Assembly: GCA_036375715.1 (NCBI GenBank)
Contig: DASVBS010000076.1
Location: forward strand, 1 to 64,000
Direction of reading: 5' to 3'
DNA from: Longimicrobiaceae bacterium
GTDB taxonomy: Bacteria; Gemmatimonadota; Gemmatimonadetes; Longimicrobiales; Longimicrobiaceae
DNA: 64,000 nt
The number at the start of each line of letters is the position of its first letter. Position 1 is the first letter of the stretch. The position numbers were made by a program, and so were the translations under genes. The notes beneath the pieces are model-generated. The model was not told the origin of the DNA and did not search any database. It saw nothing but the letters and a program-made list of their open reading frames with translations. Shown piece by piece: positions 1 to 64,000 of this stretch.

Positions 1-57
1 GCCTTTCTCGAGAAGCTCGAGCGATGGCTCTCGACCGGCCGCAGGCACTCCTTCTGA
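1..57 (+). CDS. C-terminal tail of an unidentified plus-strand gene (partial)
   Basis: An open frame from the first base to a TGA at 55-57 encodes 18 residues ending in RRHSF. It contains a Leu/Glu-rich helix-like stretch. It is convergent with, and three bases from, the stop of the HNH gene. Too little is present to identify it, and it could be chance. Confidence 0.35.
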   Translation, partial: AFLEKLERWLSTGRRHSF

Positions 58-60
58 GGA

Positions 61-627
61 TCAGGCTGCGTGCGGCTCGTGCCTCTGCAGCGCCGCCAGC
101 ACGTCCTCTCCGTAGAACATCGCGATGTATTTTGCCTGAACCTCGGTGATTCGCCGGACCGCCCAGACCAGTTCCACGTGGTTGGGCTCACGCGGCACCG
201 AGAGCAATCGCATCCCCGAGGCGGCGAGCGAGTGGTTCGCCTTGCGGTTGTTGCAGGTCGAGCAGGCGGTGACGACGTTCTCCCAGGAGTTGTCCCCTCC
301 GGAGGAGAGCGGCTCGACGTGGTCGCGGGTGAGGAACTCCCGGCTGCGCAGCGCCGACCGGTGCCGTCCGCAGTACTGGCAGCGATAACCGTCGCGGGCA
401 AAGAGGAAAGTGTTCGTCACCTGCCGCCGGAAGCGGCGCGGCACGTGGACGAAGCGCACCAGGCGGATGACCACGGGGCACGGCAGGGTGCTCCGCTCGG
501 ACCGAAAGATCCGGGCGTCGTCGATCTCCAGCACCTCCGCCTTGCGGTCGATGACCAGACGGAGGGCCCGCTCCACGGGGAGCATCGTCAGCGGTTCGAA
601 CGACGCGTTGAGCGTGAGACACCCCAT
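61..627 (-). CDS. HNH endonuclease family protein
   Basis: A 188-residue protein. The C-terminal half is an HNH nuclease domain: a CQYCG zinc knuckle (about residues 83-87), a RDHVEPLSSGG segment carrying the catalytic His, and a CSTCNNRKAN segment with the second CxxC pair. These are all the residues expected for a metal-dependent beta-beta-alpha-metal nuclease. The N-terminal region (LNASFEPL, then a VIDRKAEVL segment) is typical of the stand-alone bacterial HNH family found in many genomes outside phages and R-M systems. It lies 66 bases downstream of priA on the same strand. No methyltransferase or restriction partner is nearby, so the physiological substrate is unknown. Confidence 0.9.
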   Translation of the reverse strand: MGCLTLNASFEPLTMLPVERALRLVIDRKAEVLEIDDARIFRSERSTLPCPVVIRLVRFVHVPRRFRRQVTNTFLFARDGYRCQYCGRHRSALRSREFLTRDHVEPLSSGGDNSWENVVTACSTCNNRKANHSLAASGMRLLSVPREPNHVELVWAVRRITEVQAKYIAMFYGEDVLAALQRHEPHAA

Positions 628-693
628 GCACGACCTTCCAGGTTGGTGTTCCTGAGGCAGTTATACGCCGCTACGGCGCGGAAGTTCGCTGTT

Positions 694-3231
694 TTACAGC
701 AATGCGACGGGGTCCCGGTCGATGGTCACGCGCAGGTCGGCGCGTCCCGAGGGCAGGTCGAAACGCTGCGCGAAATAGCGTGTGACGCGTCCCAGCAGAC
801 CGGGCGAGCTGCTCCGCAGCAGGAGGTGCCAGCGCCACCGCCCTCGAATCCGGTCGATCGGGCAAGGCGCGGGGCCTACCAGCTCGACCTCAGAGACTCC
901 TCGCTTGGCAAAGAGACCCCCGAGCCACTCTGCCGCCACCGTTGCTCCCTCCTGAGTCGCGGTCTCCTCGGTTCCGCTCACCACCACGTTCACCAAACGC
1001 GCAAAGGGCGGGTACCGCGGCGCCTGGCGCGACGCCAGCTCCTTCTCGGTGAACCCCAGGAAATCATGCTGCTGAGCGCAGGCGATCACGTAATGGGTCG
1101 GTAGCGAGGTCTGCACGATCACCTCTCCCCCACGTGACCCTCGCCCTGCGCGTCCCGCCACCTGGGTCAGGAGCTGGAAGGTGCGCTCGGAGGCACGGAA
1201 GTCGGGCAGGTTGATCCCCACGTCGGCGTTGATCACCCCTACCAGCGTGACATTGGGGAAATCGAGCCCCTTGGCGATCATCTGCGTCCCGAGGAGGATG
1301 TCGACCTCGCCTCGCTCCACCCGCCCGAGGATCTCGTGGTGCGCCCACTTGCCGGAGGTGGTGTCCACGTCCATCCGCGCGATTCGCGCGGTCGGGAAGA
1401 CCTCTCCCACCGCCCTCTCCACCTGCTCCGTCCCCACCCCGCGAAAGCTCAGATCCCGCGACCCGCATGCCGAGCAGCGGTTCGGCAATGGCTCCTCGTG
1501 CAGGCAGTAGTGACAGGTGATGCGCGCCCTGCGGCGGTGATAGGTCAGCGAGACGTTGCAGTGGGGGCAGTGCCAGACGTGGCCGCAGTCCCGGCACTGG
1601 ACGAAGCTCGCGTACCCGCGACGATTCAACAGCAGGATCGTCTGCTCCCCTCTGCGGATGCGCGCCTCGATCGCGTCGACGAGGTCGGCGCTCAGGATCC
1701 CCGCGCTGGGGAGGGCAGCGCCGCCTTCGTGGCGGAGCCGCTTGCGCTCCGCACGCAAGTCCACTACGCGAATCGGGGGAAGCGGCTGCCCGCCTACCCG
1801 ACCGGGTAGCTCGAGCAGATTGTACTTGCCGCGTACCGCGTTGGACCAGCTCTCCAGCGAAGGCGTCGCCGAGCCGAGCAGGCACACTGCCCTCTCCAAT
1901 CGTGCACGTACTACCGCCACTTCGCGGGCGTGGTAGCGCGGCCCCTCTCCCTGCTTGTACGACCCTTCGTGCTCTTCGTCGACGACGATGGCCCCCAGGT
2001 CGGGTAGCGGGGCGAAGATCGCCGAGCGCGCCCCCACCACGATCCGCTTGGAGCCACTCCGCAGCGCCCGCCACTCGTCGTACCTCTCCCCGTCCGAGAG
2101 CGCGGAGTGCAGCACCGCCACCCGGTCGCCGAAGACCGCCTTGAAGCGCCCCACCGTCTGCGGGGTGAGGGAGATCTCCGGGACGAGCACGATGGCGGTG
2201 CGACCCTGCCGGTCCACCACCTCGCGAAGCAGCTCGATGTAGACGAGCGTCTTGCCTGAGCCGGTGACCCCGCGCAGCAGGTGGGTCGACCCGTCGCAGC
2301 TCCGTGCCGCGGCGATCAGCGCCTCGATCACCTGCTGCTGCGCGGGCGTCGGCCGCAGGTCGGGCGCCTCACCGGGGACGATGCGCGCGTATGGGTCGCG
2401 GGGCACCTCCTCCTCGACGATCTCGGCCACCCCGCGGCGGACCAGCCCCGCCAACACCGCGTGCGAGAAGCCGAGATGCCCGGTGAGGTGCGCGGTCTCC
2501 GCCACCCCACCGAGCGATTCGAGCGTCTCGAAGCATTCGCGCTGGCGTCGTGCGCGCCCGAACACCTCCTCGCGCTCGCGTAGCGAGGGGAGCTCCTGGG
2601 TGAGGCGGAGCAGCCGCCGCGTCAGGACGGGAGGCTGCTCGCGGGGCGGCTCCTGGGTGATCTCGATCACCCCGTCGTCGGCGAGCCGGCGGATCGCCGG
2701 CCACCAGGCGCGATCTCCCCGCTCGCGACGCAGCCGCGCGATCGCCTGCGGCCCCTCCTTCTCGCGCAGCCAGTCGAGGAGCGTGACCTGAAGCGGCGTC
2801 AGCGCGGAGCGGGCCACCGCACTGTCGTCGCGCAGCGAGACGTAGTCGGTGGAGCTATCGCACAGAGCGGCGGGGAGAGCGGTACGGATCACCTGACCCA
2901 GCGGCGCCACGTAGTAGTCGGCGATCCAGCGACAGAGCTGCAGCAGCACCGGAGGCGCGGTCGGCTCCGCGTCGATCACCCCCTGGATCTGCTTCACCCG
3001 CGGAACGTCCGCCTCCTCCGCTACGCTCTCGATCCACCCGATCCGCTCCCCCCGATGAAACGGAACCAGCACCCGCGCCCCCGGCACCGCCCTCGCCTCC
3101 TCATCCTCCGGAACGGCGTAAGTGAAGGTGCGGAAGACAGGCAGAGGCAGAGCGACTCGAACGAAGCGCCGGAATTTTGAATTTTGAATTTTGAATTTTG
3201 AATTGGCCTCCGCACGCCCCTCGCGTTGCAT
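694..3231 (-). CDS. priA: Primosomal protein N' (replication restart helicase PriA)
   Basis: PriA is a superfamily-2 DNA helicase that recognises abandoned forks and reloads the replisome. Visible features: N-terminal DNA-binding domain (FRTFTYAVPE), Walker A TGSGKT, DEEH box (VVDEEHEGSYK), paired zinc-binding Cys motifs (CRDCGHVWHCPHC and CHYC...CSACG), and helicase motifs V/VI (GTQMIAKGLDF, QVAGRAGRG). I chose ATG 3231 (845 residues). A longer frame to 3309 exists but is not PriA-like. No start codon lies closer to the conserved domain, so the mature N-terminus includes residues encoded by a 7-bp repeat array (3173-3204), which is odd for such a conserved protein. Otherwise normal length and complete. 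Confidence 0.96.
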   Translation of the reverse strand: MQREGRAEANSKFKIQNSKFRRFVRVALPLPVFRTFTYAVPEDEEARAVPGARVLVPFHRGERIGWIESVAEEADVPRVKQIQGVIDAEPTAPPVLLQLCRWIADYYVAPLGQVIRTALPAALCDSSTDYVSLRDDSAVARSALTPLQVTLLDWLREKEGPQAIARLRRERGDRAWWPAIRRLADDGVIEITQEPPREQPPVLTRRLLRLTQELPSLREREEVFGRARRQRECFETLESLGGVAETAHLTGHLGFSHAVLAGLVRRGVAEIVEEEVPRDPYARIVPGEAPDLRPTPAQQQVIEALIAAARSCDGSTHLLRGVTGSGKTLVYIELLREVVDRQGRTAIVLVPEISLTPQTVGRFKAVFGDRVAVLHSALSDGERYDEWRALRSGSKRIVVGARSAIFAPLPDLGAIVVDEEHEGSYKQGEGPRYHAREVAVVRARLERAVCLLGSATPSLESWSNAVRGKYNLLELPGRVGGQPLPPIRVVDLRAERKRLRHEGGAALPSAGILSADLVDAIEARIRRGEQTILLLNRRGYASFVQCRDCGHVWHCPHCNVSLTYHRRRARITCHYCLHEEPLPNRCSACGSRDLSFRGVGTEQVERAVGEVFPTARIARMDVDTTSGKWAHHEILGRVERGEVDILLGTQMIAKGLDFPNVTLVGVINADVGINLPDFRASERTFQLLTQVAGRAGRGSRGGEVIVQTSLPTHYVIACAQQHDFLGFTEKELASRQAPRYPPFARLVNVVVSGTEETATQEGATVAAEWLGGLFAKRGVSEVELVGPAPCPIDRIRGRWRWHLLLRSSSPGLLGRVTRYFAQRFDLPSGRADLRVTIDRDPVALL
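3173..3204. repeat. Left heptad array of element A (AATTTTG units)
   Basis: Four tandem copies of a 7-bp unit AATTTTG plus a closing AATT. They lie inside the 5' coding part of priA and are translated as Asn-Ser-Lys-Phe-type residues. It is the left half of a mirror-image pair whose right half is at 3311-3392. Confidence 0.9.
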
Positions 3232-3310
3232 TTGTCCACTCACCAAGAGTATACGATTAGATGCCGCCCCTGACCCACCAAAGCCAGAACTCAGAACCAC
3301 CACTCCCAAT

Positions 3311-3392
3311 CCGTAATTCGAAATTCAAAATTCAGAATTCAGAATTGCCAGGAAGTTATTCGTAATTCGTAATTCGTAATTCAGAATTCAAA
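3311..3392. repeat. Right heptad arrays of element A (AATTCNN units)
   Basis: Two blocks of degenerate 7-bp units (3311-3347 and 3358-3392) in the opposite orientation to the array at 3173-3204, with variants AATTCGT, AATTCAA and AATTCAG. The second block overlaps the 3' end of the dipeptide epimerase gene and provides its TGA stop. Together with the left array it encloses about 106 bp of unique sequence. Confidence 0.9.
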
Positions 3393-4446
3393 GTTGCTGT
3401 TTGCTTACCCCCAGTCCCGCCTCCTCGTTGAACCGAATCGTGCCGTCCGCCTGCAGGCCCGGTCCCGTGAAAGGGTCGTCGGTGAGCAGGGCGGCGCCGT
3501 CGAGGTCGAGGTGGTCCACGAAGGGGGCGAGCTGCACCGCGGCAGCGATCCCCAGGGTCGTCTCCACCATGCAGCCGAGCATCACCTCGAGATGATGGGC
3601 GCGGGCGCAGTGGATCATCCGCAGGGCTTCGCGCAGCCCACCGCACTTGGCCAGCTTGATGTTCACCCCGTCCACGGATCCCGCCAGGCGGGGAATGTCG
3701 TGGAGGCGGACGCAGCTCTCATCGGCGAAGACGGGAATGGTCGAGCGGTGGCGCAGCAGCCGCAGACCCTCGATGTCGTCCGGCGCAAGCGGCTGTTCCA
3801 GTATCTCCACCCCGTAGTCCTGGAGCATGGGCAGCGCCGCCAACGCCTCCTTCACGCTCCACGCGGTATTGGCGTCCACGCGCAACCGACACTGGGGTGC
3901 CTCCTCGCGGACGAGGGCCAGGATCTCTTCGTCGCGGCCGCTCCCCAGCTTGATCTTCAGGCAGGGATACCCGGAGGCGGCGCGCACTTTTCGGCGCAGC
4001 GTCTCGGGCTCGTCGATGCCGATCGTGAAGGAGGAGATGGTGGAGACGGGAGCGCCCCCGAGCAGCCGCCAGACAGGCACGCCCAGACGCTTGCCGACCA
4101 GGTCGTGAAGGGCCGCGGAGATGCCTGCTCGGGCGCCACCCGTGTGGCCCACGCTGGCCGACACCGCCGCCTCGATCCGTTGGATTGCGAAGGGATCGCC
4201 CTGAGCGGACGCCCGCACTGCCTCCGCCAGCCGCGGGAGGACGGCCGCGATCGTCTGAGCCGTCTCGCCGTAGTACGGAATCGCAACGGCCTCGCCCCAT
4301 CCTTCTAATCCGTCGCCGTCGCGGATGCGGATCCACGCCGAATGGCGCGCCGAAGGGCTCCTCAGGCGGGCGATGTGAAAGGGATCGGACGTGTGGTACT
4401 CGAGAATCTCGAAGTCGAGCTCGAGGTCCCTCGCGGCGGCGCCCAT
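3388..4446 (-). CDS. Dipeptide epimerase (L-Ala-D/L-Glu epimerase family, enolase superfamily)
   Basis: A 352-residue enolase-superfamily protein of the muconate lactonising/dipeptide epimerase subgroup. The catalytic residues are all present: KxK in CLKIKLGSG, metal ligands Asp (RVDANTAW), Glu (EILEQPL) and Asp (FADESC), and the second base Lys in INIKLAKCGG. Family members epimerise L-Ala-D-Glu or other dipeptides and serve murein peptide recycling. The gene begins four bases after the stop of an M24 peptidase gene, suggesting translational coupling and a joint role in breaking down peptides. The last residues (SKQQL) and stop codon fall in a heptad repeat array, so the original C-terminus may have been altered. 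Substrate specificity cannot be told from sequence alone. Confidence 0.92.
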   Translation of the reverse strand: MGAAARDLELDFEILEYHTSDPFHIARLRSPSARHSAWIRIRDGDGLEGWGEAVAIPYYGETAQTIAAVLPRLAEAVRASAQGDPFAIQRIEAAVSASVGHTGGARAGISAALHDLVGKRLGVPVWRLLGGAPVSTISSFTIGIDEPETLRRKVRAASGYPCLKIKLGSGRDEEILALVREEAPQCRLRVDANTAWSVKEALAALPMLQDYGVEILEQPLAPDDIEGLRLLRHRSTIPVFADESCVRLHDIPRLAGSVDGVNIKLAKCGGLREALRMIHCARAHHLEVMLGCMVETTLGIAAAVQLAPFVDHLDLDGAALLTDDPFTGPGLQADGTIRFNEEAGLGVSKQQL

Positions 4447-4450
4447 GCCG

Positions 4451-5656
4451 TCAGGGCTGGATGAAGAAGGGGTCGCGTTGCGGATTCGGGGTGGTCACGC
4501 GCGGACCGTCCGGCGATACGTAGACGTCCACCTCGCTGCGAAACCCGACCTCCCCGGGGAGATAGATGCCCGGCTCGATGGAGAAGCCCACTCCTACGAT
4601 GAGCCGGCGCGTATCGCGCGTCTCCAGATTGTCGATGTTCGGACCCGAGCCGTGGAGCTCCGTATCGATGGAGTGGCCGGTTCGGTGGATGAACTGCTCT
4701 CCGAATCCGCGGGAGGTGATCACTTCCCGCGCCGCATCGTCGATTGCCGCGCCGGTCACCTCGTCACCGGAACGCCACCCGGACACGGCACGCTCGATCG
4801 CAGCGTCGCGGGCATCGCGCACCGCCTCCCAGATCGTCCGAAGCCGCTCGGGGAGCTCGGACCCCACGAAGCCCATCCACGTCTGATCCGCGTAGATCGC
4901 GGCTTCGGACTCCTTCCCCCAGAGGTCGATCAGCACGACGTCATTGGCGCGGATGGAGGCGTGGGCCTCGGCGCTCGGAGCGTAGTGCGGGTTGGCGGCG
5001 TTGGCGTTCACCGCGACGATGGCGTCGGCGCCCACGTGAAGCCCGCGGCGGCTGAACTCCTCGCGGATCCAGTCCCGGATGGACAGCTCGGTGGGCGTTT
5101 CCCCGCGCCGGATTGCCTGCCCGATCTGCTCAAACGCGGCGCGGGCGGTCTCGGCGACGATCGACGCGGCCCGCTCGTGCGAGGCGAGCCCCTCCTCGCT
5201 CCAGCGCGAATAGAAGATGCTCACCAGGTCGGCCGACGAGCGCACCATCACGCCTGAGGAGCGGATCAGCTCCATGACCCCGGCGGGGATCCGGTCGACG
5301 TAGGGAACACCATCCTCGACCGAGTACTCCATCGCCAGGACGCCGCGCCGCGCCAGCAGCTCGCGCACCTGCGTCTCCAGCTCACGCCAGGAGAGGTAGG
5401 TGCGATTCTCCCCGATCCAGCTCCGCCACGCCTGCTGCTCGATGCGGTGAGTCACGGCGATGGGGTCGCCCCGCGAGGGGATGAGCACGAAGTACCGGCG
5501 GCTCATCGCCGGCAGACCCAGAAGGCGGGCCGACACCGGATTGTTGCCGCGGAAGTCGTACAGGAGCCAGCCGTCGAGGTCCAGCTCACGCAGCGCAGTC
5601 TGGATCTCCTCTAGACGCGAGCGATCCAGCGAGACCGCCTCCTCTACCACCGCCAT
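4451..5656 (-). CDS. M24 family metallopeptidase (Xaa-Pro aminopeptidase/dipeptidase-like)
   Basis: A 401-residue pita-bread-fold peptidase. The N-terminal third is the creatinase/prolidase N-terminal domain (LYDFRGNNPVSA). The C-terminal catalytic domain has the five metal ligands: Asp in VVLIDLWG, Asp in IYADQTW, His in HRTGHSID, Glu in SIEPGIYL and Glu in GFRSEVDV. It has no signal peptide and is presumably cytoplasmic. It is the first gene of a two-gene unit with the dipeptide epimerase. Prolidase, aminopeptidase P or a related activity are all possible; the pairing with an epimerase suggests di- or tripeptide substrates. Confidence 0.92.
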   Translation of the reverse strand: MAVVEEAVSLDRSRLEEIQTALRELDLDGWLLYDFRGNNPVSARLLGLPAMSRRYFVLIPSRGDPIAVTHRIEQQAWRSWIGENRTYLSWRELETQVRELLARRGVLAMEYSVEDGVPYVDRIPAGVMELIRSSGVMVRSSADLVSIFYSRWSEEGLASHERAASIVAETARAAFEQIGQAIRRGETPTELSIRDWIREEFSRRGLHVGADAIVAVNANAANPHYAPSAEAHASIRANDVVLIDLWGKESEAAIYADQTWMGFVGSELPERLRTIWEAVRDARDAAIERAVSGWRSGDEVTGAAIDDAAREVITSRGFGEQFIHRTGHSIDTELHGSGPNIDNLETRDTRRLIVGVGFSIEPGIYLPGEVGFRSEVDVYVSPDGPRVTTPNPQRDPFFIQP

Positions 5657-5692
5657 GCCTTCACCCCGTTCGCCGTAGAGTTTGCCATGTAA

Positions 5693-6556
5693 TCACTCCT
5701 CCGTGGGTTCCCATTTCGTCCCCCGTATGAGAGAGAGACCCAGGACCCGCTCACGCGTGAGGAGTCGGTGGATCTCGATCTCGCGCATGACCGCGCCGCG
5801 CACCCCTCGCCAACCCCAGCGTCGGAATGCCCGGTGGAGGATCTGCGCCTTCTGTCGGAGGGAGAGGATCTCGGAGATGTCGCGGAAGGGTCGCGGGAGG
5901 GAGGGGCGGAAGGGCGAGGCGTAATCGGACCAGTCCTCGACGTGGAGCTCGACGACGCCTACGTCGCGGAGGAGCTGTTTCCACTCGACCAGGAGGAGCG
6001 GGCGCGCCCCCAGGTGCGCGATCAGCTCCTCTCGCCGCGCGCTGTCGACATTCCCGGTCCAGATCAACTGGACCAGCACGACCGAGCCCATCGGCCGCGT
6101 CACCCTCGCCAGCTCCCGCACCGCCGCACCCGGATCGGCCAGCGCGGCCAACCCGATCCCCCCGATGGTGACGTCGAAGATCTCGTCGCGATATGGTAGA
6201 TCCTCGAGTGATCCGGTCTCGAAGTGGACACGATCCGAGTGCTCCGACGCACGGATGCGCTGCTCCGCCTCCTGGATCAACACCGGGTTTGGATCGAGGC
6301 CGTAGCACTCCGCACCGGTCGTCTCGGCCAGGAATTCGGTCCCCAGACCCCGGCCGCAGGCCACCTCCAGCACGGTGTGCTCCGCGCCGATCTCGGTGAG
6401 AAGGGCAAGCTGCCGGTACAGCGCCTGCCCTCCGGGAGGGAAGACCGGGTCCGGGTTGAGGCGGACGAGATCGAGCACGGACGGCGCGCCGGTGGCCCCC
6501 AGGGCACCCGACCCCGGTTCCGACGAAGGCGAGCCGTCGAACTGCGGTGAGGCCAT
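5693..6556 (-). CDS. Class I SAM-dependent methyltransferase
   Basis: A 287-residue protein with a Rossmann methyltransferase core: motif I VLEVACGRGLGTEF (about residues 60-73), an acidic residue after beta-2 (YGLDPNPVL), and motif IV/post-I segments (LEDLPYRDEIFDV). These resemble methyltransferases of the UbiE/Methyltransf_11 type that act on small molecules. The C-terminal third is Arg-rich and not diagnostic. It lies 36 bases upstream of the M24 peptidase gene on the same strand and may be co-transcribed. The acceptor substrate is unknown. Confidence 0.88.
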   Translation of the reverse strand: MASPQFDGSPSSEPGSGALGATGAPSVLDLVRLNPDPVFPPGGQALYRQLALLTEIGAEHTVLEVACGRGLGTEFLAETTGAECYGLDPNPVLIQEAEQRIRASEHSDRVHFETGSLEDLPYRDEIFDVTIGGIGLAALADPGAAVRELARVTRPMGSVVLVQLIWTGNVDSARREELIAHLGARPLLLVEWKQLLRDVGVVELHVEDWSDYASPFRPSLPRPFRDISEILSLRQKAQILHRAFRRWGWRGVRGAVMREIEIHRLLTRERVLGLSLIRGTKWEPTEE

Positions 6557-6612
6557 GAACGAAAGGTACCATTCAGCGAGGGATCGACGCCAGTGCAGCC
6601 GGCGCCGGCGGC

Positions 6613-7572
6613 TCAGTCCTCGTGCGGCGGCAGCGACGCAAGGGCACGCAGGTGCTGCACTACCGCCCGGCCCATCCCTTCGGTGTCGTAACCCTCCTCG
6701 AGCACACTCACCAGCCTGCCCCCGCAGAGCCGCTCGGCACGCTCACGGATCTCGGCCGTGAGGTCGTAGTAGTCCCGCGGAGCGAGCGAGAGCGAGCCGA
6801 GCGGATCCGCAGCCAGTGCGTCACAGCCGAGCGAGAACAGGACGAAATCCGGGACGAGGTGATCCTCAGCGCGATCCAGCGCCGAACGCAGCGCCTCGAG
6901 CAACGCCCGGCCGCTACTTCGGCGCGGCAACCGTGCCGCGGAGAGCCGTTCTGGCGACACATTCCGTGGCTCTTCCTCGTCCCGCTGCTCCGAAACGTCC
7001 ACCAGGTGCACGGCCGCGTCGTCGTGCAGGATGCTGACCGTGCCGGACCCGGGCGCGGCGCCCACGTCGACGACCCACACCCGCTTCCCCGACTCACCTT
7101 CCCTCAGACGCCTGGCGGCAATCGCGACCGAGTTGAAGATACCGTACCCTCCCGGCACCGAGGCCGAGGCACCGTGCCCCGGCGGCCGCACTGCACAGAA
7201 GGCGTTCGCGGCGTTCCCCTGCTCCACCCACTCCACTGCGGTGAGCACACAGCCGACCGCCGCCAGGGCGGCGTCCCAGCTCGCGCCGGAGACCACCACC
7301 CCCTTACCGAGGGGGAGCACTTCGCCCGCGGCGACCGCCTCGTTGCACCTCCCCTCCACTCGTGCCACGTACTCCGCGGTGTGCGCGAGGCGGAGATGCT
7401 CCGGAAGGGCCGGTACTCCCTCCACCTCCACGAGGTGCTCATGGAGGACCACCATGTCCCGGTGCACGGCCCGGGCCACGGCGGGGAGGCGTCCCTGGTG
7501 CTCCGGGTGCCTCCAGCCGGTGTCGTGGCGGGAGCAGTCAGAGTGGGTGACGTAGGCCGTGCGCGCGTTCAC
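6613..7572 (-). CDS. Histone deacetylase/acetoin utilisation (AcuC) family protein, catalytic residues lost
   Basis: A 319-residue protein with the overall arginase-like HDAC fold signature: an early HPEHQGRL motif, LAHTAEYV, RPPGHGAS, YGIFNSVAIAA, GCDALAADPLG and the C-terminal EEGYD (normally GGY). Active members deacetylate small amines, polyamines or lysines using Zn. Here the His-His pair after RPPG is His-Gly, and the DxDxHHGNGT segment reads VDVGAAPGSGT, so two of the three zinc ligands (Asp and His) and a catalytic His are missing. The reading frame is intact and the start is GTG with a GGGAGGG ribosome site. It is either a pseudoenzyme with a binding role or has a new chemistry; ordinary deacetylase activity is unlikely. 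Confidence 0.88.
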   Translation of the reverse strand: MNARTAYVTHSDCSRHDTGWRHPEHQGRLPAVARAVHRDMVVLHEHLVEVEGVPALPEHLRLAHTAEYVARVEGRCNEAVAAGEVLPLGKGVVVSGASWDAALAAVGCVLTAVEWVEQGNAANAFCAVRPPGHGASASVPGGYGIFNSVAIAARRLREGESGKRVWVVDVGAAPGSGTVSILHDDAAVHLVDVSEQRDEEEPRNVSPERLSAARLPRRSSGRALLEALRSALDRAEDHLVPDFVLFSLGCDALAADPLGSLSLAPRDYYDLTAEIRERAERLCGGRLVSVLEEGYDTEGMGRAVVQHLRALASLPPHED

Positions 7573-7820
7573 CGGTACCCTCCCGCGAGAAAGGGCTTTC
7601 GCGATCCGTCGCTCATCATTTACCTTGGCTTCAGGCTGCAGGTGGGGTTTCTCCCGCCGACAATTACTCCCTAGAGGACTCTCTCAAGAGGACTCCGTTC
7701 ACGCCTTCGAGCGGTCTTCGAACGGGGTCGAGGTCGCCCGTCCGCCACTCCGGCGCCACGGGAGCGGCCATCCTCGCTCGCTAAGCCGCTACGGAGCCCC
7801 TGGATCTCAGGATCACAACC

Positions 7821-7839
7821 GTGGACACGGCGTGTCCAC
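7821..7839. promoter_or_regulatory. 19-bp perfect palindrome in the leader of the L,D-transpeptidase-like gene
   Basis: GTGGACACG and CGTGTCCAC are exact reverse complements separated by a single G. The dyad ends 14 bases before the ATG at 7854. With a one-base centre it is unlikely to act as an RNA hairpin and looks like a binding site for a dimeric regulator. Confidence 0.5.
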
Positions 7840-7853
7840 CGCTACAGGCAATC

Positions 7854-8708
7854 ATGCGTCCATCAACCTACACCCTCCTTCTCGGCACCGTTCTGGGTCT
7901 ATCGAGCTGCAGCCTTCCGGGCGGGACCTGGTCTACCTACTACTCTCAGCAGAGGCTGCACCCGCGCCCCAGCGCCCCGGCGGAGTCGAGAGCGGCTCCA
8001 CGCTCCCTCACCATCCTGGAAGCCCCTCGGCTGCCCGTGACCACGACCGTCCAGGTGCCGCATCGCGTGGCGGCGCTCCAGAGGTTGGAGCGCCAGGTGG
8101 GCAGGTTGAGCCATCCCTCCGCGCTCCACGTGGCCTTCGAGGCATACTGGAACTTCCGCAGCGCCCATCCCGAGCAGGTGCGGAATCCTTACTTCTACTT
8201 CGTCGACTACGGCCTGGAGAGTGATGAGCCGCGGGGCTACGTCTTCGACATGGACGCCCTCACCATCGTCGAAGGACCCTTCACCGTCGCCCATGGGCGT
8301 GGCTCCGAGGAAGGGATGAGGGGCATTCCCACCCGCTTCACCAACATCATGGACAGCGCAGCCAGCTCCCTCGGTCTCTACCTCACCCAGGAGACGTATC
8401 GCTTCGTCGGCACCTCGGCCGGACGGCGCTACCACTCCATCGGGCTGCGGCTGCATGGGGTCTCCGGGAGCTTCAATAGCGCGGCGCGCAAGCGCGGGAT
8501 CGTAGTTCATGGAGCCCCGTACGTCACCCCCACCAAAGCCGGTCGCAGTGAGGGATGCCCCGCCATGGAGATGGACCGAGCCGAGCGGCTGATTCCGCTG
8601 ATCGCCAACGGCGGCCTCGTCTTCCTGTTCTCCCCCAGGGACGCAAGCTGGATGCGCAACGACCCCTGGGTGTCGGGAACCGGCAGCAGACTGGCGGCAG
8701 CCGAGTGA
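7854..8708 (+). CDS. Murein L,D-transpeptidase catalytic-domain lipoprotein
   Basis: A 284-residue protein starting at ATG 7854; a GTG at 7821 is open but would add residues before a clear lipoprotein signal. The signal peptide ends in a lipobox LSSC at about residue 22, so the protein should be anchored in a membrane facing the periplasm. The second half has the YkuD-related family signature: VVHGAPYV followed by SEGCPAM with the catalytic Cys preceded by Gly. Family members cross-link or attach partners to murein through meso-diaminopimelate. The middle region (YFVDYGLESDEPRGYVFDM) matches the murein L,D-transpeptidase catalytic-domain family (YkuD_2-like). It is divergent from the HDAC-like gene. 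A 19-bp palindrome precedes it. Confidence 0.85.
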   Translation: MRPSTYTLLLGTVLGLSSCSLPGGTWSTYYSQQRLHPRPSAPAESRAAPRSLTILEAPRLPVTTTVQVPHRVAALQRLERQVGRLSHPSALHVAFEAYWNFRSAHPEQVRNPYFYFVDYGLESDEPRGYVFDMDALTIVEGPFTVAHGRGSEEGMRGIPTRFTNIMDSAASSLGLYLTQETYRFVGTSAGRRYHSIGLRLHGVSGSFNSAARKRGIVVHGAPYVTPTKAGRSEGCPAMEMDRAERLIPLIANGGLVFLFSPRDASWMRNDPWVSGTGSRLAAAE

Positions 8709-8875
8709 TCGCTTAGCGTCATCTTTCAGGTCAAAGCCGCGACGAAAATCCTGCGGCCGGTCGGCCACCGCGAAGCTCGTTCCTGACCGAGCTCCGGTGG
8801 CCGTTGTCATCGGAGGGCTTCCTGGTTCCCATCAGGCGAGCGGACAGCGGGACGCAAGAAAAGCCGCACCAACAC

Positions 8876-8950
8876 AAAAAGACGGCTTCCGCCGCCGAGG
8901 GTCTCCCTGCTGCATCTCACCGCAACTCCCTCGACGACGGAAGCCGTCTC
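8876..8950 (-). terminator. Rho-independent terminator of the secreted Pro/Ala-rich protein gene
   Basis: Read on the minus strand, a 21-bp stem (two G-U pairs, otherwise perfect) built from GACGGCTTCCG and its complement encloses a loop of about 24 bases and is followed by TTTTT. It begins about 80 bases after the stop of the gene at 9030. Confidence 0.85.
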
Positions 8951-9029
8951 TCTATTGGGTCAGCCGGTGCTCGGGGAGCGCCGCAGTCGCGACGCTGCGC
9001 CCGATCAGCCGGCCAGGAGCGTTCGCACC

Positions 9030-9638
9030 TTAGAAAGCCGCCCCTCCGTCAGCCTGCACCGCACCGCAGAGCAGCGCCTGCGTGGGCGCATCGCCTTGCG
9101 GGTGAATCTGGACGGTTGCACCCGCCGCTACGATCGAATCGAGCGGGGCCGTCAGCCTCACCTCGGTGCTACCGGAACCCTGATCGTCCGCCTCGATGGT
9201 GCCGAGAGGCGCCATCACGTCACCGGGCTGCTCGCAGGTTCCCGTGAGCAGGAACGCCGAATACTGCGTCGACGGAGACAGTCCCTGCACGTTCACGACT
9301 GCGCCGGTCTCCTCACCGTTCGGGCTCAGGGTCGCCTCACCGCTACCCTGCGCACCGCCCACAGCGGACAACTGGAGGGTGATGGGAGCCTGCTGGGTCT
9401 GATCCGCAGGCGCCTCGGGCGCCTCAGGTGCCTGGGGCGGATTCGCCAGCGGGTCCGGCGCTTCGGCCGGAGGCGGATCACCCAGCGGATCCGGCGCCTG
9501 CGCGTCAGGCGGTGCCTCCACCGGCGGCTGCGGGTCGGGCAGCGGCGCCGGCTCCTGGCCAGCGGCAACCGCCGCCGAACCGAGCACCAGCATCATGGCA
9601 AAGGAGGCTCCGGTCAGCGATCTGGACAGATTGGACAT
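9030..9638 (-). CDS. Secreted Pro/Ala-rich protein of unknown function
   Basis: A 202-residue protein with a Sec signal peptide (LVLGSAAVAAG, cleavage near residue 28). Residues about 30-85 form a Pro/Ala/Asp linker with the near-repeat APDPLGDPP / APDPLANPP. The C-terminal 115 residues look like a beta-rich extracellular domain (LSPSTQYSAFLL, VRLTAPLDSI) with two Cys that could form a disulfide. It is vaguely similar in style to CHRD-like secreted domains, but I do not recognise a family with confidence. It has its own promoter region shared divergently with the response regulator and its own strong terminator, so it is probably an abundant single-gene transcript. Confidence 0.8.
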   Translation of the reverse strand: MSNLSRSLTGASFAMMLVLGSAAVAAGQEPAPLPDPQPPVEAPPDAQAPDPLGDPPPAEAPDPLANPPQAPEAPEAPADQTQQAPITLQLSAVGGAQGSGEATLSPNGEETGAVVNVQGLSPSTQYSAFLLTGTCEQPGDVMAPLGTIEADDQGSGSTEVRLTAPLDSIVAAGATVQIHPQGDAPTQALLCGAVQADGGAAF

Positions 9639-10013
9639 ATACCTCTCCTCCCAGGGTGATTGAGCCGCCTCAGCGACTCGACTTCGTTCGGACGCCGCTT
9701 CTTAAGGCAACGGCAATGCCGAACTTGGTCGTAACCACCGTAAGCGACTTATTGACAACCGTTTACGCTCATTTCAAGAGAGTCCCGTCCGGGTCCGAAA
9801 AATGCTCATTTCCGGGAAGGATTCCCTGGTGGCCCGAAAACGGCAGGGAAAATTTCCCCGGCTCGGGGGTAGACCTAAGCGGACCACGAATTTATCCGGC
9901 TACGCGCCGGTTCATGAATCTTTGAGCGGCACCGGCCCGACTCCTTCCGAAGCGCTAGTGGAGATGCGGCGGATCGGAAGGAGTGCTGGCGGCTGTCGAC
10001 GACCAGGAGGACT
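9639..10013. other. Divergent intergenic region with inverted repeat
   Basis: 375 bases without a gene between the secreted protein and the response regulator. It is locally AT-richer (9690-9790) and contains a TTGACA at 9752 without a convincing -10 partner. A GGAGGAGAGGT ribosome site serves the minus-strand gene. Confidence 0.6.
9940..9984 (+). promoter_or_regulatory. 11-bp inverted repeat in the leader of the sigma-54 response regulator gene
   Basis: ACTCCTTCCGA (9940-9950) and TCGGAAGGAGT (9974-9984) are exact reverse complements with a 23-base spacer, ending 29 bases before the ATG. As RNA it would form a stable hairpin whose 3' arm contains a Shine-Dalgarno-like GGAAGGAG; as DNA it is a candidate operator for autoregulation. 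Confidence 0.5.
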
Positions 10014-11381
10014 ATGTCATCCGTTCCGGTAAAGATCCTGATCGTAGATGACGAGGAGGCGCTGCGGGAGCTGCTCACGGTCCGGCTGGAGCACTGGGGA
10101 TACGAGTGCCGGGCCGCGAGCCATGTAGGCGAGGCCGAGCGCCTGATCACCACCTTCGAACCGGACGTCGTGCTCTCCGACGTGGTGATGCCCGGGGTGA
10201 CCGGCCTGGACCTGCTGCGGCGGTTGAGAGCAGCCGGCCGCGGTCGCCAGCCCGTCGTTCTCATGACTGCCCACGGCAGCATCGATACCGCGGTGGAAGC
10301 GATGAAGCAGGGGGCGGTGGACTTCCTCACCAAGCCGCTGGACAACGACAAGCTCCGCGCGGTGCTCGAGGATGTGACGGAGGAGCTCAACTCCCGCCGG
10401 CGCGCCCAGGCGCTCGAGGAGAGTATAGAGCGCGACGGGCCGCTGGCGCGGCTGGTGGGGCGCAGCGCCCCGATGATGGAGCTTCGCCGCCTGGTGGAGC
10501 TGGTCGCCTCGAGCGATGCCGCCGCCCTCATCACCGGCGAGAGCGGCACCGGGAAGGAGGTAGTCGCCCGCGCAATCCACGACCTGAGCGACCGCCGTGA
10601 CGGGCCGTGGGTCGCGGTCAATGCCGCGGCGATCCCCGAGAGCCTGATCGAGAGCGAGCTATTCGGGCACGAACGGGGCGCTTTCACCGGAGCGATCCGC
10701 GCCCGCGCGGGGTGCTTCGAGCAGGCAAACGGCGGCACGCTCTTCCTGGACGAGCTGGCGGAGATGCCGATCAGCCTGCAGCCCAAGCTGCTCCGCATCC
10801 TGGAGTCCGGCCGCGTGCGGCGCCTCGGCGGCGGGCAGGAGATCCCGTTCAACGTGCGGGTGCTCGCCGCGACCAACCAGAACCCCATGGCCGCACTGCA
10901 GGAGGGGCAGCTCCGGGAGGACCTGTTCTATCGTCTGAACGTCTTCGAGATCGCGGTGCCGCCGCTGCGCGAGCGCAAGGACGATCTACCGCTGCTCGCG
11001 CAGCACTTCGTGCGCGAGTTCAACGAGAAGCACGGCGCCGAGGTGTACGGCCTGCGGGACTGGACCCTCGACGTGCTGCGGGCTTATCGCTGGCCGGGGA
11101 ACGTGCGCGAGCTGCGCAACCTGGTCGAGCGGGCCGTGATCGTTGCGCGCTCCGGCTGGCTGGAGCCCGGACATTTCCCCGCGTACATGCGAGAGGCGGT
11201 CCAGCAGCAGGAGCCGGTGGTGGTCGTGCCGGTCGGCACCCCCGCGGCCGAGGCGGAGCGTCAGCTCATCCTCAAGACCCTCGAGCACGTGGGGTACAAC
11301 AAGGCCGAAGCCGCGCGACGGCTGCAGCTCGACGTCAAGACCGTGCGGAACAAGCTGCGCGCGTTCGGAGAGGAGGGCTGA
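10014..11381 (+). CDS. Sigma-54-dependent response regulator, NtrC family
   Basis: A 455-residue three-domain activator. The receiver domain (1-125) has DDEE, the phosphoacceptor Asp in VVLSDVVMPG, TAHGS and the KPLD lysine. The AAA+ domain (about 150-385) has Walker A GESGTGKE, the sigma-54 contact loop GAFTGA, Walker B LFLDE and the arginine-finger region. The C-terminal Fis-type HTH reads NKAEAARRLQLD. All key residues are intact, so it should activate RpoN promoters when phosphorylated. A clear AGGAGG precedes the ATG. No histidine kinase is adjacent, so the signal is unknown. It faces carB convergently. Confidence 0.95.
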   Translation: MSSVPVKILIVDDEEALRELLTVRLEHWGYECRAASHVGEAERLITTFEPDVVLSDVVMPGVTGLDLLRRLRAAGRGRQPVVLMTAHGSIDTAVEAMKQGAVDFLTKPLDNDKLRAVLEDVTEELNSRRRAQALEESIERDGPLARLVGRSAPMMELRRLVELVASSDAAALITGESGTGKEVVARAIHDLSDRRDGPWVAVNAAAIPESLIESELFGHERGAFTGAIRARAGCFEQANGGTLFLDELAEMPISLQPKLLRILESGRVRRLGGGQEIPFNVRVLAATNQNPMAALQEGQLREDLFYRLNVFEIAVPPLRERKDDLPLLAQHFVREFNEKHGAEVYGLRDWTLDVLRAYRWPGNVRELRNLVERAVIVARSGWLEPGHFPAYMREAVQQQEPVVVVPVGTPAAEAERQLILKTLEHVGYNKAEAARRLQLDVKTVRNKLRAFGEEG

Positions 11382-11409
11382 TCTCTGGTAGGTCTCGCCG
11401 TGCGGAGCG

Positions 11410-14400
11410 CTAGACCCCCACCGGAGGGGCCGTCAGGATGCCGGTGCGCTCCTGCACCGACTTGACCTCGTGCCGCCGGTTGCGCAGCGCCAGAATGGCG
11501 TCCGCGGCGGCCGTGGCGGCCGACATCGTGGTAAGGTAGGGCACCTTGAAGGTGATCGCCGCCCGGCGCATGGCGTAGTCGTCGTACTGCGACTTCTTGC
11601 CCAGGGGTGTGTTGATCAACAAGGAGATGTCTCCGGAGATGATGCGATCCACCACGTGTGGCCGGCCTTCCCCCACTTTGAAGACGCGTTCGCACGGCAC
11701 GCCTCGCGTGCTCAGGTAGCGAGCGGTCCCCTCCGTTCCCATCAGCCGGAAGCCCATGTCGTGCAGGCGCCGCACGATCGGCGTGACGGTGGGCTTGTCG
11801 CGATCGTTCACGGTCACGAAGACCGTCCCCTCCAGGGGAAGGTCGTTCCCGGCGGAGATCTGGGCCTTGGCATAGGCCATGGCGAAGGAGTCGTCCACTC
11901 CCATGGCCTCTCCCGTGGAGCGCATCTCGGGGCCCAGCAGCGGATCTGACTCGATCTTGTTGAAGGGGAAGACGGATTCCTTCACCGCCACCCCGTGCAC
12001 CGGGATCCGGTCCGGCAGCCCCATATCCACCAGCTTCTCCCCTACTGTGAGCCGCGCCGCAATGCGCGCCAGCGGCACCCCGGTGGCCTTGGAGACGAAG
12101 GGAACGGTGCGCGAGGCACGCGGATTCACCTCCAGCACGTACACCTCGCCGTCGTAGACCGCGTACTGCACGTTGATCAGCCCCACCACTCCCAGCTCCA
12201 GCGCGAACTTCCGAGTCTGCTCGCGCATCTGCTCCACCTCGCGGTCGCCGAGCAGGTAGGGCGGGAGCACGCACGCGGAGTCCCCGGAGTGGACGCCGGC
12301 CTCCTCGATGTGCTGCATGACGCCGCCGATCACCACCGTCTCCCCGTCGCACAGCGCGTCCACGTCCGCCTCGAAGGCGTCCTCCAGGAAGCGGTCGATG
12401 AGCACCGGCCGCTCCTCGGAGACCAGGACGGCCCGCTCGAAGTAGTCGCGCAGGCCCGGCTCGTCGTAGACGATCACCATCCCCCGCCCACCGAGCACGT
12501 AGCTGGGCCGCAGGAGCACCGGGTACCCGATCCGCTCCGCGATCTCCGCGGCGGCATCGACGCTGGTAGCCACCCCATTGGGCGGCTGACGGACGCCGAG
12601 CCGGCGGGCCAGTTCCTCGAAGCGCTCGCGGTCCTCCGCCCGGTCGATGGAGTCGACCCCGGTTCCCAGGATCGGCACGCCCAGCCTGTGCAGCGCGCCG
12701 GACAGCTTGAGCGGGGTCTGCCCACCAAGCTGGACGATCACCCCCTCGGGCTTCTCCAGCTCCACGATCTCGAGCACGTCCTCCAGCGTGAGCGGCTCGA
12801 AATACAGCTTGTCCGAGACGTCGGGGTCGGTGGAGACCGTCTCCGGGTTCGAGTTGATCATGATCGTCTCGAAACCCGCCTCGCGCAGCGCGAGCGAGGC
12901 CTGCACGCAGCAGTAGTCGAACTCCACCCCCTGCCCGATCCGGTTCGGTCCGCTCCCCAGGATTACCACCTTGCGGCGGTCCGAGGGGATGGACTCGTTC
13001 TCCTCCATGTAGGTGGAGTAGAGGTAGGGGGTGTGCGCCGGGAACTCGCCCGCGCAGGTATCCACCACGTTGTAGACCGGCCTGATCCCCATCGCCCAGC
13101 GGCGCTCGCGCACCGCGTCCTCGGTCTCCCGCCGCAGGCGCGCGAGCTGGCGATCGGAGAAGCCGTAGCGCTTCATCCGAAGGAGGTCGCTGCGCCCGAC
13201 CTCCTCGAGCTCGGCGTAGCGTTGCTCCGCGCCCACCAGCTCCGCGAGCTGGGAGATGAACCAGACGTCGATCCCGGTGAGCTCCGCGATCTCGGCGATG
13301 GAGAAGCCCGTGAGCAGCGCTCGTTTGATCTGGAACGGGCGCTCGGCAGTGGGCCGGCGCAGGGCAGCGCGCAGCGCCTCCGGGGTCTCCTCGGTGAGGC
13401 CATCCGCCGCCAACGTCCGCCCCACCTCCCATCCGCTGCGATCGATCTCCAGCGCCCGGATCGCCTTCTGCCAGGCCTGCTTGAAGTTCCGGCCGATCGC
13501 CATCGACTCCCCGACTGCTTTCATCTGCACGCCCAGCGTGGGATCGGCCGCGGGGAATTTCTCGAAGGCGAAGCGGGGGAACTTCACCACCACGTAATCG
13601 AGCACCGGCTCGAAGGAGGCGGGGGTGGTGCGGGTGATGGTGTTGGCGAGCTCGTCCAGGGTGTAACCCACCGCGAGCTTGGCTCCCACCCGGGCGATGG
13701 GGTATCCGGTGGCCTTCGAGGCGAGGGCGGAGGAGCGCGAGACACGCGGGTTCATCTCCACCACCAGCATCTCGCCGTCGGTGGGGTTCACCGCGAACTG
13801 TACGTTGCATCCGCCCGCCTCCACGCCGATCTCGCGGATGATGGCGATGGCGGCGTCGCGCATCCGCTGGTACTCCACGTCCGAGAGTGTCTGCGCGGGC
13901 GCCACCGTGATCGAGTCGCCGGTGTGCACCCCCATCGGATCGACGTTCTCGATGGAACAGATGATGACGACGTTGTCCGCGCGATCCCGCACGACCTCCA
14001 GCTCGAACTCCTTCCAGCCAATCACCGAGCGGTCGATGAGCACCTCGTGCACCGGCGAGAGGGAGAGACCCGAGCGGACCTGCTCCTCGAACTCGGCCCG
14101 GTTGTAGGCGATGCCGCCGCCCGTGCCGCCCAGGGTGAAAGAAGGGCGGATGATTGCCGGATAGCCGGTTTCCTCCACGATATTCAGCGCCTCTTCCAGC
14201 GACTGGGCGAAGCCGCCGTGGGGCACTCGCAGGCCGATGCGCGCCATCGCCTCGGCGAACTCACTGCGGTCCTCGGCCATGCGGATCGCCCGAGCGTTGG
14301 CGCCGATCAGCTCGACCCCGTGGCGCTCCAGCACCCCGCTATCGTGCAGCTCCAGCGCGACGTTCAGCGCCGTCTGCCCGCCCATGGTCGGGAGGATGGC

Positions 14401-14652
14401 GTCCGGCTTCTCCTTCTCGATGACCCGCTCCACCCACTCCGGCGTGATCGGCTCGATGTAAGTCCGATCCGCCAGATCCGGGTCCGTCATGATCGTGGCG
14501 GGATTCGAGTTCACCAGGATCACCCGGTATCCTTCCTCGCGCAGGGCGCGCACCGCCTGCGTTCCGGAGTAGTCGAACTCCGCCGCCTGCCCGATGACGA
14601 TCGGACCGGAACCGAGGATCAGGATGCTTTCAATATCGGTACGCTTCGGCAT
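11410..14652 (-). CDS. carB: Carbamoyl-phosphate synthase large subunit
   Basis: A 1080-residue, full-length CarB. It makes carbamoyl phosphate for arginine and pyrimidine synthesis from bicarbonate, ammonia (from CarA-bound glutamine) and two ATP. The two homologous ATP-grasp halves are visible: the first starts [21 protein letters not shown], the second [19 protein letters not shown]. Glycine-rich ATP loops ([22 protein letters not shown]), the central oligomerisation domain and the C-terminal MGS-like allosteric domain (ending near KSVQERTG) are present. carA is not in the window, so the subunits are not in one operon here. A GC-rich inverted repeat lies upstream. Confidence 0.98.
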
Positions 14653-14688
14653 CAGGCAGCGTGTATTTCACCCGGGTAATCGCAGGAA

Positions 14689-14720
14689 CGCCGGCCGCCG
14701 CTGGGTGCGGCCGGCCGGCG
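14689..14720. repeat. GC-rich inverted repeat upstream of carB
   Basis: CGCCGGCCGC and its near-complement (with one extra base) flank a short GGGT-containing loop, about 37 bases upstream of the carB start. Lack of a T-run on either strand argues against a simple terminator; it may cause pausing or be structural. Confidence 0.45.
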
Positions 14721-14798
14721 GTCGCCCGCGGCAACAAGGCTTGCTCGGGGCGTGAATATACCGGCAGCGGGGGTGCCCACGCCACCCTGCACCGCCGG

Positions 14799-14912
14799 TC
14801 AGTCTTCCCTCTTCCCCGCTTCCCTGCGCAGCGCCAGCGTGAGCAGGAACGCGAACCCGCCCCAGACGAACCCGGTGATGAGGATGAGCGTGATCCAGGA
14901 GAGAGCGGTCAT
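14799..14912 (-). CDS. 37-residue single-pass membrane peptide, MetS-like transporter small subunit
   Basis: A small ORF of 37 codons from ATG 14912 to TGA 14799. The product has one strongly hydrophobic helix (ITLILITGFVWGGFAFLL) followed by a basic/charged tail (RREAGKRED), a layout like MetS-type small subunits of NSS transporters (helix with a WGG core). Its Shine-Dalgarno sequence GGAGGAGG (14923-14930) consists of the last three glycine codons of the NCS2 permease gene, and the permease stop codon lies between it and the ATG. The two are therefore almost certainly translationally coupled. Association with an NCS2 rather than an NSS transporter is unusual. The ORF is convincing; the family assignment is tentative. 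Confidence 0.7.
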   Translation of the reverse strand: MTALSWITLILITGFVWGGFAFLLTLALRREAGKRED

Positions 14913-14918
14913 GCGAAA

Positions 14919-16268
14919 TCAACCTCCTCCGAGAAAGGCGAAACGCAGCAGAAAGAGCACGGCGAGGCTGTAGGTGAGCACTCCGACTTCGCGACCGCGA
15001 CCGGCCAGGATCTTGATCACGGGATACGAAACGAACCCGATCGCCAGCCCGTTCGCGATCGAGAAGGTGAGGGGCATCCCGATCAGGGTGAGGAAGGCGG
15101 GCACCGCTTCGGTCGCGTCGTTCCAGTCGATCGCCACCGCGGCGCGCAGCATCAGGCTACCGACGATGATCAGTGCGGGAGCCGTTGCCACCGCGGGCAC
15201 TGCCGCCGCAATCGGCGAGAAGAAGACCGCGAGCAGGAACAGGCCGCCCACGGTCACGGCGGCGAGGCCGGTGCGACCGCCTTCCGCGACGCCGGTCGCG
15301 CTCTCCACGTAGGCGGTAACGGTCGATGTCCCGAGAACGGCCCCTGCCGTGGTCGCGACCGCGTCGGCCATGAGAGCCCGCTGCGCCCGGGGCAGGTCGC
15401 CGCTGGGCGTCAGGAAACCCGCCTGACGCCCCAGGCCCACCAGTGTTCCCACGCTGTCGAACATGTCGACGAAGAGGAACACGAAGATCACCTGGAAGAG
15501 TCCCAGCGAGATGGCGGCCTTCACATCCATCGCCAGCCAGGTAGAGGATGGGTCCGGAATGGAGACGATCCTCGTGGGCGGTTCGCCAACGCCCACTACG
15601 TAGGCTGCCGCGGCGGTGACGATGATCCCGAGGATGATGGCGGTCTTCCATCCCCGCGCCATCAACGCAGCCGTAACGATCAGCCCGGCCGCGGCCAGCA
15701 GCACCGACGCTCCGGTGACATCGCCGAGGGTCACCATGGTGGCCGGGTTGGCCGTCACGACGCCGGCGTTGCGCAACCCGATGAAGGCGATGAAGAGGCC
15801 GATGCCCGCTCCGGTGGCGAGCTTGAGCGTCATGGGGATCCCCCGGATCACCAACTCGCGGATCCGGCCGATCGTCAGCAGGATGAAGGCGACTCCGGAG
15901 AGGAAGACGGCCCCGAGCGCGGTCTGCCAGGGCACGCCCATCCCGAGGACGACTGTGTAGGTGAAGTAGGCGTTCAGCCCCATGCCGGGGGCCAGGGCGA
16001 AGGGGTAGTTGGCGAGAACCCCCATCAGGATCGAACCCAGCGCGGACGCTACCGCAGTGGCGAACAGCGCCCCCTCGATCGGCACGCCGGCTTCCGAGAG
16101 GATCTGTGGGTTCACGACCAGGATGTACGCCATCGTCAGGAAGGTCGTGAACCCCGCCTCCAGCTCGGTGCGCGTGTCGGTGCCCGCCTCCCTCAATCGG
16201 AAGAGTCGATCCAACAACCCCATCTCCACCGCCCGTGCCCGGGCGCTCAGCTCCGTCTGCTCTGTCAT
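14919..16268 (-). CDS. NCS2 family nucleobase permease (AzgA-like)
   Basis: A 449-residue inner-membrane transporter starting at ATG 16268 (MTEQTELS); the frame extends to 16418 but the added residues are Arg-rich and not membrane-like. The early motif FTTFLTMAYILVVNPQIL and ATALGS-type helices are characteristic of the AzgA-type adenine/guanine/hypoxanthine permeases. About a dozen hydrophobic segments are visible, with conserved LGMGLNAYFTYTVV and DMFDSVGTLVGL. It should import purines by proton symport. It ends in three Gly codons that double as the ribosome site of a 37-residue membrane peptide gene. It is divergent from the BamA/TamA-like gene. Confidence 0.93.
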   Translation of the reverse strand: MTEQTELSARARAVEMGLLDRLFRLREAGTDTRTELEAGFTTFLTMAYILVVNPQILSEAGVPIEGALFATAVASALGSILMGVLANYPFALAPGMGLNAYFTYTVVLGMGVPWQTALGAVFLSGVAFILLTIGRIRELVIRGIPMTLKLATGAGIGLFIAFIGLRNAGVVTANPATMVTLGDVTGASVLLAAAGLIVTAALMARGWKTAIILGIIVTAAAAYVVGVGEPPTRIVSIPDPSSTWLAMDVKAAISLGLFQVIFVFLFVDMFDSVGTLVGLGRQAGFLTPSGDLPRAQRALMADAVATTAGAVLGTSTVTAYVESATGVAEGGRTGLAAVTVGGLFLLAVFFSPIAAAVPAVATAPALIIVGSLMLRAAVAIDWNDATEAVPAFLTLIGMPLTFSIANGLAIGFVSYPVIKILAGRGREVGVLTYSLAVLFLLRFAFLGGG

Positions 16269-16539
16269 CGAAGGCGAGGGTTGAAATGGGCGGGCATTTC
16301 TGGTTGTGCCCGAGCGTTCGCATGCGCCACAGTGCAGCTGCGTTCGCCTCGGGCGGGCGGCGCCGTCGTGGCCGCGATGTTGCGCCGGTGGCGCCGGCCA
16401 GCGCAGGCGGAAAGGCATGTTTCATCCACCGGGGCGGTCGGCGTTCGGCCCGGGAGCCACGCACACCGCCCTGGGCCCGCTCGAGGCCCCCCACTATACG
16501 GTCCGCCATGCGGGCGGGACCAGAGGAAGGAACGGGAAG

Positions 16540-19110
16540 ATGACGCTCCGACAGGTGCTGCATGCGTTGACCGCAACGGCTATGGCAGTGGGCACCTGGA
16601 CTGGCGCCGCCTCAGGCCAGACCGACTCGGCGACGGTGCGCGCCGGCGAGCAATACGGCGCCGGCGGGCTGAAGCGCACCCTGCTGGGCGGAGGCTATCG
16701 AGACCTCTGGACAACGCCGATCCGCGTTCCGGTTCTCGACCTCGGCCGGTTCGCCGGCGGCCTGACCCCGGTCGAGCTGGGATCGGGGATGCAGACCATC
16801 TCGCTGCGGCTCCGGGGTGCGGACGGGCGGGAGTACAACTTTCGCTCAGTAGACAAGGACCAAAGCGGCGGGCTGCACCCGGATCTCCGCGACACTTTCA
16901 TCGATCGGCTGGCACAGGACCAGGTCAGTGCAAAGCACCCTGGGGGCGCGCTGATCGCTTCCACGATCCTGGATGCCGCAGGTGTGCTGCACCCCGTCCC
17001 GCAACTCTACCTGATGCCGGATTCCCCGGAGCTCGGCGAGTTCCGGGGAATTTTCGGCGGCATGCTGGGGCTGCTCGAGATCCACCCCAACGAGGGAGAG
17101 GGCGACTCGCCCGGCTTTGCTGGCTCGGACCGCATCGTGGACTCGCAAACTCTGCTCGAGCACCTGGAGGAGACGGCAGAGCACCGGGCCGACAGCCGTG
17201 GCTACCTGCGGGTACGCCTGATCGACCTGCTGGTGGGTGATTGGGATCGGCATCCGGGGCAGTGGCGATGGGCGCGCTTTCCCCGCGAACATGGGGGATT
17301 CCGCTGGGTGCCCGTGCCGGAGGATCGCGACAACGCCTTCTCCAGCCACGACGGTCTGTTGATCCGCGTCGCGGGCGCGGCGGCACCTCATCTCAACGAG
17401 TATGGTGCCCGCTACGCGTCGGTGTCGTCGATGGTGCAGAACGCTGAGCTCCTCGATCGCTGGATCCTTTCCGACCTCCCGCGAGAGGAGTTCGATCAGG
17501 CGGCGGAGGAGCTGCGCTCGCGGATCACCGACCGCGTTCTGGAGAAGGCCGTATCCAGAACTCCGCCCGAGTACCAGCGCCTGCGCGGCGCCGAGCTCCT
17601 CCGCGAGCTTCGCGCCCGCAGAGACTCGCTCCCCCGGATCGCGCGTGAGTACTACGCCCTGCTTGCGCGCGAGGTCGACGTCCACGCGACCGACGGGGAA
17701 GATCGAGCGGAGGTCCTGCGACGGGCGGACGGCTCCCTGGAGGTTCGCTTGCTCGCGCAGGCGAGTGTGCCGGGCGATCCCTATTTCAACCGGCTCTTCC
17801 TCCCGGGCGAGACGCGCGAGGTACGGATCTACCTGCACGGAGGGGACGACGTGGGGCTGACAGGCGGGTCAGGGAGCCCGATCCAGGTGCGTCTGATCGG
17901 CGGTGGCGGAGACGACCTGCTGGCGGATTCCGCTGCTCCGGGGGCCGGCCTGACCGCCCTCCACGACTCGGACGGACAGAACCGCTTGCTCCCCTCGCGC
18001 GAAACGGTGGTCGACCAGCGCCCCTTCGTGGCTCCGGAGCGAAAGATCGGGGCCTTCAACGAGAACGCCCCGGCATTCCAGGATTGGGGAATGCGGTGGC
18101 AGTGGTTCCAACCCTACGCGGACTGGCGCTACAACGTCGGGCCGGTCATTGGTGGCGGTCCGAGTTACACCCGCTACGGCTTCCGACGGGTGCCGCACGC
18201 GCGTCGGGTGGATCTACGTGCGCTGTATGCTCCGTTGCACGGCCGCTTCGGCCTCGAGCTGTTCAGCGAGATCCAACGAACCAACTCGCCCGATCGGATC
18301 ACCTATGCCGCACACGCATCGCAGCTCGCGGTCACGCGCTTCCACGGGTTCGGCAACGAAACCGCGGGAGAGGGCTCCTCGGATCGCTTCAAGGTCTGGA
18401 GCACCGAGTACAGCCTTTCAGCCGCATACCATCGCGCGCTGAACGACCGCGCTGAGCTCTTCGCCGGGCCGGTGGTGCGGTACACGCGACCCGAGCTTGA
18501 GGAGGGCGGACCGGCCGATCAACTGCGGCCGTTCGGCAGCGAGTCCTTCGGCGAGGTGGGCGCCCTGGCGGGCGCGATCTTCGACGCGCGCGACCTGCCG
18601 TCCTATCCGCGGACGGGGGTGTACGCGGCGGTGACCGCATCGGCCTTTCCGGGGGTCTGGGATGAGCCAGGCGCGTTCGGGCGACTGGACGGCGAGGCCA
18701 CCACCTACCTGCCACTCCCTCTGCCGCTGGAGAGCACACTGGCGATCCGGGCGGGGAGCAGCTTGGCCTGGGGTGATTATCCGCTTCAGCAGGCGGCTTT
18801 TCTGGGAGGTCGGGGAACGGTGCGCGGGGCGCCGCGCCAGCGCTTCGCCGGGGACGCCGCGGTCTGGGGCGGCGCGGAGCTCCGCTCCTTCCTCACTCGC
18901 TTCAACTTCATCAGCCGGGGGGATCTAGGTCTGATCCTGCTGGCAGACGCCGGTCGAGTGTTCGTCGAAGGGGAGAGCTCCGACCGGATCCACACGGGCT
19001 TCGGGGGAGGTCTGTGGGTCGGCATTCTCGACCGCACCCGTACCGCCAGCATCACCTTCGCCAGCGGCACGGAGGAGGCCGCTTACTTCACTTTCGGGAT
19101 GCCGTTCTGA
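16540..19110 (+). CDS. BamA/TamA family outer-membrane protein with a kinase-like N-terminal region
   Basis: 856 residues from ATG 16540, preceded by GGAAGG and followed by a Sec signal peptide ending in AASGQ. The C-terminal 350 residues are an Omp85/surface-antigen beta barrel (repeated aromatic strands, LGGRGTVRGAPRQRF, terminal FTFGMPF with C-terminal Phe). The N-terminal 400 residues are not POTRA domains: they contain RLIDLLVGDWDRHPGQWRW and PEDRDNAF, which resemble the catalytic DRH and metal-binding loops of HipA/Fam20C-like kinases. In Bacteroidetes a similar arrangement is, as I recall, fused behind a calcineurin-like phosphatase; here a matching phosphatase lipoprotein gene lies separately at 20937-22145. 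Function unknown. Confidence 0.85.
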   Translation: MTLRQVLHALTATAMAVGTWTGAASGQTDSATVRAGEQYGAGGLKRTLLGGGYRDLWTTPIRVPVLDLGRFAGGLTPVELGSGMQTISLRLRGADGREYNFRSVDKDQSGGLHPDLRDTFIDRLAQDQVSAKHPGGALIASTILDAAGVLHPVPQLYLMPDSPELGEFRGIFGGMLGLLEIHPNEGEGDSPGFAGSDRIVDSQTLLEHLEETAEHRADSRGYLRVRLIDLLVGDWDRHPGQWRWARFPREHGGFRWVPVPEDRDNAFSSHDGLLIRVAGAAAPHLNEYGARYASVSSMVQNAELLDRWILSDLPREEFDQAAEELRSRITDRVLEKAVSRTPPEYQRLRGAELLRELRARRDSLPRIAREYYALLAREVDVHATDGEDRAEVLRRADGSLEVRLLAQASVPGDPYFNRLFLPGETREVRIYLHGGDDVGLTGGSGSPIQVRLIGGGGDDLLADSAAPGAGLTALHDSDGQNRLLPSRETVVDQRPFVAPERKIGAFNENAPAFQDWGMRWQWFQPYADWRYNVGPVIGGGPSYTRYGFRRVPHARRVDLRALYAPLHGRFGLELFSEIQRTNSPDRITYAAHASQLAVTRFHGFGNETAGEGSSDRFKVWSTEYSLSAAYHRALNDRAELFAGPVVRYTRPELEEGGPADQLRPFGSESFGEVGALAGAIFDARDLPSYPRTGVYAAVTASAFPGVWDEPGAFGRLDGEATTYLPLPLPLESTLAIRAGSSLAWGDYPLQQAAFLGGRGTVRGAPRQRFAGDAAVWGGAELRSFLTRFNFISRGDLGLILLADAGRVFVEGESSDRIHTGFGGGLWVGILDRTRTASITFASGTEEAAYFTFGMPF

Positions 19111-19131
19111 TCCCTGGATCCTGTCGCGCCT

Positions 19132-19572
19132 TCACCCCATCGCGCGTCCTGTGGCGTCCCGGATGTCGATGCGGAAGATCTCAGTGCGCTGCGTGTCCTG
19201 GTCATCCAGCGCAAGCGCCGCCGGAGCGAAGCGTCTCAGCTTGGCGAACGCTTGCAGCCATTCATCGCGCTGTTTGTCGGGCAGGATGCGGTACAGCGTT
19301 CCCCGCACCACTACGCTGCGCCAGCGCTGCGTGGTGTGGATCTCATCCACCTCGAACCCCACCCGCGCACCCTGCGGTCCGATTTCGGAGAGGGCCGTGT
19401 CGGGCGCACTGCGGAGATACAGGGATCCGTCCGCATAGACGTAGCGGATAGGACGGATCTCGATCTCACCGTTCCGAGCGAAAGCGATCCGCCCAGTAAT
19501 GTTCCGGGCGAGGATCGCGCAGACATCTCGTCGCTCGAGCTCACGAGCTTCCGGCGTAGCGGTGCTCAACAT
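19132..19572 (-). CDS. Pyridoxamine 5'-phosphate oxidase family (FMN-binding split barrel) protein
   Basis: 146 residues from ATG 19572; the longer upstream frame is low-complexity and rejected. The sequence fits the small split-barrel flavoprotein family: GRIAFARNGEIEIRPIRYVYADGSLYLRS near the N-terminus, then VGFEVDEI and WRSVVVRGTLYRI. Such proteins bind FMN, F420 or heme and often act in detoxification or redox sensing. A GAGGCG ribosome site precedes the ATG. It is divergent from the universal stress protein across 305 bases, and the pairing of the two families is common in stress-response loci. The exact cofactor is not evident. Confidence 0.87.
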   Translation of the reverse strand: MLSTATPEARELERRDVCAILARNITGRIAFARNGEIEIRPIRYVYADGSLYLRSAPDTALSEIGPQGARVGFEVDEIHTTQRWRSVVVRGTLYRILPDKQRDEWLQAFAKLRRFAPAALALDDQDTQRTEIFRIDIRDATGRAMG

Positions 19573-19877
19573 ACGCGCCTCCGTTCGCGTGAGTGGGGTG
19601 AAGACCGTCGAACGACATCCCGCCGCGGCGAGACTGTCCAGACAGAATGCACGGCGCAGGCCCAGACCTCCATCGGGAGGGATGGGACTCTGGTGTAAGG
19701 ATTTTTCCGATCCCCGCCGGCCTGGCCGGCAGCGACATGCTGGCGTCCTCTGCTCTCCCTCACCGTCGTCCAGAAATTCCCGACGCCGTAGCGCCGCCCC
19801 GCGACCTATTCTCGTCGGCGCGCCACGTAGTCGAAGGGCGTCTCTGAAGTTCGGAACGGTAGCGGAAGGCACTCCAG
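19573..19877. other. Divergent promoter region between split-barrel protein and universal stress protein
   Basis: 305 bases with no credible gene. It contains a perfect palindrome GCCGGCC-T-GGCCGGC at 19716-19730 midway between the two divergent starts, a possible shared operator. Confidence 0.45.
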
Positions 19878-20840
19878 ATGAACGGATGCATCCTGGTAGC
19901 GACGGACGGCGAGCTCCGATCGCTCGGAGCGGTGCGCTGCGCGAGCGATCTCGGGCGACGGCTGAATCTTCCGGTCGAAGTGGTGAGTGTTTGTGAGCTG
20001 GCATCGGTCTTCGGCTACGAGTCGACGGACCTGGTGGCCGGCGTCGCGTCGGAGATTGCCCAGCGCGCGTGCGAGATGCGACGCTCGCGGGTGCTGGAGC
20101 AGCTCCCGCCCGACGTTGCCGATCGAGCCAGGGTGCACGTGGAGGTGGGGTCACTGGCGTCGGTCATCGCGCGCCTCGCGGAGGAACGGGACGCGCACTG
20201 CGTCGTGGTCGGCCGCAGCGTACCTAGCGCGGTAGACCGGCTTCTGGGCGACGAAACGGCGCCACGGCTGATGCAGGCGGCACACGTCCCGATGCTGGCC
20301 GTCCCCGCCGAATACGGCGAGCTTCCAAGCAAGGCCCTCGCGGCCATCGACTTCACCAGCTACAGCCTCGACGCAGCGCGGACGGCAGCTACCTTCCTGG
20401 AGCCGGGCGGCGAGTTGCACCTGGTGCACGCGATCGCGAAGGAATCCGGAGTGGCGCTTCCTTCGGCCATCCGGGCCGAGTGGGCGCGGGCCATGCGCGA
20501 AGAGCTCGCCAGCCGGATGGACGAGGTGGTGCGTCGATTGGGGCAGGAGTTTCCACACCTTCGAGTGGTGGGGCATCTCGCGGAGGGGCGGCCGGTACCG
20601 GCGGTCCTGCGGCTCACGGATGAGCTGGAGGCCGAGCTGCTTGCCTCCGGAACCAACGGCTATGGGTTCCTCGGGCGTCTGTTGATGGGAAGCGTGGCCA
20701 CCCAGCTCGTGCGCAGGGCGCGATGCCTCACGCTGGTGGCGCCACCCAGGGGCATCGTGCCGACCGGGGAGAAGGGCTGGCGCGACATCTTCCAGGCCGA
20801 TGCGCTCCGGGAGGATCGCCCGGTCGTCGCCAGTCAGTGA
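19878..20840 (+). CDS. Universal stress protein (tandem UspA domains)
   Basis: A 320-residue protein made of two UspA-type domains. Domain 1 (1-150) starts ILVATDGELRSLGAVRCASDLG and includes VVVGRSVPSAVDRLLG. Domain 2 (about 155-290) starts ALAAIDFTSYSLDAARTAATFL and ends with an ATP-binding-style GSVATQLVRRARCLTLV. Soluble and cytoplasmic. Tandem Usp proteins bind ATP or other nucleotides and support survival under redox, energy or envelope stress. It is a single-gene transcript with a terminator-like hairpin immediately downstream. Confidence 0.93.
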   Translation: MNGCILVATDGELRSLGAVRCASDLGRRLNLPVEVVSVCELASVFGYESTDLVAGVASEIAQRACEMRRSRVLEQLPPDVADRARVHVEVGSLASVIARLAEERDAHCVVVGRSVPSAVDRLLGDETAPRLMQAAHVPMLAVPAEYGELPSKALAAIDFTSYSLDAARTAATFLEPGGELHLVHAIAKESGVALPSAIRAEWARAMREELASRMDEVVRRLGQEFPHLRVVGHLAEGRPVPAVLRLTDELEAELLASGTNGYGFLGRLLMGSVATQLVRRARCLTLVAPPRGIVPTGEKGWRDIFQADALREDRPVVASQ

Positions 20841-20867
20841 ACGCCACAGCCGCCGGAGGGAGGAGAC

Positions 20868-20917
20868 CCGCGGCCGTCGCTCCGCCTCGCCGCGAGGACT
20901 GCGGCGGGGCCTTTTCT
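20868..20917 (+). terminator. Possible Rho-independent terminator after the universal stress protein gene
   Basis: GC-rich self-complementary sequence (inner arms CCTCG and CGAGG, outer GGCC pairs) followed by TTTTCTT. The stem is imperfect, hence moderate confidence. Confidence 0.45.
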
Positions 20918-20936
20918 TCGCAATCCTCGCGCACCG

Positions 20937-22145
20937 TCAGCGGAGCCGTTGCGAGTGCACGGTCTGGAAGGCGGCGAGGCCTTCGGCCATGCACGCCTGC
21001 CCTTCCGGGCTCGACTCCGGGTTCGACACCGCACTCGACGAGGGGCAGGAGAGATATTCCGGGGGAGCGGCCTCCACGTACAGGTGGATCGAGCCGTCCT
21101 CGAAGATCACCAACTTTTGATAGCCCGGGGCCGAGACGCCGAACTGCTTCCCCGGCGCCTCCCCCACCTCCGAATTCTTGCTGGCTGCACCTGAGACCAG
21201 GTTGAAGACCGGATCCGTAGCCTCGGTCCCGTGGATGACCTGGAGCGAGTGCTCATGGCCGCCCGCGAAAATCAGCGGCGGTTCCAGCCGCGCGAAGATC
21301 TGGCGCAGCCCGCGCTCCAACTCGCGATATGGGAGTGACGTGAGATCCTGCAGAATGGCCCCGCTCCGCGCGAGGATGTAGCGGAGCCCGAAGGTCTCCC
21401 AGAAGGAAAAATGCCCTCCGTGTGGACCCGCCGATTTGAAGGGATGGTGCGCCGCGATGAGGATCTCCCGCTCGCCGGCAGTCTGCATCGCCTCCTCGAT
21501 CCCCTCCAGCACGGCTCGGTTGCGGAAGGCGTCGTCCTCGTTGCCGTACAGCAGCCACCAGGCGGTGTCGAGCAGCAGCATGCGAATGTGGCTTCCCACG
21601 TCGACCACCGTGGGTCCGCCTGTGCCGGCCGGCGGCTCGAGGGCGACGTTGGCGCCGGTGTGGCGGCCGGCCATCACCAGGAAGTTCGAGAGCAGCGCAA
21701 CCGTCCGGGCTCCCACCAGGTTCGTGTCCATCCCCCAATCGTGGTTGCCCGCCAGGAAATAGCCGCGCGCCCCGCGCAGGCGTGCCTGCGGCCCCGCGAG
21801 GAGCAGCACCTGGTCCATTACCACGGTGGAGTCTCGTGGCCACTCCCCCGTTCCCTGGTCGTGAAGCCCTTCGGGGTAGACGATGTCTCCCAGAAAGAGG
21901 ACGTAGACCGACGAGTCACGCTCGAGGGCCCCCGCCCACCACTCGATGTCCTGATGCAGGCGCGGCAGGATGGGGTGGGTGGCGGCCGTCGCATCACCAC
22001 CATCACCAACAAGGAAGATCACGCTCTCGACGTCCGCCGGATCGGGTGGCCCCACCGCCTCGACCGCGGGGGCCGGGGCCGGTTCCCTGATGCAGCCAAC
22101 GAAGAGGATGAAGAGCCAGAGGAGGAGGCAGCGGCCGTTCGGCAT
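20937..22145 (-). CDS. Metallophosphoesterase lipoprotein
   Basis: A 402-residue calcineurin-like phosphatase. The N-terminal signal peptide ends in a lipobox (LFVGC, Cys at about residue 18), so it is membrane-anchored outside the cytoplasm. Metal-binding motifs are complete: GDGGD (in place of DxH), LGDIVYPEG, AGNHDWG, AAHHPFKS and GGHEHSLQ. The GDIVYPEGL style matches the phosphatase part of large Bacteroidetes proteins that are fused to Omp85 barrels; the barrel partner here may be the separate gene at 16540-19110. Substrate unknown. Confidence 0.9.
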   Translation of the reverse strand: MPNGRCLLLWLFILFVGCIREPAPAPAVEAVGPPDPADVESVIFLVGDGGDATAATHPILPRLHQDIEWWAGALERDSSVYVLFLGDIVYPEGLHDQGTGEWPRDSTVVMDQVLLLAGPQARLRGARGYFLAGNHDWGMDTNLVGARTVALLSNFLVMAGRHTGANVALEPPAGTGGPTVVDVGSHIRMLLLDTAWWLLYGNEDDAFRNRAVLEGIEEAMQTAGEREILIAAHHPFKSAGPHGGHFSFWETFGLRYILARSGAILQDLTSLPYRELERGLRQIFARLEPPLIFAGGHEHSLQVIHGTEATDPVFNLVSGAASKNSEVGEAPGKQFGVSAPGYQKLVIFEDGSIHLYVEAAPPEYLSCPSSSAVSNPESSPEGQACMAEGLAAFQTVHSQRLR

Positions 22146-22157
22146 CGGGGAAGGAGG

Positions 22158-22676
22158 CTAGGGCGCGGGGATGCTGATGGTGAAGAAGGGCAGGTCGGGA
22201 AAGGCGATGCCCGGGTCTTCCTCCCGTTGCCACCCCCGGAAGCCGCCCATCAATCCCCCGAGGGTGAGGCCAACCCCCGCGCCGATCACCCCACCGGCCC
22301 ACGGAGCCTCCTGGTCTCCGGAGAGGAGCCAGCCCAGACCTGTGCCCACCGCGGCACCGACCACCATGCCCGAGGTCGACCCGACGATGCTGCCCACGTG
22401 AGCCTTGGGGCCGGCTAGACCGAACACCACTCCCACCGCGGGCGCCGCGATCATCGGAATCGATTGCCAGTGGATCAGGTCCTCGGCGGAATCCATGTAC
22501 TCGCGCTGGAAGCGCGCCCGGGCCACGATCGCCGAGAGGGTGACCACGCCGCCTCCCGCGGCGCCCACCACCGCACCCACCACCGCGCGCCGCGTCTCCT
22601 GCGCCCCGGCCGGCACGGGAAGCAGCTCACCGAGCAGCAACAGCGCGAGCAAGATTGACTGGATCCACCGGGTCAC
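22158..22676 (-). CDS. Secreted glycine-zipper membrane protein of unknown function
   Basis: 172 residues from GTG 22676, chosen because it is preceded by GGAGGGAGCG and begins a clean signal peptide (ending VPAGAQ). The mature protein is built of three glycine-zipper hydrophobic hairpins (VVGAVVGAAGGGVV, GSTSGMVVGAAVGTG, GGVIGAGVGLTLGGLMGG), suggesting an outer-membrane or membrane-inserting oligomer. It is 12 bases upstream of the metallophosphatase gene on the same strand, so probably the first gene of a two-gene operon. I do not recognise a named family. Confidence 0.75.
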   Translation of the reverse strand: MTRWIQSILLALLLLGELLPVPAGAQETRRAVVGAVVGAAGGGVVTLSAIVARARFQREYMDSAEDLIHWQSIPMIAAPAVGVVFGLAGPKAHVGSIVGSTSGMVVGAAVGTGLGWLLSGDQEAPWAGGVIGAGVGLTLGGLMGGFRGWQREEDPGIAFPDLPFFTISIPAP

Positions 22677-22870
22677 CGCTCCCTCCGCTCCTCCGGCGAC
22701 GTGTCGGCCGAGATTGTGCCGCGACGGGCTGGCGCATCTGCACAAGTCGCACCGCAAGCGACGGTGGAACCGCCATCGAAGAGATGCCCGTGGGTCGTGT
22801 GGCCGGGGAGATGCCACTGGCTACCGCTCGTGGGCCCTCGCGTTGCTCGGGATGACAGAGGTTGCGGGAT

Positions 22871-22907
22871 GGCGCAGGTTCCTCGGGGCCACCAGAGGAA
22901 CCTCGCC
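22871..22907. repeat. Inverted repeat downstream of the ECF sigma gene
   Basis: AGGTTCCTC and GAGGAACCT are exact complements around a 10-base loop, inside a 270-base gap (22677-22947). The surrounding sequence repeats fragments AGAGGTTGC and CTCGGGATGACAG, and resembles dispersed REP-type DNA. There is no T-run. Confidence 0.5.
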
Positions 22908-22947
22908 ATGAACAGAGGTTGCTCGGAAGGTCGACCGACTCCGACAG

Positions 22948-24219
22948 CTACGACGACACCGGGGCACACTGCCGCGCCCGCTCGAGCAGCAGCTCCCTTT
23001 CCCGCTCGTTGCTGGTGAGCTCGGCCGCCCGCTCGAACTCCGCGCGCGCCTCGTCGGTCCGGCCCAGACGGACGAGCAGGTCGCCCCGAACACTGGGCAG
23101 CAGGTGGTAATTGCGAAGGGACTTTTCAGCGGTTAGCCGGTCGACGAGCTGCAGACCCACCTCCGGACCGAAAGCCATAGACAGGGCCACGGCACGGTTC
23201 AGCTCGACTACAGGAGAGGGGGAGACGCGAGCGAGCGCCTCGTACAGAGCGGAGATCCGCACCCAATCCGTCTCTTCCGGGGTGCGGGCGCGCGCATGAC
23301 AGGCCGCGATCGCGGCCTGCAGCGTGTAGGGTCCGGGTCGGCCGCCCAGGCGCTCCGCCCGCTCGAGAGCTGCGAGGCCGCGTCGGATCAACAGCTGGTC
23401 CCAACGGGTGCGGTCCTGGTCGAGTAGCAGGACCGGCTCGCCGTTCGCGCCCACGCGAGCACGCAGCCGTGATGCCTGGATCTCCATCAGCGCAACGAGG
23501 CCGTGCACCTCCGGCTCCTCCGGCATCAGCTCGGCCAGCACCCGGCCCAGCCGCAGGGCGTCCTCGCAGAGCTCAGGGCGAATCCACCTCTCCCCCGCGG
23601 TGGCCGAATACCCCTCGTTGAAGATCAGGTAGATGACGCCCAGCACCCCATCGAGGCGGCTCTTGAGCTCCTTACCACGCGGCACCTCGAAGGGCACCTT
23701 CTTCTCCGCCAGCGTCCGCTTCGCGCGGACGATCCGCTGGGCGACGGTCGGAACGGGGACGAGGAACGCGCGAGCGATCTCCTCGGTCGTGAGACCTCCC
23801 AGCATGCGCAGCGTCAGAGCTACCTGCGCCTCCACCGTGAGCACCGGATGGCAGCAGGTGAACACCAGCCGGAGCAGGTCGTCGCGGATGGGATCGTCGA
23901 TCTGGGCGTCGAGATCCGGTTGCGCCGCCTCACGCTGCGCCTGGATCTCGAAGCCCACCAGCTCCTCCTTTCGCTCGCGCATGCTGTAATGCCGGATCTG
24001 GTCAACGGCGCGTCGTTTCGCGGTCGCCATCAACCACGCCCCGGGATTGTCCGGCACTCCCGCTTCCGGCCAGCGCTCGAGCGCCGCGAGCAGGGCGTCC
24101 TGCGCCAGGTCCTCGGCGAGACCAACATCGTGCACAAGGCGAGCGAGCCGCGCGATGATGCGCGCAGACTCCATGCGCCAGACGGCTTCGACCGTACGGT
24201 GAATTGCGGATGCCTCCAT
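22948..24219 (-). CDS. ECF RNA polymerase sigma factor with C-terminal DUF6596/TPR-like extension (ECF42-type)
   Basis: 423 residues from ATG 24219; a TTG seven codons upstream is possible. Region sigma-2 is visible (DVGLAEDLAQDALLAALERW, AWLMATAKRRAVDQ), as is sigma-4 with its HTH (GLTTEEIARAFLVPVPTVAQRIVRAKRTL). The remaining 230 residues (LIFNEGYSATAGERWIRPELCEDALRL and helical repeats) form the long extension typical of the ECF42 group, which replaces an anti-sigma factor as regulator. ECF42 genes are usually beside a DGPF/YCII-domain gene; here the neighbour is an SRPBCC protein instead. Target genes are unknown. Confidence 0.9.
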   Translation of the reverse strand: MEASAIHRTVEAVWRMESARIIARLARLVHDVGLAEDLAQDALLAALERWPEAGVPDNPGAWLMATAKRRAVDQIRHYSMRERKEELVGFEIQAQREAAQPDLDAQIDDPIRDDLLRLVFTCCHPVLTVEAQVALTLRMLGGLTTEEIARAFLVPVPTVAQRIVRAKRTLAEKKVPFEVPRGKELKSRLDGVLGVIYLIFNEGYSATAGERWIRPELCEDALRLGRVLAELMPEEPEVHGLVALMEIQASRLRARVGANGEPVLLLDQDRTRWDQLLIRRGLAALERAERLGGRPGPYTLQAAIAACHARARTPEETDWVRISALYEALARVSPSPVVELNRAVALSMAFGPEVGLQLVDRLTAEKSLRNYHLLPSVRGDLLVRLGRTDEARAEFERAAELTSNERERELLLERARQCAPVSS

Positions 24220-24290
24220 GGCATCCAATTGGGATCGCAACCGGTGCGGAGCGCAAGGGCCGCGACGACGGGCGAGCCGCGACGACCATC

Positions 24291-24848
24291 TCAGGACCTG
24301 GCGGCGGCGTCACCGCTCACCGGGCCCTCGGCTAGCTCCTTCAGGTTAGCCAGACCCCTGTCGAAGTCACCGCCGACCAGCCGATCCATGTTGATCACCG
24401 CCTGCATCACCTTCGAGCCCAGGTTGTTGCGTCCTTGCATCCCCCAGACGATCCGCGTCCGATCACCCTCCGGGGTGAGAGTGAAGTCGATCCGATTCCG
24501 GGCGGGGAACGGCCGGATGAACTCGAGCTGGATCTCGAGGCTGCGGGGCGGCTCGGCAGCCGTGATCTCCATCCGCCCTTCTCCCGCCTTCTTGTTCCCC
24601 GACCAGGCGTAAACGGCACCCGGACCCTCGTTCGCACCCGAAAAGTTCCGTTGCATGGCGGGATCGAGCTTCTCCCACGGGGACCAGCGGGGCCACTGGT
24701 GGAAATCGGCGAGCAGTGGGTAGATCCGATCCGCGGGGGCGCTGATTACGGCCGACCGCTCCACCCGAAAGGAGTCGGGGCGGGTGAGGACGCGAGCGAC
24801 GAAGCCGATCACCAGAAGCGCCACGGCCGCGGACAGAATGGTGAGCAT
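24291..24848 (-). CDS. SRPBCC family protein (polyketide cyclase/START-like) with N-terminal membrane anchor
   Basis: 185 residues from ATG 24848, five bases after GGAGG. Residues 3-22 form a transmembrane segment (ILSAAVALLVIGFVAR). The rest is a hydrophobic-cavity START-like domain: SAVISAPADRIYPLLADFHQWPRWSPW, then VYAWSGNKKAGEGRM and FTLTPEGDRTRIVWGMQG. Such domains bind lipids or small hydrophobic ligands. It lies 71 bases upstream of the ECF sigma gene and is probably co-transcribed with it, so it may be a signal-sensing partner or a target; this is inference. Confidence 0.87.
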   Translation of the reverse strand: MLTILSAAVALLVIGFVARVLTRPDSFRVERSAVISAPADRIYPLLADFHQWPRWSPWEKLDPAMQRNFSGANEGPGAVYAWSGNKKAGEGRMEITAAEPPRSLEIQLEFIRPFPARNRIDFTLTPEGDRTRIVWGMQGRNNLGSKVMQAVINMDRLVGGDFDRGLANLKELAEGPVSGDAAARS

Positions 24849-24854
24849 GAACAC

Positions 24855-25306
24855 CTCCGGTGTGGGGGGTTGGTTTGCGTAACCGCGACCGCTCGCGCTC
24901 CTCGGAACGAACGCGGCGCAGCGGGCGCCGCCGTAATCGTGAATGATTCATTTGCGACCCTGATCGACCAGGCGTCGAACAAGCGTTTGAGGATTCGACA
25001 TCGATTCCACAGCGGAATGAGCGCGGTGTGGCGGACGGATTCCCAGTTGCCGGGCATCCGCTGCCTCTCTGTCAGCCGCTCAGCGTGTCGACTGGCCGCA
25101 CTACGGACGAGCTAGCCGAAGTCGAGCGATCCCGCCGGGGCCCGAGTAAGGGTTCCCCCCACCCTCCTGTGCCGCGATCCCTGACGCGAAAAACGTCAAC
25201 CTCCCCGACAGCGAAAAATCTGCGGACTGGCGAGAATTGCGGCACGCCGGCCCCCGGCCACGCTCCGGGTGCGGCGCCTGATCTCACGCCAGCGTCAAGG
25301 AAGCGG
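24855..25306. other. Intergenic region upstream of the multicopper oxidase gene
   Basis: About 450 bases without a convincing gene between the divergent SRPBCC and multicopper oxidase genes. It includes a small dyad TGACG-cgaaaaa-CGTCA at 25182-25198, about 110 bases before the ATG, which could be an operator. No clear copper-box was recognised. Confidence 0.4.
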
Positions 25307-26419
25307 ATGAACGTGAACGAGAAGACCTCGGCACCTGAAAAGATTCCTGAACTGAGAGCGTCGCGGCGCGACTTCCTGCGGGCCTCCGCCCTCGGCCTCG
25401 CGGTCCCCGTCGCCGGCGGGGTGCTCGCGGCCTGCTCGACCGGAGAAGCCGGAACGGGGGCGGAGACGGCGTCGGCAGTCAGCGGAGCGCATACCGGCGC
25501 AGCGCATGCCGCGGCTCCGGCGGCCCCGGCCAAGACGCCCGAATCGATTCGTGCGCGCGCCGACGAGATGGACGCCATGCACGAGAAGGGGATCAAGTCG
25601 TTCCCGGCGCCCACCGAGGGCAAGGGAAACCAGATCCTGGAGCCCCGCCTCGAGAACGGCGTGAAGGTGTTCGACCTGGAGACCTCGATCGTGCAGTGGG
25701 AGGTGGAGCCGGGGCGTCGCGTGGAAGCGTGGGCGTACAATGGCCAGGTCCCCGGCCCGCAGATCCGCGTCCGTGAGGGGGACCGGGTGCGCATCAACCT
25801 GAAGAACGGCCTCGAGGAGTCCACGGCGATTCATTTCCACGGCCTGGAGATCCCCAATGACCAGGACGGCGTGCCGTTCATCACCCAGCCGCCGGTGAAG
25901 CCAGGTGAGTCGTACACCTACGAGTTCGTGGTGCCCAATGCAGGCTCACACATGTACCACTCGCACCACAACTCGGCGAAGCAGGTGGGAATGGGGCTGC
26001 TCGGTGCGTTTGTCGTGGAGCCGAAGAACCCGCGGCCGATCGAGAGGGCCGACGTCGACTACGTCATGATCCTCAACGACGGCTTCCACGGCTACACCCT
26101 GAACGGAAAGGGCTTCCCGGCCACCGAGCCCATCAAGGCGAAGCTGGGTCAGCGGGTCCGGCTGCGCTTCATGAACGAGGGGATGATGGTGCACCCGATG
26201 CACCTGCACGGCAAACACATGACCGTCATCGACCGGGACGGCTGGCCGCTGCCGCAGCCGTGGAAGTGCGATACCCTCAACATCGCGCCTGGCGAGCGCT
26301 GGGACGCGATCGTGGAGGCGACCAACCCGGGCACCTGGGCCTTCCACTGCCACATCCTCTCCCACGCCGAGAGCGAGCACGGCATGTTCGGGATGGTGAC
26401 TGTTTTGATTGTGGAGTGA
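25307..26419 (+). CDS. Tat-exported two-domain multicopper oxidase
   Basis: 370 residues from ATG 25307; the open frame continues upstream but without protein-like sequence. A twin-arginine motif SRRDFLRAS and a lipobox-like LAAC give a Tat-exported, probably lipid-anchored protein. Copper motifs are complete: HFHG, HSHHN, HPMHLHG and the type-1/type-3 motif HCHILSHAESEHGM. Only two cupredoxin domains fit the length, as in small laccases and nitrite-reductase-like oxidases; a linker of about 60 residues rich in Ala follows the signal. Possible roles are Cu(I), Fe(II), Mn or phenol oxidation. A heptad-repeat element begins 14 bases after the stop codon. Confidence 0.92.
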   Translation: MNVNEKTSAPEKIPELRASRRDFLRASALGLAVPVAGGVLAACSTGEAGTGAETASAVSGAHTGAAHAAAPAAPAKTPESIRARADEMDAMHEKGIKSFPAPTEGKGNQILEPRLENGVKVFDLETSIVQWEVEPGRRVEAWAYNGQVPGPQIRVREGDRVRINLKNGLEESTAIHFHGLEIPNDQDGVPFITQPPVKPGESYTYEFVVPNAGSHMYHSHHNSAKQVGMGLLGAFVVEPKNPRPIERADVDYVMILNDGFHGYTLNGKGFPATEPIKAKLGQRVRLRFMNEGMMVHPMHLHGKHMTVIDRDGWPLPQPWKCDTLNIAPGERWDAIVEATNPGTWAFHCHILSHAESEHGMFGMVTVLIVE

Positions 26420-26433
26420 ACGGCGGGAGGGCT

Positions 26434-26524
26434 GAATTACGAATTGCGAATTACGAATTGCGGATTACGGATTACGCCGGCGCGCGATTCCAGCCCGCAA
26501 TTCGTAATTCGTAATTCGCAATTC
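26434..26524. repeat. Heptad-repeat mirror element B
   Basis: Left array of AATTACG/AATTGCG units (26434-26475) and right array of the reverse-complement units (26497-26524) separated by about 21 bp containing GGCGCGC. The halves can pair as one long hairpin. It fills the gap between the convergent multicopper oxidase and TIGR02588 genes, ending four bases before the latter's stop. Confidence 0.9.
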
Positions 26525-26527
26525 TTG

Positions 26528-26992
26528 CTAAGGAAATTCAAAGCCAACCACCCTGACGTCGAGACGGTGCTCGGCTGGGTCGCGTCGGAATTGCAGCGCT
26601 CCGCGCCGCGTGGCGGCTTCGGGGACGTAGTCGAGGGTGGCGTGGCTTTCCTCGACCGGCTTGCCCTCGCTCAGCAGTTCTCCCTGGACCTGTACTGCGG
26701 CGGCGGTCTCGGTGCCTTCGTTGCGCACGGTGAACATGAGCAGGTGCCCGGTGGGGGTCGGCACGACCGAGTCGGCGTGCACGGAGAGGATCGGGGCGCC
26801 CGGCTCTTCGCTCAGTCCCTCGCGCAGGGTGTAGCCGATGATGGCGGCGACCAGGAGTGCGCTCAACGCGGCCACCACCCGCTCGGCGGGGGCCGCGCCG
26901 CTTCCATGTGCCTCTTGCCGCTGCCCAGCGTCGCGCTTCGACGATTTCCGGGTGGAACGCCCCGTCGCGCCACCGATTGGGTGCTCGCTCAT
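26528..26992 (-). CDS. TIGR02588 family protein
   Basis: 154 residues with a basic, Ser-rich cytoplasmic head (1-37), one transmembrane helix (VVAALSALLVAAIIGYTL) and a periplasmic beta-type domain of about 95 residues (MFTVRNEGTETAAAVQVQGEL, YVPEAATRRG). It matches the TIGR02588 family of unknown function, which occurs next to TIGR02587, as it does here: its start codon overlaps the stop of that gene (TGATG). The two should be translated in fixed ratio and probably form one membrane complex. Confidence 0.85.
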   Translation of the reverse strand: MSEHPIGGATGRSTRKSSKRDAGQRQEAHGSGAAPAERVVAALSALLVAAIIGYTLREGLSEEPGAPILSVHADSVVPTPTGHLLMFTVRNEGTETAAAVQVQGELLSEGKPVEESHATLDYVPEAATRRGALQFRRDPAEHRLDVRVVGFEFP

Positions 26993-27861
26993 CAGATGAT
27001 CAGCCGCGCCGCAGCCGCGCCCAGGGCCGCCGGAAAGCCCAACACCATCGTCTGCATCACGAAGCTGGCATACGCCCCGGGGTCATAGCGTCCAAACGTC
27101 CACAGCACGTATGCGCTCACCAGCAGCGCAATGGCGTAGCCCGCGACGGTGAAGCGAAAGAAGATCCCGGCGATGGTCGAGCCCTCCGGGTGTGCGTGCG
27201 CGCCGCGGAACTCGACCGCGTATACGACGGCGTGCATGATCGCAAGAGAGACGATCGCCAGCAGAACCGCGTGCCAGGCAGTCATGCGGACCGCGATGAG
27301 CACCATTTCCTCCGTGGGAGCCACGTTGAAGGCGAAGAAGATCGCCCCGGCGAGCATCAGGAAGAGCTCGCCCGCGTAGCCAGCGTTCTCCTCTCGCTCT
27401 TCCTTTTCACGCTCCACCTCACCACCCAGCTGGCTCGATGCGAGCACTGCCCCGAAGCTGGCGGGGATGGCCTGGAGTGCGACCTTCCCTACCCACTCCC
27501 GCAAGGGCATATCGGTGTTGAGGACGTTGAAGAGAACCAGCACGAAAACGGAGGATACGATCCCCACGCCGTAAGCGACGAAGGCGTCAACGACGTCGTC
27601 GAGCCAGGTCGAAGCTTCGGTGAAACCCGAGAAACGATCCAATCCGACGAGCACGGGGATGATGACGACCATGAAGAGGGCCAGGCGGGCTCTGTCCATG
27701 TAGAAGCCCAGCCACCACATCTCCATCGTCATCAGCAGGGGGAGTGAGAAGAAGATCGCGCCGCCGAAGGCGCGCGCGACGCCCCTCCAGAACTTGCGGT
27801 GCCTCTTCCGTCGCTCCGCGTCGCTCTCCCCTTCTCTGCCCCACCCTCGATTGTCGACCAT
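26992..27861 (-). CDS. TIGR02587 family integral membrane protein
   Basis: 289 residues from ATG 27861 (MVDNRGWG); an earlier in-frame start at 27972 would add a non-conserved Arg-rich piece. Seven or eight hydrophobic helices are visible, including ALFMVVIIPVLVGLDRF, FVLVLFNVL and LLAIVSLAIMHAVVYAVEF, with a charged KEEREEN loop in the middle. The family is known only as a putative integral membrane protein. It overlaps the partner TIGR02588 gene by two bases and starts 59 bases after the stop of the upstream PilZ gene, so all three may be co-transcribed. Confidence 0.87.
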   Translation of the reverse strand: MVDNRGWGREGESDAERRKRHRKFWRGVARAFGGAIFFSLPLLMTMEMWWLGFYMDRARLALFMVVIIPVLVGLDRFSGFTEASTWLDDVVDAFVAYGVGIVSSVFVLVLFNVLNTDMPLREWVGKVALQAIPASFGAVLASSQLGGEVEREKEEREENAGYAGELFLMLAGAIFFAFNVAPTEEMVLIAVRMTAWHAVLLAIVSLAIMHAVVYAVEFRGAHAHPEGSTIAGIFFRFTVAGYAIALLVSAYVLWTFGRYDPGAYASFVMQTMVLGFPAALGAAAARLII

Positions 27862-27919
27862 CGGTCGCCGTCTATCTGGAGCTCGCGAGCATGCACCCTG
27901 GAAGCCCCCGCAAAAGGCC

Positions 27920-28399
27920 CTATGCGCCGTCCTCGTCGGGTGGGATATCTCCGCGCGGAAACTGTCCTGCATACCGCTCGATCCACTCCGCAGCCGCCTC
28001 CTGCGCGCTGAGCACCCGCCCCTCCTTCTCGCGCACCTCCCTGCGGTAGTTCTCTATGGCACAGACCTGCTCCACCATGCGCGAGCGGAACGCGGCGGCC
28101 TGGTCCATGAACTGGACGCCCACGAGGTACCGACCTTCCTCCGGCCGGCACCAGGCCACGCGGGCCGCCGCCTCGAAGACGGGGCGGACCGTGGGGATGC
28201 GCAGACGCAAGAGATCACCGACTTGCGGGCAGGTCGTGGAGACGAAAGCGAGACCGCCGCGGCTCACATTGAGGCTCTGCTCACGGCGGGCTTCAGACGC
28301 GGAGACGGTCTCGACCTCCAGCGGCACGTTGACCGTGTGCCGGATGAACTCACGGCGTCCATCCGGACGTTCGTGGTCGCGAATGTCCTCTGGTGCCAT
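27920..28399 (-). CDS. PilZ domain protein (c-di-GMP binding)
   Basis: 159 residues. The PilZ domain occupies about residues 12-110: the RxxxR motif (RREFIRH) and the NxSxxG-type motif (NVSRGGLAF) that bind cyclic di-GMP are intact, and the beta strands end at VGVQFMD. The C-terminal 45 residues are helical and charged. No output domain is fused, so it is likely a small c-di-GMP receptor that acts on a partner. Downstream on the same strand is the TIGR02587/TIGR02588 membrane pair. Confidence 0.9.
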   Translation of the reverse strand: MAPEDIRDHERPDGRREFIRHTVNVPLEVETVSASEARREQSLNVSRGGLAFVSTTCPQVGDLLRLRIPTVRPVFEAAARVAWCRPEEGRYLVGVQFMDQAAAFRSRMVEQVCAIENYRREVREKEGRVLSAQEAAAEWIERYAGQFPRGDIPPDEDGA

Positions 28400-28419
28400 C
28401 TCCCGGGATCGGTGTGGTC

Positions 28420-28496
28420 CATTCTGGTCCGAACGGCGCAGGCGCGCCCACGGGGGCGGGCGCGCCGCGAGTCACAGCACCGTTCGGGCCAGAATG
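28420..28496. repeat. Nested inverted repeat (cruciform-like) between BBE-type and PilZ genes
   Basis: Outer 20-base arms (28420-28439 and 28477-28496, 18 of 20 complementary, containing CATTCTGG) enclose a perfect inner hairpin with 9-bp arms GGCGCGCCC and GGGCGCGCC (28441-28449, 28458-28466). Confidence 0.75.
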
Positions 28497-28573
28497 CGGG
28501 ACGAGGGTCCTCGGCTCGTCGCCCGGCTTCAGCCTGGCCGCCGGAGCGCGAGCGGTGCGCCCCAGCCGACCCT

Positions 28574-28649
28574 GTTATCCTGAGCGGAGCGAAGGATCGC
28601 GAGCAGGCACCGTCGCGGCATGCGATCCTTCGCCCCGCCCGTGCGGGGC
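28574..28649. repeat. REP-like element with perfect 12-bp inverted repeat
   Basis: GCGAAGGATCGC (28589-28600) and GCGATCCTTCGC (28622-28633) are exact complements, followed by a GC hairpin GCCCCGC-ccgt-GCGGGGC (28632-28649). The left side reads ATCCTGAGCGGAGCGAAGGATC, split here as ATCCTGAGCG and GAGCGAAGGATC, the core of a dispersed repeat type that I recall from many environmental bacteria. Confidence 0.7.
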
Positions 28650-28666
28650 GTATCCATCCTTCGGCT

Positions 28667-30052
28667 TCATGCTGGGGGCACGTTCTGGTTCCGTCGGAAG
28701 AGGTTGGTCGGGTCGAACCGCGCCTTGATCGCGCGTAGCCGCTCCCAGGTGCCATCCGGATAGGCATCGCGCACCCGCGCCTCTCCCTCGGATCCCATGA
28801 AACCGATGTAGGCACCGCGCTCCCCCTTCCGGAGGTGATCGGCGAGCTCCTTCGTCCACTGTTGGTGCTCCCCCTCCTCTGCCGGATCACCATACATGGC
28901 GCCGGTGAGCACCATGATCGCCCGGTTACGGTGAGCGAACGCGGTCGCGTCCGCGGGCACGCGGGCGACGGCTCCCCCCATGACCCGGAAATGCGCCACC
29001 CGCATGGGGGCACGCGAGCGCGGCAGCGCCTCGAGAATCGCCTCTGCCGCTGCTAGATCGACTTCGTCGGTGAAGAAGCAGGTGGAGGCGACGCGTGCCG
29101 CCGGGCTTGGCGGCTCCGGCCCGCCCTCGTACACCTGGGAGTAGGGGATCGAGCGGAACTGATCGAGGACTGGCGTAGCAATCGCCCGCAACGGCGCCAG
29201 CGCGCGTGCCCCGGCATCCGCGTCGCCCACATTCACGAGGAGGGCGGAAATGATCGGCTTCCCGTGCACCTCCGCGGGTAGGAAGGGCATGGGCGGCGCC
29301 AGCATGACGTTGAGGAAGCCTGAGAGGTCCTCCGAAGCTGCTTGCAGCGCCTCGAGGGCGTCAACGATGGCACGGGGGTTGGCGGGGAGCGCGATCATCC
29401 CCGCCACGGCCTCGCCAACTTCGTGCAGGCGGTAGTGAATTCGGGTGACCACACCGAAATTCCCTCCACCCCCGCGAATCGCCCAGAAGAGATCCGGCTC
29501 GGATTCGGCATCGATCCGTCTCACCTTACCGTCGGCGGTCACGATCTCCGCCCCCAGCACGCTATCGATGGTGAGCCCCAGCTTGCGATGGAGGAACCCG
29601 ATGCCGCCGCCCAGGGTGATGCCGCCGATTCCCACCGAGGCCGTGTCACCAAAACCGACGACGAGGCCATGCGCGCCGGTGGCCCGGGTGAGCGCGCCGG
29701 CGGTCATCCCGGCGTCCGCCCAGGCGGTGCGGTCCTTCACGCTCACCTCGATCGAGTTCAGCGACGAGAGGTCGAGCACGATGCCGTCGTCCACGCCGCT
29801 GTGACCCGCCGGGCTATGCCCCCCACTCCGTACGGCGAGCGGCGCGCCGCTCTCGCGAGCGTAGGATACGACCCGGGAGACATCGCGCGCGTCCCGCGGA
29901 CGCACGATCGCGGCCGGCTGCGTCACCAATCCGCTGTAGTAGACGGAGCGCGCCTCGTCATAGCCAGGGTCTCCAGAGACGATCACCTCGCCGCTCACGA
30001 GGCCGCGAAGATGCCGGATCTGAGCTGGAGGAGTCTGTATGGATGACTGCAC
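28667..30052 (-). CDS. FAD-binding oxidoreductase, berberine-bridge-enzyme-like
   Basis: 461 residues. The N-terminal FAD_binding_4 (PCMH) domain contains AVRSGGHSPAGHSG, whose His is the usual 8-alpha-histidyl FAD attachment site, then VGFGDTASVGIGGITLGGGIGFLHRKLGL. The second covalent site (Cys) of bicovalent plant enzymes is absent. The C-terminal BBE motif is clear (RLRAIKARFDPTNLFRRNQN). No signal peptide. Family members oxidise alcohols, oligosaccharides or secondary metabolites and pass electrons to O2. It is monocistronic, bounded by repeats downstream, and its substrate cannot be predicted. Confidence 0.92.
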   Translation of the reverse strand: MQSSIQTPPAQIRHLRGLVSGEVIVSGDPGYDEARSVYYSGLVTQPAAIVRPRDARDVSRVVSYARESGAPLAVRSGGHSPAGHSGVDDGIVLDLSSLNSIEVSVKDRTAWADAGMTAGALTRATGAHGLVVGFGDTASVGIGGITLGGGIGFLHRKLGLTIDSVLGAEIVTADGKVRRIDAESEPDLFWAIRGGGGNFGVVTRIHYRLHEVGEAVAGMIALPANPRAIVDALEALQAASEDLSGFLNVMLAPPMPFLPAEVHGKPIISALLVNVGDADAGARALAPLRAIATPVLDQFRSIPYSQVYEGGPEPPSPAARVASTCFFTDEVDLAAAEAILEALPRSRAPMRVAHFRVMGGAVARVPADATAFAHRNRAIMVLTGAMYGDPAEEGEHQQWTKELADHLRKGERGAYIGFMGSEGEARVRDAYPDGTWERLRAIKARFDPTNLFRRNQNVPPA

Positions 30053-30282
30053 AGGACACTCCTTGAGGAGGTGGAGAAAACAGGCTGAGAACGATCGAGC
30101 CCTGCTCAGCCTGACACAAGGTCCAGGATCCGGAGGATGCGATTCAGCTTGTAACGGTGGTCTCGCGCTGTTGGCGCCATCGCCCGACGGCGCCGATCCG
30201 CAGTATGTTCAAGTCGTTACGAGAGCCGTCACAATGAACCTCTCGGGCTGGTGGAGGTATTGACGTACAGCGACCGCCCGCT

Positions 30283-31149
30283 GTGACACCTGGCGGGTGG
30301 GAGGTGAACGAGGTTCTGGGATCGAAATTGATGATTGGAGCGGAAGCGGTTCTCACGCGCGCGTCGTACACGGATCTTCACAATCACGTGGTGCCGGGGG
30401 TGGACGATGGATCGCGCTCGGTCGAAGAGTCCCTGGAGTCACTGCGCTCGTTCCGTCAGGCGGGAGTGGACCGGATCGTGGCGACGCCGCACCTCTATGT
30501 GCAGCACCTCGACGGTGCGCGGGAGCTTACCCGCACCCTGCAATTCCTCCGTCGCGAATTCGACTTCCTGGCTGCTACCGCGGCTGGCGTGGACGGCGCC
30601 GTCCCGGAGATGCGGTTCGGTCAGGAGATCTGCGCACCGAACGCCTGGGACATCCGGCGGGTGGTTGACGAAGCCGAGCTGGGGCTGGGATCGTCGGCCT
30701 TTCTGCTGGTCGAGTTCGGCTTCGAGCTGAGGGGTGACCCCGAAGCGGTGATCGAGGCCGTGCACGAGGCGGGGCGGGAGATCGTGATTGCGCACCCGGA
30801 GCGCTATCGTTACCCCGACGGGCCGGACCCCGTGGAGCGGATGCGCCGATGGGTCGAGGCCGGCGCCTACCTGCAGGTGAACCTGGGAAGCCTGCGCGCC
30901 GGAGAGGGGGCGTACGGCGCCGCAGTGGCTCGTCTGGGCTGGCGCCTGATCGACGAGGGTCTAGCGCACCTGCTGGCCTCCGATCACCACTGCCGGGCGC
31001 GGCCGCAGATCGTCCACCGGGAGATTCACGAGGCGCTGCTGGCGCGCGGCGGAGTGGAGCAGGCGAAACTCCTGTTGGAGGAGAACCCACGGCGGATCTT
31101 CGCGGGGGAGGCGCCGCTGCCGGTGGAGGCGCTCTGTAGCGGGGTATAG
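30283..31149 (+). CDS. CpsB/CapC-type PHP tyrosine-protein phosphatase
   Basis: 288 residues if the GTG at 30283 is used; GTG 30304 or ATG 30331 (better spaced after GGGA) are alternatives, and the conserved part starts at DLHNHVVPGVDDGS. PHP metal ligands are present: HNH, ATPHLY, the Glu in GQEIC, FGF...IAHPERY and SDHH. These enzymes dephosphorylate bacterial tyrosine kinases that control capsule and exopolysaccharide export. No polysaccharide genes are adjacent, so the partner kinase must be elsewhere. A composite inverted repeat follows the stop codon. Confidence 0.9.
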   Translation: MTPGGWEVNEVLGSKLMIGAEAVLTRASYTDLHNHVVPGVDDGSRSVEESLESLRSFRQAGVDRIVATPHLYVQHLDGARELTRTLQFLRREFDFLAATAAGVDGAVPEMRFGQEICAPNAWDIRRVVDEAELGLGSSAFLLVEFGFELRGDPEAVIEAVHEAGREIVIAHPERYRYPDGPDPVERMRRWVEAGAYLQVNLGSLRAGEGAYGAAVARLGWRLIDEGLAHLLASDHHCRARPQIVHREIHEALLARGGVEQAKLLLEENPRRIFAGEAPLPVEALCSGV

Positions 31150-31162
31150 ATCGAGGGAGTTT

Positions 31163-31300
31163 ACAGAAGACCGCAGGGGTCGCGGAGGACGCCGGGGAGG
31201 GCGCAGAGGGGGTCGGCCGATTACGAATTGCGAATTTTGAATTAAGTCATCCCTACTCCGCGCCCTCCGTGCCGTCCTCTGCGACCTCCGCGGTTTCTGT
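31163..31300. repeat. Composite element C: GC-rich inverted repeat with heptads in the loop
   Basis: Imperfect 45-base arms (31163-31208 and 31256-31300) made of CTCTGCGACCTCCGCGG-type units in opposite orientation, with a run of AATTGCG/AATTTTG heptads at 31219-31245 between them. It lies between the convergent CpsB-like and HD genes. Confidence 0.85.
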
Positions 31301-31339
31301 TTGTTCCGAACGTCTTTCGAAGCCTCCTCCTGCCAGGTT

Positions 31340-31903
31340 TCACAAACCGAGCTCGGGTGCAACCTCCCGCATCGCCTCGATCACGAACTGGACGTGGTCC
31401 TTCAGCTCCACGCCAAACTCCCGCGCCGCCTCGCTCACCTCCTCGCGATCCACCCCGGCCGCAAACGCGCGATCCTTGAATTTCTTCATGACTGACTTCG
31501 CCTCGAGATCGTGCAGCGCCCGCGAAGGGCGAACCAGGGCGGTGGCGCTGATCAGCCCCGTGATCTCGTCGCAGGCGCGGAGCGCCCGATCGAGCAGCGT
31601 CTGCGGGGGCACGTCCGTCCGCGCCGGGTAGCCGTGCGCGAGCACCGCGTGCACGAGCTCGTCCGGATAGCCCGCCTGCCGCAGCACCTCCGCCCCCGGT
31701 CGCGGATGCTCGTCCGGGTGCCTCTCGTAATCGAAGTCGTGGATCAGCCCCGTCGCCCCCCACAGCTCCTCGTCCTCCCCATACTTCCGCGCATACGCGC
31801 GCATCGCCGCCTCCACGGCGTACATGTGACGGCGGAGAGACTCGCTCTCGACCCACGATTGCATCAGGGCAAGGACCTCGGCGCGCGACGGATTCTGGCT
31901 CAT
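31340..31903 (-). CDS. HD domain protein (HDIG-type predicted hydrolase)
   Basis: 187 residues with the HD phosphohydrolase signature: His in LRRHMYAVEAAM, the His-Asp doublet in GLIHDFDYERHPDEHP, His in VLAHGY and Asp in RACDEITGL. This subfamily of small HD proteins is widespread in bacteria; proposed substrates include nucleotides and phosphonates, none proven. Cytoplasmic. Its ATG lacks a Shine-Dalgarno sequence: the region 10-40 bases upstream is occupied by a heptad array (31914-31943), the edge of an element that contains the four-helix-bundle gene. Insertion may have replaced its native leader. Confidence 0.9.
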   Translation of the reverse strand: MSQNPSRAEVLALMQSWVESESLRRHMYAVEAAMRAYARKYGEDEELWGATGLIHDFDYERHPDEHPRPGAEVLRQAGYPDELVHAVLAHGYPARTDVPPQTLLDRALRACDEITGLISATALVRPSRALHDLEAKSVMKKFKDRAFAAGVDREEVSEAAREFGVELKDHVQFVIEAMREVAPELGL

Positions 31904-31913
31904 GGGCGGCGGG

Positions 31914-31943
31914 AAATTACGAATTACGAATTACGAATTACGA
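31914..31943. repeat. Left heptad array of element D
   Basis: Four AATTACG units immediately upstream of the HD gene start. It is the mirror partner of the array at 32440-32468; between them lies only the four-helix-bundle gene. Confidence 0.9.
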
Positions 31944-32004
31944 CTGGGGTTTAGGTCTGTGTGCTCGGCGCATCCATTCTGCGGAAGCCCGGCCGTCGAT
32001 ACCG

Positions 32005-32385
32005 TCAGGCGCTGGAGTCGCGTCCGTCCGAATCGAAGACGTTGGCTTCCGTCGAAAGAATGATGGCGGTCAGCATCCGGATCAACTCATCTGCCTCGGT
32101 GAGCAATGGCCCGGTTTCCTCGCGTGACGCGATGTCCGCATCGTACATCAGTCTCAGCCAGTAGCGGCTCTCGCGAGCCTCCTTGCGGGCGATCGACATC
32201 TTCGAGACGAAGTCCCGCCGGCTCTGAGCGGCGATCGCTTCTTCGACATTCGCCCCTACACTCGTTGCTGAGCGTGCTAGCTGTCGAGACAACACAAACT
32301 CTTTCCTCGCCTGGACGCGCCGATACAGACGCACCGCCGCCAGCGCATAGGCGTAGCTCTTCTCCAGCACAGCATTGTGCCTCAT
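32005..32385 (-). CDS. Four-helix-bundle protein (S23/23S rRNA intervening-sequence family)
   Basis: A 126-residue helical protein of the S23/four-helix-bundle family: KSYAYALAAVRLYRRV, then the family motif LARSATSVGANVEEAIAAQS, KMSIARKEARESRYWLRLM and a last helix ADELIRMLTAII. Relatives are encoded in intervening sequences of 23S rRNA genes and, as Avd, in diversity-generating retroelements; they are basic pentameric nucleic-acid binders. Here there is no rRNA or reverse transcriptase nearby. The gene occupies the centre of a unit bounded on both sides by mirror-image AATTACG heptad arrays (31914-31943, 32440-32468), as if it were cargo of that element. No good ribosome site precedes the ATG. 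Confidence 0.9.
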   Translation of the reverse strand: MRHNAVLEKSYAYALAAVRLYRRVQARKEFVLSRQLARSATSVGANVEEAIAAQSRRDFVSKMSIARKEARESRYWLRLMYDADIASREETGPLLTEADELIRMLTAIILSTEANVFDSDGRDSSA

Positions 32386-32439
32386 CGCTTGGCGGCTGAG
32401 CCGTTACACCTCTCCGACCCCTATTCGGCCTACAATCCA

Positions 32440-32468
32440 AGTAATTCGTAATTCGTAATTCGTAATTC
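32440..32468. repeat. Right heptad array of element D
   Basis: Four AATTCGT-type units, the reverse complement of the array at 31914-31943, beginning 31 bases after the asnS stop codon and lying upstream of the four-helix-bundle gene. Confidence 0.9.
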
Positions 32469-32498
32469 CGGTTCAGCCTAGCACCCGGGTCCGGGGCG

Positions 32499-33899
<1,401 letters not shown>

Positions 33900-33936
33900 T
33901 CTGGATATCTGATGTAATGCTGGGGCGTCGCTACTG

Positions 33937-34105
33937 GTTATCCGTTATCCGTTATCCGTTGACCAGGTCTCCAGTACAACCGAAGTGACCGAAGACAAGA
34001 CGACCCGTCAGGGCCGAAGGCAACGGACATGGCATCGCCGCGGTGACACTGGAAGCCGCCATTCCCGACGGATAGCGGATAACGGATAACGAATAAGGGA
34101 ATAAC
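33937..34105. repeat. Mirror repeat element E (GTTATCC units)
   Basis: Three GTTATCC units at 33937-33963 and the inverted counterpart (CGGATAA units) at 34067-34105 flank about 103 bp of unique DNA. It fills the space between the asnS start and nth stop. Same layout as the AATTACG elements but a different 7-bp unit. Confidence 0.88.
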
Positions 34106-34119
34106 CCCAGGCTGCCCAA

Positions 34120-34821
34120 TCACCCCACTTTCCTCTTCTTGCGCACCGCACCACCCCCGGCCCGCTCCCCCGCCGTAAACGCCGACGGACACAGATCCGT
34201 GAGCACACACTCCTCGCACTTCGGGCGGCGGGCGACGCACACGGCGCGACCATGGTCGATGAAGCGGTGAGTGAAGACCACCCGCTCCTCCTCGGGGACC
34301 AGTGGCAGCAGGTCCTGCTCGATCTGCAGAGGGTCGTCGGAGGTGGTGAGGCCCAGGCGATTGGCGACGCGCTTCACGTGGGTGTCGACGACGATGCCGT
34401 CGGCGATGCCGAAGCCGACCCCCAGCACGACGTTGGCGGTCTTGCGGCCGACGCCCGGGAGCTGCACCAGCTCGTCCAGCGAGGGAGGCACCTCGCCTCC
34501 ATGGCGCTCGACCAACGCCGTCGACATTCCCTTCAGCGCGCGCGCTTTGCTGCGGTAGTAGTTGAGCTTTCCGATCGCGCGTTCGAGGTCCTCCAGGGGG
34601 GCCTCCGCCATCGTTTCGGCGGTAGGGTAGAGCGCGAACAGCCCCGGCGTCACCCGGTTGACGAGCGCGTCGGTGCACTGCGCCGACAGGATCGTCGCGA
34701 CGAGGAGCTGAAACGGTCCTTCGTGATCGAGGGAGCAGCGACTGTCGGGGTACGCCTGCGCCAGGCGATACAGGATCTCAGCGGTTCGCTCGCGCCGAGC
34801 CCGCTTGCTTTCTCTGGGCAA
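34120..34821 (-). CDS. nth: Endonuclease III
   Basis: A 233-residue base-excision glycosylase/AP lyase. The helix-hairpin-helix motif LPGVGRKTANVVLG contains the catalytic Lys, the catalytic Asp is in VVDTHVKRVANRLGL, and the [4Fe-4S] loop has the canonical C-x6-C-x2-C-x5-C spacing (CVARRPKCEECVLTDLC). It removes oxidised pyrimidines. The start overlaps the end of the polX gene by 44 bases, so the two DNA-repair genes are translationally linked. Confidence 0.96.
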   Translation of the reverse strand: MPRESKRARRERTAEILYRLAQAYPDSRCSLDHEGPFQLLVATILSAQCTDALVNRVTPGLFALYPTAETMAEAPLEDLERAIGKLNYYRSKARALKGMSTALVERHGGEVPPSLDELVQLPGVGRKTANVVLGVGFGIADGIVVDTHVKRVANRLGLTTSDDPLQIEQDLLPLVPEEERVVFTHRFIDHGRAVCVARRPKCEECVLTDLCPSAFTAGERAGGGAVRKKRKVG

Positions 34822-36553
34822 AGTAGGATTCCACTTCCGATCGGGGCCAACAATTGAGCACCTGGCGCGGCTCCAGCCCTGCCTTGCGCGCCATGTTCAC
34901 ACCGTACCGCACATGGGCCAATGCGTCCACCGAGTGCGCATCCGGATCGATAGCGATCGGGAGCCCGCGAGCCGCCGCCCTGCGCAACTCCCGCCACCCC
35001 AGGTCCAGGCGATTGGGATGTCCATTGGTCTCGATGATCACCCCCGCCTCCGCCGCGGCGTCCAGGACGGCGTCGAGATCGAACGAGTACCCTTCACGCC
35101 GCAGCAGCAACCGCCCGGTGGGGTGGCCGAGGATGGTCAGTCGCGGATGTCGAACCGCCCGGACCAACCTTTCCGTCATCGCCTCCGGTGTCATCCGCTG
35201 GCCGGAATGAACCGACCCCACCACATAGTCGAGCCGCGCCAGTACGTCGTCCGGGTAGTCGAGGGAGCCGTCGGGGAGGATGTCCGACTCCGTGCCCGCA
35301 AACAGGTGCACCCCCTTCCCGTCCCTCGCGGCGTTCAACTCGTGGATGGCATCGCGCTGCGCCAGCAGCGTCTCGGGCGAGAGACCTCGCGCGTACGCCG
35401 CCGTGCGCGAATGATCGGCGATGCCCAGATACTCCCATCCCAAGGACGCGGCACCCTGGGCCATCTGCTCGAGAGTCGATTTGCCGTCGGAGGCGGTCGT
35501 GTGGCAGTGGAAGGTACCGCGGAGATCCTGGAATTCCACCAGCCGTGGCACCCGACCCGACGCAGCGAGCTCGACCTCTCCCAGGCCCTCGCGCAACTCG
35601 GGCGGAAGGTACTGCAAGCCGAGGGCGCTGTACAGCGCGGCCTCGCCGGCGGTGCGACGTCGCCGTCCATCCCGCATGAGGCCGTCGCGGTCCAGGGCAA
35701 ATCCGAGCGACGCCCCCCGCTCCTGCAGCGCCGCCAGATGGGCCTCGCTCCCCGTCTCCCACAACAGCGCGGCCGCGTAGCGCGCGGCCGGGACGCAGCG
35801 CAGACGAACCGGAAGACCGTCGCTCAGCCGCGCTTCGAGCGTGTCTCCCTCGGATCCCCTGCGGACACCGGAGAAACCCGCCAGCTCCCCAAACGCACCG
35901 AGCGTCTCAGCCGGGTCGGACGAGGCAGCCACCAGGTCGATCCGCTCGATCACCTCCAGACAGCGACGAACCGAACCGGCGATCGCGGCGCTGCTTACCT
36001 CGGGTCTGCCACGAAGCCAGTCCTCCAGGCGCTTCGCCACCTCGAGCGCCCACGCGTACAGGCGGCGTCCGAGCACCGAGCGCGCGAACGCGATCCCCTC
36101 GAGCACCTTCTCCTGCATCTTCACGCCGAAGCCCGGAAGAGTTGAGAGACGGCCCGCGCGCGCAGCGGCCTCCAGCGCGTCCAGCGAATCGATGCCGAGC
36201 TCCTCGTAGAGGGTACGGATACGCTTCAAGCCCAGTCCGGGGAGCCGCAGCAGATCGAAGAGACCGACCGGCGTTTTGGCGACCAGCTCCTCGTGCATCC
36301 GCGACCGCCCGGTGAGCAGCAGCTCCTCGAGCACGGAGGCGATCCCCGGGCCGATACCTGGTAGCGAGGTCAGCTCGCCCGCCCGGGCGAGTGCGACCAG
36401 ATCGCGATCGGTTCCCTCCAGCGCCCGAGCAGCGGCGGCGAAGGCCCGGGCCCGGAATGGATCGGCAGAGTGGAGCTCCAGAAGGGTGGCGATCTCGGCG
36501 AGGACGCGTGCCGCCTCCGGAGGGGAGGGCGCCCCGGAAGGCGCGTCGCTCAC
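34778..36553 (-). CDS. polX: PolX family protein: degenerate family-X polymerase domain fused to intact PHP nuclease
   Basis: 591 residues with the bacterial PolX layout: 8-kDa helix-hairpin-helix domain (1-80, SLPGIGPGIASVLEE), fingers with a second HhH, palm/thumb (about 150-310) and a C-terminal PHP domain (335-575). PHP metal ligands are complete (HCHTTASDG, IADHSRT, GTESDIL, GSVHSG, GHPTGR, DPDAHS), so 3'-5' exonuclease or AP-endonuclease activity is expected. In the palm, the usual GDxD is ERID and the later VDLR is VRLR, so two of three catalytic Asp are replaced (one aligned to Arg by the ERID reading, the other clearly Arg). DNA synthesis is therefore unlikely. Overlaps nth by 44 bases and the upstream gene by four. 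Confidence 0.92.
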   Translation of the reverse strand: MSDAPSGAPSPPEAARVLAEIATLLELHSADPFRARAFAAAARALEGTDRDLVALARAGELTSLPGIGPGIASVLEELLLTGRSRMHEELVAKTPVGLFDLLRLPGLGLKRIRTLYEELGIDSLDALEAAARAGRLSTLPGFGVKMQEKVLEGIAFARSVLGRRLYAWALEVAKRLEDWLRGRPEVSSAAIAGSVRRCLEVIERIDLVAASSDPAETLGAFGELAGFSGVRRGSEGDTLEARLSDGLPVRLRCVPAARYAAALLWETGSEAHLAALQERGASLGFALDRDGLMRDGRRRRTAGEAALYSALGLQYLPPELREGLGEVELAASGRVPRLVEFQDLRGTFHCHTTASDGKSTLEQMAQGAASLGWEYLGIADHSRTAAYARGLSPETLLAQRDAIHELNAARDGKGVHLFAGTESDILPDGSLDYPDDVLARLDYVVGSVHSGQRMTPEAMTERLVRAVRHPRLTILGHPTGRLLLRREGYSFDLDAVLDAAAEAGVIIETNGHPNRLDLGWRELRRAAARGLPIAIDPDAHSVDALAHVRYGVNMARKAGLEPRQVLNCWPRSEVESYFAQRKQAGSARANR

Positions 36554-37410
36554 GGCACGTTCGGGCCGGAGTCGCGGCCCAGGGTGATCAGGCGGTAGGG
36601 AAGGCGTGACACGGGAACGAAACGCGGCTCCTCGCCTGCTTCCGCCTGCGCGGAGGTGATCTTCTCGGACACGTCGCCGGGGAAGGTGTCGATGTACCAG
36701 AGGATCCGACCGAGCAGCTTGAGCACTTCGCCCACCGTGACGAGCGAATACAGCCCGGACATGGCTCCGCCCGGCAGGACGCTCTCGAACTCCGTTCCGG
36801 AATCGCGCGTCCCCGCGTCCGCCCAGAGGCTGGCGATGCCCGGTCCGGCCTCGGTATCGAAGGGGATGACGCTGAATCCCGCGCGGTCGCGTCGGAGTCC
36901 GAGCACCATCAGCACCTCCAGGCGCTGGAAGAGATCACCCGAGCGTCCAGTCACGGGATAGCCGGTGACGAACATCCCATCCACCTGCTCGGGAGTCGCG
37001 TCCGGGGCGATACTCCCCCAGAAGAGATTCTGCGGCAGCTGGATGTAGAACGAGGGACGCGGCAGCACCAGCTCCCAGCCCTCCATGCTCGGTTGCGCTT
37101 CGACGAGGAAGCGCGCGGCCGCCGGGTGTAGGAGATAGGTCGTATGCCCGAGGCTCCAGTAGTTGTAACCGTGGTAGAGGAGTGTCCGGTACTGCTCCAC
37201 GGCCTCCGCCGGTGCCTCTGGTGGCACGAACGAGCGCACCGCCTCGCTCGTGGCCGGAAGCATCGAGAACGGCTCCAGCCGCAGCGGATCCGATCCGTGA
37301 AACTGCGCATCCGCCGCAATCGCCGGGAAGACTTCCGACTCGTACGCTGTGTCGGCGAACGCCACCTCGTAGGGTGTGATGCGCAGTAGGTTGCCGGTGG
37401 CCTCTAGCAA
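36550..37410 (-). CDS. Protein of unknown function upstream of polX
   Basis: About 286 residues. I prefer TTG 37410, which follows AAGGGAG; a TTG at 37434 lies inside repeat DNA. The sequence is aromatic and rich in conserved-looking motifs (YGYNYWSLGHTTYLL-like segment, PRPSFYIQLPQNLFWG, LGRILWYIDTFPGDV) and looks soluble and globular, without signal or membrane segments. The last codons overlap the polX start by four bases, so co-translation is expected. I do not recognise a family; the coupling suggests a link with DNA repair but does not prove it. Confidence 0.75.
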   Translation of the reverse strand: MLEATGNLLRITPYEVAFADTAYESEVFPAIAADAQFHGSDPLRLEPFSMLPATSEAVRSFVPPEAPAEAVEQYRTLLYHGYNYWSLGHTTYLLHPAAARFLVEAQPSMEGWELVLPRPSFYIQLPQNLFWGSIAPDATPEQVDGMFVTGYPVTGRSGDLFQRLEVLMVLGLRRDRAGFSVIPFDTEAGPGIASLWADAGTRDSGTEFESVLPGGAMSGLYSLVTVGEVLKLLGRILWYIDTFPGDVSEKITSAQAEAGEEPRFVPVSRLPYRLITLGRDSGPNVP

Positions 37411-37426
37411 GGATGCTCCCTTCGTT

Positions 37427-37542
37427 GGTGACAAGGTGACAAGGTGACTGGATTAACAAGCGGGCTGGGGTTCCGCCCATTCTAGGGGCCAACTAGTCAC
37501 CTTGTCACCCAATCACCCAGTCACCTTGTCAGCTTGTCACCC
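37427..37542. repeat. Mirror repeat element F (GGTGACAA units)
   Basis: Three GGTGACAA-type 8-bp units at 37427-37449 and several inverted copies (AGTCACCTTGTCACC pattern) at 37494-37542, with a small GC hairpin (GCGG...CCGC) in the 44-bp centre. The right arm supplies the stop codon of the zincin gene; the left arm abuts the start of the gene upstream of polX. Confidence 0.88.
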
Positions 37543-38247
37543 ACACGCCCCCTCGCTCCCCTCCCTCACCTCCACCGGCCGCCGCCGCAGCCACCCCCAG
37601 AGCCACTCCCACCAGCGGCGGCGGGGCAGCAGCACGGCCACTACCTCGTGGCGGTCGTCGCTCCATTCCTCGATGGTCAGGAAGTGGACTTCGCCCAGCG
37701 GCTCGGGACGCTCGAGAAGGACCCGCCGGCCTTCGTGGGTCAGCTCCACCGGCCAACCGCGCTCCCGCTCGACGTGGACCTCGAGAAAGAGGTCTCCATC
37801 GACCTCCCACGCAGCGGCGCCGCGACGCGCTCCCGAACGGTAGAAGAACGGATCGAAACGCTCTCCCTCTCTGCGACGAAAGTTCTGGTCCTCGGCGTAG
37901 TCGATCTCCTCCAGCTCATCCTCGGTCGCCAGCGACTCGAGGTGGTGCCGCACCTCGTGGGTGATCGTCTCGTACAGCTCCGCCTCCCAATCGAAATCCT
38001 CGTCGATCCGGGAGAGCTCCAGGAAGGACCCGTAGTAGAGAACCACCACCGACCTCACCTCGCCCGCTCCGCCGAACTCGCTCGGGTACTGCTCGGTCAG
38101 GCACTCCCCGAGCGTATAGACCTCCGGCAGGCTCGGATGAGGCACGGCCCGCCGGGAGACTTCCAGACCATCGATCCCCTCGAGGAAGCGCTCGGGGACG
38201 CTCTCGAAGATCTCCCGAGCTCGCGCCTCGAAGGTCTGGAAGTCCAT
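37537..38247 (-). CDS. Predicted zincin-like metallopeptidase (minimal MMP-like family)
   Basis: 236 residues from ATG 38247 (MDFQTFEARAREIF). The N-terminal 130 residues fit the small bacterial zincin family: conserved LYYGSFL and the metal motif THEVRHHLES (HExxHH). The family usually reads HExGHHFG, so the Gly to Arg change is a variation, with the metal-binding His/Glu kept. The C-terminal 90 residues are an extra basic, Trp-rich extension (RRRWWEWLWGWLRRR). The stop codon is contributed by a GGTGACAA repeat. The start is six bases after the NSS transporter stop. Confidence 0.85.
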   Translation of the reverse strand: MDFQTFEARAREIFESVPERFLEGIDGLEVSRRAVPHPSLPEVYTLGECLTEQYPSEFGGAGEVRSVVVLYYGSFLELSRIDEDFDWEAELYETITHEVRHHLESLATEDELEEIDYAEDQNFRRREGERFDPFFYRSGARRGAAAWEVDGDLFLEVHVERERGWPVELTHEGRRVLLERPEPLGEVHFLTIEEWSDDRHEVVAVLLPRRRWWEWLWGWLRRRPVEVREGSEGACG

Positions 38248-38252
38248 CGCAC

Positions 38253-39923
38253 TCAACCCGCCCGGGCCAGCCTGCGATTGATCACTATGAAGATCCCGAG
38301 GGCCAGCGCCCACTGGAAGACCAGCGTGCCCACGTTGAACGGAGAGATCGGCGTCAGGCTCGCGGCCAGGTCGGAGAAGTCGGTGGCCTGATACAGCCAC
38401 CACCCCATCAGGACAATTGCCTGGACCAGGACCAGGTAGATCACCCCGTCCCACCAGCGACCGATTCTCAGATCCGACGTCTCCGCGTTGATCAGCTCGG
38501 TGCGGAAGCGCGTCACGCCATAGCGCACCACCGCCAGCGCGAAGAAGAAGCCGGAGAGCATCAACCCCACGCCCCAGACGAAGTCCTGGTTCTCGAAGAA
38601 GCCCATGGATAGCGCAGAAGGCACCCCCATCAGAAAGCCGAGGATCCCGGTCAGGATCATCGCGCGCCGGCGAGTGAAGCCGGCGTCGATCAGCACGCGT
38701 GCGGCCAGCTCGATCATCGCGATCAGCGAGGTCAGCGCGGCAAAGGCGAGCGCCAGGAAAAAGATCGAGGTGAGCACCCGCCCGAGCGGAAGCGTGTCGA
38801 AGATCTGCGGAATCCAGATGAAGGTGAGGCCGTTCTGCCCGCTTCCCAGCACCGCCTCGGAGAACAGGGTCCCGTTCAACACTCCCGCCTCGCGGGCGAC
38901 TTCGAGGCGCGCCTCCACCGGCACATCCTCGTTCGTGAAGAAACCCTCGATCCCGCCATCCCCGACATCGATGCCGTAGCGCGGCGCCACCGAGGCCAGC
39001 ACGCTCGCGGGCACCGCCGCTTCGAGCTCGTCGGCGAGGGCGGGGTAGGTCTCGATCGCCTGCTCGAAGCCGGCGGGCGTCTTCGCCACCTCCTCAGCCA
39101 GCCGCGGACCCACGGAGAATACGGTGCAGATGACGGTGATACCGGCCAGCAGGCTCACCGAGTTGTTGCCGAAGCCGAGGAGAAAGGAGTTGAGCGAAGT
39201 GTCCTCGCGCTGTCGCATGTAGACGGCGTAGGTCAGCGCGAGACCCCAGCCCGCCCCGGTATCCCACGCGTTCTGCGTCAGCGCCTCCAGCCAGACGCGC
39301 GCATTGGCCAGGTCGGACCACTCCGGGGTGAAGAGAAAAGCGAGACCGTCGGAGGACCCCGGGAGGGTGACGGCGCGGATGGCGAGCAGCAGGACGAGGA
39401 AAAAGAGGGAGGGGATCATGATGCGGGCCGCCGCTTCGATCCCCCTCACCCCACGCGCGACGATCCACAGACCGATGGCCATGGCGATCGCGTGGGTGAG
39501 AACCGCCCATCCCGAGCCCGCATAGGCGCTCCAGAGAGCGCCCGGAGCCTCACCCTCCAGCTCACCGGTGAGCCCCGCCCAGAAGTAGCGTATCGTCCAC
39601 CCCGCCACCACCGAATAGTAGAACATGATGGCGATCGAGGTGAAGGCGACCCACGCCCCCATCCAGGCGTAGCTCTTCCCCATGATCCGGCTGAAGGTGC
39701 CGATCGGCCCGGTGCGCGTAGCCTTCCCCATGGTGAACTCCACCATGAGCAGGGGAACCGACCAGATGACGAGGAAGATCACCCAGGCGACGAGGAACGA
39801 TCCGCCGCCGTTCGCCGCCGCGATCCGTGGGAATCGCCAGATGTTCCCGGTGCCCACCGCCATGCCGAGCATGGCGAGCAACATCCCCCAGCGCGAGGTG
39901 AAGGTCTGCTGGCGCTCGCTCAC
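38253..39923 (-). CDS. Sodium-dependent transporter, NSS (SNF) family
   Basis: 556 residues from GTG 39923 (SERQQTF), preceded by GGGAGAG; an ATG-type start at 40019 would begin inside a repeat. The family signature is clear: TM1 with AVGTGNIWRFPRIAAANGGGSFLVAW, then FTMGKATRTGPIGTF. Twelve or so transmembrane helices with a periplasmic insertion around residues 300-370. NSS proteins co-transport amino acids or related amines with Na+. The substrate is not evident. It is followed closely by the zincin gene. Confidence 0.94.
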   Translation of the reverse strand: MSERQQTFTSRWGMLLAMLGMAVGTGNIWRFPRIAAANGGGSFLVAWVIFLVIWSVPLLMVEFTMGKATRTGPIGTFSRIMGKSYAWMGAWVAFTSIAIMFYYSVVAGWTIRYFWAGLTGELEGEAPGALWSAYAGSGWAVLTHAIAMAIGLWIVARGVRGIEAAARIMIPSLFFLVLLLAIRAVTLPGSSDGLAFLFTPEWSDLANARVWLEALTQNAWDTGAGWGLALTYAVYMRQREDTSLNSFLLGFGNNSVSLLAGITVICTVFSVGPRLAEEVAKTPAGFEQAIETYPALADELEAAVPASVLASVAPRYGIDVGDGGIEGFFTNEDVPVEARLEVAREAGVLNGTLFSEAVLGSGQNGLTFIWIPQIFDTLPLGRVLTSIFFLALAFAALTSLIAMIELAARVLIDAGFTRRRAMILTGILGFLMGVPSALSMGFFENQDFVWGVGLMLSGFFFALAVVRYGVTRFRTELINAETSDLRIGRWWDGVIYLVLVQAIVLMGWWLYQATDFSDLAASLTPISPFNVGTLVFQWALALGIFIVINRRLARAG

Positions 39924-39957
39924 CTGTCTCTCCCGAGTCGATGTCGAACCGCGTGGG

Positions 39958-40067
39958 GCGCGAAGTCGCAGGCAGCTACGGAAAGACGCGAAGAGTAGAT
40001 CGTTGGCAACAGCCAGCAAGCTCTTCGCGTCTCCCCGGTCCGGTGCTTCCTGCGCCTTTCGCGGTGA
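39958..40067. repeat. GC-rich inverted repeat G
   Basis: A perfect 12-bp inverted repeat AGACGCGAAGAG / CTCTTCGCGTCT (39984-39995, 40021-40032) with a 25-base loop, extended outward by imperfect arms (GCGCGAAGTCGC versus CCTTTCGCGG). It lies between the glyS stop and the NSS transporter start and has the same mirror layout as the heptad elements. Confidence 0.8.
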
Positions 40068-40079
40068 ACTCGTCCCCGT

Positions 40080-41435
40080 CTAGCTGATGCGCTCCCTCAG
40101 GTACTCCTCGATGTGTGATTCGTCGACCCGCACCTGCTCCATCGAGTCGCGGTCGCGGATCGTCACCGTGCCGTTCTCCAGCGTCTCGCCGTCCACGGTG
40201 ATGCAGAAGGGGGTGCCGGCCTCGTCCTGGCGACGGTAGCGGCGGCCGATGGCGCCCGCTTCGTCATAGAACGACGGGATCCCCTGCTGTCGCAGCGCCT
40301 CGTGGATCTTCAGGGCGCGCTCCGGCATCCCGTCCTTCTTCACCAGGGGAAATACGCCCGCCTTCATGGGCGCGAGCGACGGCTTGATGCCCAGCACCAC
40401 GCGCGTCTCGCCCTCGACCTCCTCCTCCCGGTAGCCGTTCGCCAGCACCGCGAGAGTGACCCGGTCCGCCCCCGCGGAGGTCTCGATGATGTAGGGCAGA
40501 TAGCGCTTCTGGGTTGCGGGATCGATGTACTCCAGCCGCTTGCCCGAATACTCCTGGTGACGGCGAAGATCGAAGTCGGTCCGGTTGTGGACCCCCTCGA
40601 TCTCCCCCCAACCGTCGTCGCCGATCGTCCCACCGAAGAAGAACTCGATATCGAACGCGGCCTTCGCGTAGTGCGCGAGCTTGTCCGGCGGATGCTGGTA
40701 GAAGCGGAGGCGCTTCGGGTCGAGGCCGACCTTCTCCGTCATCCACGTCATCCGGTCTTCCTTCCAGCGCTCGAACCACTCCTCGTCGGTCCCCGGCTCG
40801 ACGAAGAACTGCATCTCCATCTGCTCGAACTCGCGCGTCCGGAAGGTGAAGTTCCCGGGGGTGATCTCGTTGCGGAAGGCCTTACCCACCTGCGCAATGC
40901 CGAAGGGCACGCGCTGCCGGGCCGTCTGCTGGACATTGAGGAAGTTCACATAGATGCCCTGCGCCGTCTCGGGGCGCAGGTACACCGTGGCGGACTCGTC
41001 CTCCACCGGCCCCATGAAGGTCTTGAACATCAGGTTGAACTGCCGGGGCTCGGTCCAGTCGCCGGTCTTTCCGCAGGAAGGACACTGGGCCTCGGGAAGC
41101 TCCCTGGCGCCGCTCTCCGCGAGAAGGATGTCGACCCGGTAGCGGCGGTGGCAGTTGCGACACTCGACCAGCGGATCGGTGAACTCCGCCACGTGCCCCG
41201 ATGCCTCCCACACGCGCGGGTGCATGAGGATGGCCGCGTCCAGCCCCTCGATGTCGTCGCGCTGGTGAACCATGGTGGTCCACCAGGCCTCCTTCACGTT
41301 GCGCTTCAGCTCCACCCCGAGCGGACCGTAGTCCCACACTGACCCCGTACCGCCGTAGATCTCGGAGGATTGGAAGACATACCCCCGCCGCTTCGCGAGG
41401 GAGACGAGTTTATCCATCAGGTCGAGGTCAGCCAT
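40080..41435 (-). CDS. glyS: Glycine--tRNA ligase (alpha2 type)
   Basis: 451 residues, class II synthetase of the single-chain dimeric type. Motifs include SSEIYGGTGSVWDYGPLG, motif 2 (FRNEITPGNFTFRTREFEQMEMQFF) and a C-terminal anticodon domain (SLAPMKAGVFPL, EAGAIGRRYRRQDEAGTPFC). A Cys4 zinc site inserted after motif 1 is visible (CRNCH and CPSCG). It charges tRNA-Gly. A long heptad element occupies much of the upstream gap. Confidence 0.97.
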   Translation of the reverse strand: MADLDLMDKLVSLAKRRGYVFQSSEIYGGTGSVWDYGPLGVELKRNVKEAWWTTMVHQRDDIEGLDAAILMHPRVWEASGHVAEFTDPLVECRNCHRRYRVDILLAESGARELPEAQCPSCGKTGDWTEPRQFNLMFKTFMGPVEDESATVYLRPETAQGIYVNFLNVQQTARQRVPFGIAQVGKAFRNEITPGNFTFRTREFEQMEMQFFVEPGTDEEWFERWKEDRMTWMTEKVGLDPKRLRFYQHPPDKLAHYAKAAFDIEFFFGGTIGDDGWGEIEGVHNRTDFDLRRHQEYSGKRLEYIDPATQKRYLPYIIETSAGADRVTLAVLANGYREEEVEGETRVVLGIKPSLAPMKAGVFPLVKKDGMPERALKIHEALRQQGIPSFYDEAGAIGRRYRRQDEAGTPFCITVDGETLENGTVTIRDRDSMEQVRVDESHIEEYLRERIS

Positions 41436-41858
41436 GCCCGGAATTCCAGCGTTACTCGTAGCCGATCGTTGTAGAAAATGAGAGGTGGGATGATAGCGTG
41501 CGCGGGCGCGAGCGGCAAACTGGCTCAGGAGCGTCTTGCGGCGAGCAAGCGTGAGCTCGACGGATCCGAAGCGGTTGCCCGGATTGCGCTGGAAAATTAC
41601 GAATTACGAATTACGAATTATGAGGTCCAAACTGGATTCTGAATTTCGAATTATGACCGGCGGGGCTTCCTCTGCGTCCTATGCGACAACCTCGGCGCCC
41701 TCTGCGACGTTTTACCTCATCAAGCGTGCAGCCGCGACACGGTCCCCACATTCCCCAATTCGCAATTCGCAATTCATAATTCATAATTCATAATTCATAA
41801 TTCATAATTCATAATTCGTAATTCGTAATTAGTAATTCGCAATTGTCCGCTCGCCGAT
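41436..41858. other. Gene-free gap largely filled by repeat element H
   Basis: 423 bases between glyS and the SprT-like gene. The first 150 bases are the glyS leader without recognisable features; the rest is element H. No gene is evident. Confidence 0.7.
41594..41844. repeat. Heptad-repeat mirror element H (longest array)
   Basis: Left arrays at 41594-41623 and 41637-41656 (AATTACG, AATTATG), right array at 41757-41844 with twelve 7-bp units in a row (AATTCGC, six AATTCAT, AATTCGT, AATTAGT). The enclosed 100 bp contain CCTCTGCGTCCT and CCCTCTGCGAC, the same GC-rich units as element C. Confidence 0.92.
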
Positions 41859-42521
41859 CTAGCCCGCCCGCCACCCCACCTCTCGCACCGCCCGCGGATG
41901 CACGCCCAGGCGCGCGGCCCAGCGTCGGAAATCGGCGCCGTGGCCCGGTCGCAGGCCCTGCATGTGCTGCCAGAGGTGGATCATCTCGTGGCGGAGAGTG
42001 GCGGCGGCTTCGCCCTCATCGGCCTGCTCACACAACCGGCGGGAGATGACGATCTCCAGGGGATCGAGGCAGAAGTGGCCGTTGCGACGACGCATTCGGC
42101 CGCTCAGGAAGATCGGAACGCGCGGGAGCGCCCCACCGAAGTGCTCGTGGTTTACCCGGTCGAACTCTTGCTGGAGGCGCAGCAGGTGGGGCTGATCGGT
42201 CGAGCGCACGCGGCGAGCTCGTCGGCCGGCAGGCGCCGAGACCACGCTCGCGATAAATTCTTTGATGACCCGGCGCGCGACCGCGCGCCGTCTACTTCCG
42301 ATGGGCGACAGCAGCCCCCCCACCGCCCGTAGCACCTCCGGCGGCGCCTCGACAAAGGCCTCGTGCAGCCGCAGAACCCGTCCTCCGCTCCCCACCGAGA
42401 CCATCACGCGGCGATTGCGGGTCATAACCACCGCCTCGAACCGCGCCCCTCCCCGGGCGACCTCGTCGAGCAGTCGTTCTATGGTCCCCGCAGTGTTCCC
42501 TCCGGCCGTCCCGCCGATCAC
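41859..42521 (-). CDS. SprT-like zinc metalloprotease domain protein
   Basis: 220 residues from GTG 42521. The second half is a SprT-like domain: FDRVNHEHFGGALPRVPIFLS, ISRRLCEQ, the catalytic RHEMIHLWQHMQG and the third zinc His in GHGADFRRWAARLGVHP. SprT-like proteases (Spartan relatives) cut proteins cross-linked to DNA, or act as chaperone-like zincins. The N-terminal 100 residues (VMTRNRRVMVSVGSGG) are specific to this protein group. It overlaps mqnC by four bases. The stop is 15 bases from element H. Confidence 0.9.
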   Translation of the reverse strand: MIGGTAGGNTAGTIERLLDEVARGGARFEAVVMTRNRRVMVSVGSGGRVLRLHEAFVEAPPEVLRAVGGLLSPIGSRRRAVARRVIKEFIASVVSAPAGRRARRVRSTDQPHLLRLQQEFDRVNHEHFGGALPRVPIFLSGRMRRRNGHFCLDPLEIVISRRLCEQADEGEAAATLRHEMIHLWQHMQGLRPGHGADFRRWAARLGVHPRAVREVGWRAG

Positions 42522-43606
42522 GCGCTCGGCACCCCCACCTCGAGCATGGGCCGCTCGGGCCGGCGATAACTGACGGTATAGCCCATCCGACGGGGAATCT
42601 CGAGCAGCCCTTCCAGATCGAGGTTGATGGTCGCGCCCGCCTTCTGCGTCACCTCGTCCTCTATGGGCAGGTCGAAGTCGTCGGCGCCGAAGTCCAGGGC
42701 GCGGAACGCATCCTCGTTCAGGGTGAGCACCGAAGTGCGCACGTGGCGGATGTTGTCCAGGAAGATTCGTGAGAGGGCAATGTGCCGGAGATACTCGCGC
42801 GGGGAGATCTCCCGGCCGCCGAAGGCGGTGCCGTAGGGCTTGTAGGTCCAGCAGAGGAAGGAGAAGAGCCCGCCGGTCTCGTCCTGGAAGTCGCGGGTGC
42901 GCTGCAGGTGCTCGAGCCGCTCGTCGAGCGTCTCGTCGAAGCCGATCACCATGGTGGCGGTCGTCCGCAGCCCCGCCTCGATCACGGCTCGCTGGGCCTC
43001 GAAGTACTCCTTCACGGTGTACTTGAACTTCGCGTGGCGCTTACGGAAGCCCTCGGTCAGGATCTCGGATCCACCCCCGGTGATCCAGTATACTCCCGCC
43101 TCCCGAAGCTGGTCCGCGGCCTGGCGGAAGGATAGCTTCGCCCGGTCGGCGAGGTACATGAACTCCGCGATGGTCAGGGCGTAGAACTCGACCCGGTCGC
43201 CGTAGCGGTCACGCACAGCGCGGAAGAGATCGCAATAGTAGTGCAGCGGCAGCTTCGGATTGAAGCCCCCGTTGAAGCCGACGAGGTCACCGCCGAACTC
43301 GATCAGCTCGTCGATCTTCGCAAAGACCTCTTCACGAGTAAGGACGTATCCGCCATCCTGGTTGGGCAGGACGTAGAAGGCACAGTAGTCGCACTGGGCA
43401 ACGCAGACATTCGTATAGTTGATGATCCGCATCACCAGATACGTCGCGTGGCCGGGCGTGTGATAGCGCGCACGCACCGCCGCGGCCATCCGCTTCAACT
43501 CGTCGTCGCTGGCGTGCTCCCAGAGCAATGCCGCGTCGGCGACGTCGATGCGGCCGCCGGCCAGCACGTTCGCGGTGATCTCTTCGATTCGGCCTTCCAC
43601 GCCCAT
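42518..43606 (-). CDS. mqnC: Cyclic dehypoxanthinyl futalosine synthase (dehypoxanthine futalosine cyclase)
   Basis: 362 residues from ATG 43606, six bases after AGGAG. Radical SAM enzyme with the CxxxCxxC cluster site ([11 protein letters not shown]), [33 protein letters not shown] and [13 protein letters not shown], which together identify MqnC in the CofH/MqnE superfamily. It forms the cyclic intermediate of the futalosine route to menaquinone, so this organism probably makes menaquinone from chorismate via futalosine. The other mqn genes are not in the window. The gene is divergent from the CDF transporter. Confidence 0.93.
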
Positions 43607-43758
43607 CTGCAACTCCTGTCGCGGGTTCGATGCCGCTAAAGCTCGTCGCTCTCATTCCCCGGCGCAAGCGAGCGCGGTTCGCGAGCGGCCACCCGCTTGC
43701 AGTGTCCGTAGCTCTGGAATGCGACGGCGCCCACGGAGCCGCATCTCCCGACCCGACG

Positions 43759-44679
43759 ATGCAACCCAGCCTGAAGCGCTACGCTCTGCTGTCGCTTGCG
43801 GCAGCCGTAGCCACCATCGGCCTCAAGGCGGCTGCCTACGCGGTCACCGGGTCCGTCGGTCTGCTCTCGGATGCGCTGGAATCGCTCGTCAACCTCGCGG
43901 CCGCGTTGATCGCCCTCTACGCGATCAGCGTGGCGGCGCGACCCGCGGACGAGGAGCACGCCTACGGTCACACCAAGGCGGAGTACCTCGCCAGCGGCTT
44001 CGAGGGCGGCCTGATCGTGGTCGCAGCGGTGAGCATTGGCGTGGTGGCGGTGGCGCGGCTCATCCACCCACGGCCGATCGAGTCCCTGGGTCTGGGAGCG
44101 GGCGTCGCCATCCTGGCGAGCCTGATCAACCTGGGAGCGGCGAGGGTAATCGGGGAGGCGGGACGGCGGTACGACTCGATCACCCTGGAAGCGGACGCCC
44201 GACACCTGATGACGGACGTCTGGACCTCGGTAGGTGTGGTTCTGGGCGTGGTGGCAGCTCAGACCACCGGGTGGCACCGGCTCGACCCGCTCATAGCCCT
44301 CGCGGTGGCGGTCAGCATCGTGCGGACCGGCTTCGAGCTGATCCAGCGGTCCATGCTCGGGCTGCTCGATACGGGTCTTCCCGAGCCGCTACGGGACGAG
44401 ATCACCCGCATCCTGAACTCCCACCGGGAAGGCGGGGTGGAGTATCATGCGGTACGGACGCGCCAGGCAGGAGCCCGGCGCTTCATCTCCTTCCACATCC
44501 TGGTACCGGGAGACTGGACCGTGCAGCGCGGCCACGACCTGCTGGAAACGATCGAGGAGGAGATCCGCGCCGCGATCCCGCGCTGCACCGTCTTCACCCA
44601 TCTGGAGCCGCTCGAAGACCCGGTCTCCTGGGCGGACACGGCGCTCGAGCGAAGCGGTGAGAATCCGGGGGAGGAGTGA
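43759..44679 (+). CDS. Cation diffusion facilitator family transporter
   Basis: 306 residues from ATG 43759; a longer frame to 43630 adds a non-membrane, non-conserved head. Six transmembrane helices, then a cytoplasmic ferredoxin-like domain (about 210-300) ending in [12 protein letters not shown]2 has [11 protein letters not shown] and TM5 [11 protein letters not shown] with His/Asp metal ligands; the connecting [11 protein letters not shown] loop is typical. It should export Zn, Fe, Mn or Co in exchange for protons. The TM2 site (Glu/Asn at positions often His/Asp) belongs to a common subgroup, so the metal is uncertain. Confidence 0.92.
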
Positions 44680-44680
44680 C

Positions 44681-45160
44681 CTACCTGACCTCGATCTCCA
44701 CCACCTCGGACGCTCCTCCGGCCACTCGCCGGTGCTGCGCGTCCGACCAGTACAGACCAAGACGATGCCTGCCCGGCTCGAGCTCGCCGACGTGCCAGCG
44801 GTACCCGCCGGAGCGGACGGCGCTGATGTCGGTCGGCCCGGGCATCAGCTCGAGCCCGTCGAGCTGCAGGTGGATGTGATATCCCCCGATGCCCCACCCT
44901 CCCGGCTGCTGCTCCAGCTCCGCCTGAACATCGAAGGAGACGACGAGCGGTCCATCCACGACCGTCCCGTCCTGCGGGTCCAGCAACGCCAGCAATGGTG
45001 GCGCGGTGAGCGGCTGATCGCCGTCCGAAATCCCTCCCACGATCGCTAGCACCACGGCAAGAGCGACCATCAGCGCACCCGCGATCCCCAGCACTCGGTC
45101 CGGGATGGTACGAACCGCGCGTGGCGAGCGATCGACCACGACCTCGGTACCTACGCTCAT
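44681..45160 (-). CDS. Membrane-anchored periplasmic protein of unknown function, partner of CcdA
   Basis: 159 residues from ATG 45160. One transmembrane helix (VLGIAGALMVALAVVLAIVGG, residues about 25-45) anchors a periplasmic beta-sandwich domain with FDVQAELEQQ, GGYHIHLQLDG and the C-terminal VEIEVR. The paired His in YHIHLQLDG could bind a metal or mediate redox contact, but I recognise no certain family. It overlaps the ccdA stop by four bases (ATGA), so it is coupled to the thiol-disulfide exporter. Confidence 0.8.
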   Translation of the reverse strand: MSVGTEVVVDRSPRAVRTIPDRVLGIAGALMVALAVVLAIVGGISDGDQPLTAPPLLALLDPQDGTVVDGPLVVSFDVQAELEQQPGGWGIGGYHIHLQLDGLELMPGPTDISAVRSGGYRWHVGELEPGRHRLGLYWSDAQHRRVAGGASEVVEIEVR

Positions 45161-45900
45161 AGCCGGTCCACCAGGAAGTCGGGAGTCCACTGGATCAGCA
45201 TGCCTGAAAGGGTTGTGAAGCTGCCCGTAAGAAGGAGCACTCCCAGGAGGATCAGCAATGCACCGCTGACGCGGCTGACCCAGGGATACCAAGGCCCCAT
45301 CTTCCGGACCCCGCCGAGGAAGCGGTCCAGCAGCAGCGCCGCGGCCAGGAACGGAATCGCCAGCCCCACCGAGTAGACGAACAGGAGCCCGACTCCATCG
45401 CCCACCGACTCCCGCGTCGCCGCGAGGGTGAGGATGCCTCCGAGCACCGGCCCGATGCACGGCGTCCAGCCCGCTCCGAAGGTGACCCCGACGAGCACCG
45501 TGCCCAGGTAGCCCAGCGGCTTGTCCCCGAGCTGCATCCGCCACTCCCGCGACATACCCGGCACGCGCAGGAGACCAACCAGGTATAGCCCAAAGAGGAT
45601 GAGCAGCACGCCGCCGACCCGCTCCACCCAGCGGCTGGCGTAGGCAAAGAGCGAACCCAGGAAGGTCGCAGTGGCGCCCATGGCCACGAAGACCAGGGTG
45701 AAGCCCAGCACGAAGAGGGCGCCATGCACCATGACCGCGCGACTCCGCCGCCTTCCCTCCGCCGCGGTCAGCTCATCCAGGCTCATCCCCGTGATGAACG
45801 TCACGTAGCTGGGGATCAGTGGCAGGACGCAGGGCGAGAGAAACGAGAGCAGACCGGCGGCGAAAGCCACCGCCAAGCCGATGCTGTTGGACTCGGACAC
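45157..45900 (-). CDS. ccdA: Cytochrome c biogenesis protein CcdA (DsbD-like transmembrane electron carrier)
   Basis: 247 residues, six transmembrane helices. The redox cysteines are in FLSPCVLPLIPSY (TM1) and GWTPCIGPVLGG (TM4). The protein carries electrons from cytoplasmic thioredoxin across the membrane to reduce apocytochrome c or other periplasmic thiol proteins. The downstream coupled gene encodes a membrane-anchored periplasmic protein that may be a client. No cytochrome c genes are in the window. Confidence 0.94.
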   Translation of the reverse strand: MSESNSIGLAVAFAAGLLSFLSPCVLPLIPSYVTFITGMSLDELTAAEGRRRSRAVMVHGALFVLGFTLVFVAMGATATFLGSLFAYASRWVERVGGVLLILFGLYLVGLLRVPGMSREWRMQLGDKPLGYLGTVLVGVTFGAGWTPCIGPVLGGILTLAATRESVGDGVGLLFVYSVGLAIPFLAAALLLDRFLGGVRKMGPWYPWVSRVSGALLILLGVLLLTGSFTTLSGMLIQWTPDFLVDRL

Positions 45901-46048
45901 CTCAGGCTCCTGGTGGACTCGGGGGCCCGGCTCGATGCGGGCCGGCTTCGATGCGCGGTCGTGGGCCGCGAACTCGCCCGCGGTATCTCCGCGGGCGCTG
46001 GTGATTCACCTGCGAACTTTTGCTTCTCGCCGTCGCGATCCGGGCCGG

Positions 46049-46744
46049 CTACTCGAAACCGGGCAGCGTCAGCGTCTCCTCCACCGTCTCGACGGGCTCG
46101 ATGCACTCGGGTACGTCGTTGCTCGGATTGTTGACCAGCGTGGATACCTCGTGGGCCCGTAGCTCCACCGAGCGGGCGCCATCGAGGATCTCCCGTAGCT
46201 CCGCTTCACCGGCATCCTCCGCGAGCCACCGTTCCCCCTCTTCCGCGCCCAGGATGACCGGCATCCGATCGTGGATCCTGGCCATGAATGGATTGGCGTC
46301 GGTGGTCAGGATGGTGCAGCTCAGGATCGGCTCCGGACCCCGTCTCCAGCGCTCCCAGAGCCCGGCAATGGCGAACGGCTCTCCCGTGGCGGTGCGCACC
46401 CACATGGGATACCTCCCGCCGGGCCTCGTCTGCCACTCATAGAAGCCGTCCGCCACCACGAGGCACCGGCGCCTCTGATACGCGTCACGAAAGGGACCCC
46501 GCTCAGCAACCGTCTCGCAGCGGGCGTTGATCATCCGGTTACCGATGGAGGGATCCCTCGCCCAGAACGGGATCAGGCCCCAGCGCAGCATGTCGAAACG
46601 GGTCTCTCCGTGATCGGAGACGAGCGCCAGCACCTCCTGGGTAGGGGCCACGTTGAAGCGCGGACGATACCCGGCCGGGATCGGTCGCCCGAAGATGCGC
46701 TCCAGCGTATCCGGGCTGGTCTTGAGTGAAAACCGTCCGCACAT
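46049..46744 (-). CDS. SOS response-associated peptidase (SRAP/YedK-HMCES family)
   Basis: 231 residues starting MCGRFSL: after Met removal Cys2 forms a covalent thiazolidine link with abasic sites in single-stranded DNA. Other catalytic residues are visible: the Asn of YRPRFNVAPTQ, Glu in NARCETVAE and His in RIHDRMPVIL. It protects ssDNA AP sites from cleavage. The divergent promoter region 46745-46800 carries a 10-bp perfect palindrome GAGCTAGCTC that may be an SOS or other operator. Confidence 0.96.
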   Translation of the reverse strand: MCGRFSLKTSPDTLERIFGRPIPAGYRPRFNVAPTQEVLALVSDHGETRFDMLRWGLIPFWARDPSIGNRMINARCETVAERGPFRDAYQRRRCLVVADGFYEWQTRPGGRYPMWVRTATGEPFAIAGLWERWRRGPEPILSCTILTTDANPFMARIHDRMPVILGAEEGERWLAEDAGEAELREILDGARSVELRAHEVSTLVNNPSNDVPECIEPVETVEETLTLPGFE

Positions 46745-46760
46745 TCGCCGAACCTGCCAG

Positions 46761-46789
46761 TTGAAGTGACGGAGCTAGCTCAATATACA
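46761..46789 (+). promoter_or_regulatory. Sigma-70-type promoter TTGAAG-N17-TATACA
   Basis: TTGAAG at 46761-46766 and TATACA at 46784-46789 with a 17-base spacer, reading toward the structured leader and HTH gene. On the minus strand the same AT-rich core offers a TATATT -10 for the SRAP gene, so this may be a shared divergent promoter. Confidence 0.55.
46772..46781. promoter_or_regulatory. Palindrome GAGCTAGCTC between divergent SRAP and HTH transcription units
   Basis: A perfect 10-bp dyad located inside the spacer of the plus-strand promoter, 28 bases from the SRAP start codon. A repressor bound here would block both directions. Confidence 0.45.
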
Positions 46790-46795
46790 CCGCTC

Positions 46796-47154
46796 TTGCC
46801 GGTGAATCCAATTCGCGGGGAGCCGGGTGACGAGACCGGCACGGAGGGCGGCGTGGCGGCCGGCATCAGACCGCACCACACTTGGCGACCGGAGTCGCGG
46901 GCGCCTGTGATCAGGGCGCCGGGGGGCGCGGAATCAGTGGGCCGACGTCGGGGATCAGGACGTGGGGAAGCCAGGAATCAAGGTGGCGGCACGCCTGGGA
47001 CCGCGGCGGCGAGATCGCCGGAGCTCGGCGTGGTGGAAAGGCGAAGTGGAGGAAACCAGGGCACCGGGGCGAAAGCCCCCCGGCTGGTACGGAATCTGCT
47101 TCCTTAAACACCCGTTTGAACGCCAATGAGTCACCCGTGAGCAAGGAGTTGCTT
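46796..47154 (+). ncRNA. Candidate structured leader or small RNA upstream of the HTH gene
   Basis: About 360 bases between a good promoter and the HTH start, with several possible hairpins: GGCGCC-tgtgatca-GGGCGCC (about 46905), a GACGT...ACGT stem with GGATCAGG in the loop, CCAGG...CCTGG with AATCAAGG in the loop, and at 47055-47085 a nested ACCAG...CTGGT stem capped by GGGGC-gaaa-GCCCC. The recurring ATCAG/ATCAA loop words are noticeable. Its open frame codes for an implausible Gly/Arg/Trp-rich sequence. I could not match it to a known riboswitch. Boundaries are approximate. Confidence 0.35.
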
Positions 47155-47409
47155 GTGCCACCCCTCGGGATTGCCGTCACGCGCAAAGCGAGTAACGACT
47201 TCCCCACGGCGGAGCTCGTTCGCGATTTCGTCTTCTACACGGCAGACTTCGACCTGCAGGAGGCCGCGCGCATCGCCGGAGTGAGCACAGCCACCCTGAC
47301 ACGCTGGCGCATGATGGGTGCCCGCCAGCTCCGCGCCGACGTCCGCCGCCGCCTCCTCAAGTACGTCGCCCGCCGCGAAAAGGAGGCCCGCGCCCGCGCC
47401 GCGGCGTAG
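47155..47409 (+). CDS. Small helix-turn-helix DNA-binding protein
   Basis: 84 residues from GTG 47155, six bases after AAGGAG; a GTG at 47137 lacks a ribosome site. The core is an HTH (LQEAARIAGVSTATLTRWRMMGARQL) of the MerR/excisionase or Terminase-small-subunit style, followed by a basic tail ending in alternating Arg/Ala. The N-terminal part has FPTAELVRDFVFYTADFD. No partner genes. It sits between a 360-base leader and a strong terminator, so it is a self-contained unit. Regulatory target unknown. Confidence 0.72.
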   Translation: MPPLGIAVTRKASNDFPTAELVRDFVFYTADFDLQEAARIAGVSTATLTRWRMMGARQLRADVRRRLLKYVARREKEARARAAA

Positions 47410-47440
47410 CAGCGAACCGAAGCGAAAAGACCCGGCCCAA

Positions 47441-47478
47441 GCGAAAAGACCCGGCCATGTGGGGCCGGGTCTTTTCGC
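47441..47478 (+). terminator. Rho-independent terminator of the HTH gene with a duplicated left arm
   Basis: Perfect 16-bp stem (GCGAAAAGACCCGGCC with its complement) around ATGTGG; the descending arm ends TCTTTTCGC. A second copy of the left arm, AGCGAAAAGACCCGGCC, lies just upstream at 47421-47437, so either copy could pair. Confidence 0.8.
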
Positions 47479-47479
47479 G

Positions 47480-47640
47480 CAATTACGAACTATGAATTAC
47501 GAATTACGAATCAGGTCTTTGCCGTGTCGTCACGGGCGCGGGCGGAGAACAATCGCATGTGGCACGACGCAGTCGAAGGATTTTCGCTTCACGCTGCGGG
47601 GTTCCGCTCAGGAACGGTCGTAATTCGTAATTCGTAATTC
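47480..47640. repeat. Heptad-repeat mirror element I
   Basis: Left array AATTACG-type (47480-47511), right array AATTCGT-type (47618-47640), about 106 bp of unique sequence between. It begins two bases after the HTH-gene terminator and ends eight bases before the MFS gene stop. Confidence 0.9.
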
Positions 47641-47647
47641 TCTACTT

Positions 47648-48913
47648 CTACGCCGACGCCGCCGCCTCCGCCCCTGCAACCACGGGCTCCCTTCGGTCGG
47701 CCACGGGTCCGCGCGGGAGGAGGGCGACGGCCACGGCGCCCACGGCGGCGAGGCCGATCAGGGTGCTGAAGCCGCTCACGTAATTCCCGCTGGTATCGCG
47801 CATGTAGCCGACCAGCATGGGGATGGTGGCTTCGGCGACCCCGTCGGCGGTCAACACGATCCCCATCACCCGCCCCAGCACCCGCACCCCGAAGAGATCG
47901 GCCGCCATCAGCGGGATGATCATGTAGTCCCCACCCAGCGCCACGCCGAAGATCACGGCGAAGATGTAGACCATCCCGGGTTGCCGGGCGATGAAGAGCA
48001 ACGGGATGGAGCCCGCCACCAGGCTGTAGATCAGCAGCATGACGTACTTCCGGGGCAGGCGGTCGGCCAGCCACCCCATGAAGAGCCGACCTGCGATGCT
48101 GGAAGCGAGCACCAGGGAAACGATGGTCGCCACCCGACCCTCCTCGATGCCGAGGTCGAGTCCGAAGAAGAGCTTCAGGTGCTGGTTTGCACCGCCGACC
48201 GCCCCGATCGAGCACATGCTGCCGATCGCCAGCAGATAGAAGTACTTGTTCCGCAGCACCGACGAGAGCGGCGCGGAAGGAGCGGCACGCGCAGCCTTTA
48301 CCGAGGCCTCGTCGCTGGGCGCGTCCTTGACGAAGAAGGCCAGCGGGAAGGAGAGGGCGATGATGATGATCCCGATCGCCCGCAGGGCTCCCTGCCAACC
48401 GAACTGTTCGATCAGCGCGACGGCCAGCAGCGGCACCACCGTTCCACCCACTCCGATGCCTACGTAGGCGAAGCCCATCGCCTTGCCGCGGGCACGGTCG
48501 AACCAGCGGGAGATGAGCACCTGGTTCGGCAAGGGGCCGCCGAAGAGGTACCCGAACGCGTTGAAGAGATAGAACAGGTAGAACATCCAGATCGAGCTCG
48601 TATAGCTGAGCCCGATCAGCGCCGTACCCGCCATGAGGATCCCGGTCAGCATCACCCGCCGCGGGCCGAGCTTGTCGACCAGGTACCCCGCCGCAAAGCC
48701 GAAGAGGGGGCCGACGATCAGCTTGCTGATCGCGTTCCCCGAGGTGACCTGCGTACGGCTCCAGCCGAAATCCGTGACCATGTGGTCGTAGAAGAACGGC
48801 AGGCCATACAGCGCGAGGCCGACGATCGAGAAGAGAGCGAAGAAGCTGACCGCGGCGACATATAGTTGTTGCCAGCGCGGGCGATGATCGGCCGGGGCGA
48901 TTTGTGTTGCCAT
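47648..48913 (-). CDS. MFS transporter (OFA/oxalate-formate-antiporter-like)
   Basis: 421 residues with twelve transmembrane helices. The loop 2-3 motif is present in variant form (GYLVDKLGPRRVML) and repeated after TM8 (GWLADRLPRKYVML), as in monocarboxylate/OFA-type MFS proteins. It is the last gene of the catabolic cluster, 42 bases after a Gfo/Idh/MocA gene, so it probably imports a sugar acid or related organic acid for the pathway. An Ala-rich C-terminus ends near element I. Confidence 0.9.
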   Translation of the reverse strand: MATQIAPADHRPRWQQLYVAAVSFFALFSIVGLALYGLPFFYDHMVTDFGWSRTQVTSGNAISKLIVGPLFGFAAGYLVDKLGPRRVMLTGILMAGTALIGLSYTSSIWMFYLFYLFNAFGYLFGGPLPNQVLISRWFDRARGKAMGFAYVGIGVGGTVVPLLAVALIEQFGWQGALRAIGIIIIALSFPLAFFVKDAPSDEASVKAARAAPSAPLSSVLRNKYFYLLAIGSMCSIGAVGGANQHLKLFFGLDLGIEEGRVATIVSLVLASSIAGRLFMGWLADRLPRKYVMLLIYSLVAGSIPLLFIARQPGMVYIFAVIFGVALGGDYMIIPLMAADLFGVRVLGRVMGIVLTADGVAEATIPMLVGYMRDTSGNYVSGFSTLIGLAAVGAVAVALLPRGPVADRREPVVAGAEAAASA

Positions 48914-48955
48914 GCGTCTCAGTGGCTGGAGGTGGAGGGGTGGCGGCCGTAGCCC

Positions 48956-50116
48956 TCACCCCAGCGGGGGTACTTCCACCCAGCGGCGCTTCTCTGCGGA
49001 CTCGTAACCCAGCTCGGCCAGCTGCACGCCCTTGGCCCCTTCCAACAGCCCCCATCGGAACGGCTCGTCGAGCACCACGTGGCGCAGGAAGAGCTCCCAC
49101 TCGACCTTGAAGGCGTTGTCGTAGGGGCGCTGGTTCGGCACCAGCTGCCAGTCGTCGAAGTAGCTGTGCGGGTTGTCGACGTCCGGGTTCCAGACCGGTC
49201 GCGGGGTGGCTCCATAGGGCTGGATGCGGCACTCGCGCAGCCCGGCGACCGCGCTCCCGCGCGTGCCGTCCACCTGGACGGTGAGCAGGTCGTCGCGCCG
49301 CACGCGCACCGCCCAGGAGCTGTTGAAGTGGGCGATGATTCCGCCCTCGAGCTCGAAGGTGGCGTAGGCAGCGTCGTCGGCGGTGGCCCGGTATCGATTT
49401 CCGCGCTCGTCTACGCGCTCCGGGATATGCGTCGCGGTGATGCAGCTCACCGCCTTCACCTCCCCGAACAGGTTGTCGAGCACGTAGCGCCAGTGCGCGA
49501 ACATGTCCAGGACCATTCCGCCGCCATCCTCCTTCCGGTAGTTCCAGGAGGGGCGCTGCGCGGGAACGATGTCGCCCTCGAACACCCAGTAGCCGAACTC
49601 ACCCCGCACGGCGAGGATCTCGCCGAAGAAGCCACTGTCGCGCAGGGCCTGGAGCTTCATCAGGCCGGGGAGCCAGAGCTTGTCCTGCACCACCCCATGC
49701 TTCACACCGGCGGCCCTGGCGCGGCGATAGAGCTCGACCGCTTCCGCGGTGGTCAGCGCCGTGGGCTTCTCGCAGTAGACGTGCTTCCCTGCCTCGATCG
49801 CCCGAGTGACGGCTTCGACCCGTCGATCCGTGGTCTGTGCGTCGAAGTAGATCTGCACGCTGTCGTCGCTCAGCGCTTCCTCCACGTCGGTGGTCCAGCG
49901 CTCGACGCCGCTCTTCGCGGAAAGCTCCTTCAGCTTCACCGGGTTGCGCCCCACCAGGATCGGCTCGGGAAGGATCGTCTCGGTATCGCTCACCCGCACG
50001 CCGCCCTGCTCGCGGATGGCGAGGATCGAACGATAGAGGTGCTGATTCATCCCCATGCGCCCGGTCACGCCGTTCATCGCGATCCCCACCCGATGGACCT
50101 TCTGCTGTTCTGCCAT
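48956..50116 (-). CDS. Gfo/Idh/MocA family oxidoreductase (cytoplasmic, no signal)
   Basis: 386 residues. N-terminal Rossmann fold (VGIAMNGVTGRMGMN), the family EKP motif (HVYCEKPTALTTAEA) with the catalytic Lys, and a C-terminal alpha/beta domain (MVLDMFAHWRYVLDNLFGEV with the substrate-binding Asp/His). The GVTGRMGMNQHL start is typical of a subgroup found in sugar- and inositol-type catabolic loci. It should be an NAD(P)-dependent sugar or cyclitol dehydrogenase. No signal peptide, unlike two other paralogues in the cluster, so it probably works in the cytoplasm downstream of import. Confidence 0.92.
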   Translation of the reverse strand: MAEQQKVHRVGIAMNGVTGRMGMNQHLYRSILAIREQGGVRVSDTETILPEPILVGRNPVKLKELSAKSGVERWTTDVEEALSDDSVQIYFDAQTTDRRVEAVTRAIEAGKHVYCEKPTALTTAEAVELYRRARAAGVKHGVVQDKLWLPGLMKLQALRDSGFFGEILAVRGEFGYWVFEGDIVPAQRPSWNYRKEDGGGMVLDMFAHWRYVLDNLFGEVKAVSCITATHIPERVDERGNRYRATADDAAYATFELEGGIIAHFNSSWAVRVRRDDLLTVQVDGTRGSAVAGLRECRIQPYGATPRPVWNPDVDNPHSYFDDWQLVPNQRPYDNAFKVEWELFLRHVVLDEPFRWGLLEGAKGVQLAELGYESAEKRRWVEVPPLG

Positions 50117-50255
50117 GAATCCAGTTCCAGAAAGTGTTCTCTCAGCGCCCCGCCGTGCGCCTCATCAAGCCGTCGAAAACCGGTGAGCGATCGCGCCCGC
50201 CCCCGTTCACCACGCCACTCCTGGTCTCCTTGTCCCCTTGTCCCGCCGTCATCCA

Positions 50256-50726
50256 TCACCCCCTCACCGCCCCCCGCGTCCCCGCCGGCGGATCCGTACA
50301 CTGCGGCCACGCCCCTTCCGGAAGCGGCGGCGCCTCGACGCCCGCCTTCGGCAGGGTGCCCTCGAGCTCCTGTCGCCAGTGCGCCACGTCGCCCGCGGGG
50401 CCGTAGCAGTAGATCATGATCAGGGGCTCGTCGCCGATGTTGGTGAGCTGGTGGAACACCCCGGGCGGAATGTAGACCGCTTCCCCACCCTGCAGCTCCC
50501 GCATCTCCTCGCCCAGGCACATCTGACCGCGGCCCTGCACGACGAAGTAGATCTCTTCCTGCTCCTGGTTGTGCCAGGGGACCTGGCCGCCGCGCGGCTC
50601 GAGGGTCACATACCCCATCGAGAAGTTCGTGGCCTGGATGGGCGACGCGCCGCCGACCAGGTTCTGGGTGCGTCGCCTTGCGGGATAGGTGCGTCCTTCG
50701 ATTTCCTGCAAACGGGCAATGATCAT
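50256..50726 (-). CDS. Cupin domain protein
   Basis: 156 residues from ATG 50726. A single beta-barrel cupin: motif 1 VPWHNQEQEEIYFVVQGRG and motif 2 YIPPGVFHQLTNIGDEP, giving His and Glu metal ligands. The C-terminal 30 residues are Pro/Gly-rich. Possible roles are sugar isomerase, dioxygenase or ligand sensor; gene context favours carbohydrate metabolism. It lies 107 bases after the PmoA-like gene. Confidence 0.87.
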   Translation of the reverse strand: MIIARLQEIEGRTYPARRRTQNLVGGASPIQATNFSMGYVTLEPRGGQVPWHNQEQEEIYFVVQGRGQMCLGEEMRELQGGEAVYIPPGVFHQLTNIGDEPLIMIYCYGPAGDVAHWRQELEGTLPKAGVEAPPLPEGAWPQCTDPPAGTRGAVRG

Positions 50727-50833
50727 GATGCTCGCGCTCAGGTAGGAAGTGCGGGCGTTGCCTGGACAGAGCCGGTAGTGGAAGCGGCCGGCAACATAGT
50801 CCGCGCGCCCCGCTCGCGAAACTGTTCGCGAGC

Positions 50834-52099
50834 TCAGCGTGGCGCCACCGTCACGGTCGGTGGGTGCGCAAAATCGTTCCAGATGCGGTCCAGCTCGGCG
50901 GCGTCGGGGGCGCCATCGTGGACCACGTAGCGGTACCGTAGTCGCAGCTCCTGGGCTGGCTCGATCGACCACTCACCGAGCTGCGACGGGGCGTAAACGA
51001 AGTACGGCTCACGCGGGTGAATCCGGACGGGCTCCGGGTGGCGGAAGTTCTGCGGATGGCTCAGCACCGCCACGCCCCTCAGCGCCCCTTCCGCGGTGCC
51101 CCCGATATGCGTCCAGCGGGCGCGGCTCTCGTTCCCGCTTTCCCGGTCGCGCCCCTCGGAGGTGAGGAAGCTCGCGTTCTCGGTGCCGTACCAGTCGTCA
51201 CGTCCGCGGAAGGCGACACCGCCGTAATGGTACTGCGGAAGGATCAGCGCCTCGTCTCCCGCGGTATGCTGCTCGACTTCCAGGTCGAACAGCCAGTAGG
51301 GCCGCTCGTGCCCCGTGACGTTGTAGACGCGCAGGGTCCAGCGCTCGTTCAATGCATCCCGGGGTTGCTCGCCGGTGAGCGCCACGTAGCGATGGCGGGC
51401 CGAGAACCCACCGAATACAGGTCCGCCCCAGGCGCTGTCGAGCGCCACCGGCAACACGTCGCCCTTGCGGTCGGCCACGTTCCAGAAGTCGACTTCTTCC
51501 CCCTGGAAGACGGCCCGCGTCCAGGCGGCCCAGATCCCGTGATGGTGGAGGTGGTCCGGTGGATAATCGCCGGTGACCATCACCCCTTCGGGGGTGAGGA
51601 TCGGGTGCACGTAACCCCCTCGGCGGTAAACCGGATCGATGTCAGGGCGCGGTGGATCGGTTATCGCCGCGTGGTAGCGCAGCACGGTGCGGCCGTCGAC
51701 GGACAGGGTCACGGTCGCGGAGTCACGCCGAGCCGCCACACCGTCTAGGGCCGCCGTGCCCGGCTCGAGCACGAGCTCGACCGTCTCGCTCGCCGCCAGC
51801 GAGTCGAGGACGAAGAAGGCCCGGCCGTCCGGCCCGGCCTGAAGCGGGTAAATGCGACCGTCCGGCGCCCTGAGCTGGTACTCGCCCGCCTGAACCCCTG
51901 CCGGGAGCTCGAACTCCACCGGTACGGCGAAGCGATCGTACTCTCCCGCGTCCACGGTGACGGCGAAGCTCGGCTCGGCGGAGGATCCCCCGCCGGCCGC
52001 ACAGGCCCCGGCTGTGGCCAGCGCAACAACCAGGAGCGCCCCACGTCGGACGGGCAGCCCCGTCAACAGCTCCTTCACCGACTCCGTCACCGCCGCCAT
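50834..52099 (-). CDS. PmoA/DUF6807 family lipoprotein
   Basis: 421 residues from ATG 52099, overlapping the stop of the upstream oxidoreductase gene by one base. The signal peptide ends with a lipobox-like GACA (Cys about residue 34). The body contains the family motifs YVHPILTPEGVMVTGDYPPDHLHHHGIW, WNVADRKGDV and YGGVAFRGRDDWYG. Although named PmoA in databases, this family is unrelated to methane monooxygenase; it is common in carbohydrate-degradation loci of environmental bacteria and may act on a glycan or keto-sugar. The DHLHHHG cluster is a likely metal or active site. Confidence 0.88.
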   Translation of the reverse strand: MAAVTESVKELLTGLPVRRGALLVVALATAGACAAGGGSSAEPSFAVTVDAGEYDRFAVPVEFELPAGVQAGEYQLRAPDGRIYPLQAGPDGRAFFVLDSLAASETVELVLEPGTAALDGVAARRDSATVTLSVDGRTVLRYHAAITDPPRPDIDPVYRRGGYVHPILTPEGVMVTGDYPPDHLHHHGIWAAWTRAVFQGEEVDFWNVADRKGDVLPVALDSAWGGPVFGGFSARHRYVALTGEQPRDALNERWTLRVYNVTGHERPYWLFDLEVEQHTAGDEALILPQYHYGGVAFRGRDDWYGTENASFLTSEGRDRESGNESRARWTHIGGTAEGALRGVAVLSHPQNFRHPEPVRIHPREPYFVYAPSQLGEWSIEPAQELRLRYRYVVHDGAPDAAELDRIWNDFAHPPTVTVAPR

Positions 52100-53124
52100 C
52101 AGTGCGGAGCGACCGGTCGGTGGTCGCGCGCGGACTGGTAGATCGCCTCGACCACCGCGACGCTGCGCCGCGCCTCGCGGCCGTTGCAGAGCGGCTCCCG
52201 GTCGTTGGCCACGGCGTCGAGGAAGTCCTCGAGCACCGCTCGGTGGGCACTGACGTCGGAGACGGTCGCCGAGCTGGCGCTCTCGTTGCTGCCCGCTGTT
52301 CCGTCGGGCGGCGGCTCGTCCGGCCCGCTGTGCAGGCCGACGAATGATACGCGGTTCTCCTCGACCACGACCGTGCCGTTCGAGCCGGTCAGCTCCAGCC
52401 GACGCGGGAATCCGGGGTACGCCGCCGTGGTCGCCTCCAGCGCGCCCACCGCGCCACTGGCGAACTCCAGACACGCGACCACCGTGTCCTCGACCTCGAT
52501 CTCGTGCAGCGCCGTTCGGGTGTGCGCGTAGACGTCACGGATATCGCCCATGAGCCAGAGGAGGAGATCCACGGTGTGCACGCCCTGGTTCATGAGGGCG
52601 CCTCCACCGTCGAGCGCCCAGGTCCCCCGCCACCGGGAGTTGGCGTAGTACTCCGGCGGTCGATACCACTTCACCTGCGCGGTGGCAAGGAAGATGTCGC
52701 CGAGCCCGCCCTGATCGACCAACCGCTTCAGCCAGGCCACGTCGGGTGCGGCGCGGTTCTGAAAGAAGACGCCGAGCTTCGCGCCCCTACCTTCGGCCGC
52801 CGCGAGCAGCTCGTCGACCTTGCGGGTGCTGACGTCGAGAGGCTTCTCGGACAGGACGTGGAGCCCCCGCTCCAACGCAGCCATGGCCTGCTCCGCGTGC
52901 ATGCCCGAGGGGCTCCCGATCAGCACCACCTCCATAGGTCGATGGTTCAGGAAGCTCTCGATGTCCGGGTATACGGTCCCCCCGTACTTGTCGGCCAGGG
53001 AGCGAGTGCGCTCGAGGTTGCCTCCGTGCATCGCCACGATCTCCACGCCGGGAATCTCGAGCGCGGCCCGTGCGTGGGTGTCGCTGATGTTGCCTCCACC
53101 GATGATTCCCACACGAATGCTCAT
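52099..53124 (-). CDS. Gfo/Idh/MocA family oxidoreductase
   Basis: 341 residues from ATG 53124 (MSIRVGIIGGG), six bases after GGAG; no signal peptide. NAD(P) site GIIGGGNIS, LSEKPLDVSTRKVDELL with the catalytic Lys, and GGGALMNQGVHTVDLLLWLMGDI with the typical Asp/His pair. It is predicted to be a cytoplasmic sugar dehydrogenase. Coupled to the PmoA-like gene by a TGATG overlap, it forms the downstream half of the catabolic operon. Confidence 0.93.
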   Translation of the reverse strand: MSIRVGIIGGGNISDTHARAALEIPGVEIVAMHGGNLERTRSLADKYGGTVYPDIESFLNHRPMEVVLIGSPSGMHAEQAMAALERGLHVLSEKPLDVSTRKVDELLAAAEGRGAKLGVFFQNRAAPDVAWLKRLVDQGGLGDIFLATAQVKWYRPPEYYANSRWRGTWALDGGGALMNQGVHTVDLLLWLMGDIRDVYAHTRTALHEIEVEDTVVACLEFASGAVGALEATTAAYPGFPRRLELTGSNGTVVVEENRVSFVGLHSGPDEPPPDGTAGSNESASSATVSDVSAHRAVLEDFLDAVANDREPLCNGREARRSVAVVEAIYQSARDHRPVAPH

Positions 53125-53176
53125 CAACAGCTCCTCGAATCAGCGGTCCGCCAGAGGGCGGCAAATGGGCGAAAGG

Positions 53177-54619
53177 TCACGCCGGTGCACCGGGCGCCAC
53201 CAGCGCTTCGTAGTGCGGTATCCGATCCAGAATGCAGCCGCTGCGGGCGTAGAAGTCATCGTCGAGCACGAACACCCCGTCGTGCACGCGGCGCCACGAC
53301 GCGTCGGCGCACGGGTGATAGCTCTCCATGCGGCTCCATTCGCGATACTGCTGGTGCCCGTTGGTCTCCATCATCCCCACCTGCATCCCCGGGAAGGGCG
53401 CCAGCCGCGCGGCGATCGTCTTGTTCCAGTCCACCAGGATCGGGTTCACGGTGAGATCGGCAGCCATGCAGGCGACTCCGCGGTCATGACAGAGCTGCGC
53501 CATCATCACCGTTTCGCTGAGCGTCTTCGCGATTGCTTTGAGTGCAATCCCCCGGTATCCAAGGTCGATCCTGCGTAGCGCGTCCTCCGCCGTGGTCGCG
53601 CTCTCGTCCGCCGCGATCGGAACGGGGATGTCCGAGACATCCTCCTCGTTCTCGTACGGGAACGGCTCTTCGATCACCACGATCTGCTCGAAAGCGCCGA
53701 TCTTCCGGGCGTGATCGAGCAGCCGCAGCAGCGTTTCTTTGCGCTGGTAGCGGCTGTTCGGATCGAGATCGTAGCGAATTCGACCGTCCGGGGTGTGCCG
53801 CGTCTGCATCGAGCCTACCGCCCGGTGCACCTGCGTGAGCCGCTCCATGTCCCGCTCGATCATCTCCTCCTGCGACCCGGGGTGGCCGAGCTTGAGCTTG
53901 ATCACGAAGTAGCCGTCGCGGGCAGCGCGCTCCACCTCCTCGATGGGCAGGGCGTAGGTGACTGACGGCAGACTGGCGATGTGCTCGTGCCGGTGCGAGA
54001 GCCCCGGGCGGTACTGTTCGGGGACGAGATCGTCGAAGCGGGTCAGGCCGTTCTCACGAGCGTACAGCACCCAGGCGGCATTGTCCACCGGAACCAGCGC
54101 GTTGAGCACGAAGGTTCGGTTCAGATCAGGCACGCCGGAGGTGCGCCGCGCATACTCGTAGAGCTCCTCGACGATCCCCTCCAGCAGCGTGATCGGGTGA
54201 TCGAAGCGCTCACCGCGGATCATCTGCAGGGCGCGATCGGAAACCGCGAGCATCAATGCGTTCGCGCCGCTCTCTGTGAAGCGGGTGAGCACGTCCGGGT
54301 CGCACCAGAGAATGTTCTGCGTTCCCAGCCCGACCCCGAAGTTGCCCGAGGAGCTCTCGATGCGCGCCACCGTCTGCCAGAACTCGGTCATGTAGCCACC
54401 GGCAAAGCCGGACGGCCGGATGAGCGGCTCGCGCTCGAAGTTCAGGGAAGTGGCCCGGACCTCGACCGGCCGGGCGGGGGAGGACGTAATGGCCGTCGAC
54501 GCGGGCTGACGATCGTGCCGCCGACCGCTCCCGGGGGCAAGCCCCGCCACGGCCAGCGCACCGCTATGAGCGAGAAACGCCCGCCGATCCATGGGGAGGT
54601 GACCCGGACCGCAGGTCAC
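53177..54619 (-). CDS. Enolase superfamily (mandelate racemase/muconate lactonizing type) enzyme with export signal
   Basis: 480 residues from GTG 54619, which follows GGGGAGGAGGC and overlaps the previous stop by four bases; ATG 54592 is an alternative. A Tat-like leader (MDRRAFLAHSGALAVAGLA) is seen. The barrel has a KLKLG lysine pair, metal ligands Asp (IRYDLDPNSRY), Glu (VVIEEPFPYE) and Asp/Glu (AADESATT), and a Lys in GIALKAIAK. Family members dehydrate or racemise sugar acids; export of such an enzyme is uncommon and suggests processing of a sugar derivative in the periplasm. Confidence 0.88.
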   Translation of the reverse strand: MTCGPGHLPMDRRAFLAHSGALAVAGLAPGSGRRHDRQPASTAITSSPARPVEVRATSLNFEREPLIRPSGFAGGYMTEFWQTVARIESSSGNFGVGLGTQNILWCDPDVLTRFTESGANALMLAVSDRALQMIRGERFDHPITLLEGIVEELYEYARRTSGVPDLNRTFVLNALVPVDNAAWVLYARENGLTRFDDLVPEQYRPGLSHRHEHIASLPSVTYALPIEEVERAARDGYFVIKLKLGHPGSQEEMIERDMERLTQVHRAVGSMQTRHTPDGRIRYDLDPNSRYQRKETLLRLLDHARKIGAFEQIVVIEEPFPYENEEDVSDIPVPIAADESATTAEDALRRIDLGYRGIALKAIAKTLSETVMMAQLCHDRGVACMAADLTVNPILVDWNKTIAARLAPFPGMQVGMMETNGHQQYREWSRMESYHPCADASWRRVHDGVFVLDDDFYARSGCILDRIPHYEALVAPGAPA

Positions 54620-55596
54620 GCCTCCTCCCCGTTACCCGCCGCGAGCCCCGCCTCGGCCAGCAGCGCGCGCAGGCGCTCCAGGTCCCTCCGCATCAGCCGG
54701 ATCGCCTCCTGTCTCCGCTCCGCGCGAGAGAGGTCGCTGGGTCCTTCCAATGGCGGATACTCGAAATGCAGGGAGATCGGCCCGGAGATGCGCAGCTCGT
54801 CTACCATCCGCAGATAGCGTGGATAGTCGACCATCCCGTCGCCCAGAGGAACCCAGCGCGGCACCCAGCGATCCGGCCGCTCCGCCCAGAGAAAGTCCTT
54901 GACGTCCACGGTGCGGATGTAGGGTGCGAGCAGGCGCAGGCCGAGTGGCCACGCGGTCCCGCCCTCCACGGTGGCGTGGGCGATGTCGTATTGCACGCCC
55001 AGCCAGCGCGGATTCACTCCACGCAGCAGATAGGCGAGGTCCCACACCGGACCGCCGACACCCGTGCCGGAGTGGTTCTGATACGCACCGTGCAACCCGA
55101 ATTGCTCGTTGAGCTCCGCGAGCTCCTGGATCAGCGGGCGCATCCCGTCCAGAGCGCTGGCGATCGGGACCTCCTCGGGATAGCCGAGGTAGCCCATGCG
55201 ATAGGCTTGAATCCCCTCGTCCCGGCCGGTCGCGAGGATGCGGCGGGTAGCGGGATCTCGCGCCCGCGTGATCGCGGTGGTCATCAGCGGGACCACCAAC
55301 CCCGCCGAGCGCGCGGCGCGAACAGCTCGGGGAAGGTCCTTTGTAACCCTCTCCGGCAGAACATGACCGCCGGGACGCACCGTGAGATCGATCCCGTCGA
55401 AACCCGCCTCCGCCACCACGTCCGCCAGCTCCTCGTACTCCAGCCACTGCAGGTGCTTGCTGAAGACGGTGATCGGCCCGAGCCCTTCCCGACGCTTCCC
55501 CGCCGCAGGACCCGGTATCGCCGCAACGCCGAGCGGGAGCGACGCTCCCAGCGCCGCTCCTCTCGCGAGGAAGGCCCGGCGGGTGAGGCCGCTCAT
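54616..55596 (-). CDS. Sugar phosphate isomerase/epimerase family (xylose isomerase-like TIM barrel), Tat-exported
   Basis: 326 residues with a Tat leader (TRRAFLARGAALGASLPLG). The barrel has the AP_endonuc_2/xylose-isomerase-like pattern: EADGIDLTVRPGGHVLPE-type start (here AGFDGIDLTVRPGGH), LHGAYQNHSG, VQYDIAHA and DVKDFLW, with Glu/Asp/His metal ligands along the strands. Such enzymes epimerise, isomerise or hydrate free keto-sugars. It overlaps both neighbours by four bases. Confidence 0.9.
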   Translation of the reverse strand: MSGLTRRAFLARGAALGASLPLGVAAIPGPAAGKRREGLGPITVFSKHLQWLEYEELADVVAEAGFDGIDLTVRPGGHVLPERVTKDLPRAVRAARSAGLVVPLMTTAITRARDPATRRILATGRDEGIQAYRMGYLGYPEEVPIASALDGMRPLIQELAELNEQFGLHGAYQNHSGTGVGGPVWDLAYLLRGVNPRWLGVQYDIAHATVEGGTAWPLGLRLLAPYIRTVDVKDFLWAERPDRWVPRWVPLGDGMVDYPRYLRMVDELRISGPISLHFEYPPLEGPSDLSRAERRQEAIRLMRRDLERLRALLAEAGLAAGNGEEA

Positions 55597-56285
55597 TTCA
55601 GCTCACGAATCCTGAGGTTGCGGTACCGGTAAACCTTGCCGTCCTCGCCGTGGTGCTGGAGGCCAATCGGGCCGGAGGCATCCATGGTGTCGCGGAAGGC
55701 GGTGGTCAGCACGTCATTGACCCAGATCTTGAGGCTGTCGCCCACGGCCTGGACGCGATAGTGATTCCAGTCGGTCGGACGGAAGGCGGTACCCGGGCCC
55801 TCGCGGAAGGCTTTCGCCGCGGCGGAGTCACCCGCCGGCGGGTTGAGCCACGCGCGCCTGCCTTCGTCGTAGAGGCCACCCGACCAGCGACGTCCGGTGG
55901 GGTCCACCTCGGCCTGGTAGCCGTAGACGCGGTTGGGCTCCACGTTTGCTCGGAACATGAAGCCGGCATTGGACATCGTATCGGGCAGCAGCACCTCCCC
56001 CTCGAATACGAAGTCGTCGAACTCCTCTTCCGTCACCAGGAAGAACTTCCGGTCGCCCTGCAGACGGATCTCGCCGTCCTCGACGGTCACGGTTCCCCAC
56101 TCGTATGGGTTGGTCCATCCGGCGGTGGTTTCGCCATCGAACAGCGGTCGCCAATCCTCGCTGTTCTCAACGCCATTCTCAGCGGCCGAGTCACCGCTCT
56201 CAACGGCTGAATCGCCGCTCGCCGCGCAACCGGCGAGCCCTGCCGCGCAGAGCAGCGCGAGGGCGATCGAACGAATGCTTCGCAT
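55593..56285 (-). CDS. DUF1080 (3-keto-disaccharide hydrolase-type) lipoprotein
   Basis: 230 residues from ATG 56285. Lipobox LAGC at about residue 20, then Ser/Glu-rich spacer. The lectin-like DUF1080 domain is recognised by WRPLFDGETTAGWTNP, VEDGEIRLQGD, FVFEGEVLLP and DWNHYRVQAVGDSLKIWVND. Members hydrolyse or cleave 3-keto-glycosides in pathways where a Gfo/Idh/MocA enzyme first oxidises the sugar at C3. It is the first of two tandem DUF1080 genes, coupled to the TIM-barrel gene. Confidence 0.9.
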   Translation of the reverse strand: MRSIRSIALALLCAAGLAGCAASGDSAVESGDSAAENGVENSEDWRPLFDGETTAGWTNPYEWGTVTVEDGEIRLQGDRKFFLVTEEEFDDFVFEGEVLLPDTMSNAGFMFRANVEPNRVYGYQAEVDPTGRRWSGGLYDEGRRAWLNPPAGDSAAAKAFREGPGTAFRPTDWNHYRVQAVGDSLKIWVNDVLTTAFRDTMDASGPIGLQHHGEDGKVYRYRNLRIRELK

Positions 56286-56354
56286 TTCTTTGAGTTTACG
56301 GGAGGAAGACGAAAAGCGGCGGCTCATGCGACGGAGCCGCCGCCCACGGGCAGA

Positions 56355-57215
56355 TCAGTCCAGCGTACGGATCTTGATGTTGCGGAACCAGACCGCGTCG
56401 TTGTGGTCCTGCAGGACGATGTGCCCCTCGCGCCGGTCGGCGAAGCCCTCGATCTCGGCATATTTGCTGGCCGCGAGCAGCGAGTCCATACGGGGCGAGC
56501 CGAGCTCGTACTCGAGCACCTTCTTGCCATTGAGCCAGTGCTCGCCATGGTTGCCGCGGAAGACGATGCGGCCATGGTTCCACTCGCCCGGCGGGTTCAG
56601 GGGCTTGTCGTCGCCGGCGCTGATCAGATCGTAGAGGCCCGCGGCCTTGCGGTTCCCCCCAACCCCAGCGTTCGCGTCCGGGTGCCGCTCGTCATCCAGG
56701 ATCTGGTACTCGAAGCCGAGCGCCGCCGTCTTGGGCGGGTGCGCCATCGAAAGCTCTTCGCTGACGTTGTACTTCACGCCGCTGTTCCCGCCCTCAGAGA
56801 CCTTCCAGTCGAAGGCGAGCTCGAAATCGCCGAAGGTCTCGATGGTCATCAGATCACCACCCGCGATCGGCTGCCCGTCGGCCTGCACCGGCACATCGCC
56901 GCTGGGGATCTTCTTGATGGCCCCGTCTTCGATGGTCCAGTGGGCGCTCGGGATCGAGTCGATGCCGAGCCCTCTCCAGCCCGTGAAGCTTTCGCCGTCG
57001 AACAGAAGCCGCCATCCCTGGGCGCGCTCCTCCTCCGTCAGCGTATTCAGGGCGGTGGTGTCCGTCGCGGAGTCTGCGTTCATGGGGGCATCGGTCTCCG
57101 GGGCCGCCTCGGCATCCGGGCCGCCGCCGCAGGCGGCGAGGGCGGTCACCACCAGGGTGGGAACGCCCAGCCTTGTCAGCCTTCGGATGAGCCCCTGGCT
57201 ACGGTGTTTCAACAT
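56355..57215 (-). CDS. DUF1080 (3-keto-disaccharide hydrolase-type) lipoprotein, second copy
   Basis: 286 residues. Lipobox LAAC near residue 29 followed by a short acidic spacer. DUF1080 core: WRLLFDGESFTGWRG, WTIEDGAIKK, FELAFDWKVSEGGNSGVKYN and WNHGRIVFRGNHGEHWLNGK. The second half ends in DAVWFRNIKIRTLD, as in other members. It differs clearly from the neighbouring copy, so the two probably have different substrate linkages rather than being a recent duplication. Confidence 0.92.
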   Translation of the reverse strand: MLKHRSQGLIRRLTRLGVPTLVVTALAACGGGPDAEAAPETDAPMNADSATDTTALNTLTEEERAQGWRLLFDGESFTGWRGLGIDSIPSAHWTIEDGAIKKIPSGDVPVQADGQPIAGGDLMTIETFGDFELAFDWKVSEGGNSGVKYNVSEELSMAHPPKTAALGFEYQILDDERHPDANAGVGGNRKAAGLYDLISAGDDKPLNPPGEWNHGRIVFRGNHGEHWLNGKKVLEYELGSPRMDSLLAASKYAEIEGFADRREGHIVLQDHNDAVWFRNIKIRTLD

Positions 57216-57298
57216 TGGATCGGGTTCGGAAAAGTGAGCGACGCGGACCGGCCGCGGAGCGACCGGTCCAGAGCGGAGTCGGGATTCCGGAGGTCGGT

Positions 57299-58225
57299 TC
57301 AGCCGGTCGGGAAATCGTCGGCGGCGCGGTACGCGGCGATCACCGCGTCTTCGCCCTCCTTGCCGTCGATCGAGTTCCCGTGCTCCATCCCCAGGATCCC
57401 GTCAAAACCTTTGTCGTACAGGTGCTTGAAAATGTTCCGGTAATTGATCTCGCCGGTGCCCGGCTCGTTCCGTCCCGGATTGTCGCCGATCTGGATGTAC
57501 CCGATCTCGCTCCAGGTCTGATCCATCAGCGGGATCAGGTGCCCGCGATTCCGCTGCATGTGATAGATGTCGTACAGGATCTTGCAGGACGGGCTGTCCA
57601 CCGCCCTGCAGATCTCGTACGTCTGGTCCGCCTCGCGCAGAAAGAGGTCGGGCGTGTCGCTGAGCGGCTCCAGCACCATCACCAGCCCGTGCGGCTCGAA
57701 CACCTCGGCACCACGGCGGAGCACCTCGATCACGTTCGCGGTCTGGATGCCGATGGGGATGCGTCGGTCGAAGTTGCCGGGCACCACCGTCATCCACTTC
57801 GCCCCGGTCCGCTTCGCGACCTCGACGGCCTCCCGGCAGGTGGCAACGAAGTGCTCGGTGTGCTGCGGGTCACCCGTGACCGCCCAGACGTCGCTGTTCC
57901 GGTAGGCCGACACCACGAAGACGCCCATCCGCATCCCCAGGCGCGCCAGCTCGTTGCCGATGCGCTCCTGCAGCGCGGGGTCGCGGCCCATCATCCCGTT
58001 GTCCTCGATCGCACGAAATCCGACTTCGTGCATGTACCGGATCTGGTCGATCGGATCGTTCCCGGCGCTGTGCCGGAACATGCCGAAGTGGGGCGCATAG
58101 TTGAGCTTGAACGGCTCTCCCGGCCGGACCGGATCGGTGCCGGTCGCGCTCGCCACGCCGGGAACGGCCATTCCGGCGGCTCCCGCCAGGCCCGCTCGAA
58201 CGAAATCTCGCCGTCGCATCGTCAA
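57299..58225 (-). CDS. Hydroxypyruvate isomerase-like TIM barrel protein, Tat-exported
   Basis: 308 residues starting MTMRRRDFVRAGLAGAAGM, a twin-arginine leader. The barrel resembles hydroxypyruvate isomerase/sugar isomerase families: FRAIEDNGMMGRD, GLVMVLEPLSDTPDLFL with a catalytic Glu, ILYDIYHMQRNRG, YIQIGDNPGRNEPGTGEINY and GMEHGNS. It is the partner of the exported oxidoreductase that follows its overlapping stop (four bases). Confidence 0.92.
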   Translation of the reverse strand: MTMRRRDFVRAGLAGAAGMAVPGVASATGTDPVRPGEPFKLNYAPHFGMFRHSAGNDPIDQIRYMHEVGFRAIEDNGMMGRDPALQERIGNELARLGMRMGVFVVSAYRNSDVWAVTGDPQHTEHFVATCREAVEVAKRTGAKWMTVVPGNFDRRIPIGIQTANVIEVLRRGAEVFEPHGLVMVLEPLSDTPDLFLREADQTYEICRAVDSPSCKILYDIYHMQRNRGHLIPLMDQTWSEIGYIQIGDNPGRNEPGTGEINYRNIFKHLYDKGFDGILGMEHGNSIDGKEGEDAVIAAYRAADDFPTG

Positions 58226-59547
58226 CCCGCCTGCGAGGTGGCCTCGTGAGAGTGGCCGTACATCGGCCGTTCCAGCTTGGTCACCCCCGGCATCGCCACC
58301 GGCGCCATGGGCAGGTCGCCGAAGGCGACCTGGTCAGGCACGAGCTTGAGATTGGCGTTGAGGACCTGATCCCAGGTGAGGTCCTGACCGGTGTAGGCTG
58401 CCTCGCGCGCCATGATGGCGGTGAGCACACTCTCGGCAACCTGTCGGCCCTCGTTGAGCGGCTGCCCGGCGCGGATGCTCGCGATCAGGTCCGCGTGCTC
58501 CTGCTGATAGGGGTTCACCTCCTCACCGGAGTACTTCCAGGCCGTCGCTCCGCGGATCGTGTCGGCGGCGTTGGACGTGCCCCTGGTTCCGATGAAGAAC
58601 TCGCCCACGTAGCCGGCCGTCCCGTCCTGCTGACGGCACATGCTCGTGATGCGCGCCCCGTTGGGGTACTCGAACTCCACGCAGAAGTGATCGTAGATGT
58701 GGCCGTATTCCGGGCCGGTGCGGACCTGGCGACCACCAACGCCGTTGGCGCGGATGGGATGGCCGCCCAGCACCCAGTTGGCCACATCGATGTTGTGCAC
58801 GTGCTGCTCGACCACGTGGTCGCCGGAGAGCCAGGTGAAGTACAGCCAGTTCCGGATCTGCCACTCCGTGTCACTCATCTCCGGCTTGCGCTCGGCCGTC
58901 CACAGCCCGCCCTGGTTCCAGTAGACGTTGCCGGCCACGATGTCGCCGATCGCGCCGTCGTGGATGCGCTGGATGGTCTCGCGGTACTTGGGATCGTGCC
59001 GCCGCTGCGTCCCCGCGACGATCGCCAGGTTCTTGCTCTTGGCCAGATCCGAGGTCTCGAAGACGGAGCGCACCCCGACCGGGTCGACTGCCACCGGCTT
59101 CTCCGTGAAGACGTGCTTGCCCGCGTCGATGGCGGCCCGCAGGTGCAGGGGACGGAAGCCCGGAGGCGTGGCCAGGATGACCAGGTCGACATCGGTCGCC
59201 AGCACCTGCTTGTAGGCGTCGAAGCCCACGAAGCTGGTCTCGCCGGTGACCTTGAACTTGTCCCCGATCGCCCGGGTGAGCTGATTCTTGGAGCGCTCCA
59301 ACCGGTCGGGGAAGAGATCTCCCATCGCCACCAGCTCCACCCCTTCGGAGGAGGTGACGCAGTCACGTGCTGCGCCCGTGCCCCGTCCACCGCAGCCGAT
59401 CAGGCCTACGCGGATGGTTTCCGCCTGCCCAGCATAGGCGGCGGCGTAACCCGGCGACCACTGGGTCGCCAGCCCCGCCGTGGCCACCGCCGATACGCGG
59501 AGGAAATCGCGGCGGGTCAGGCTGGACAAGAAATCCTTACGATTCAC
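58222..59547 (-). CDS. Gfo/Idh/MocA family oxidoreductase, Tat-exported
   Basis: 441 residues from GTG 59547, eight bases after AGGAG. A Tat leader (TRRDFLRVSAVATAGLA) is preceded by a duplicated RKDFLSS. The Rossmann site is GLIGCGGRGTGAA, the catalytic region TEKPVAVDPVGV, and the C-terminal domain includes WNQGGLWTAERKPEMSDTEWQIRNW and EQHVHNIDVANWVLGGHP. Exported members of this family carry tightly bound NAD(P) and may act as glucose-fructose-oxidoreductase-type or GH109-type enzymes. Likely oxidises a periplasmic glycoside. Confidence 0.93.
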   Translation of the reverse strand: MNRKDFLSSLTRRDFLRVSAVATAGLATQWSPGYAAAYAGQAETIRVGLIGCGGRGTGAARDCVTSSEGVELVAMGDLFPDRLERSKNQLTRAIGDKFKVTGETSFVGFDAYKQVLATDVDLVILATPPGFRPLHLRAAIDAGKHVFTEKPVAVDPVGVRSVFETSDLAKSKNLAIVAGTQRRHDPKYRETIQRIHDGAIGDIVAGNVYWNQGGLWTAERKPEMSDTEWQIRNWLYFTWLSGDHVVEQHVHNIDVANWVLGGHPIRANGVGGRQVRTGPEYGHIYDHFCVEFEYPNGARITSMCRQQDGTAGYVGEFFIGTRGTSNAADTIRGATAWKYSGEEVNPYQQEHADLIASIRAGQPLNEGRQVAESVLTAIMAREAAYTGQDLTWDQVLNANLKLVPDQVAFGDLPMAPVAMPGVTKLERPMYGHSHEATSQAG

Positions 59548-59588
59548 GAGATGGGCTCCTGTCTGGAGGGTAGGGAGGAACGATCCCA

Positions 59589-60443
59589 CTAGGGCTCGCG
59601 CACCAAGCGCAGGCCCACGAAAGGCGCATCTGCCAGCCACCATTCGCTCTTGGGCAGCTGGGGATCGGTGGCATTCCAGGCCGGCGTCTGCTTCTTCCCG
59701 GCGTCACAGCGGACCTGGTCGGCGGTATCGTCGTAGGAGCCGCCCATCAGGATGGGCTCGCCGTCCGCGCCGATGGCCCATTCCCCGACGTTACCGAGCA
59801 TGTCGGCGAGGCCGAAGGCGTTGGCTTCCTTGCTGCCACCCGGGTGCGTCCGGTCGTTGGCGTTCTGGAAGTACCAGGCGACGGCCTCCAGATCGGCCGG
59901 CTCTTCCTGGTTGGCACGGCAGGCGTAGATCCACTCGGCCTGGGTCGGGAGGCGGTAAGTGTGGCCGGTCTTCTCCGAAAGCCAGTTGGCGAACACGGTG
60001 GCGGCGTGCGGGGTCATGGCCAGGGCCGGCATCCCGTCGTGTCCCCAGTTGCGCCCCGGCAGCACGTAAGGGCGACTCGGCCGCGATACGGCCTCCTCGC
60101 CCTTGCCCGTGGCCACCTGGGTGCCTTCATCCAGCGCGAAGACCCAGACGTCGAAGACGTCCCAGGGCACCTCCACACGGCTCATGTAGAAGGGAGCGAT
60201 CTCGACCCGCTGCGTACCTCGCGGGGTCTCTACCTCGACCGTCCCACCCGGAATCGGTACCATCTCGAGACCCACGGTGGTGCCCGGGACCGATTCGGTG
60301 TACGGTTGTCCCGACCATTGCGAGTTCGCGTCGTTCGGTGGGGGAGCACCTGCATCCCCCTGCGCTCCGGCGCCGCTCGACGCGCACCCGATCGAAATCA
60401 AAGCCAGCACCAGCGCCGTCGCGATCCTGCTCATCCCCATCAT
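59589..60443 (-). CDS. Sulfatase-modifying-factor (SUMF1/FGE-like) domain lipoprotein
   Basis: 284 residues from ATG 60443; ATG 60434 is an alternative. Lipobox ISIGC near residue 20. The FGE-sulfatase domain covers most of the rest: MVPIPGGTVEV, VEVPWDVFDVW, HPVNW-like ANWLSEKTGHTYRLPTQAEWIYACR, FGLADMLGNVGEWAIG and FVGLRLVR at the end. True formylglycine-generating enzymes need a Cys pair in the final segment; here only RCDAGKK is seen, so sulfatase activation is doubtful. It could be a carbohydrate-binding or non-heme-iron relative. Its start overlaps head-to-head with that of apbE. Confidence 0.88.
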   Translation of the reverse strand: MMGMSRIATALVLALISIGCASSGAGAQGDAGAPPPNDANSQWSGQPYTESVPGTTVGLEMVPIPGGTVEVETPRGTQRVEIAPFYMSRVEVPWDVFDVWVFALDEGTQVATGKGEEAVSRPSRPYVLPGRNWGHDGMPALAMTPHAATVFANWLSEKTGHTYRLPTQAEWIYACRANQEEPADLEAVAWYFQNANDRTHPGGSKEANAFGLADMLGNVGEWAIGADGEPILMGGSYDDTADQVRCDAGKKQTPAWNATDPQLPKSEWWLADAPFVGLRLVREP

Positions 60444-61410
60444 GCAAAAGGTCCGTTGTCTGAGCGCGTTGTGGAGTTTGATGCTGCTGTCGTGCGTGTC
60501 CTTCGCGGCCTCGCCACGCCGTTTCGAGTACCGGCAGATCCACATGGGGGTGGAGGCTCGCCTGGTCTTCTATACCGCTGACAGCACGCGGGCGTTGAGC
60601 GCGGCCCGGGCCGCATTCGAGCGGATTGCGGAGCTCGACGCGATCATGAGCGACTACCGCGACGACAGCGAGCTCATGCGTCTTGTGGGACAACCCGCCG
60701 GAAGCTGGGTCCCCGTGAGCGAGCCGCTCTGGCGCGTGCTACAGGTCGCGCAGGAGCTGGCTCGCCAATCCGACGGGGCCTTCGACGTCACCGTCGGACC
60801 GCTGATCCAGCTCTGGCGCGAGGCCCGACGCGCGCGGGTCCTCCCCACCGCGAGCGAGCTCGAGGAGGCGCGACGCCGCACCGGCTGGCACCTTCTCGAA
60901 CTGGACCCCGAGCGTCGCGCCGTGCGGCTGGCACGACCAGGCATGCGCCTCGACCTCGGCGGCATTGCCAAGGGGTACGCGGCAGACGAGGCGCTCGCCG
61001 TCCTGCGGGAGCACGGCATCGAAAGAGCCCTGGTGGAGTTCGGCGGCGACATCGTCGTTGGCGCACCCCCTCCGGGCGAACGAGCCTGGACGATCCGGCT
61101 CGACGATCCCGCGGGCGCACCTCCCGTCGTGCCGCTCGCCCACGGCGCGATCTCCACCTCCGGTGACGCGGTGCAGTACGTGGAGATCGGCGGGGTCCGC
61201 TACTCACACGTGATCGACCCACGCACCGGAACGCCGCTTCGCGGTCATTCGGCCGCTACTGTGATCACCCGAAGCGGCCTGTACTCCGACCCCCTGTCCA
61301 CCCTCGCCGGCGTACTCGGAGAGGAGGCAGGGGGAGCCTTCCTGCAGCGGAATTATCCGGAGGTAACCTTCTACATCCGCCGTCTCGGGCCCACCGCCGA
61401 TTTGCGTTAG
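60442..61410 (+). CDS. apbE: FAD:protein FMN transferase (ApbE)
   Basis: 322 residues from ATG 60442, chosen because it gives a good Sec signal peptide (MQKVRCLSALWSLMLL); ATG 60481 has a better ribosome site (GGAG) but would truncate the signal. ApbE motifs are present: MGVEARLVFYTAD, IMSDYRDDSELMRL, FDVTVGPLIQLW, RLDLGGIAKGYAADEA, ALVEFGGDIVVG and SHVIDPRTGTP. It attaches FMN covalently to Thr in periplasmic or membrane flavoproteins such as NqrB/RnfG or fumarate-reductase-like proteins. No obvious client is adjacent. It is the only plus-strand gene of the region. Confidence 0.93.
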   Translation: MQKVRCLSALWSLMLLSCVSFAASPRRFEYRQIHMGVEARLVFYTADSTRALSAARAAFERIAELDAIMSDYRDDSELMRLVGQPAGSWVPVSEPLWRVLQVAQELARQSDGAFDVTVGPLIQLWREARRARVLPTASELEEARRRTGWHLLELDPERRAVRLARPGMRLDLGGIAKGYAADEALAVLREHGIERALVEFGGDIVVGAPPPGERAWTIRLDDPAGAPPVVPLAHGAISTSGDAVQYVEIGGVRYSHVIDPRTGTPLRGHSAATVITRSGLYSDPLSTLAGVLGEEAGGAFLQRNYPEVTFYIRRLGPTADLR

Positions 61411-61496
61411 CGCGGGATTATACGCCATCGCTACCGGGGTTGGCCAGAGACGGCGGCTCAACCGGCTCGACTGGCCTCGAACCGGCTCCGATCAGC

Positions 61497-62987
61497 CTAG
61501 AGGCTCCAGCCCTGGCGGTACTCCCGCTTCAGGTACTGGTTGGCCTCCGGCTTGTTCGTGACGGACATCGAGGCGGCATCGTATTCGATCTTGACGCCCT
61601 GCCCGGTGCGCAGCGCCACGAGCCCCAACAGCATGGTCTCCGTCAGCCGGGCAGCGTAGTCGAACGGCGAGGTAGCCTCACCGTTCCCCATCGCCGCGTT
61701 GGCCCAGTTCATCTCGTGGCTCATGCCGACGCGCGGATAGGTCTCAGGCACCCGATCCGCCTCCTCACGCAGGCTCAGCGGGAAGATCTGCGGGTTTTCG
61801 CCGTACGTCTCGTGCATGAGGATGCCGCGCTCGCCAACGAAGATGACGCCGCCACCCCGCTCCAGCGGAACGTCCTCGGGCAGCACCTCGGGACGCGGCG
61901 GCATGAGCCCACCGTCGTACCAGGTCATCTTCACCGGCGGCTGATCGCCGCGCGCCGCGAACTCGTAGTGTACCAGCGTCGCCAGCGGATAGGTCGCCGG
62001 CGTGTCGTCGACGTCGGGCCCCCAAGGGGTGGAGGTCGCCTCGATGGTGGTCGGCAGATCCAGCTTGAGCGCCCAGAACGGATGATCGATCAGGTGCGCA
62101 CCCATGTCGCCGAGCGCGCCGACCCCCCAGTCCACCCAGCCACGCCAGTTGAACGGATGGTAGACCGGGTGATACTCCACGAAGGGCGATGGCCCGATGA
62201 AGACGTCCCAGTCCAGCCCTTCCGGCATCGGGAAGCTGCCCGCCATGGCCGCGGCGAACTGCGGGTTGAGATTGCGCGCGCCCCAGTTGCCCAGGTCCTC
62301 GCCGGCGAGCTCGCGCGTCGGACGGGGAACACCCTGTGGCCAGATGGGCCGGTTGGTCCAGACATGAACCTCCCGAACGGGCCCCAGCACACCGGCTTCG
62401 ATCCACTCGTTCACCCGTCGAGCCGTATCCGAGGAGTGACCCTGGTTGCCCATCTGGGTGACGACACCGGTGCGACGGGCGGTTTCTTGAAGCACCCGCG
62501 CCTCGTGCACCGTGTAAGTGAGCGGCTTCTGCACGTAGACGTGCTTGCCGAGCTGCATGGCCGCGTTCGCGGCGACTGCGTGGAAATGGTCGGGGGTGGC
62601 GACGACCACGGCGTCGATGGCGTCGCCCTGCTCCTCCAGCATGCGACGGAAGTCGCTGTACTTCTTCGCCTTCTCGTACGCCGCCTTCAACTTCGCACCG
62701 ACCTCGTTCACCGTGCCGTCGCGGTTCTGGGCGCGGCCGACGACGTCACGCATCACCCGGTTCATGTCGACGTCCGCCAGGGCGACGATGTTCTGCCCTC
62801 CGGCGACCAGGTTGTAAGCGTTGCTCATCCCCATTCCGCCCGCGCCGATCATGGCGACGTTGAGTGTGTCGCTCGGCGCTACGAAGCCGGGTCCACCCAG
62901 CACGTGTCGCGGGACGATGGTGAAGCCCAGGGCAGTCTTCGCCATCCCCGACACGAACGAGCGACGCGTCATCGGGTCGTTTTGCAT
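61497..62987 (-). CDS. Gfo/Idh/MocA family oxidoreductase, Tat-exported
   Basis: 496 residues from ATG 62987 with leader [20 protein letters not shown](P)-binding [12 protein letters not shown], the catalytic [16 protein letters not shown] (Gln replaces the usual Glu before KP) and a long C-terminal domain ([28 protein letters not shown]) characteristic of large exported members common in Planctomycetes, Verrucomicrobia and Gemmatimonadota sugar loci. Distinct in size from the other three paralogues here. Convergent with apbE, downstream of the SusD-like gene. Confidence 0.93.
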
Positions 62988-63002
62988 TTTGCGCTTCTCC
63001 GC

Positions 63003-63299
63003 TGTGATTGAGGGAGCCCCCACCGGCTTGCAGCCTCCGTCGATCGCCGGAGTGCGGCGGACGGGCGAGGGCGGTGAGAATCACTGACCGAAGTTCGAAC
63101 GGCGCTGTCACCTCCGGCGGAGCGCCGCAGCGCGACATCTTGATCGCTCCGCATGACCGCCTGGAAGTAAAGGGCTGGAACTAGGAGGAGCGCCCCGCTC
63201 ACCGCTCGCCGCGACGAACGGGGCAGCCGTCACAGTATACAATGCAGAGTCCCCTGCCGGCCAGTGCGCCGGCAGGGAACGATTCCGCGATGAGCTTGC
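63003..63299. other. Intergenic region with GC hairpin between SusD-like and oxidoreductase genes
   Basis: 297 bases without a gene. A perfect 10-bp hairpin CCCTGCCGGC / GCCGGCAGGG (63252-63261, 63268-63277) lies 23 bases after the SusD stop on the minus strand; there is no T-run, so it may be an mRNA-stability or partial-terminator element that lowers expression of downstream genes. A TATACT at about 63234 could be a -10 for the oxidoreductase gene. Confidence 0.5.
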
Positions 63300-64000
63300 T
63301 CAATAGCCGGGGTTCTGCTCGAGCGCGGGGTTCCTCTCGATCTCCGCGCGGGGGATCGGCAGGAACTTGCGGAACTCCGAGACATCACCGCGCTGCGCAG
63401 TCTCCGGGTCGTGCTCGATCAGGGAGTTGGCCCAGTATCCGGGCTCCATCGCGTCACGCCGCACGAGGTCCCACCAGCGCTTCCCTTCGTGCGCCAGCTC
63501 CCAACCGCGCTCCATGTAGATGTCGTCCCGGGTCACCGTGGGGAGGTCGGCCGGCGCGCTCCGCGATTCGCTGCCCGTCCCCTTCCGGGCGCGAGCACGA
63601 ACCATGTTCACGTACCGGGTGGCCTCCTCTACATTCCCCATCTCATACTGAGCCTCGGCGTACATCAACAGTGCCTCGGCGTAGCGGTAGAGAGGGAAAT
63701 CCACGTCGGTCGGACCGCCGATGCCCCGGTTGGTAGGCCGGTACTTGTAGACGTTTGGCCAGGAGAGCTTGACGAAACCATTGTCGCCGAGGTCGGTGTT
63801 GGTGCTCCAACCCTCGGTGCGGTAGTTGACCTCGTGCCGGTAATCCCCTTCCGGGTAGCTGTTGTAGAACCACTCGGTGGGCTGTCCCAGCACCTCGCAC
63901 CCACCGCCGCTGCCGAAGCCAAGCTCACGCGGCAGCCAGTTGCAGCCCACGTTGGTGCTGGTGCGTCCCTCGACGCCGGACGAAGCGACCATCCAGATGA
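63300..64000 (-). CDS. SusD/RagB family outer-membrane lipoprotein (C-terminal part, cut by window end)
   Basis: The C-terminal 230 or more residues of a SusD-like protein; the start lies beyond the right edge. Recognisable segments are DVDFPLYRYAEALLMYAEAQYEMGN, ATRYVNMVRARA, RDDIYMERGWELAHEGKRWWDLVRRD and the final FLPIPRAEIERNPALEQNPGY, the hallmark end of SusD/RagB proteins. These surface lipoproteins cap a TonB-dependent SusC porin and bind glycans. A SusC gene should therefore lie just beyond the window. It heads the catabolic cluster. Confidence 0.93.
   Translation of the reverse strand, partial: IWMVASSGVEGRTSTNVGCNWLPRELGFGSGGGCEVLGQPTEWFYNSYPEGDYRHEVNYRTEGWSTNTDLGDNGFVKLSWPNVYKYRPTNRGIGGPTDVDFPLYRYAEALLMYAEAQYEMGNVEEATRYVNMVRARARKGTGSESRSAPADLPTVTRDDIYMERGWELAHEGKRWWDLVRRDAMEPGYWANSLIEHDPETAQRGDVSEFRKFLPIPRAEIERNPALEQNPGY

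Follow-up and report, generated by a model that had tools for sequence, protein, structure and literature searches.

S23 proteins are encoded by intervening sequences of 23S rRNA genes, e.g., in Coxiella burnetii, where the S23 ORF lies in a loop closed by terminal inverted repeats some 28 bp long (PMC4990558). A role of this ORF in mobility of the intervening sequence was proposed by Ralph and McClelland in 1993 (cited in PMC4990558). S23 genes have also been found in cas loci, where 18 of them, annotated as 23S_rRNA_IVP, were discussed in terms of a CRISPR-Cas-associated function (PMC3936711). Heptamer repeats have been described separately. The GGGAATC repeats of Xanthomonas form intergenic arrays of period 7, with 186 arrays and 70 convergent pairs in X. 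campestris; the G-rich strand is located within 50 bp after stop codons and the opposite strand within 50 bp before start codons, and the paper makes no mention of S23 (PMC4692102). Cyanobacterial heptanucleotide repeats and the TAACTGA repeats of Beggiatoaceae have been reported almost only as direct repeats, with no link to S23 (PMC4679880).

The locus analysed here is located in a stretch of 64,000 nucleotides from a bacterium of the family Longimicrobiaceae, hereafter referred to as the window. An S23 gene is the sole gene between two arrays of AATTACG units inserted between asnS and an HD-domain gene (Table 1). The first-pass annotation had described these arrays as exact mirror images, and this was confirmed: the stretches 31915–31941 and 32441–32467, 27 nt each, were 100% complementary, and the S23 ORF was intact. 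The left arm ended 10–11 nt from the HD start codon (31903) and the right arm about 30 nt from the asnS stop (32499). In the predicted RNA fold, the arms formed one continuous outer stem around the S23 ORF (z = −4.1). Complementary termini with S23 in the loop are the anatomy of a 23S rRNA intervening sequence; the location is between asnS and the HD gene, not inside an rRNA helix. Scanning of the window for tandem arrays yielded 12 with a period of 7, a single one with a period of 8, and none of periods 4–6 or 9–12, i.e., dispersed heptanucleotide tandem repeats.

Table 1. Coordinates of the S23 element, its host genes, and S23-less elements in the window.
Feature	Position	Strand	Remarks
Whole element	31915..32468	-	S23 ORF enclosed by pairing arms; predicted RNA fold
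5' arm relative to S23	32441..32468	-	Four tandem GAATTAC units
3' arm	31915..31943	-	Exact reverse complement of 5' arm
S23 family gene (PF05635 / TIGR02436)	32005..32385	-	126 aa, intact, four-helix bundle
asnS, upstream host gene	32499..33899	-	Same orientation as S23
HD-domain gene, downstream host gene	31340..31903	-	Same orientation; adjoins asnS in relatives
S23-less GTTATCC element between nth and asnS	33937..34096	.	Missing in relatives
S23-less AATTACG element	41595..41837	.	Window array scan
S23-less AATTACG element	47494..47640	.	Window array scan
S23-less AATTACG element	26434..26524	.	22-nt interior
S23-less AATTTTG element	3172..3346	.	Adjoins unpaired AATTACG array 3358-3382

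The encoded protein matched profiles PF05635 (E = 1.3e-25) and TIGR02436 (E = 1.2e-28), and its AlphaFold2 model was a confident four-helix bundle (pLDDT 92.8); by curated cut-off and fold, it belongs to the S23/23S_rRNA_IVP family. The closest solved structures were 2rld and 2gsc, followed by Avd of diversity-generating retroelements (TM 0.70–0.73). Both 2rld and 2gsc contain five chains in the deposition, and 2gsc was described as five four-helix bundles (Lin et al., 2006, as cited in PMC3936711). The 2gsc protein, XCC0516, is an orthologue of the X. arboricola S23 encoded between accB and accC (gene names read from the sequence). Structures of the family have been solved since 2006–2007; we know of no established function for S23/IVP proteins and of no catalytic site in them.

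The direct adjacency of asnS and the HD gene, which the first-pass annotation had proposed to look for in other strains, was found in four genomes of the same family, with gaps of 0–152 nt and no S23. In the nearest relative, G298 (HD protein 79% identical), a frameshifted S23 gene occupied the same asnS/HD site, and its heptad was ATTCAAA-like, different from the AATTACG of the window. From comparison of these genomes, the S23 element at asnS/HD is an insertion, and it is not a brand new one, since the decayed S23 with another heptad at this site in G298 places it before the split of the two lineages. The difference in heptads means that the array word has since been altered in one of them. 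One could suppose instead that S23 is a native gene of an asnS–HD operon, around which the arrays were added as regulatory hairpins. The S23 gene is indeed intact and co-oriented with its neighbours, and a decayed copy is present at the G298 site. However, the four family genomes have asnS and HD adjacent without S23, and the sole other S23 gene of the window genome is located between pilB- and pilT-like genes; elsewhere, the hosts include accB/accC, carA/carB, cas, and T4SS operons. As the asnS–S23–HD order is not conserved across the family, the native-gene explanation is already refuted, and we give it next to no credence. The HD gene of the window has no Shine-Dalgarno sequence, as had been pointed out, but this absence is no effect of the insertion, because HD orthologues in genomes without the element (L177, L178, L181, and L184) have no clear one either.

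S23 loci were sampled in three sets: 80 loci of many phyla, 30 loci of this phylum collected by profile, and further loci of the same S23 subtype as in the window. Period-7 arrays were present in 138 of 268 flanks adjoining S23, compared to 13 of 250 flanks at a distance of 1.1 kb. Periods 4–6 and 9–12 yielded 0–3 arrays beside S23, and period 8 yielded 19 (3 at 1.1 kb away). Where both arms were found, they were inverted at 47 loci and direct at three, and at 30 of 51 loci they were exactly complementary, vs. 0.8 expected with shuffled partners. A detector that ignored periodicity revealed terminal inverted repeats at 67% of S23 loci bacteria-wide and at 86% in the phylum sample, whereas the controls gave about 2% (shuffled partners) and 0% (HD and nth genes). 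The inverted flanks predicted for S23 genes of this phylum were thus found well beyond it, with flankless genes in the minority. The proposed general arm word AATTNNG had to be abandoned: the word varies between elements while the two arms of one element match, and any heptad can serve. Among 34 S23 genes from viral contigs, 13 also had inverted arms. Bacteria-wide, arms were undetectable at roughly a third of S23 genes, although some loci scored as armless were degenerate, e.g., L109, the accB/accC-located S23 gene of X. arboricola with degenerate GGGAATC arms. No rRNA match was found around 20 other S23 loci, most of them without clear arms, so a location in rRNA does not account for the armless genes at the examined loci. 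At some S23 genes the arm period was 8 rather than 7 (L024, L031, L049, L058, and L086), and in genome G285, 12 period-8 arrays were observed within 159 kb.

The 5' arm typically ended 8–110 nt upstream of the S23 start codon; the 3' arm was located at the S23 stop or overlapped it. In many loci the arms were 0–30 nt from the upstream stop and the downstream start. By a crude open-frame method, 96 neighbour genes were co-oriented with S23 and 35 were opposed. The elements therefore tend toward the sense orientation, just past one stop and just before the next start. The 5' arms were G-rich (204 G to 110 C) and the 3' arms C-rich, and unit words kept to one strand (TCAG 17 to 2, GTGA 12 to 1). 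In a group of loci (L124–L138), the 3' heptad array was translated as part of the S23 C-terminus, e.g., NPQSAIRNPQS or IPHSAFRIPHS.

Two cyanobacterial plasmids (L171 and L172) shared 78% DNA identity limited to the segment from the 5' arm through the 3' arm, and their flanks were unrelated. In two orthologous pairs (L018/L029 and L028/L034), flanks and S23 were alike, and both arms had switched heptad together. These alignments show that the arms travel with S23 and can change word in concert. At unlinked sites, heptad similarity tracked S23 protein similarity (Spearman −0.17, 0 of 300 permutations), as expected if S23 recognises its own arms, although lineage may confound this correlation. 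On a plasmid of Anabaena sp. 90 (pANA02; L170), a type I-D CRISPR locus contained an S23 gene with ACAGGTG arms, with cas6 on one side and cas4-cas1d on the other. The heptad arms suggest that S23 came into this cas locus as an insertion of the same element type, and the published cas-locus S23 genes (PMC3936711) may have arrived likewise.

The repeats were not limited to S23 loci. The AATTACG 14-mer was found 14 times in the window (chance expectation 0), and AATTACG dimers 392 times genome-wide, compared to 0 for the reversed control; no dimer was detected in 60 relatives. The S23 gene between the pilB- and pilT-like genes had AGCCAGR arms, and this heptad occurred 70 times genome-wide, largely in inverted pairs, as was the case for AATTACG. 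Within each heptad family, unit polarity was the same as in the S23 copy in 42 of 42 sampled inverted pairs. In arrays outside the S23 locus of ten other S23-bearing genomes, there were nine exact matches to the own heptad and one to that of another genome, counts that rest on sampled genome stretches; the window itself had seven own-heptad matches, two of which were the arms of the S23 element. The GTTATCC element adjoining asnS (Table 1) was missing in G298, where the nth–asnS gap was 36 nt.

The S23-less elements had been regarded as non-autonomous derivatives of the S23 element. They have the heptad and its polarity in common with it; their interiors, 11–176 nt in length, were mutually unrelated or consisted of nested repeats, and BLAST of the interiors detected no likeness to that of the S23 element. 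The term derivative therefore holds for the termini only. A MITE-like origin by internal deletion was rejected, since no interior was shared with the S23 element. At one site (L155, 9542–9704), an AATTTTG inverted pair was interleaved with an AATTACG inverted pair in a nested arrangement. A CATCCTGAGCGAAGCGAAGGATC-like dispersed inverted repeat was found inside empty elements at L152 (1849–2070), L161 (5190–5354), and L164 (1232–1412). Four S23-negative genomes contained no period-7 arrays. No strong heptad arrays were present in 100 kb sampled from each of four S23-positive genomes either, so that S23 presence alone does not predict amplification and was discarded as an explanation sufficient for abundant arrays.

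GxxExxY (PDDEXK_3) genes of the phylum (L389–L418), taken as controls, had no period-7 arrays. Terminal inverted repeats were nevertheless present at 13 of 25 GxxExxY loci, with a period of about 8–10, e.g., CACAGAGGG...CCCTCTGTG and CACGAAGG...CCTTCGTG. The period of the repeats thus seems to go with the protein family, and the GxxExxY loci, at about half of the 25, look like a second element class built like the S23 one with another unit length. In the window, the stretches 31165–31215 and 31257–31302 formed an inverted pair of CGCAGAGG/CGCGGAGG-like units with a period of about 9, which resembled the arrays beside GxxExxY genes; the window genome had no GxxExxY match.

Taken together, these data point to S23 with inverted tandem-repeat arms as a widespread and apparently undescribed kind of mobile element. 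Our literature search revealed no link between S23 and heptad arrays; it covered few subscription journals and no preprints and is weak evidence on this point. Anatomy, insertion, joint travel, polarity, concerted change of the arms, and the heptad common to S23-less pairs can be read directly from the compared sequences. The explanation that we consider probable, with some reservation, is that of compact insertion elements distributed across bacteria, in which an S23 gene of about 100–150 aa lies between inverted heptads, is looped out at the RNA level, and aids the spread of the repeats in trans. By analogy with the S23 intervening sequences of 23S rRNA genes, the arms of the transcript would form a stem of about 28 bp from which S23 is looped out, bringing the upstream stop near the downstream start, and operons would thereby tolerate the element. 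The S23 pentamer would bind paired heptads or single-stranded hairpin DNA and would assist in trans in the copying or insertion of heptad hairpins, which could let S23-less inverted arrays with the same heptad spread as passengers. The chemistry would probably be performed by a replication or repair polymerase or nuclease of the host. That the S23-less interiors are mutually unrelated, unlike those of ordinary transposon derivatives, is a point against this explanation. The same holds for the lack of a known catalytic site in S23, for the four S23-positive genomes whose 100-kb samples were free of strong heptad arrays, and for the armless share of S23 genes.

Alternatively, S23 itself could be the passenger, trapped or retained in the hairpin loop as a safe site, with the arrays generated and spread by slippage, template switching between arms, and recombination of the host. 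Template switching with slippage would yield the concerted change of the arms; the arbitrary interiors of the empty elements and the lack of a match to a dedicated reverse transcriptase or Y1 transposase in the genome also fit. However, period 7 goes with S23 rather than with genes at large, the arms at GxxExxY loci having longer periods; S23-less arrays have heptads that agree with the S23 of their own genome; and heptad similarity follows S23 similarity, with the reservation on lineage given above. We therefore regard a passenger role as rather unlikely.

Two further explanations assign the mobility to another enzyme. A reverse transcriptase with S23 as its Avd-like partner could copy hairpin RNA into DNA, which would suit the closeness of the S23 fold to Avd and the sense-biased, operonic insertion. 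Yet no match to RVT_1 (PF00078), and hence no sign of a diversity-generating retroelement, was found in the window genome despite its amplified AATTACG family, and we consider this improbable. Mobilisation of the hairpins in trans by a Y1 (HUH) transposase, as in REP/RAYT systems, with S23 as cargo, would be in line with the inverted, intergenic, multi-copy, and hairpin-forming arrays. The genome, 95% complete, contained no PF01797 match; the missing 5% could hide one, and still this explanation appears highly improbable to us.

A mobility or maintenance factor of the heptad elements is thus the most likely role of S23. This suggestion of the first-pass annotation is consistent with all the data and has gained strength from being extended beyond one locus; it is still inferred. 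More tentatively, the elements may represent a new kind of mobile element with interchangeable termini, in which the unit length of 7 is set by the pentameric S23, the word drifts, both arms are rewritten together and copied to S23-less sites, and GxxExxY elements form a second class. The findings would tie the function of S23 to the overabundance of heptamer repeats in bacterial genomes, for which, to our knowledge, no cause has been established. They also suggest why S23 genes occur within operons such as cas, accBC, carAB, and T4SS, and they open the guess of 1993, in which S23 is the mover of intervening sequences, to testing at tractable loci outside rRNA.

Among the known systems, S23-coding intervening sequences share with the window element the protein family and an ORF looped between inverted termini. 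The window element differs from them in its position in protein-coding operons, in heptad arms of varying word, and in the S23-less arrays throughout the genome. Avd has a related four-helix fold; its reverse transcriptase partner has no match in the window genome. The GGGAATC repeats of Xanthomonas resemble the window arrays in being intergenic and of period 7, and the heptads of cyanobacteria and Beggiatoaceae in being dispersed and intergenic, although the latter have been reported almost only as direct repeats.
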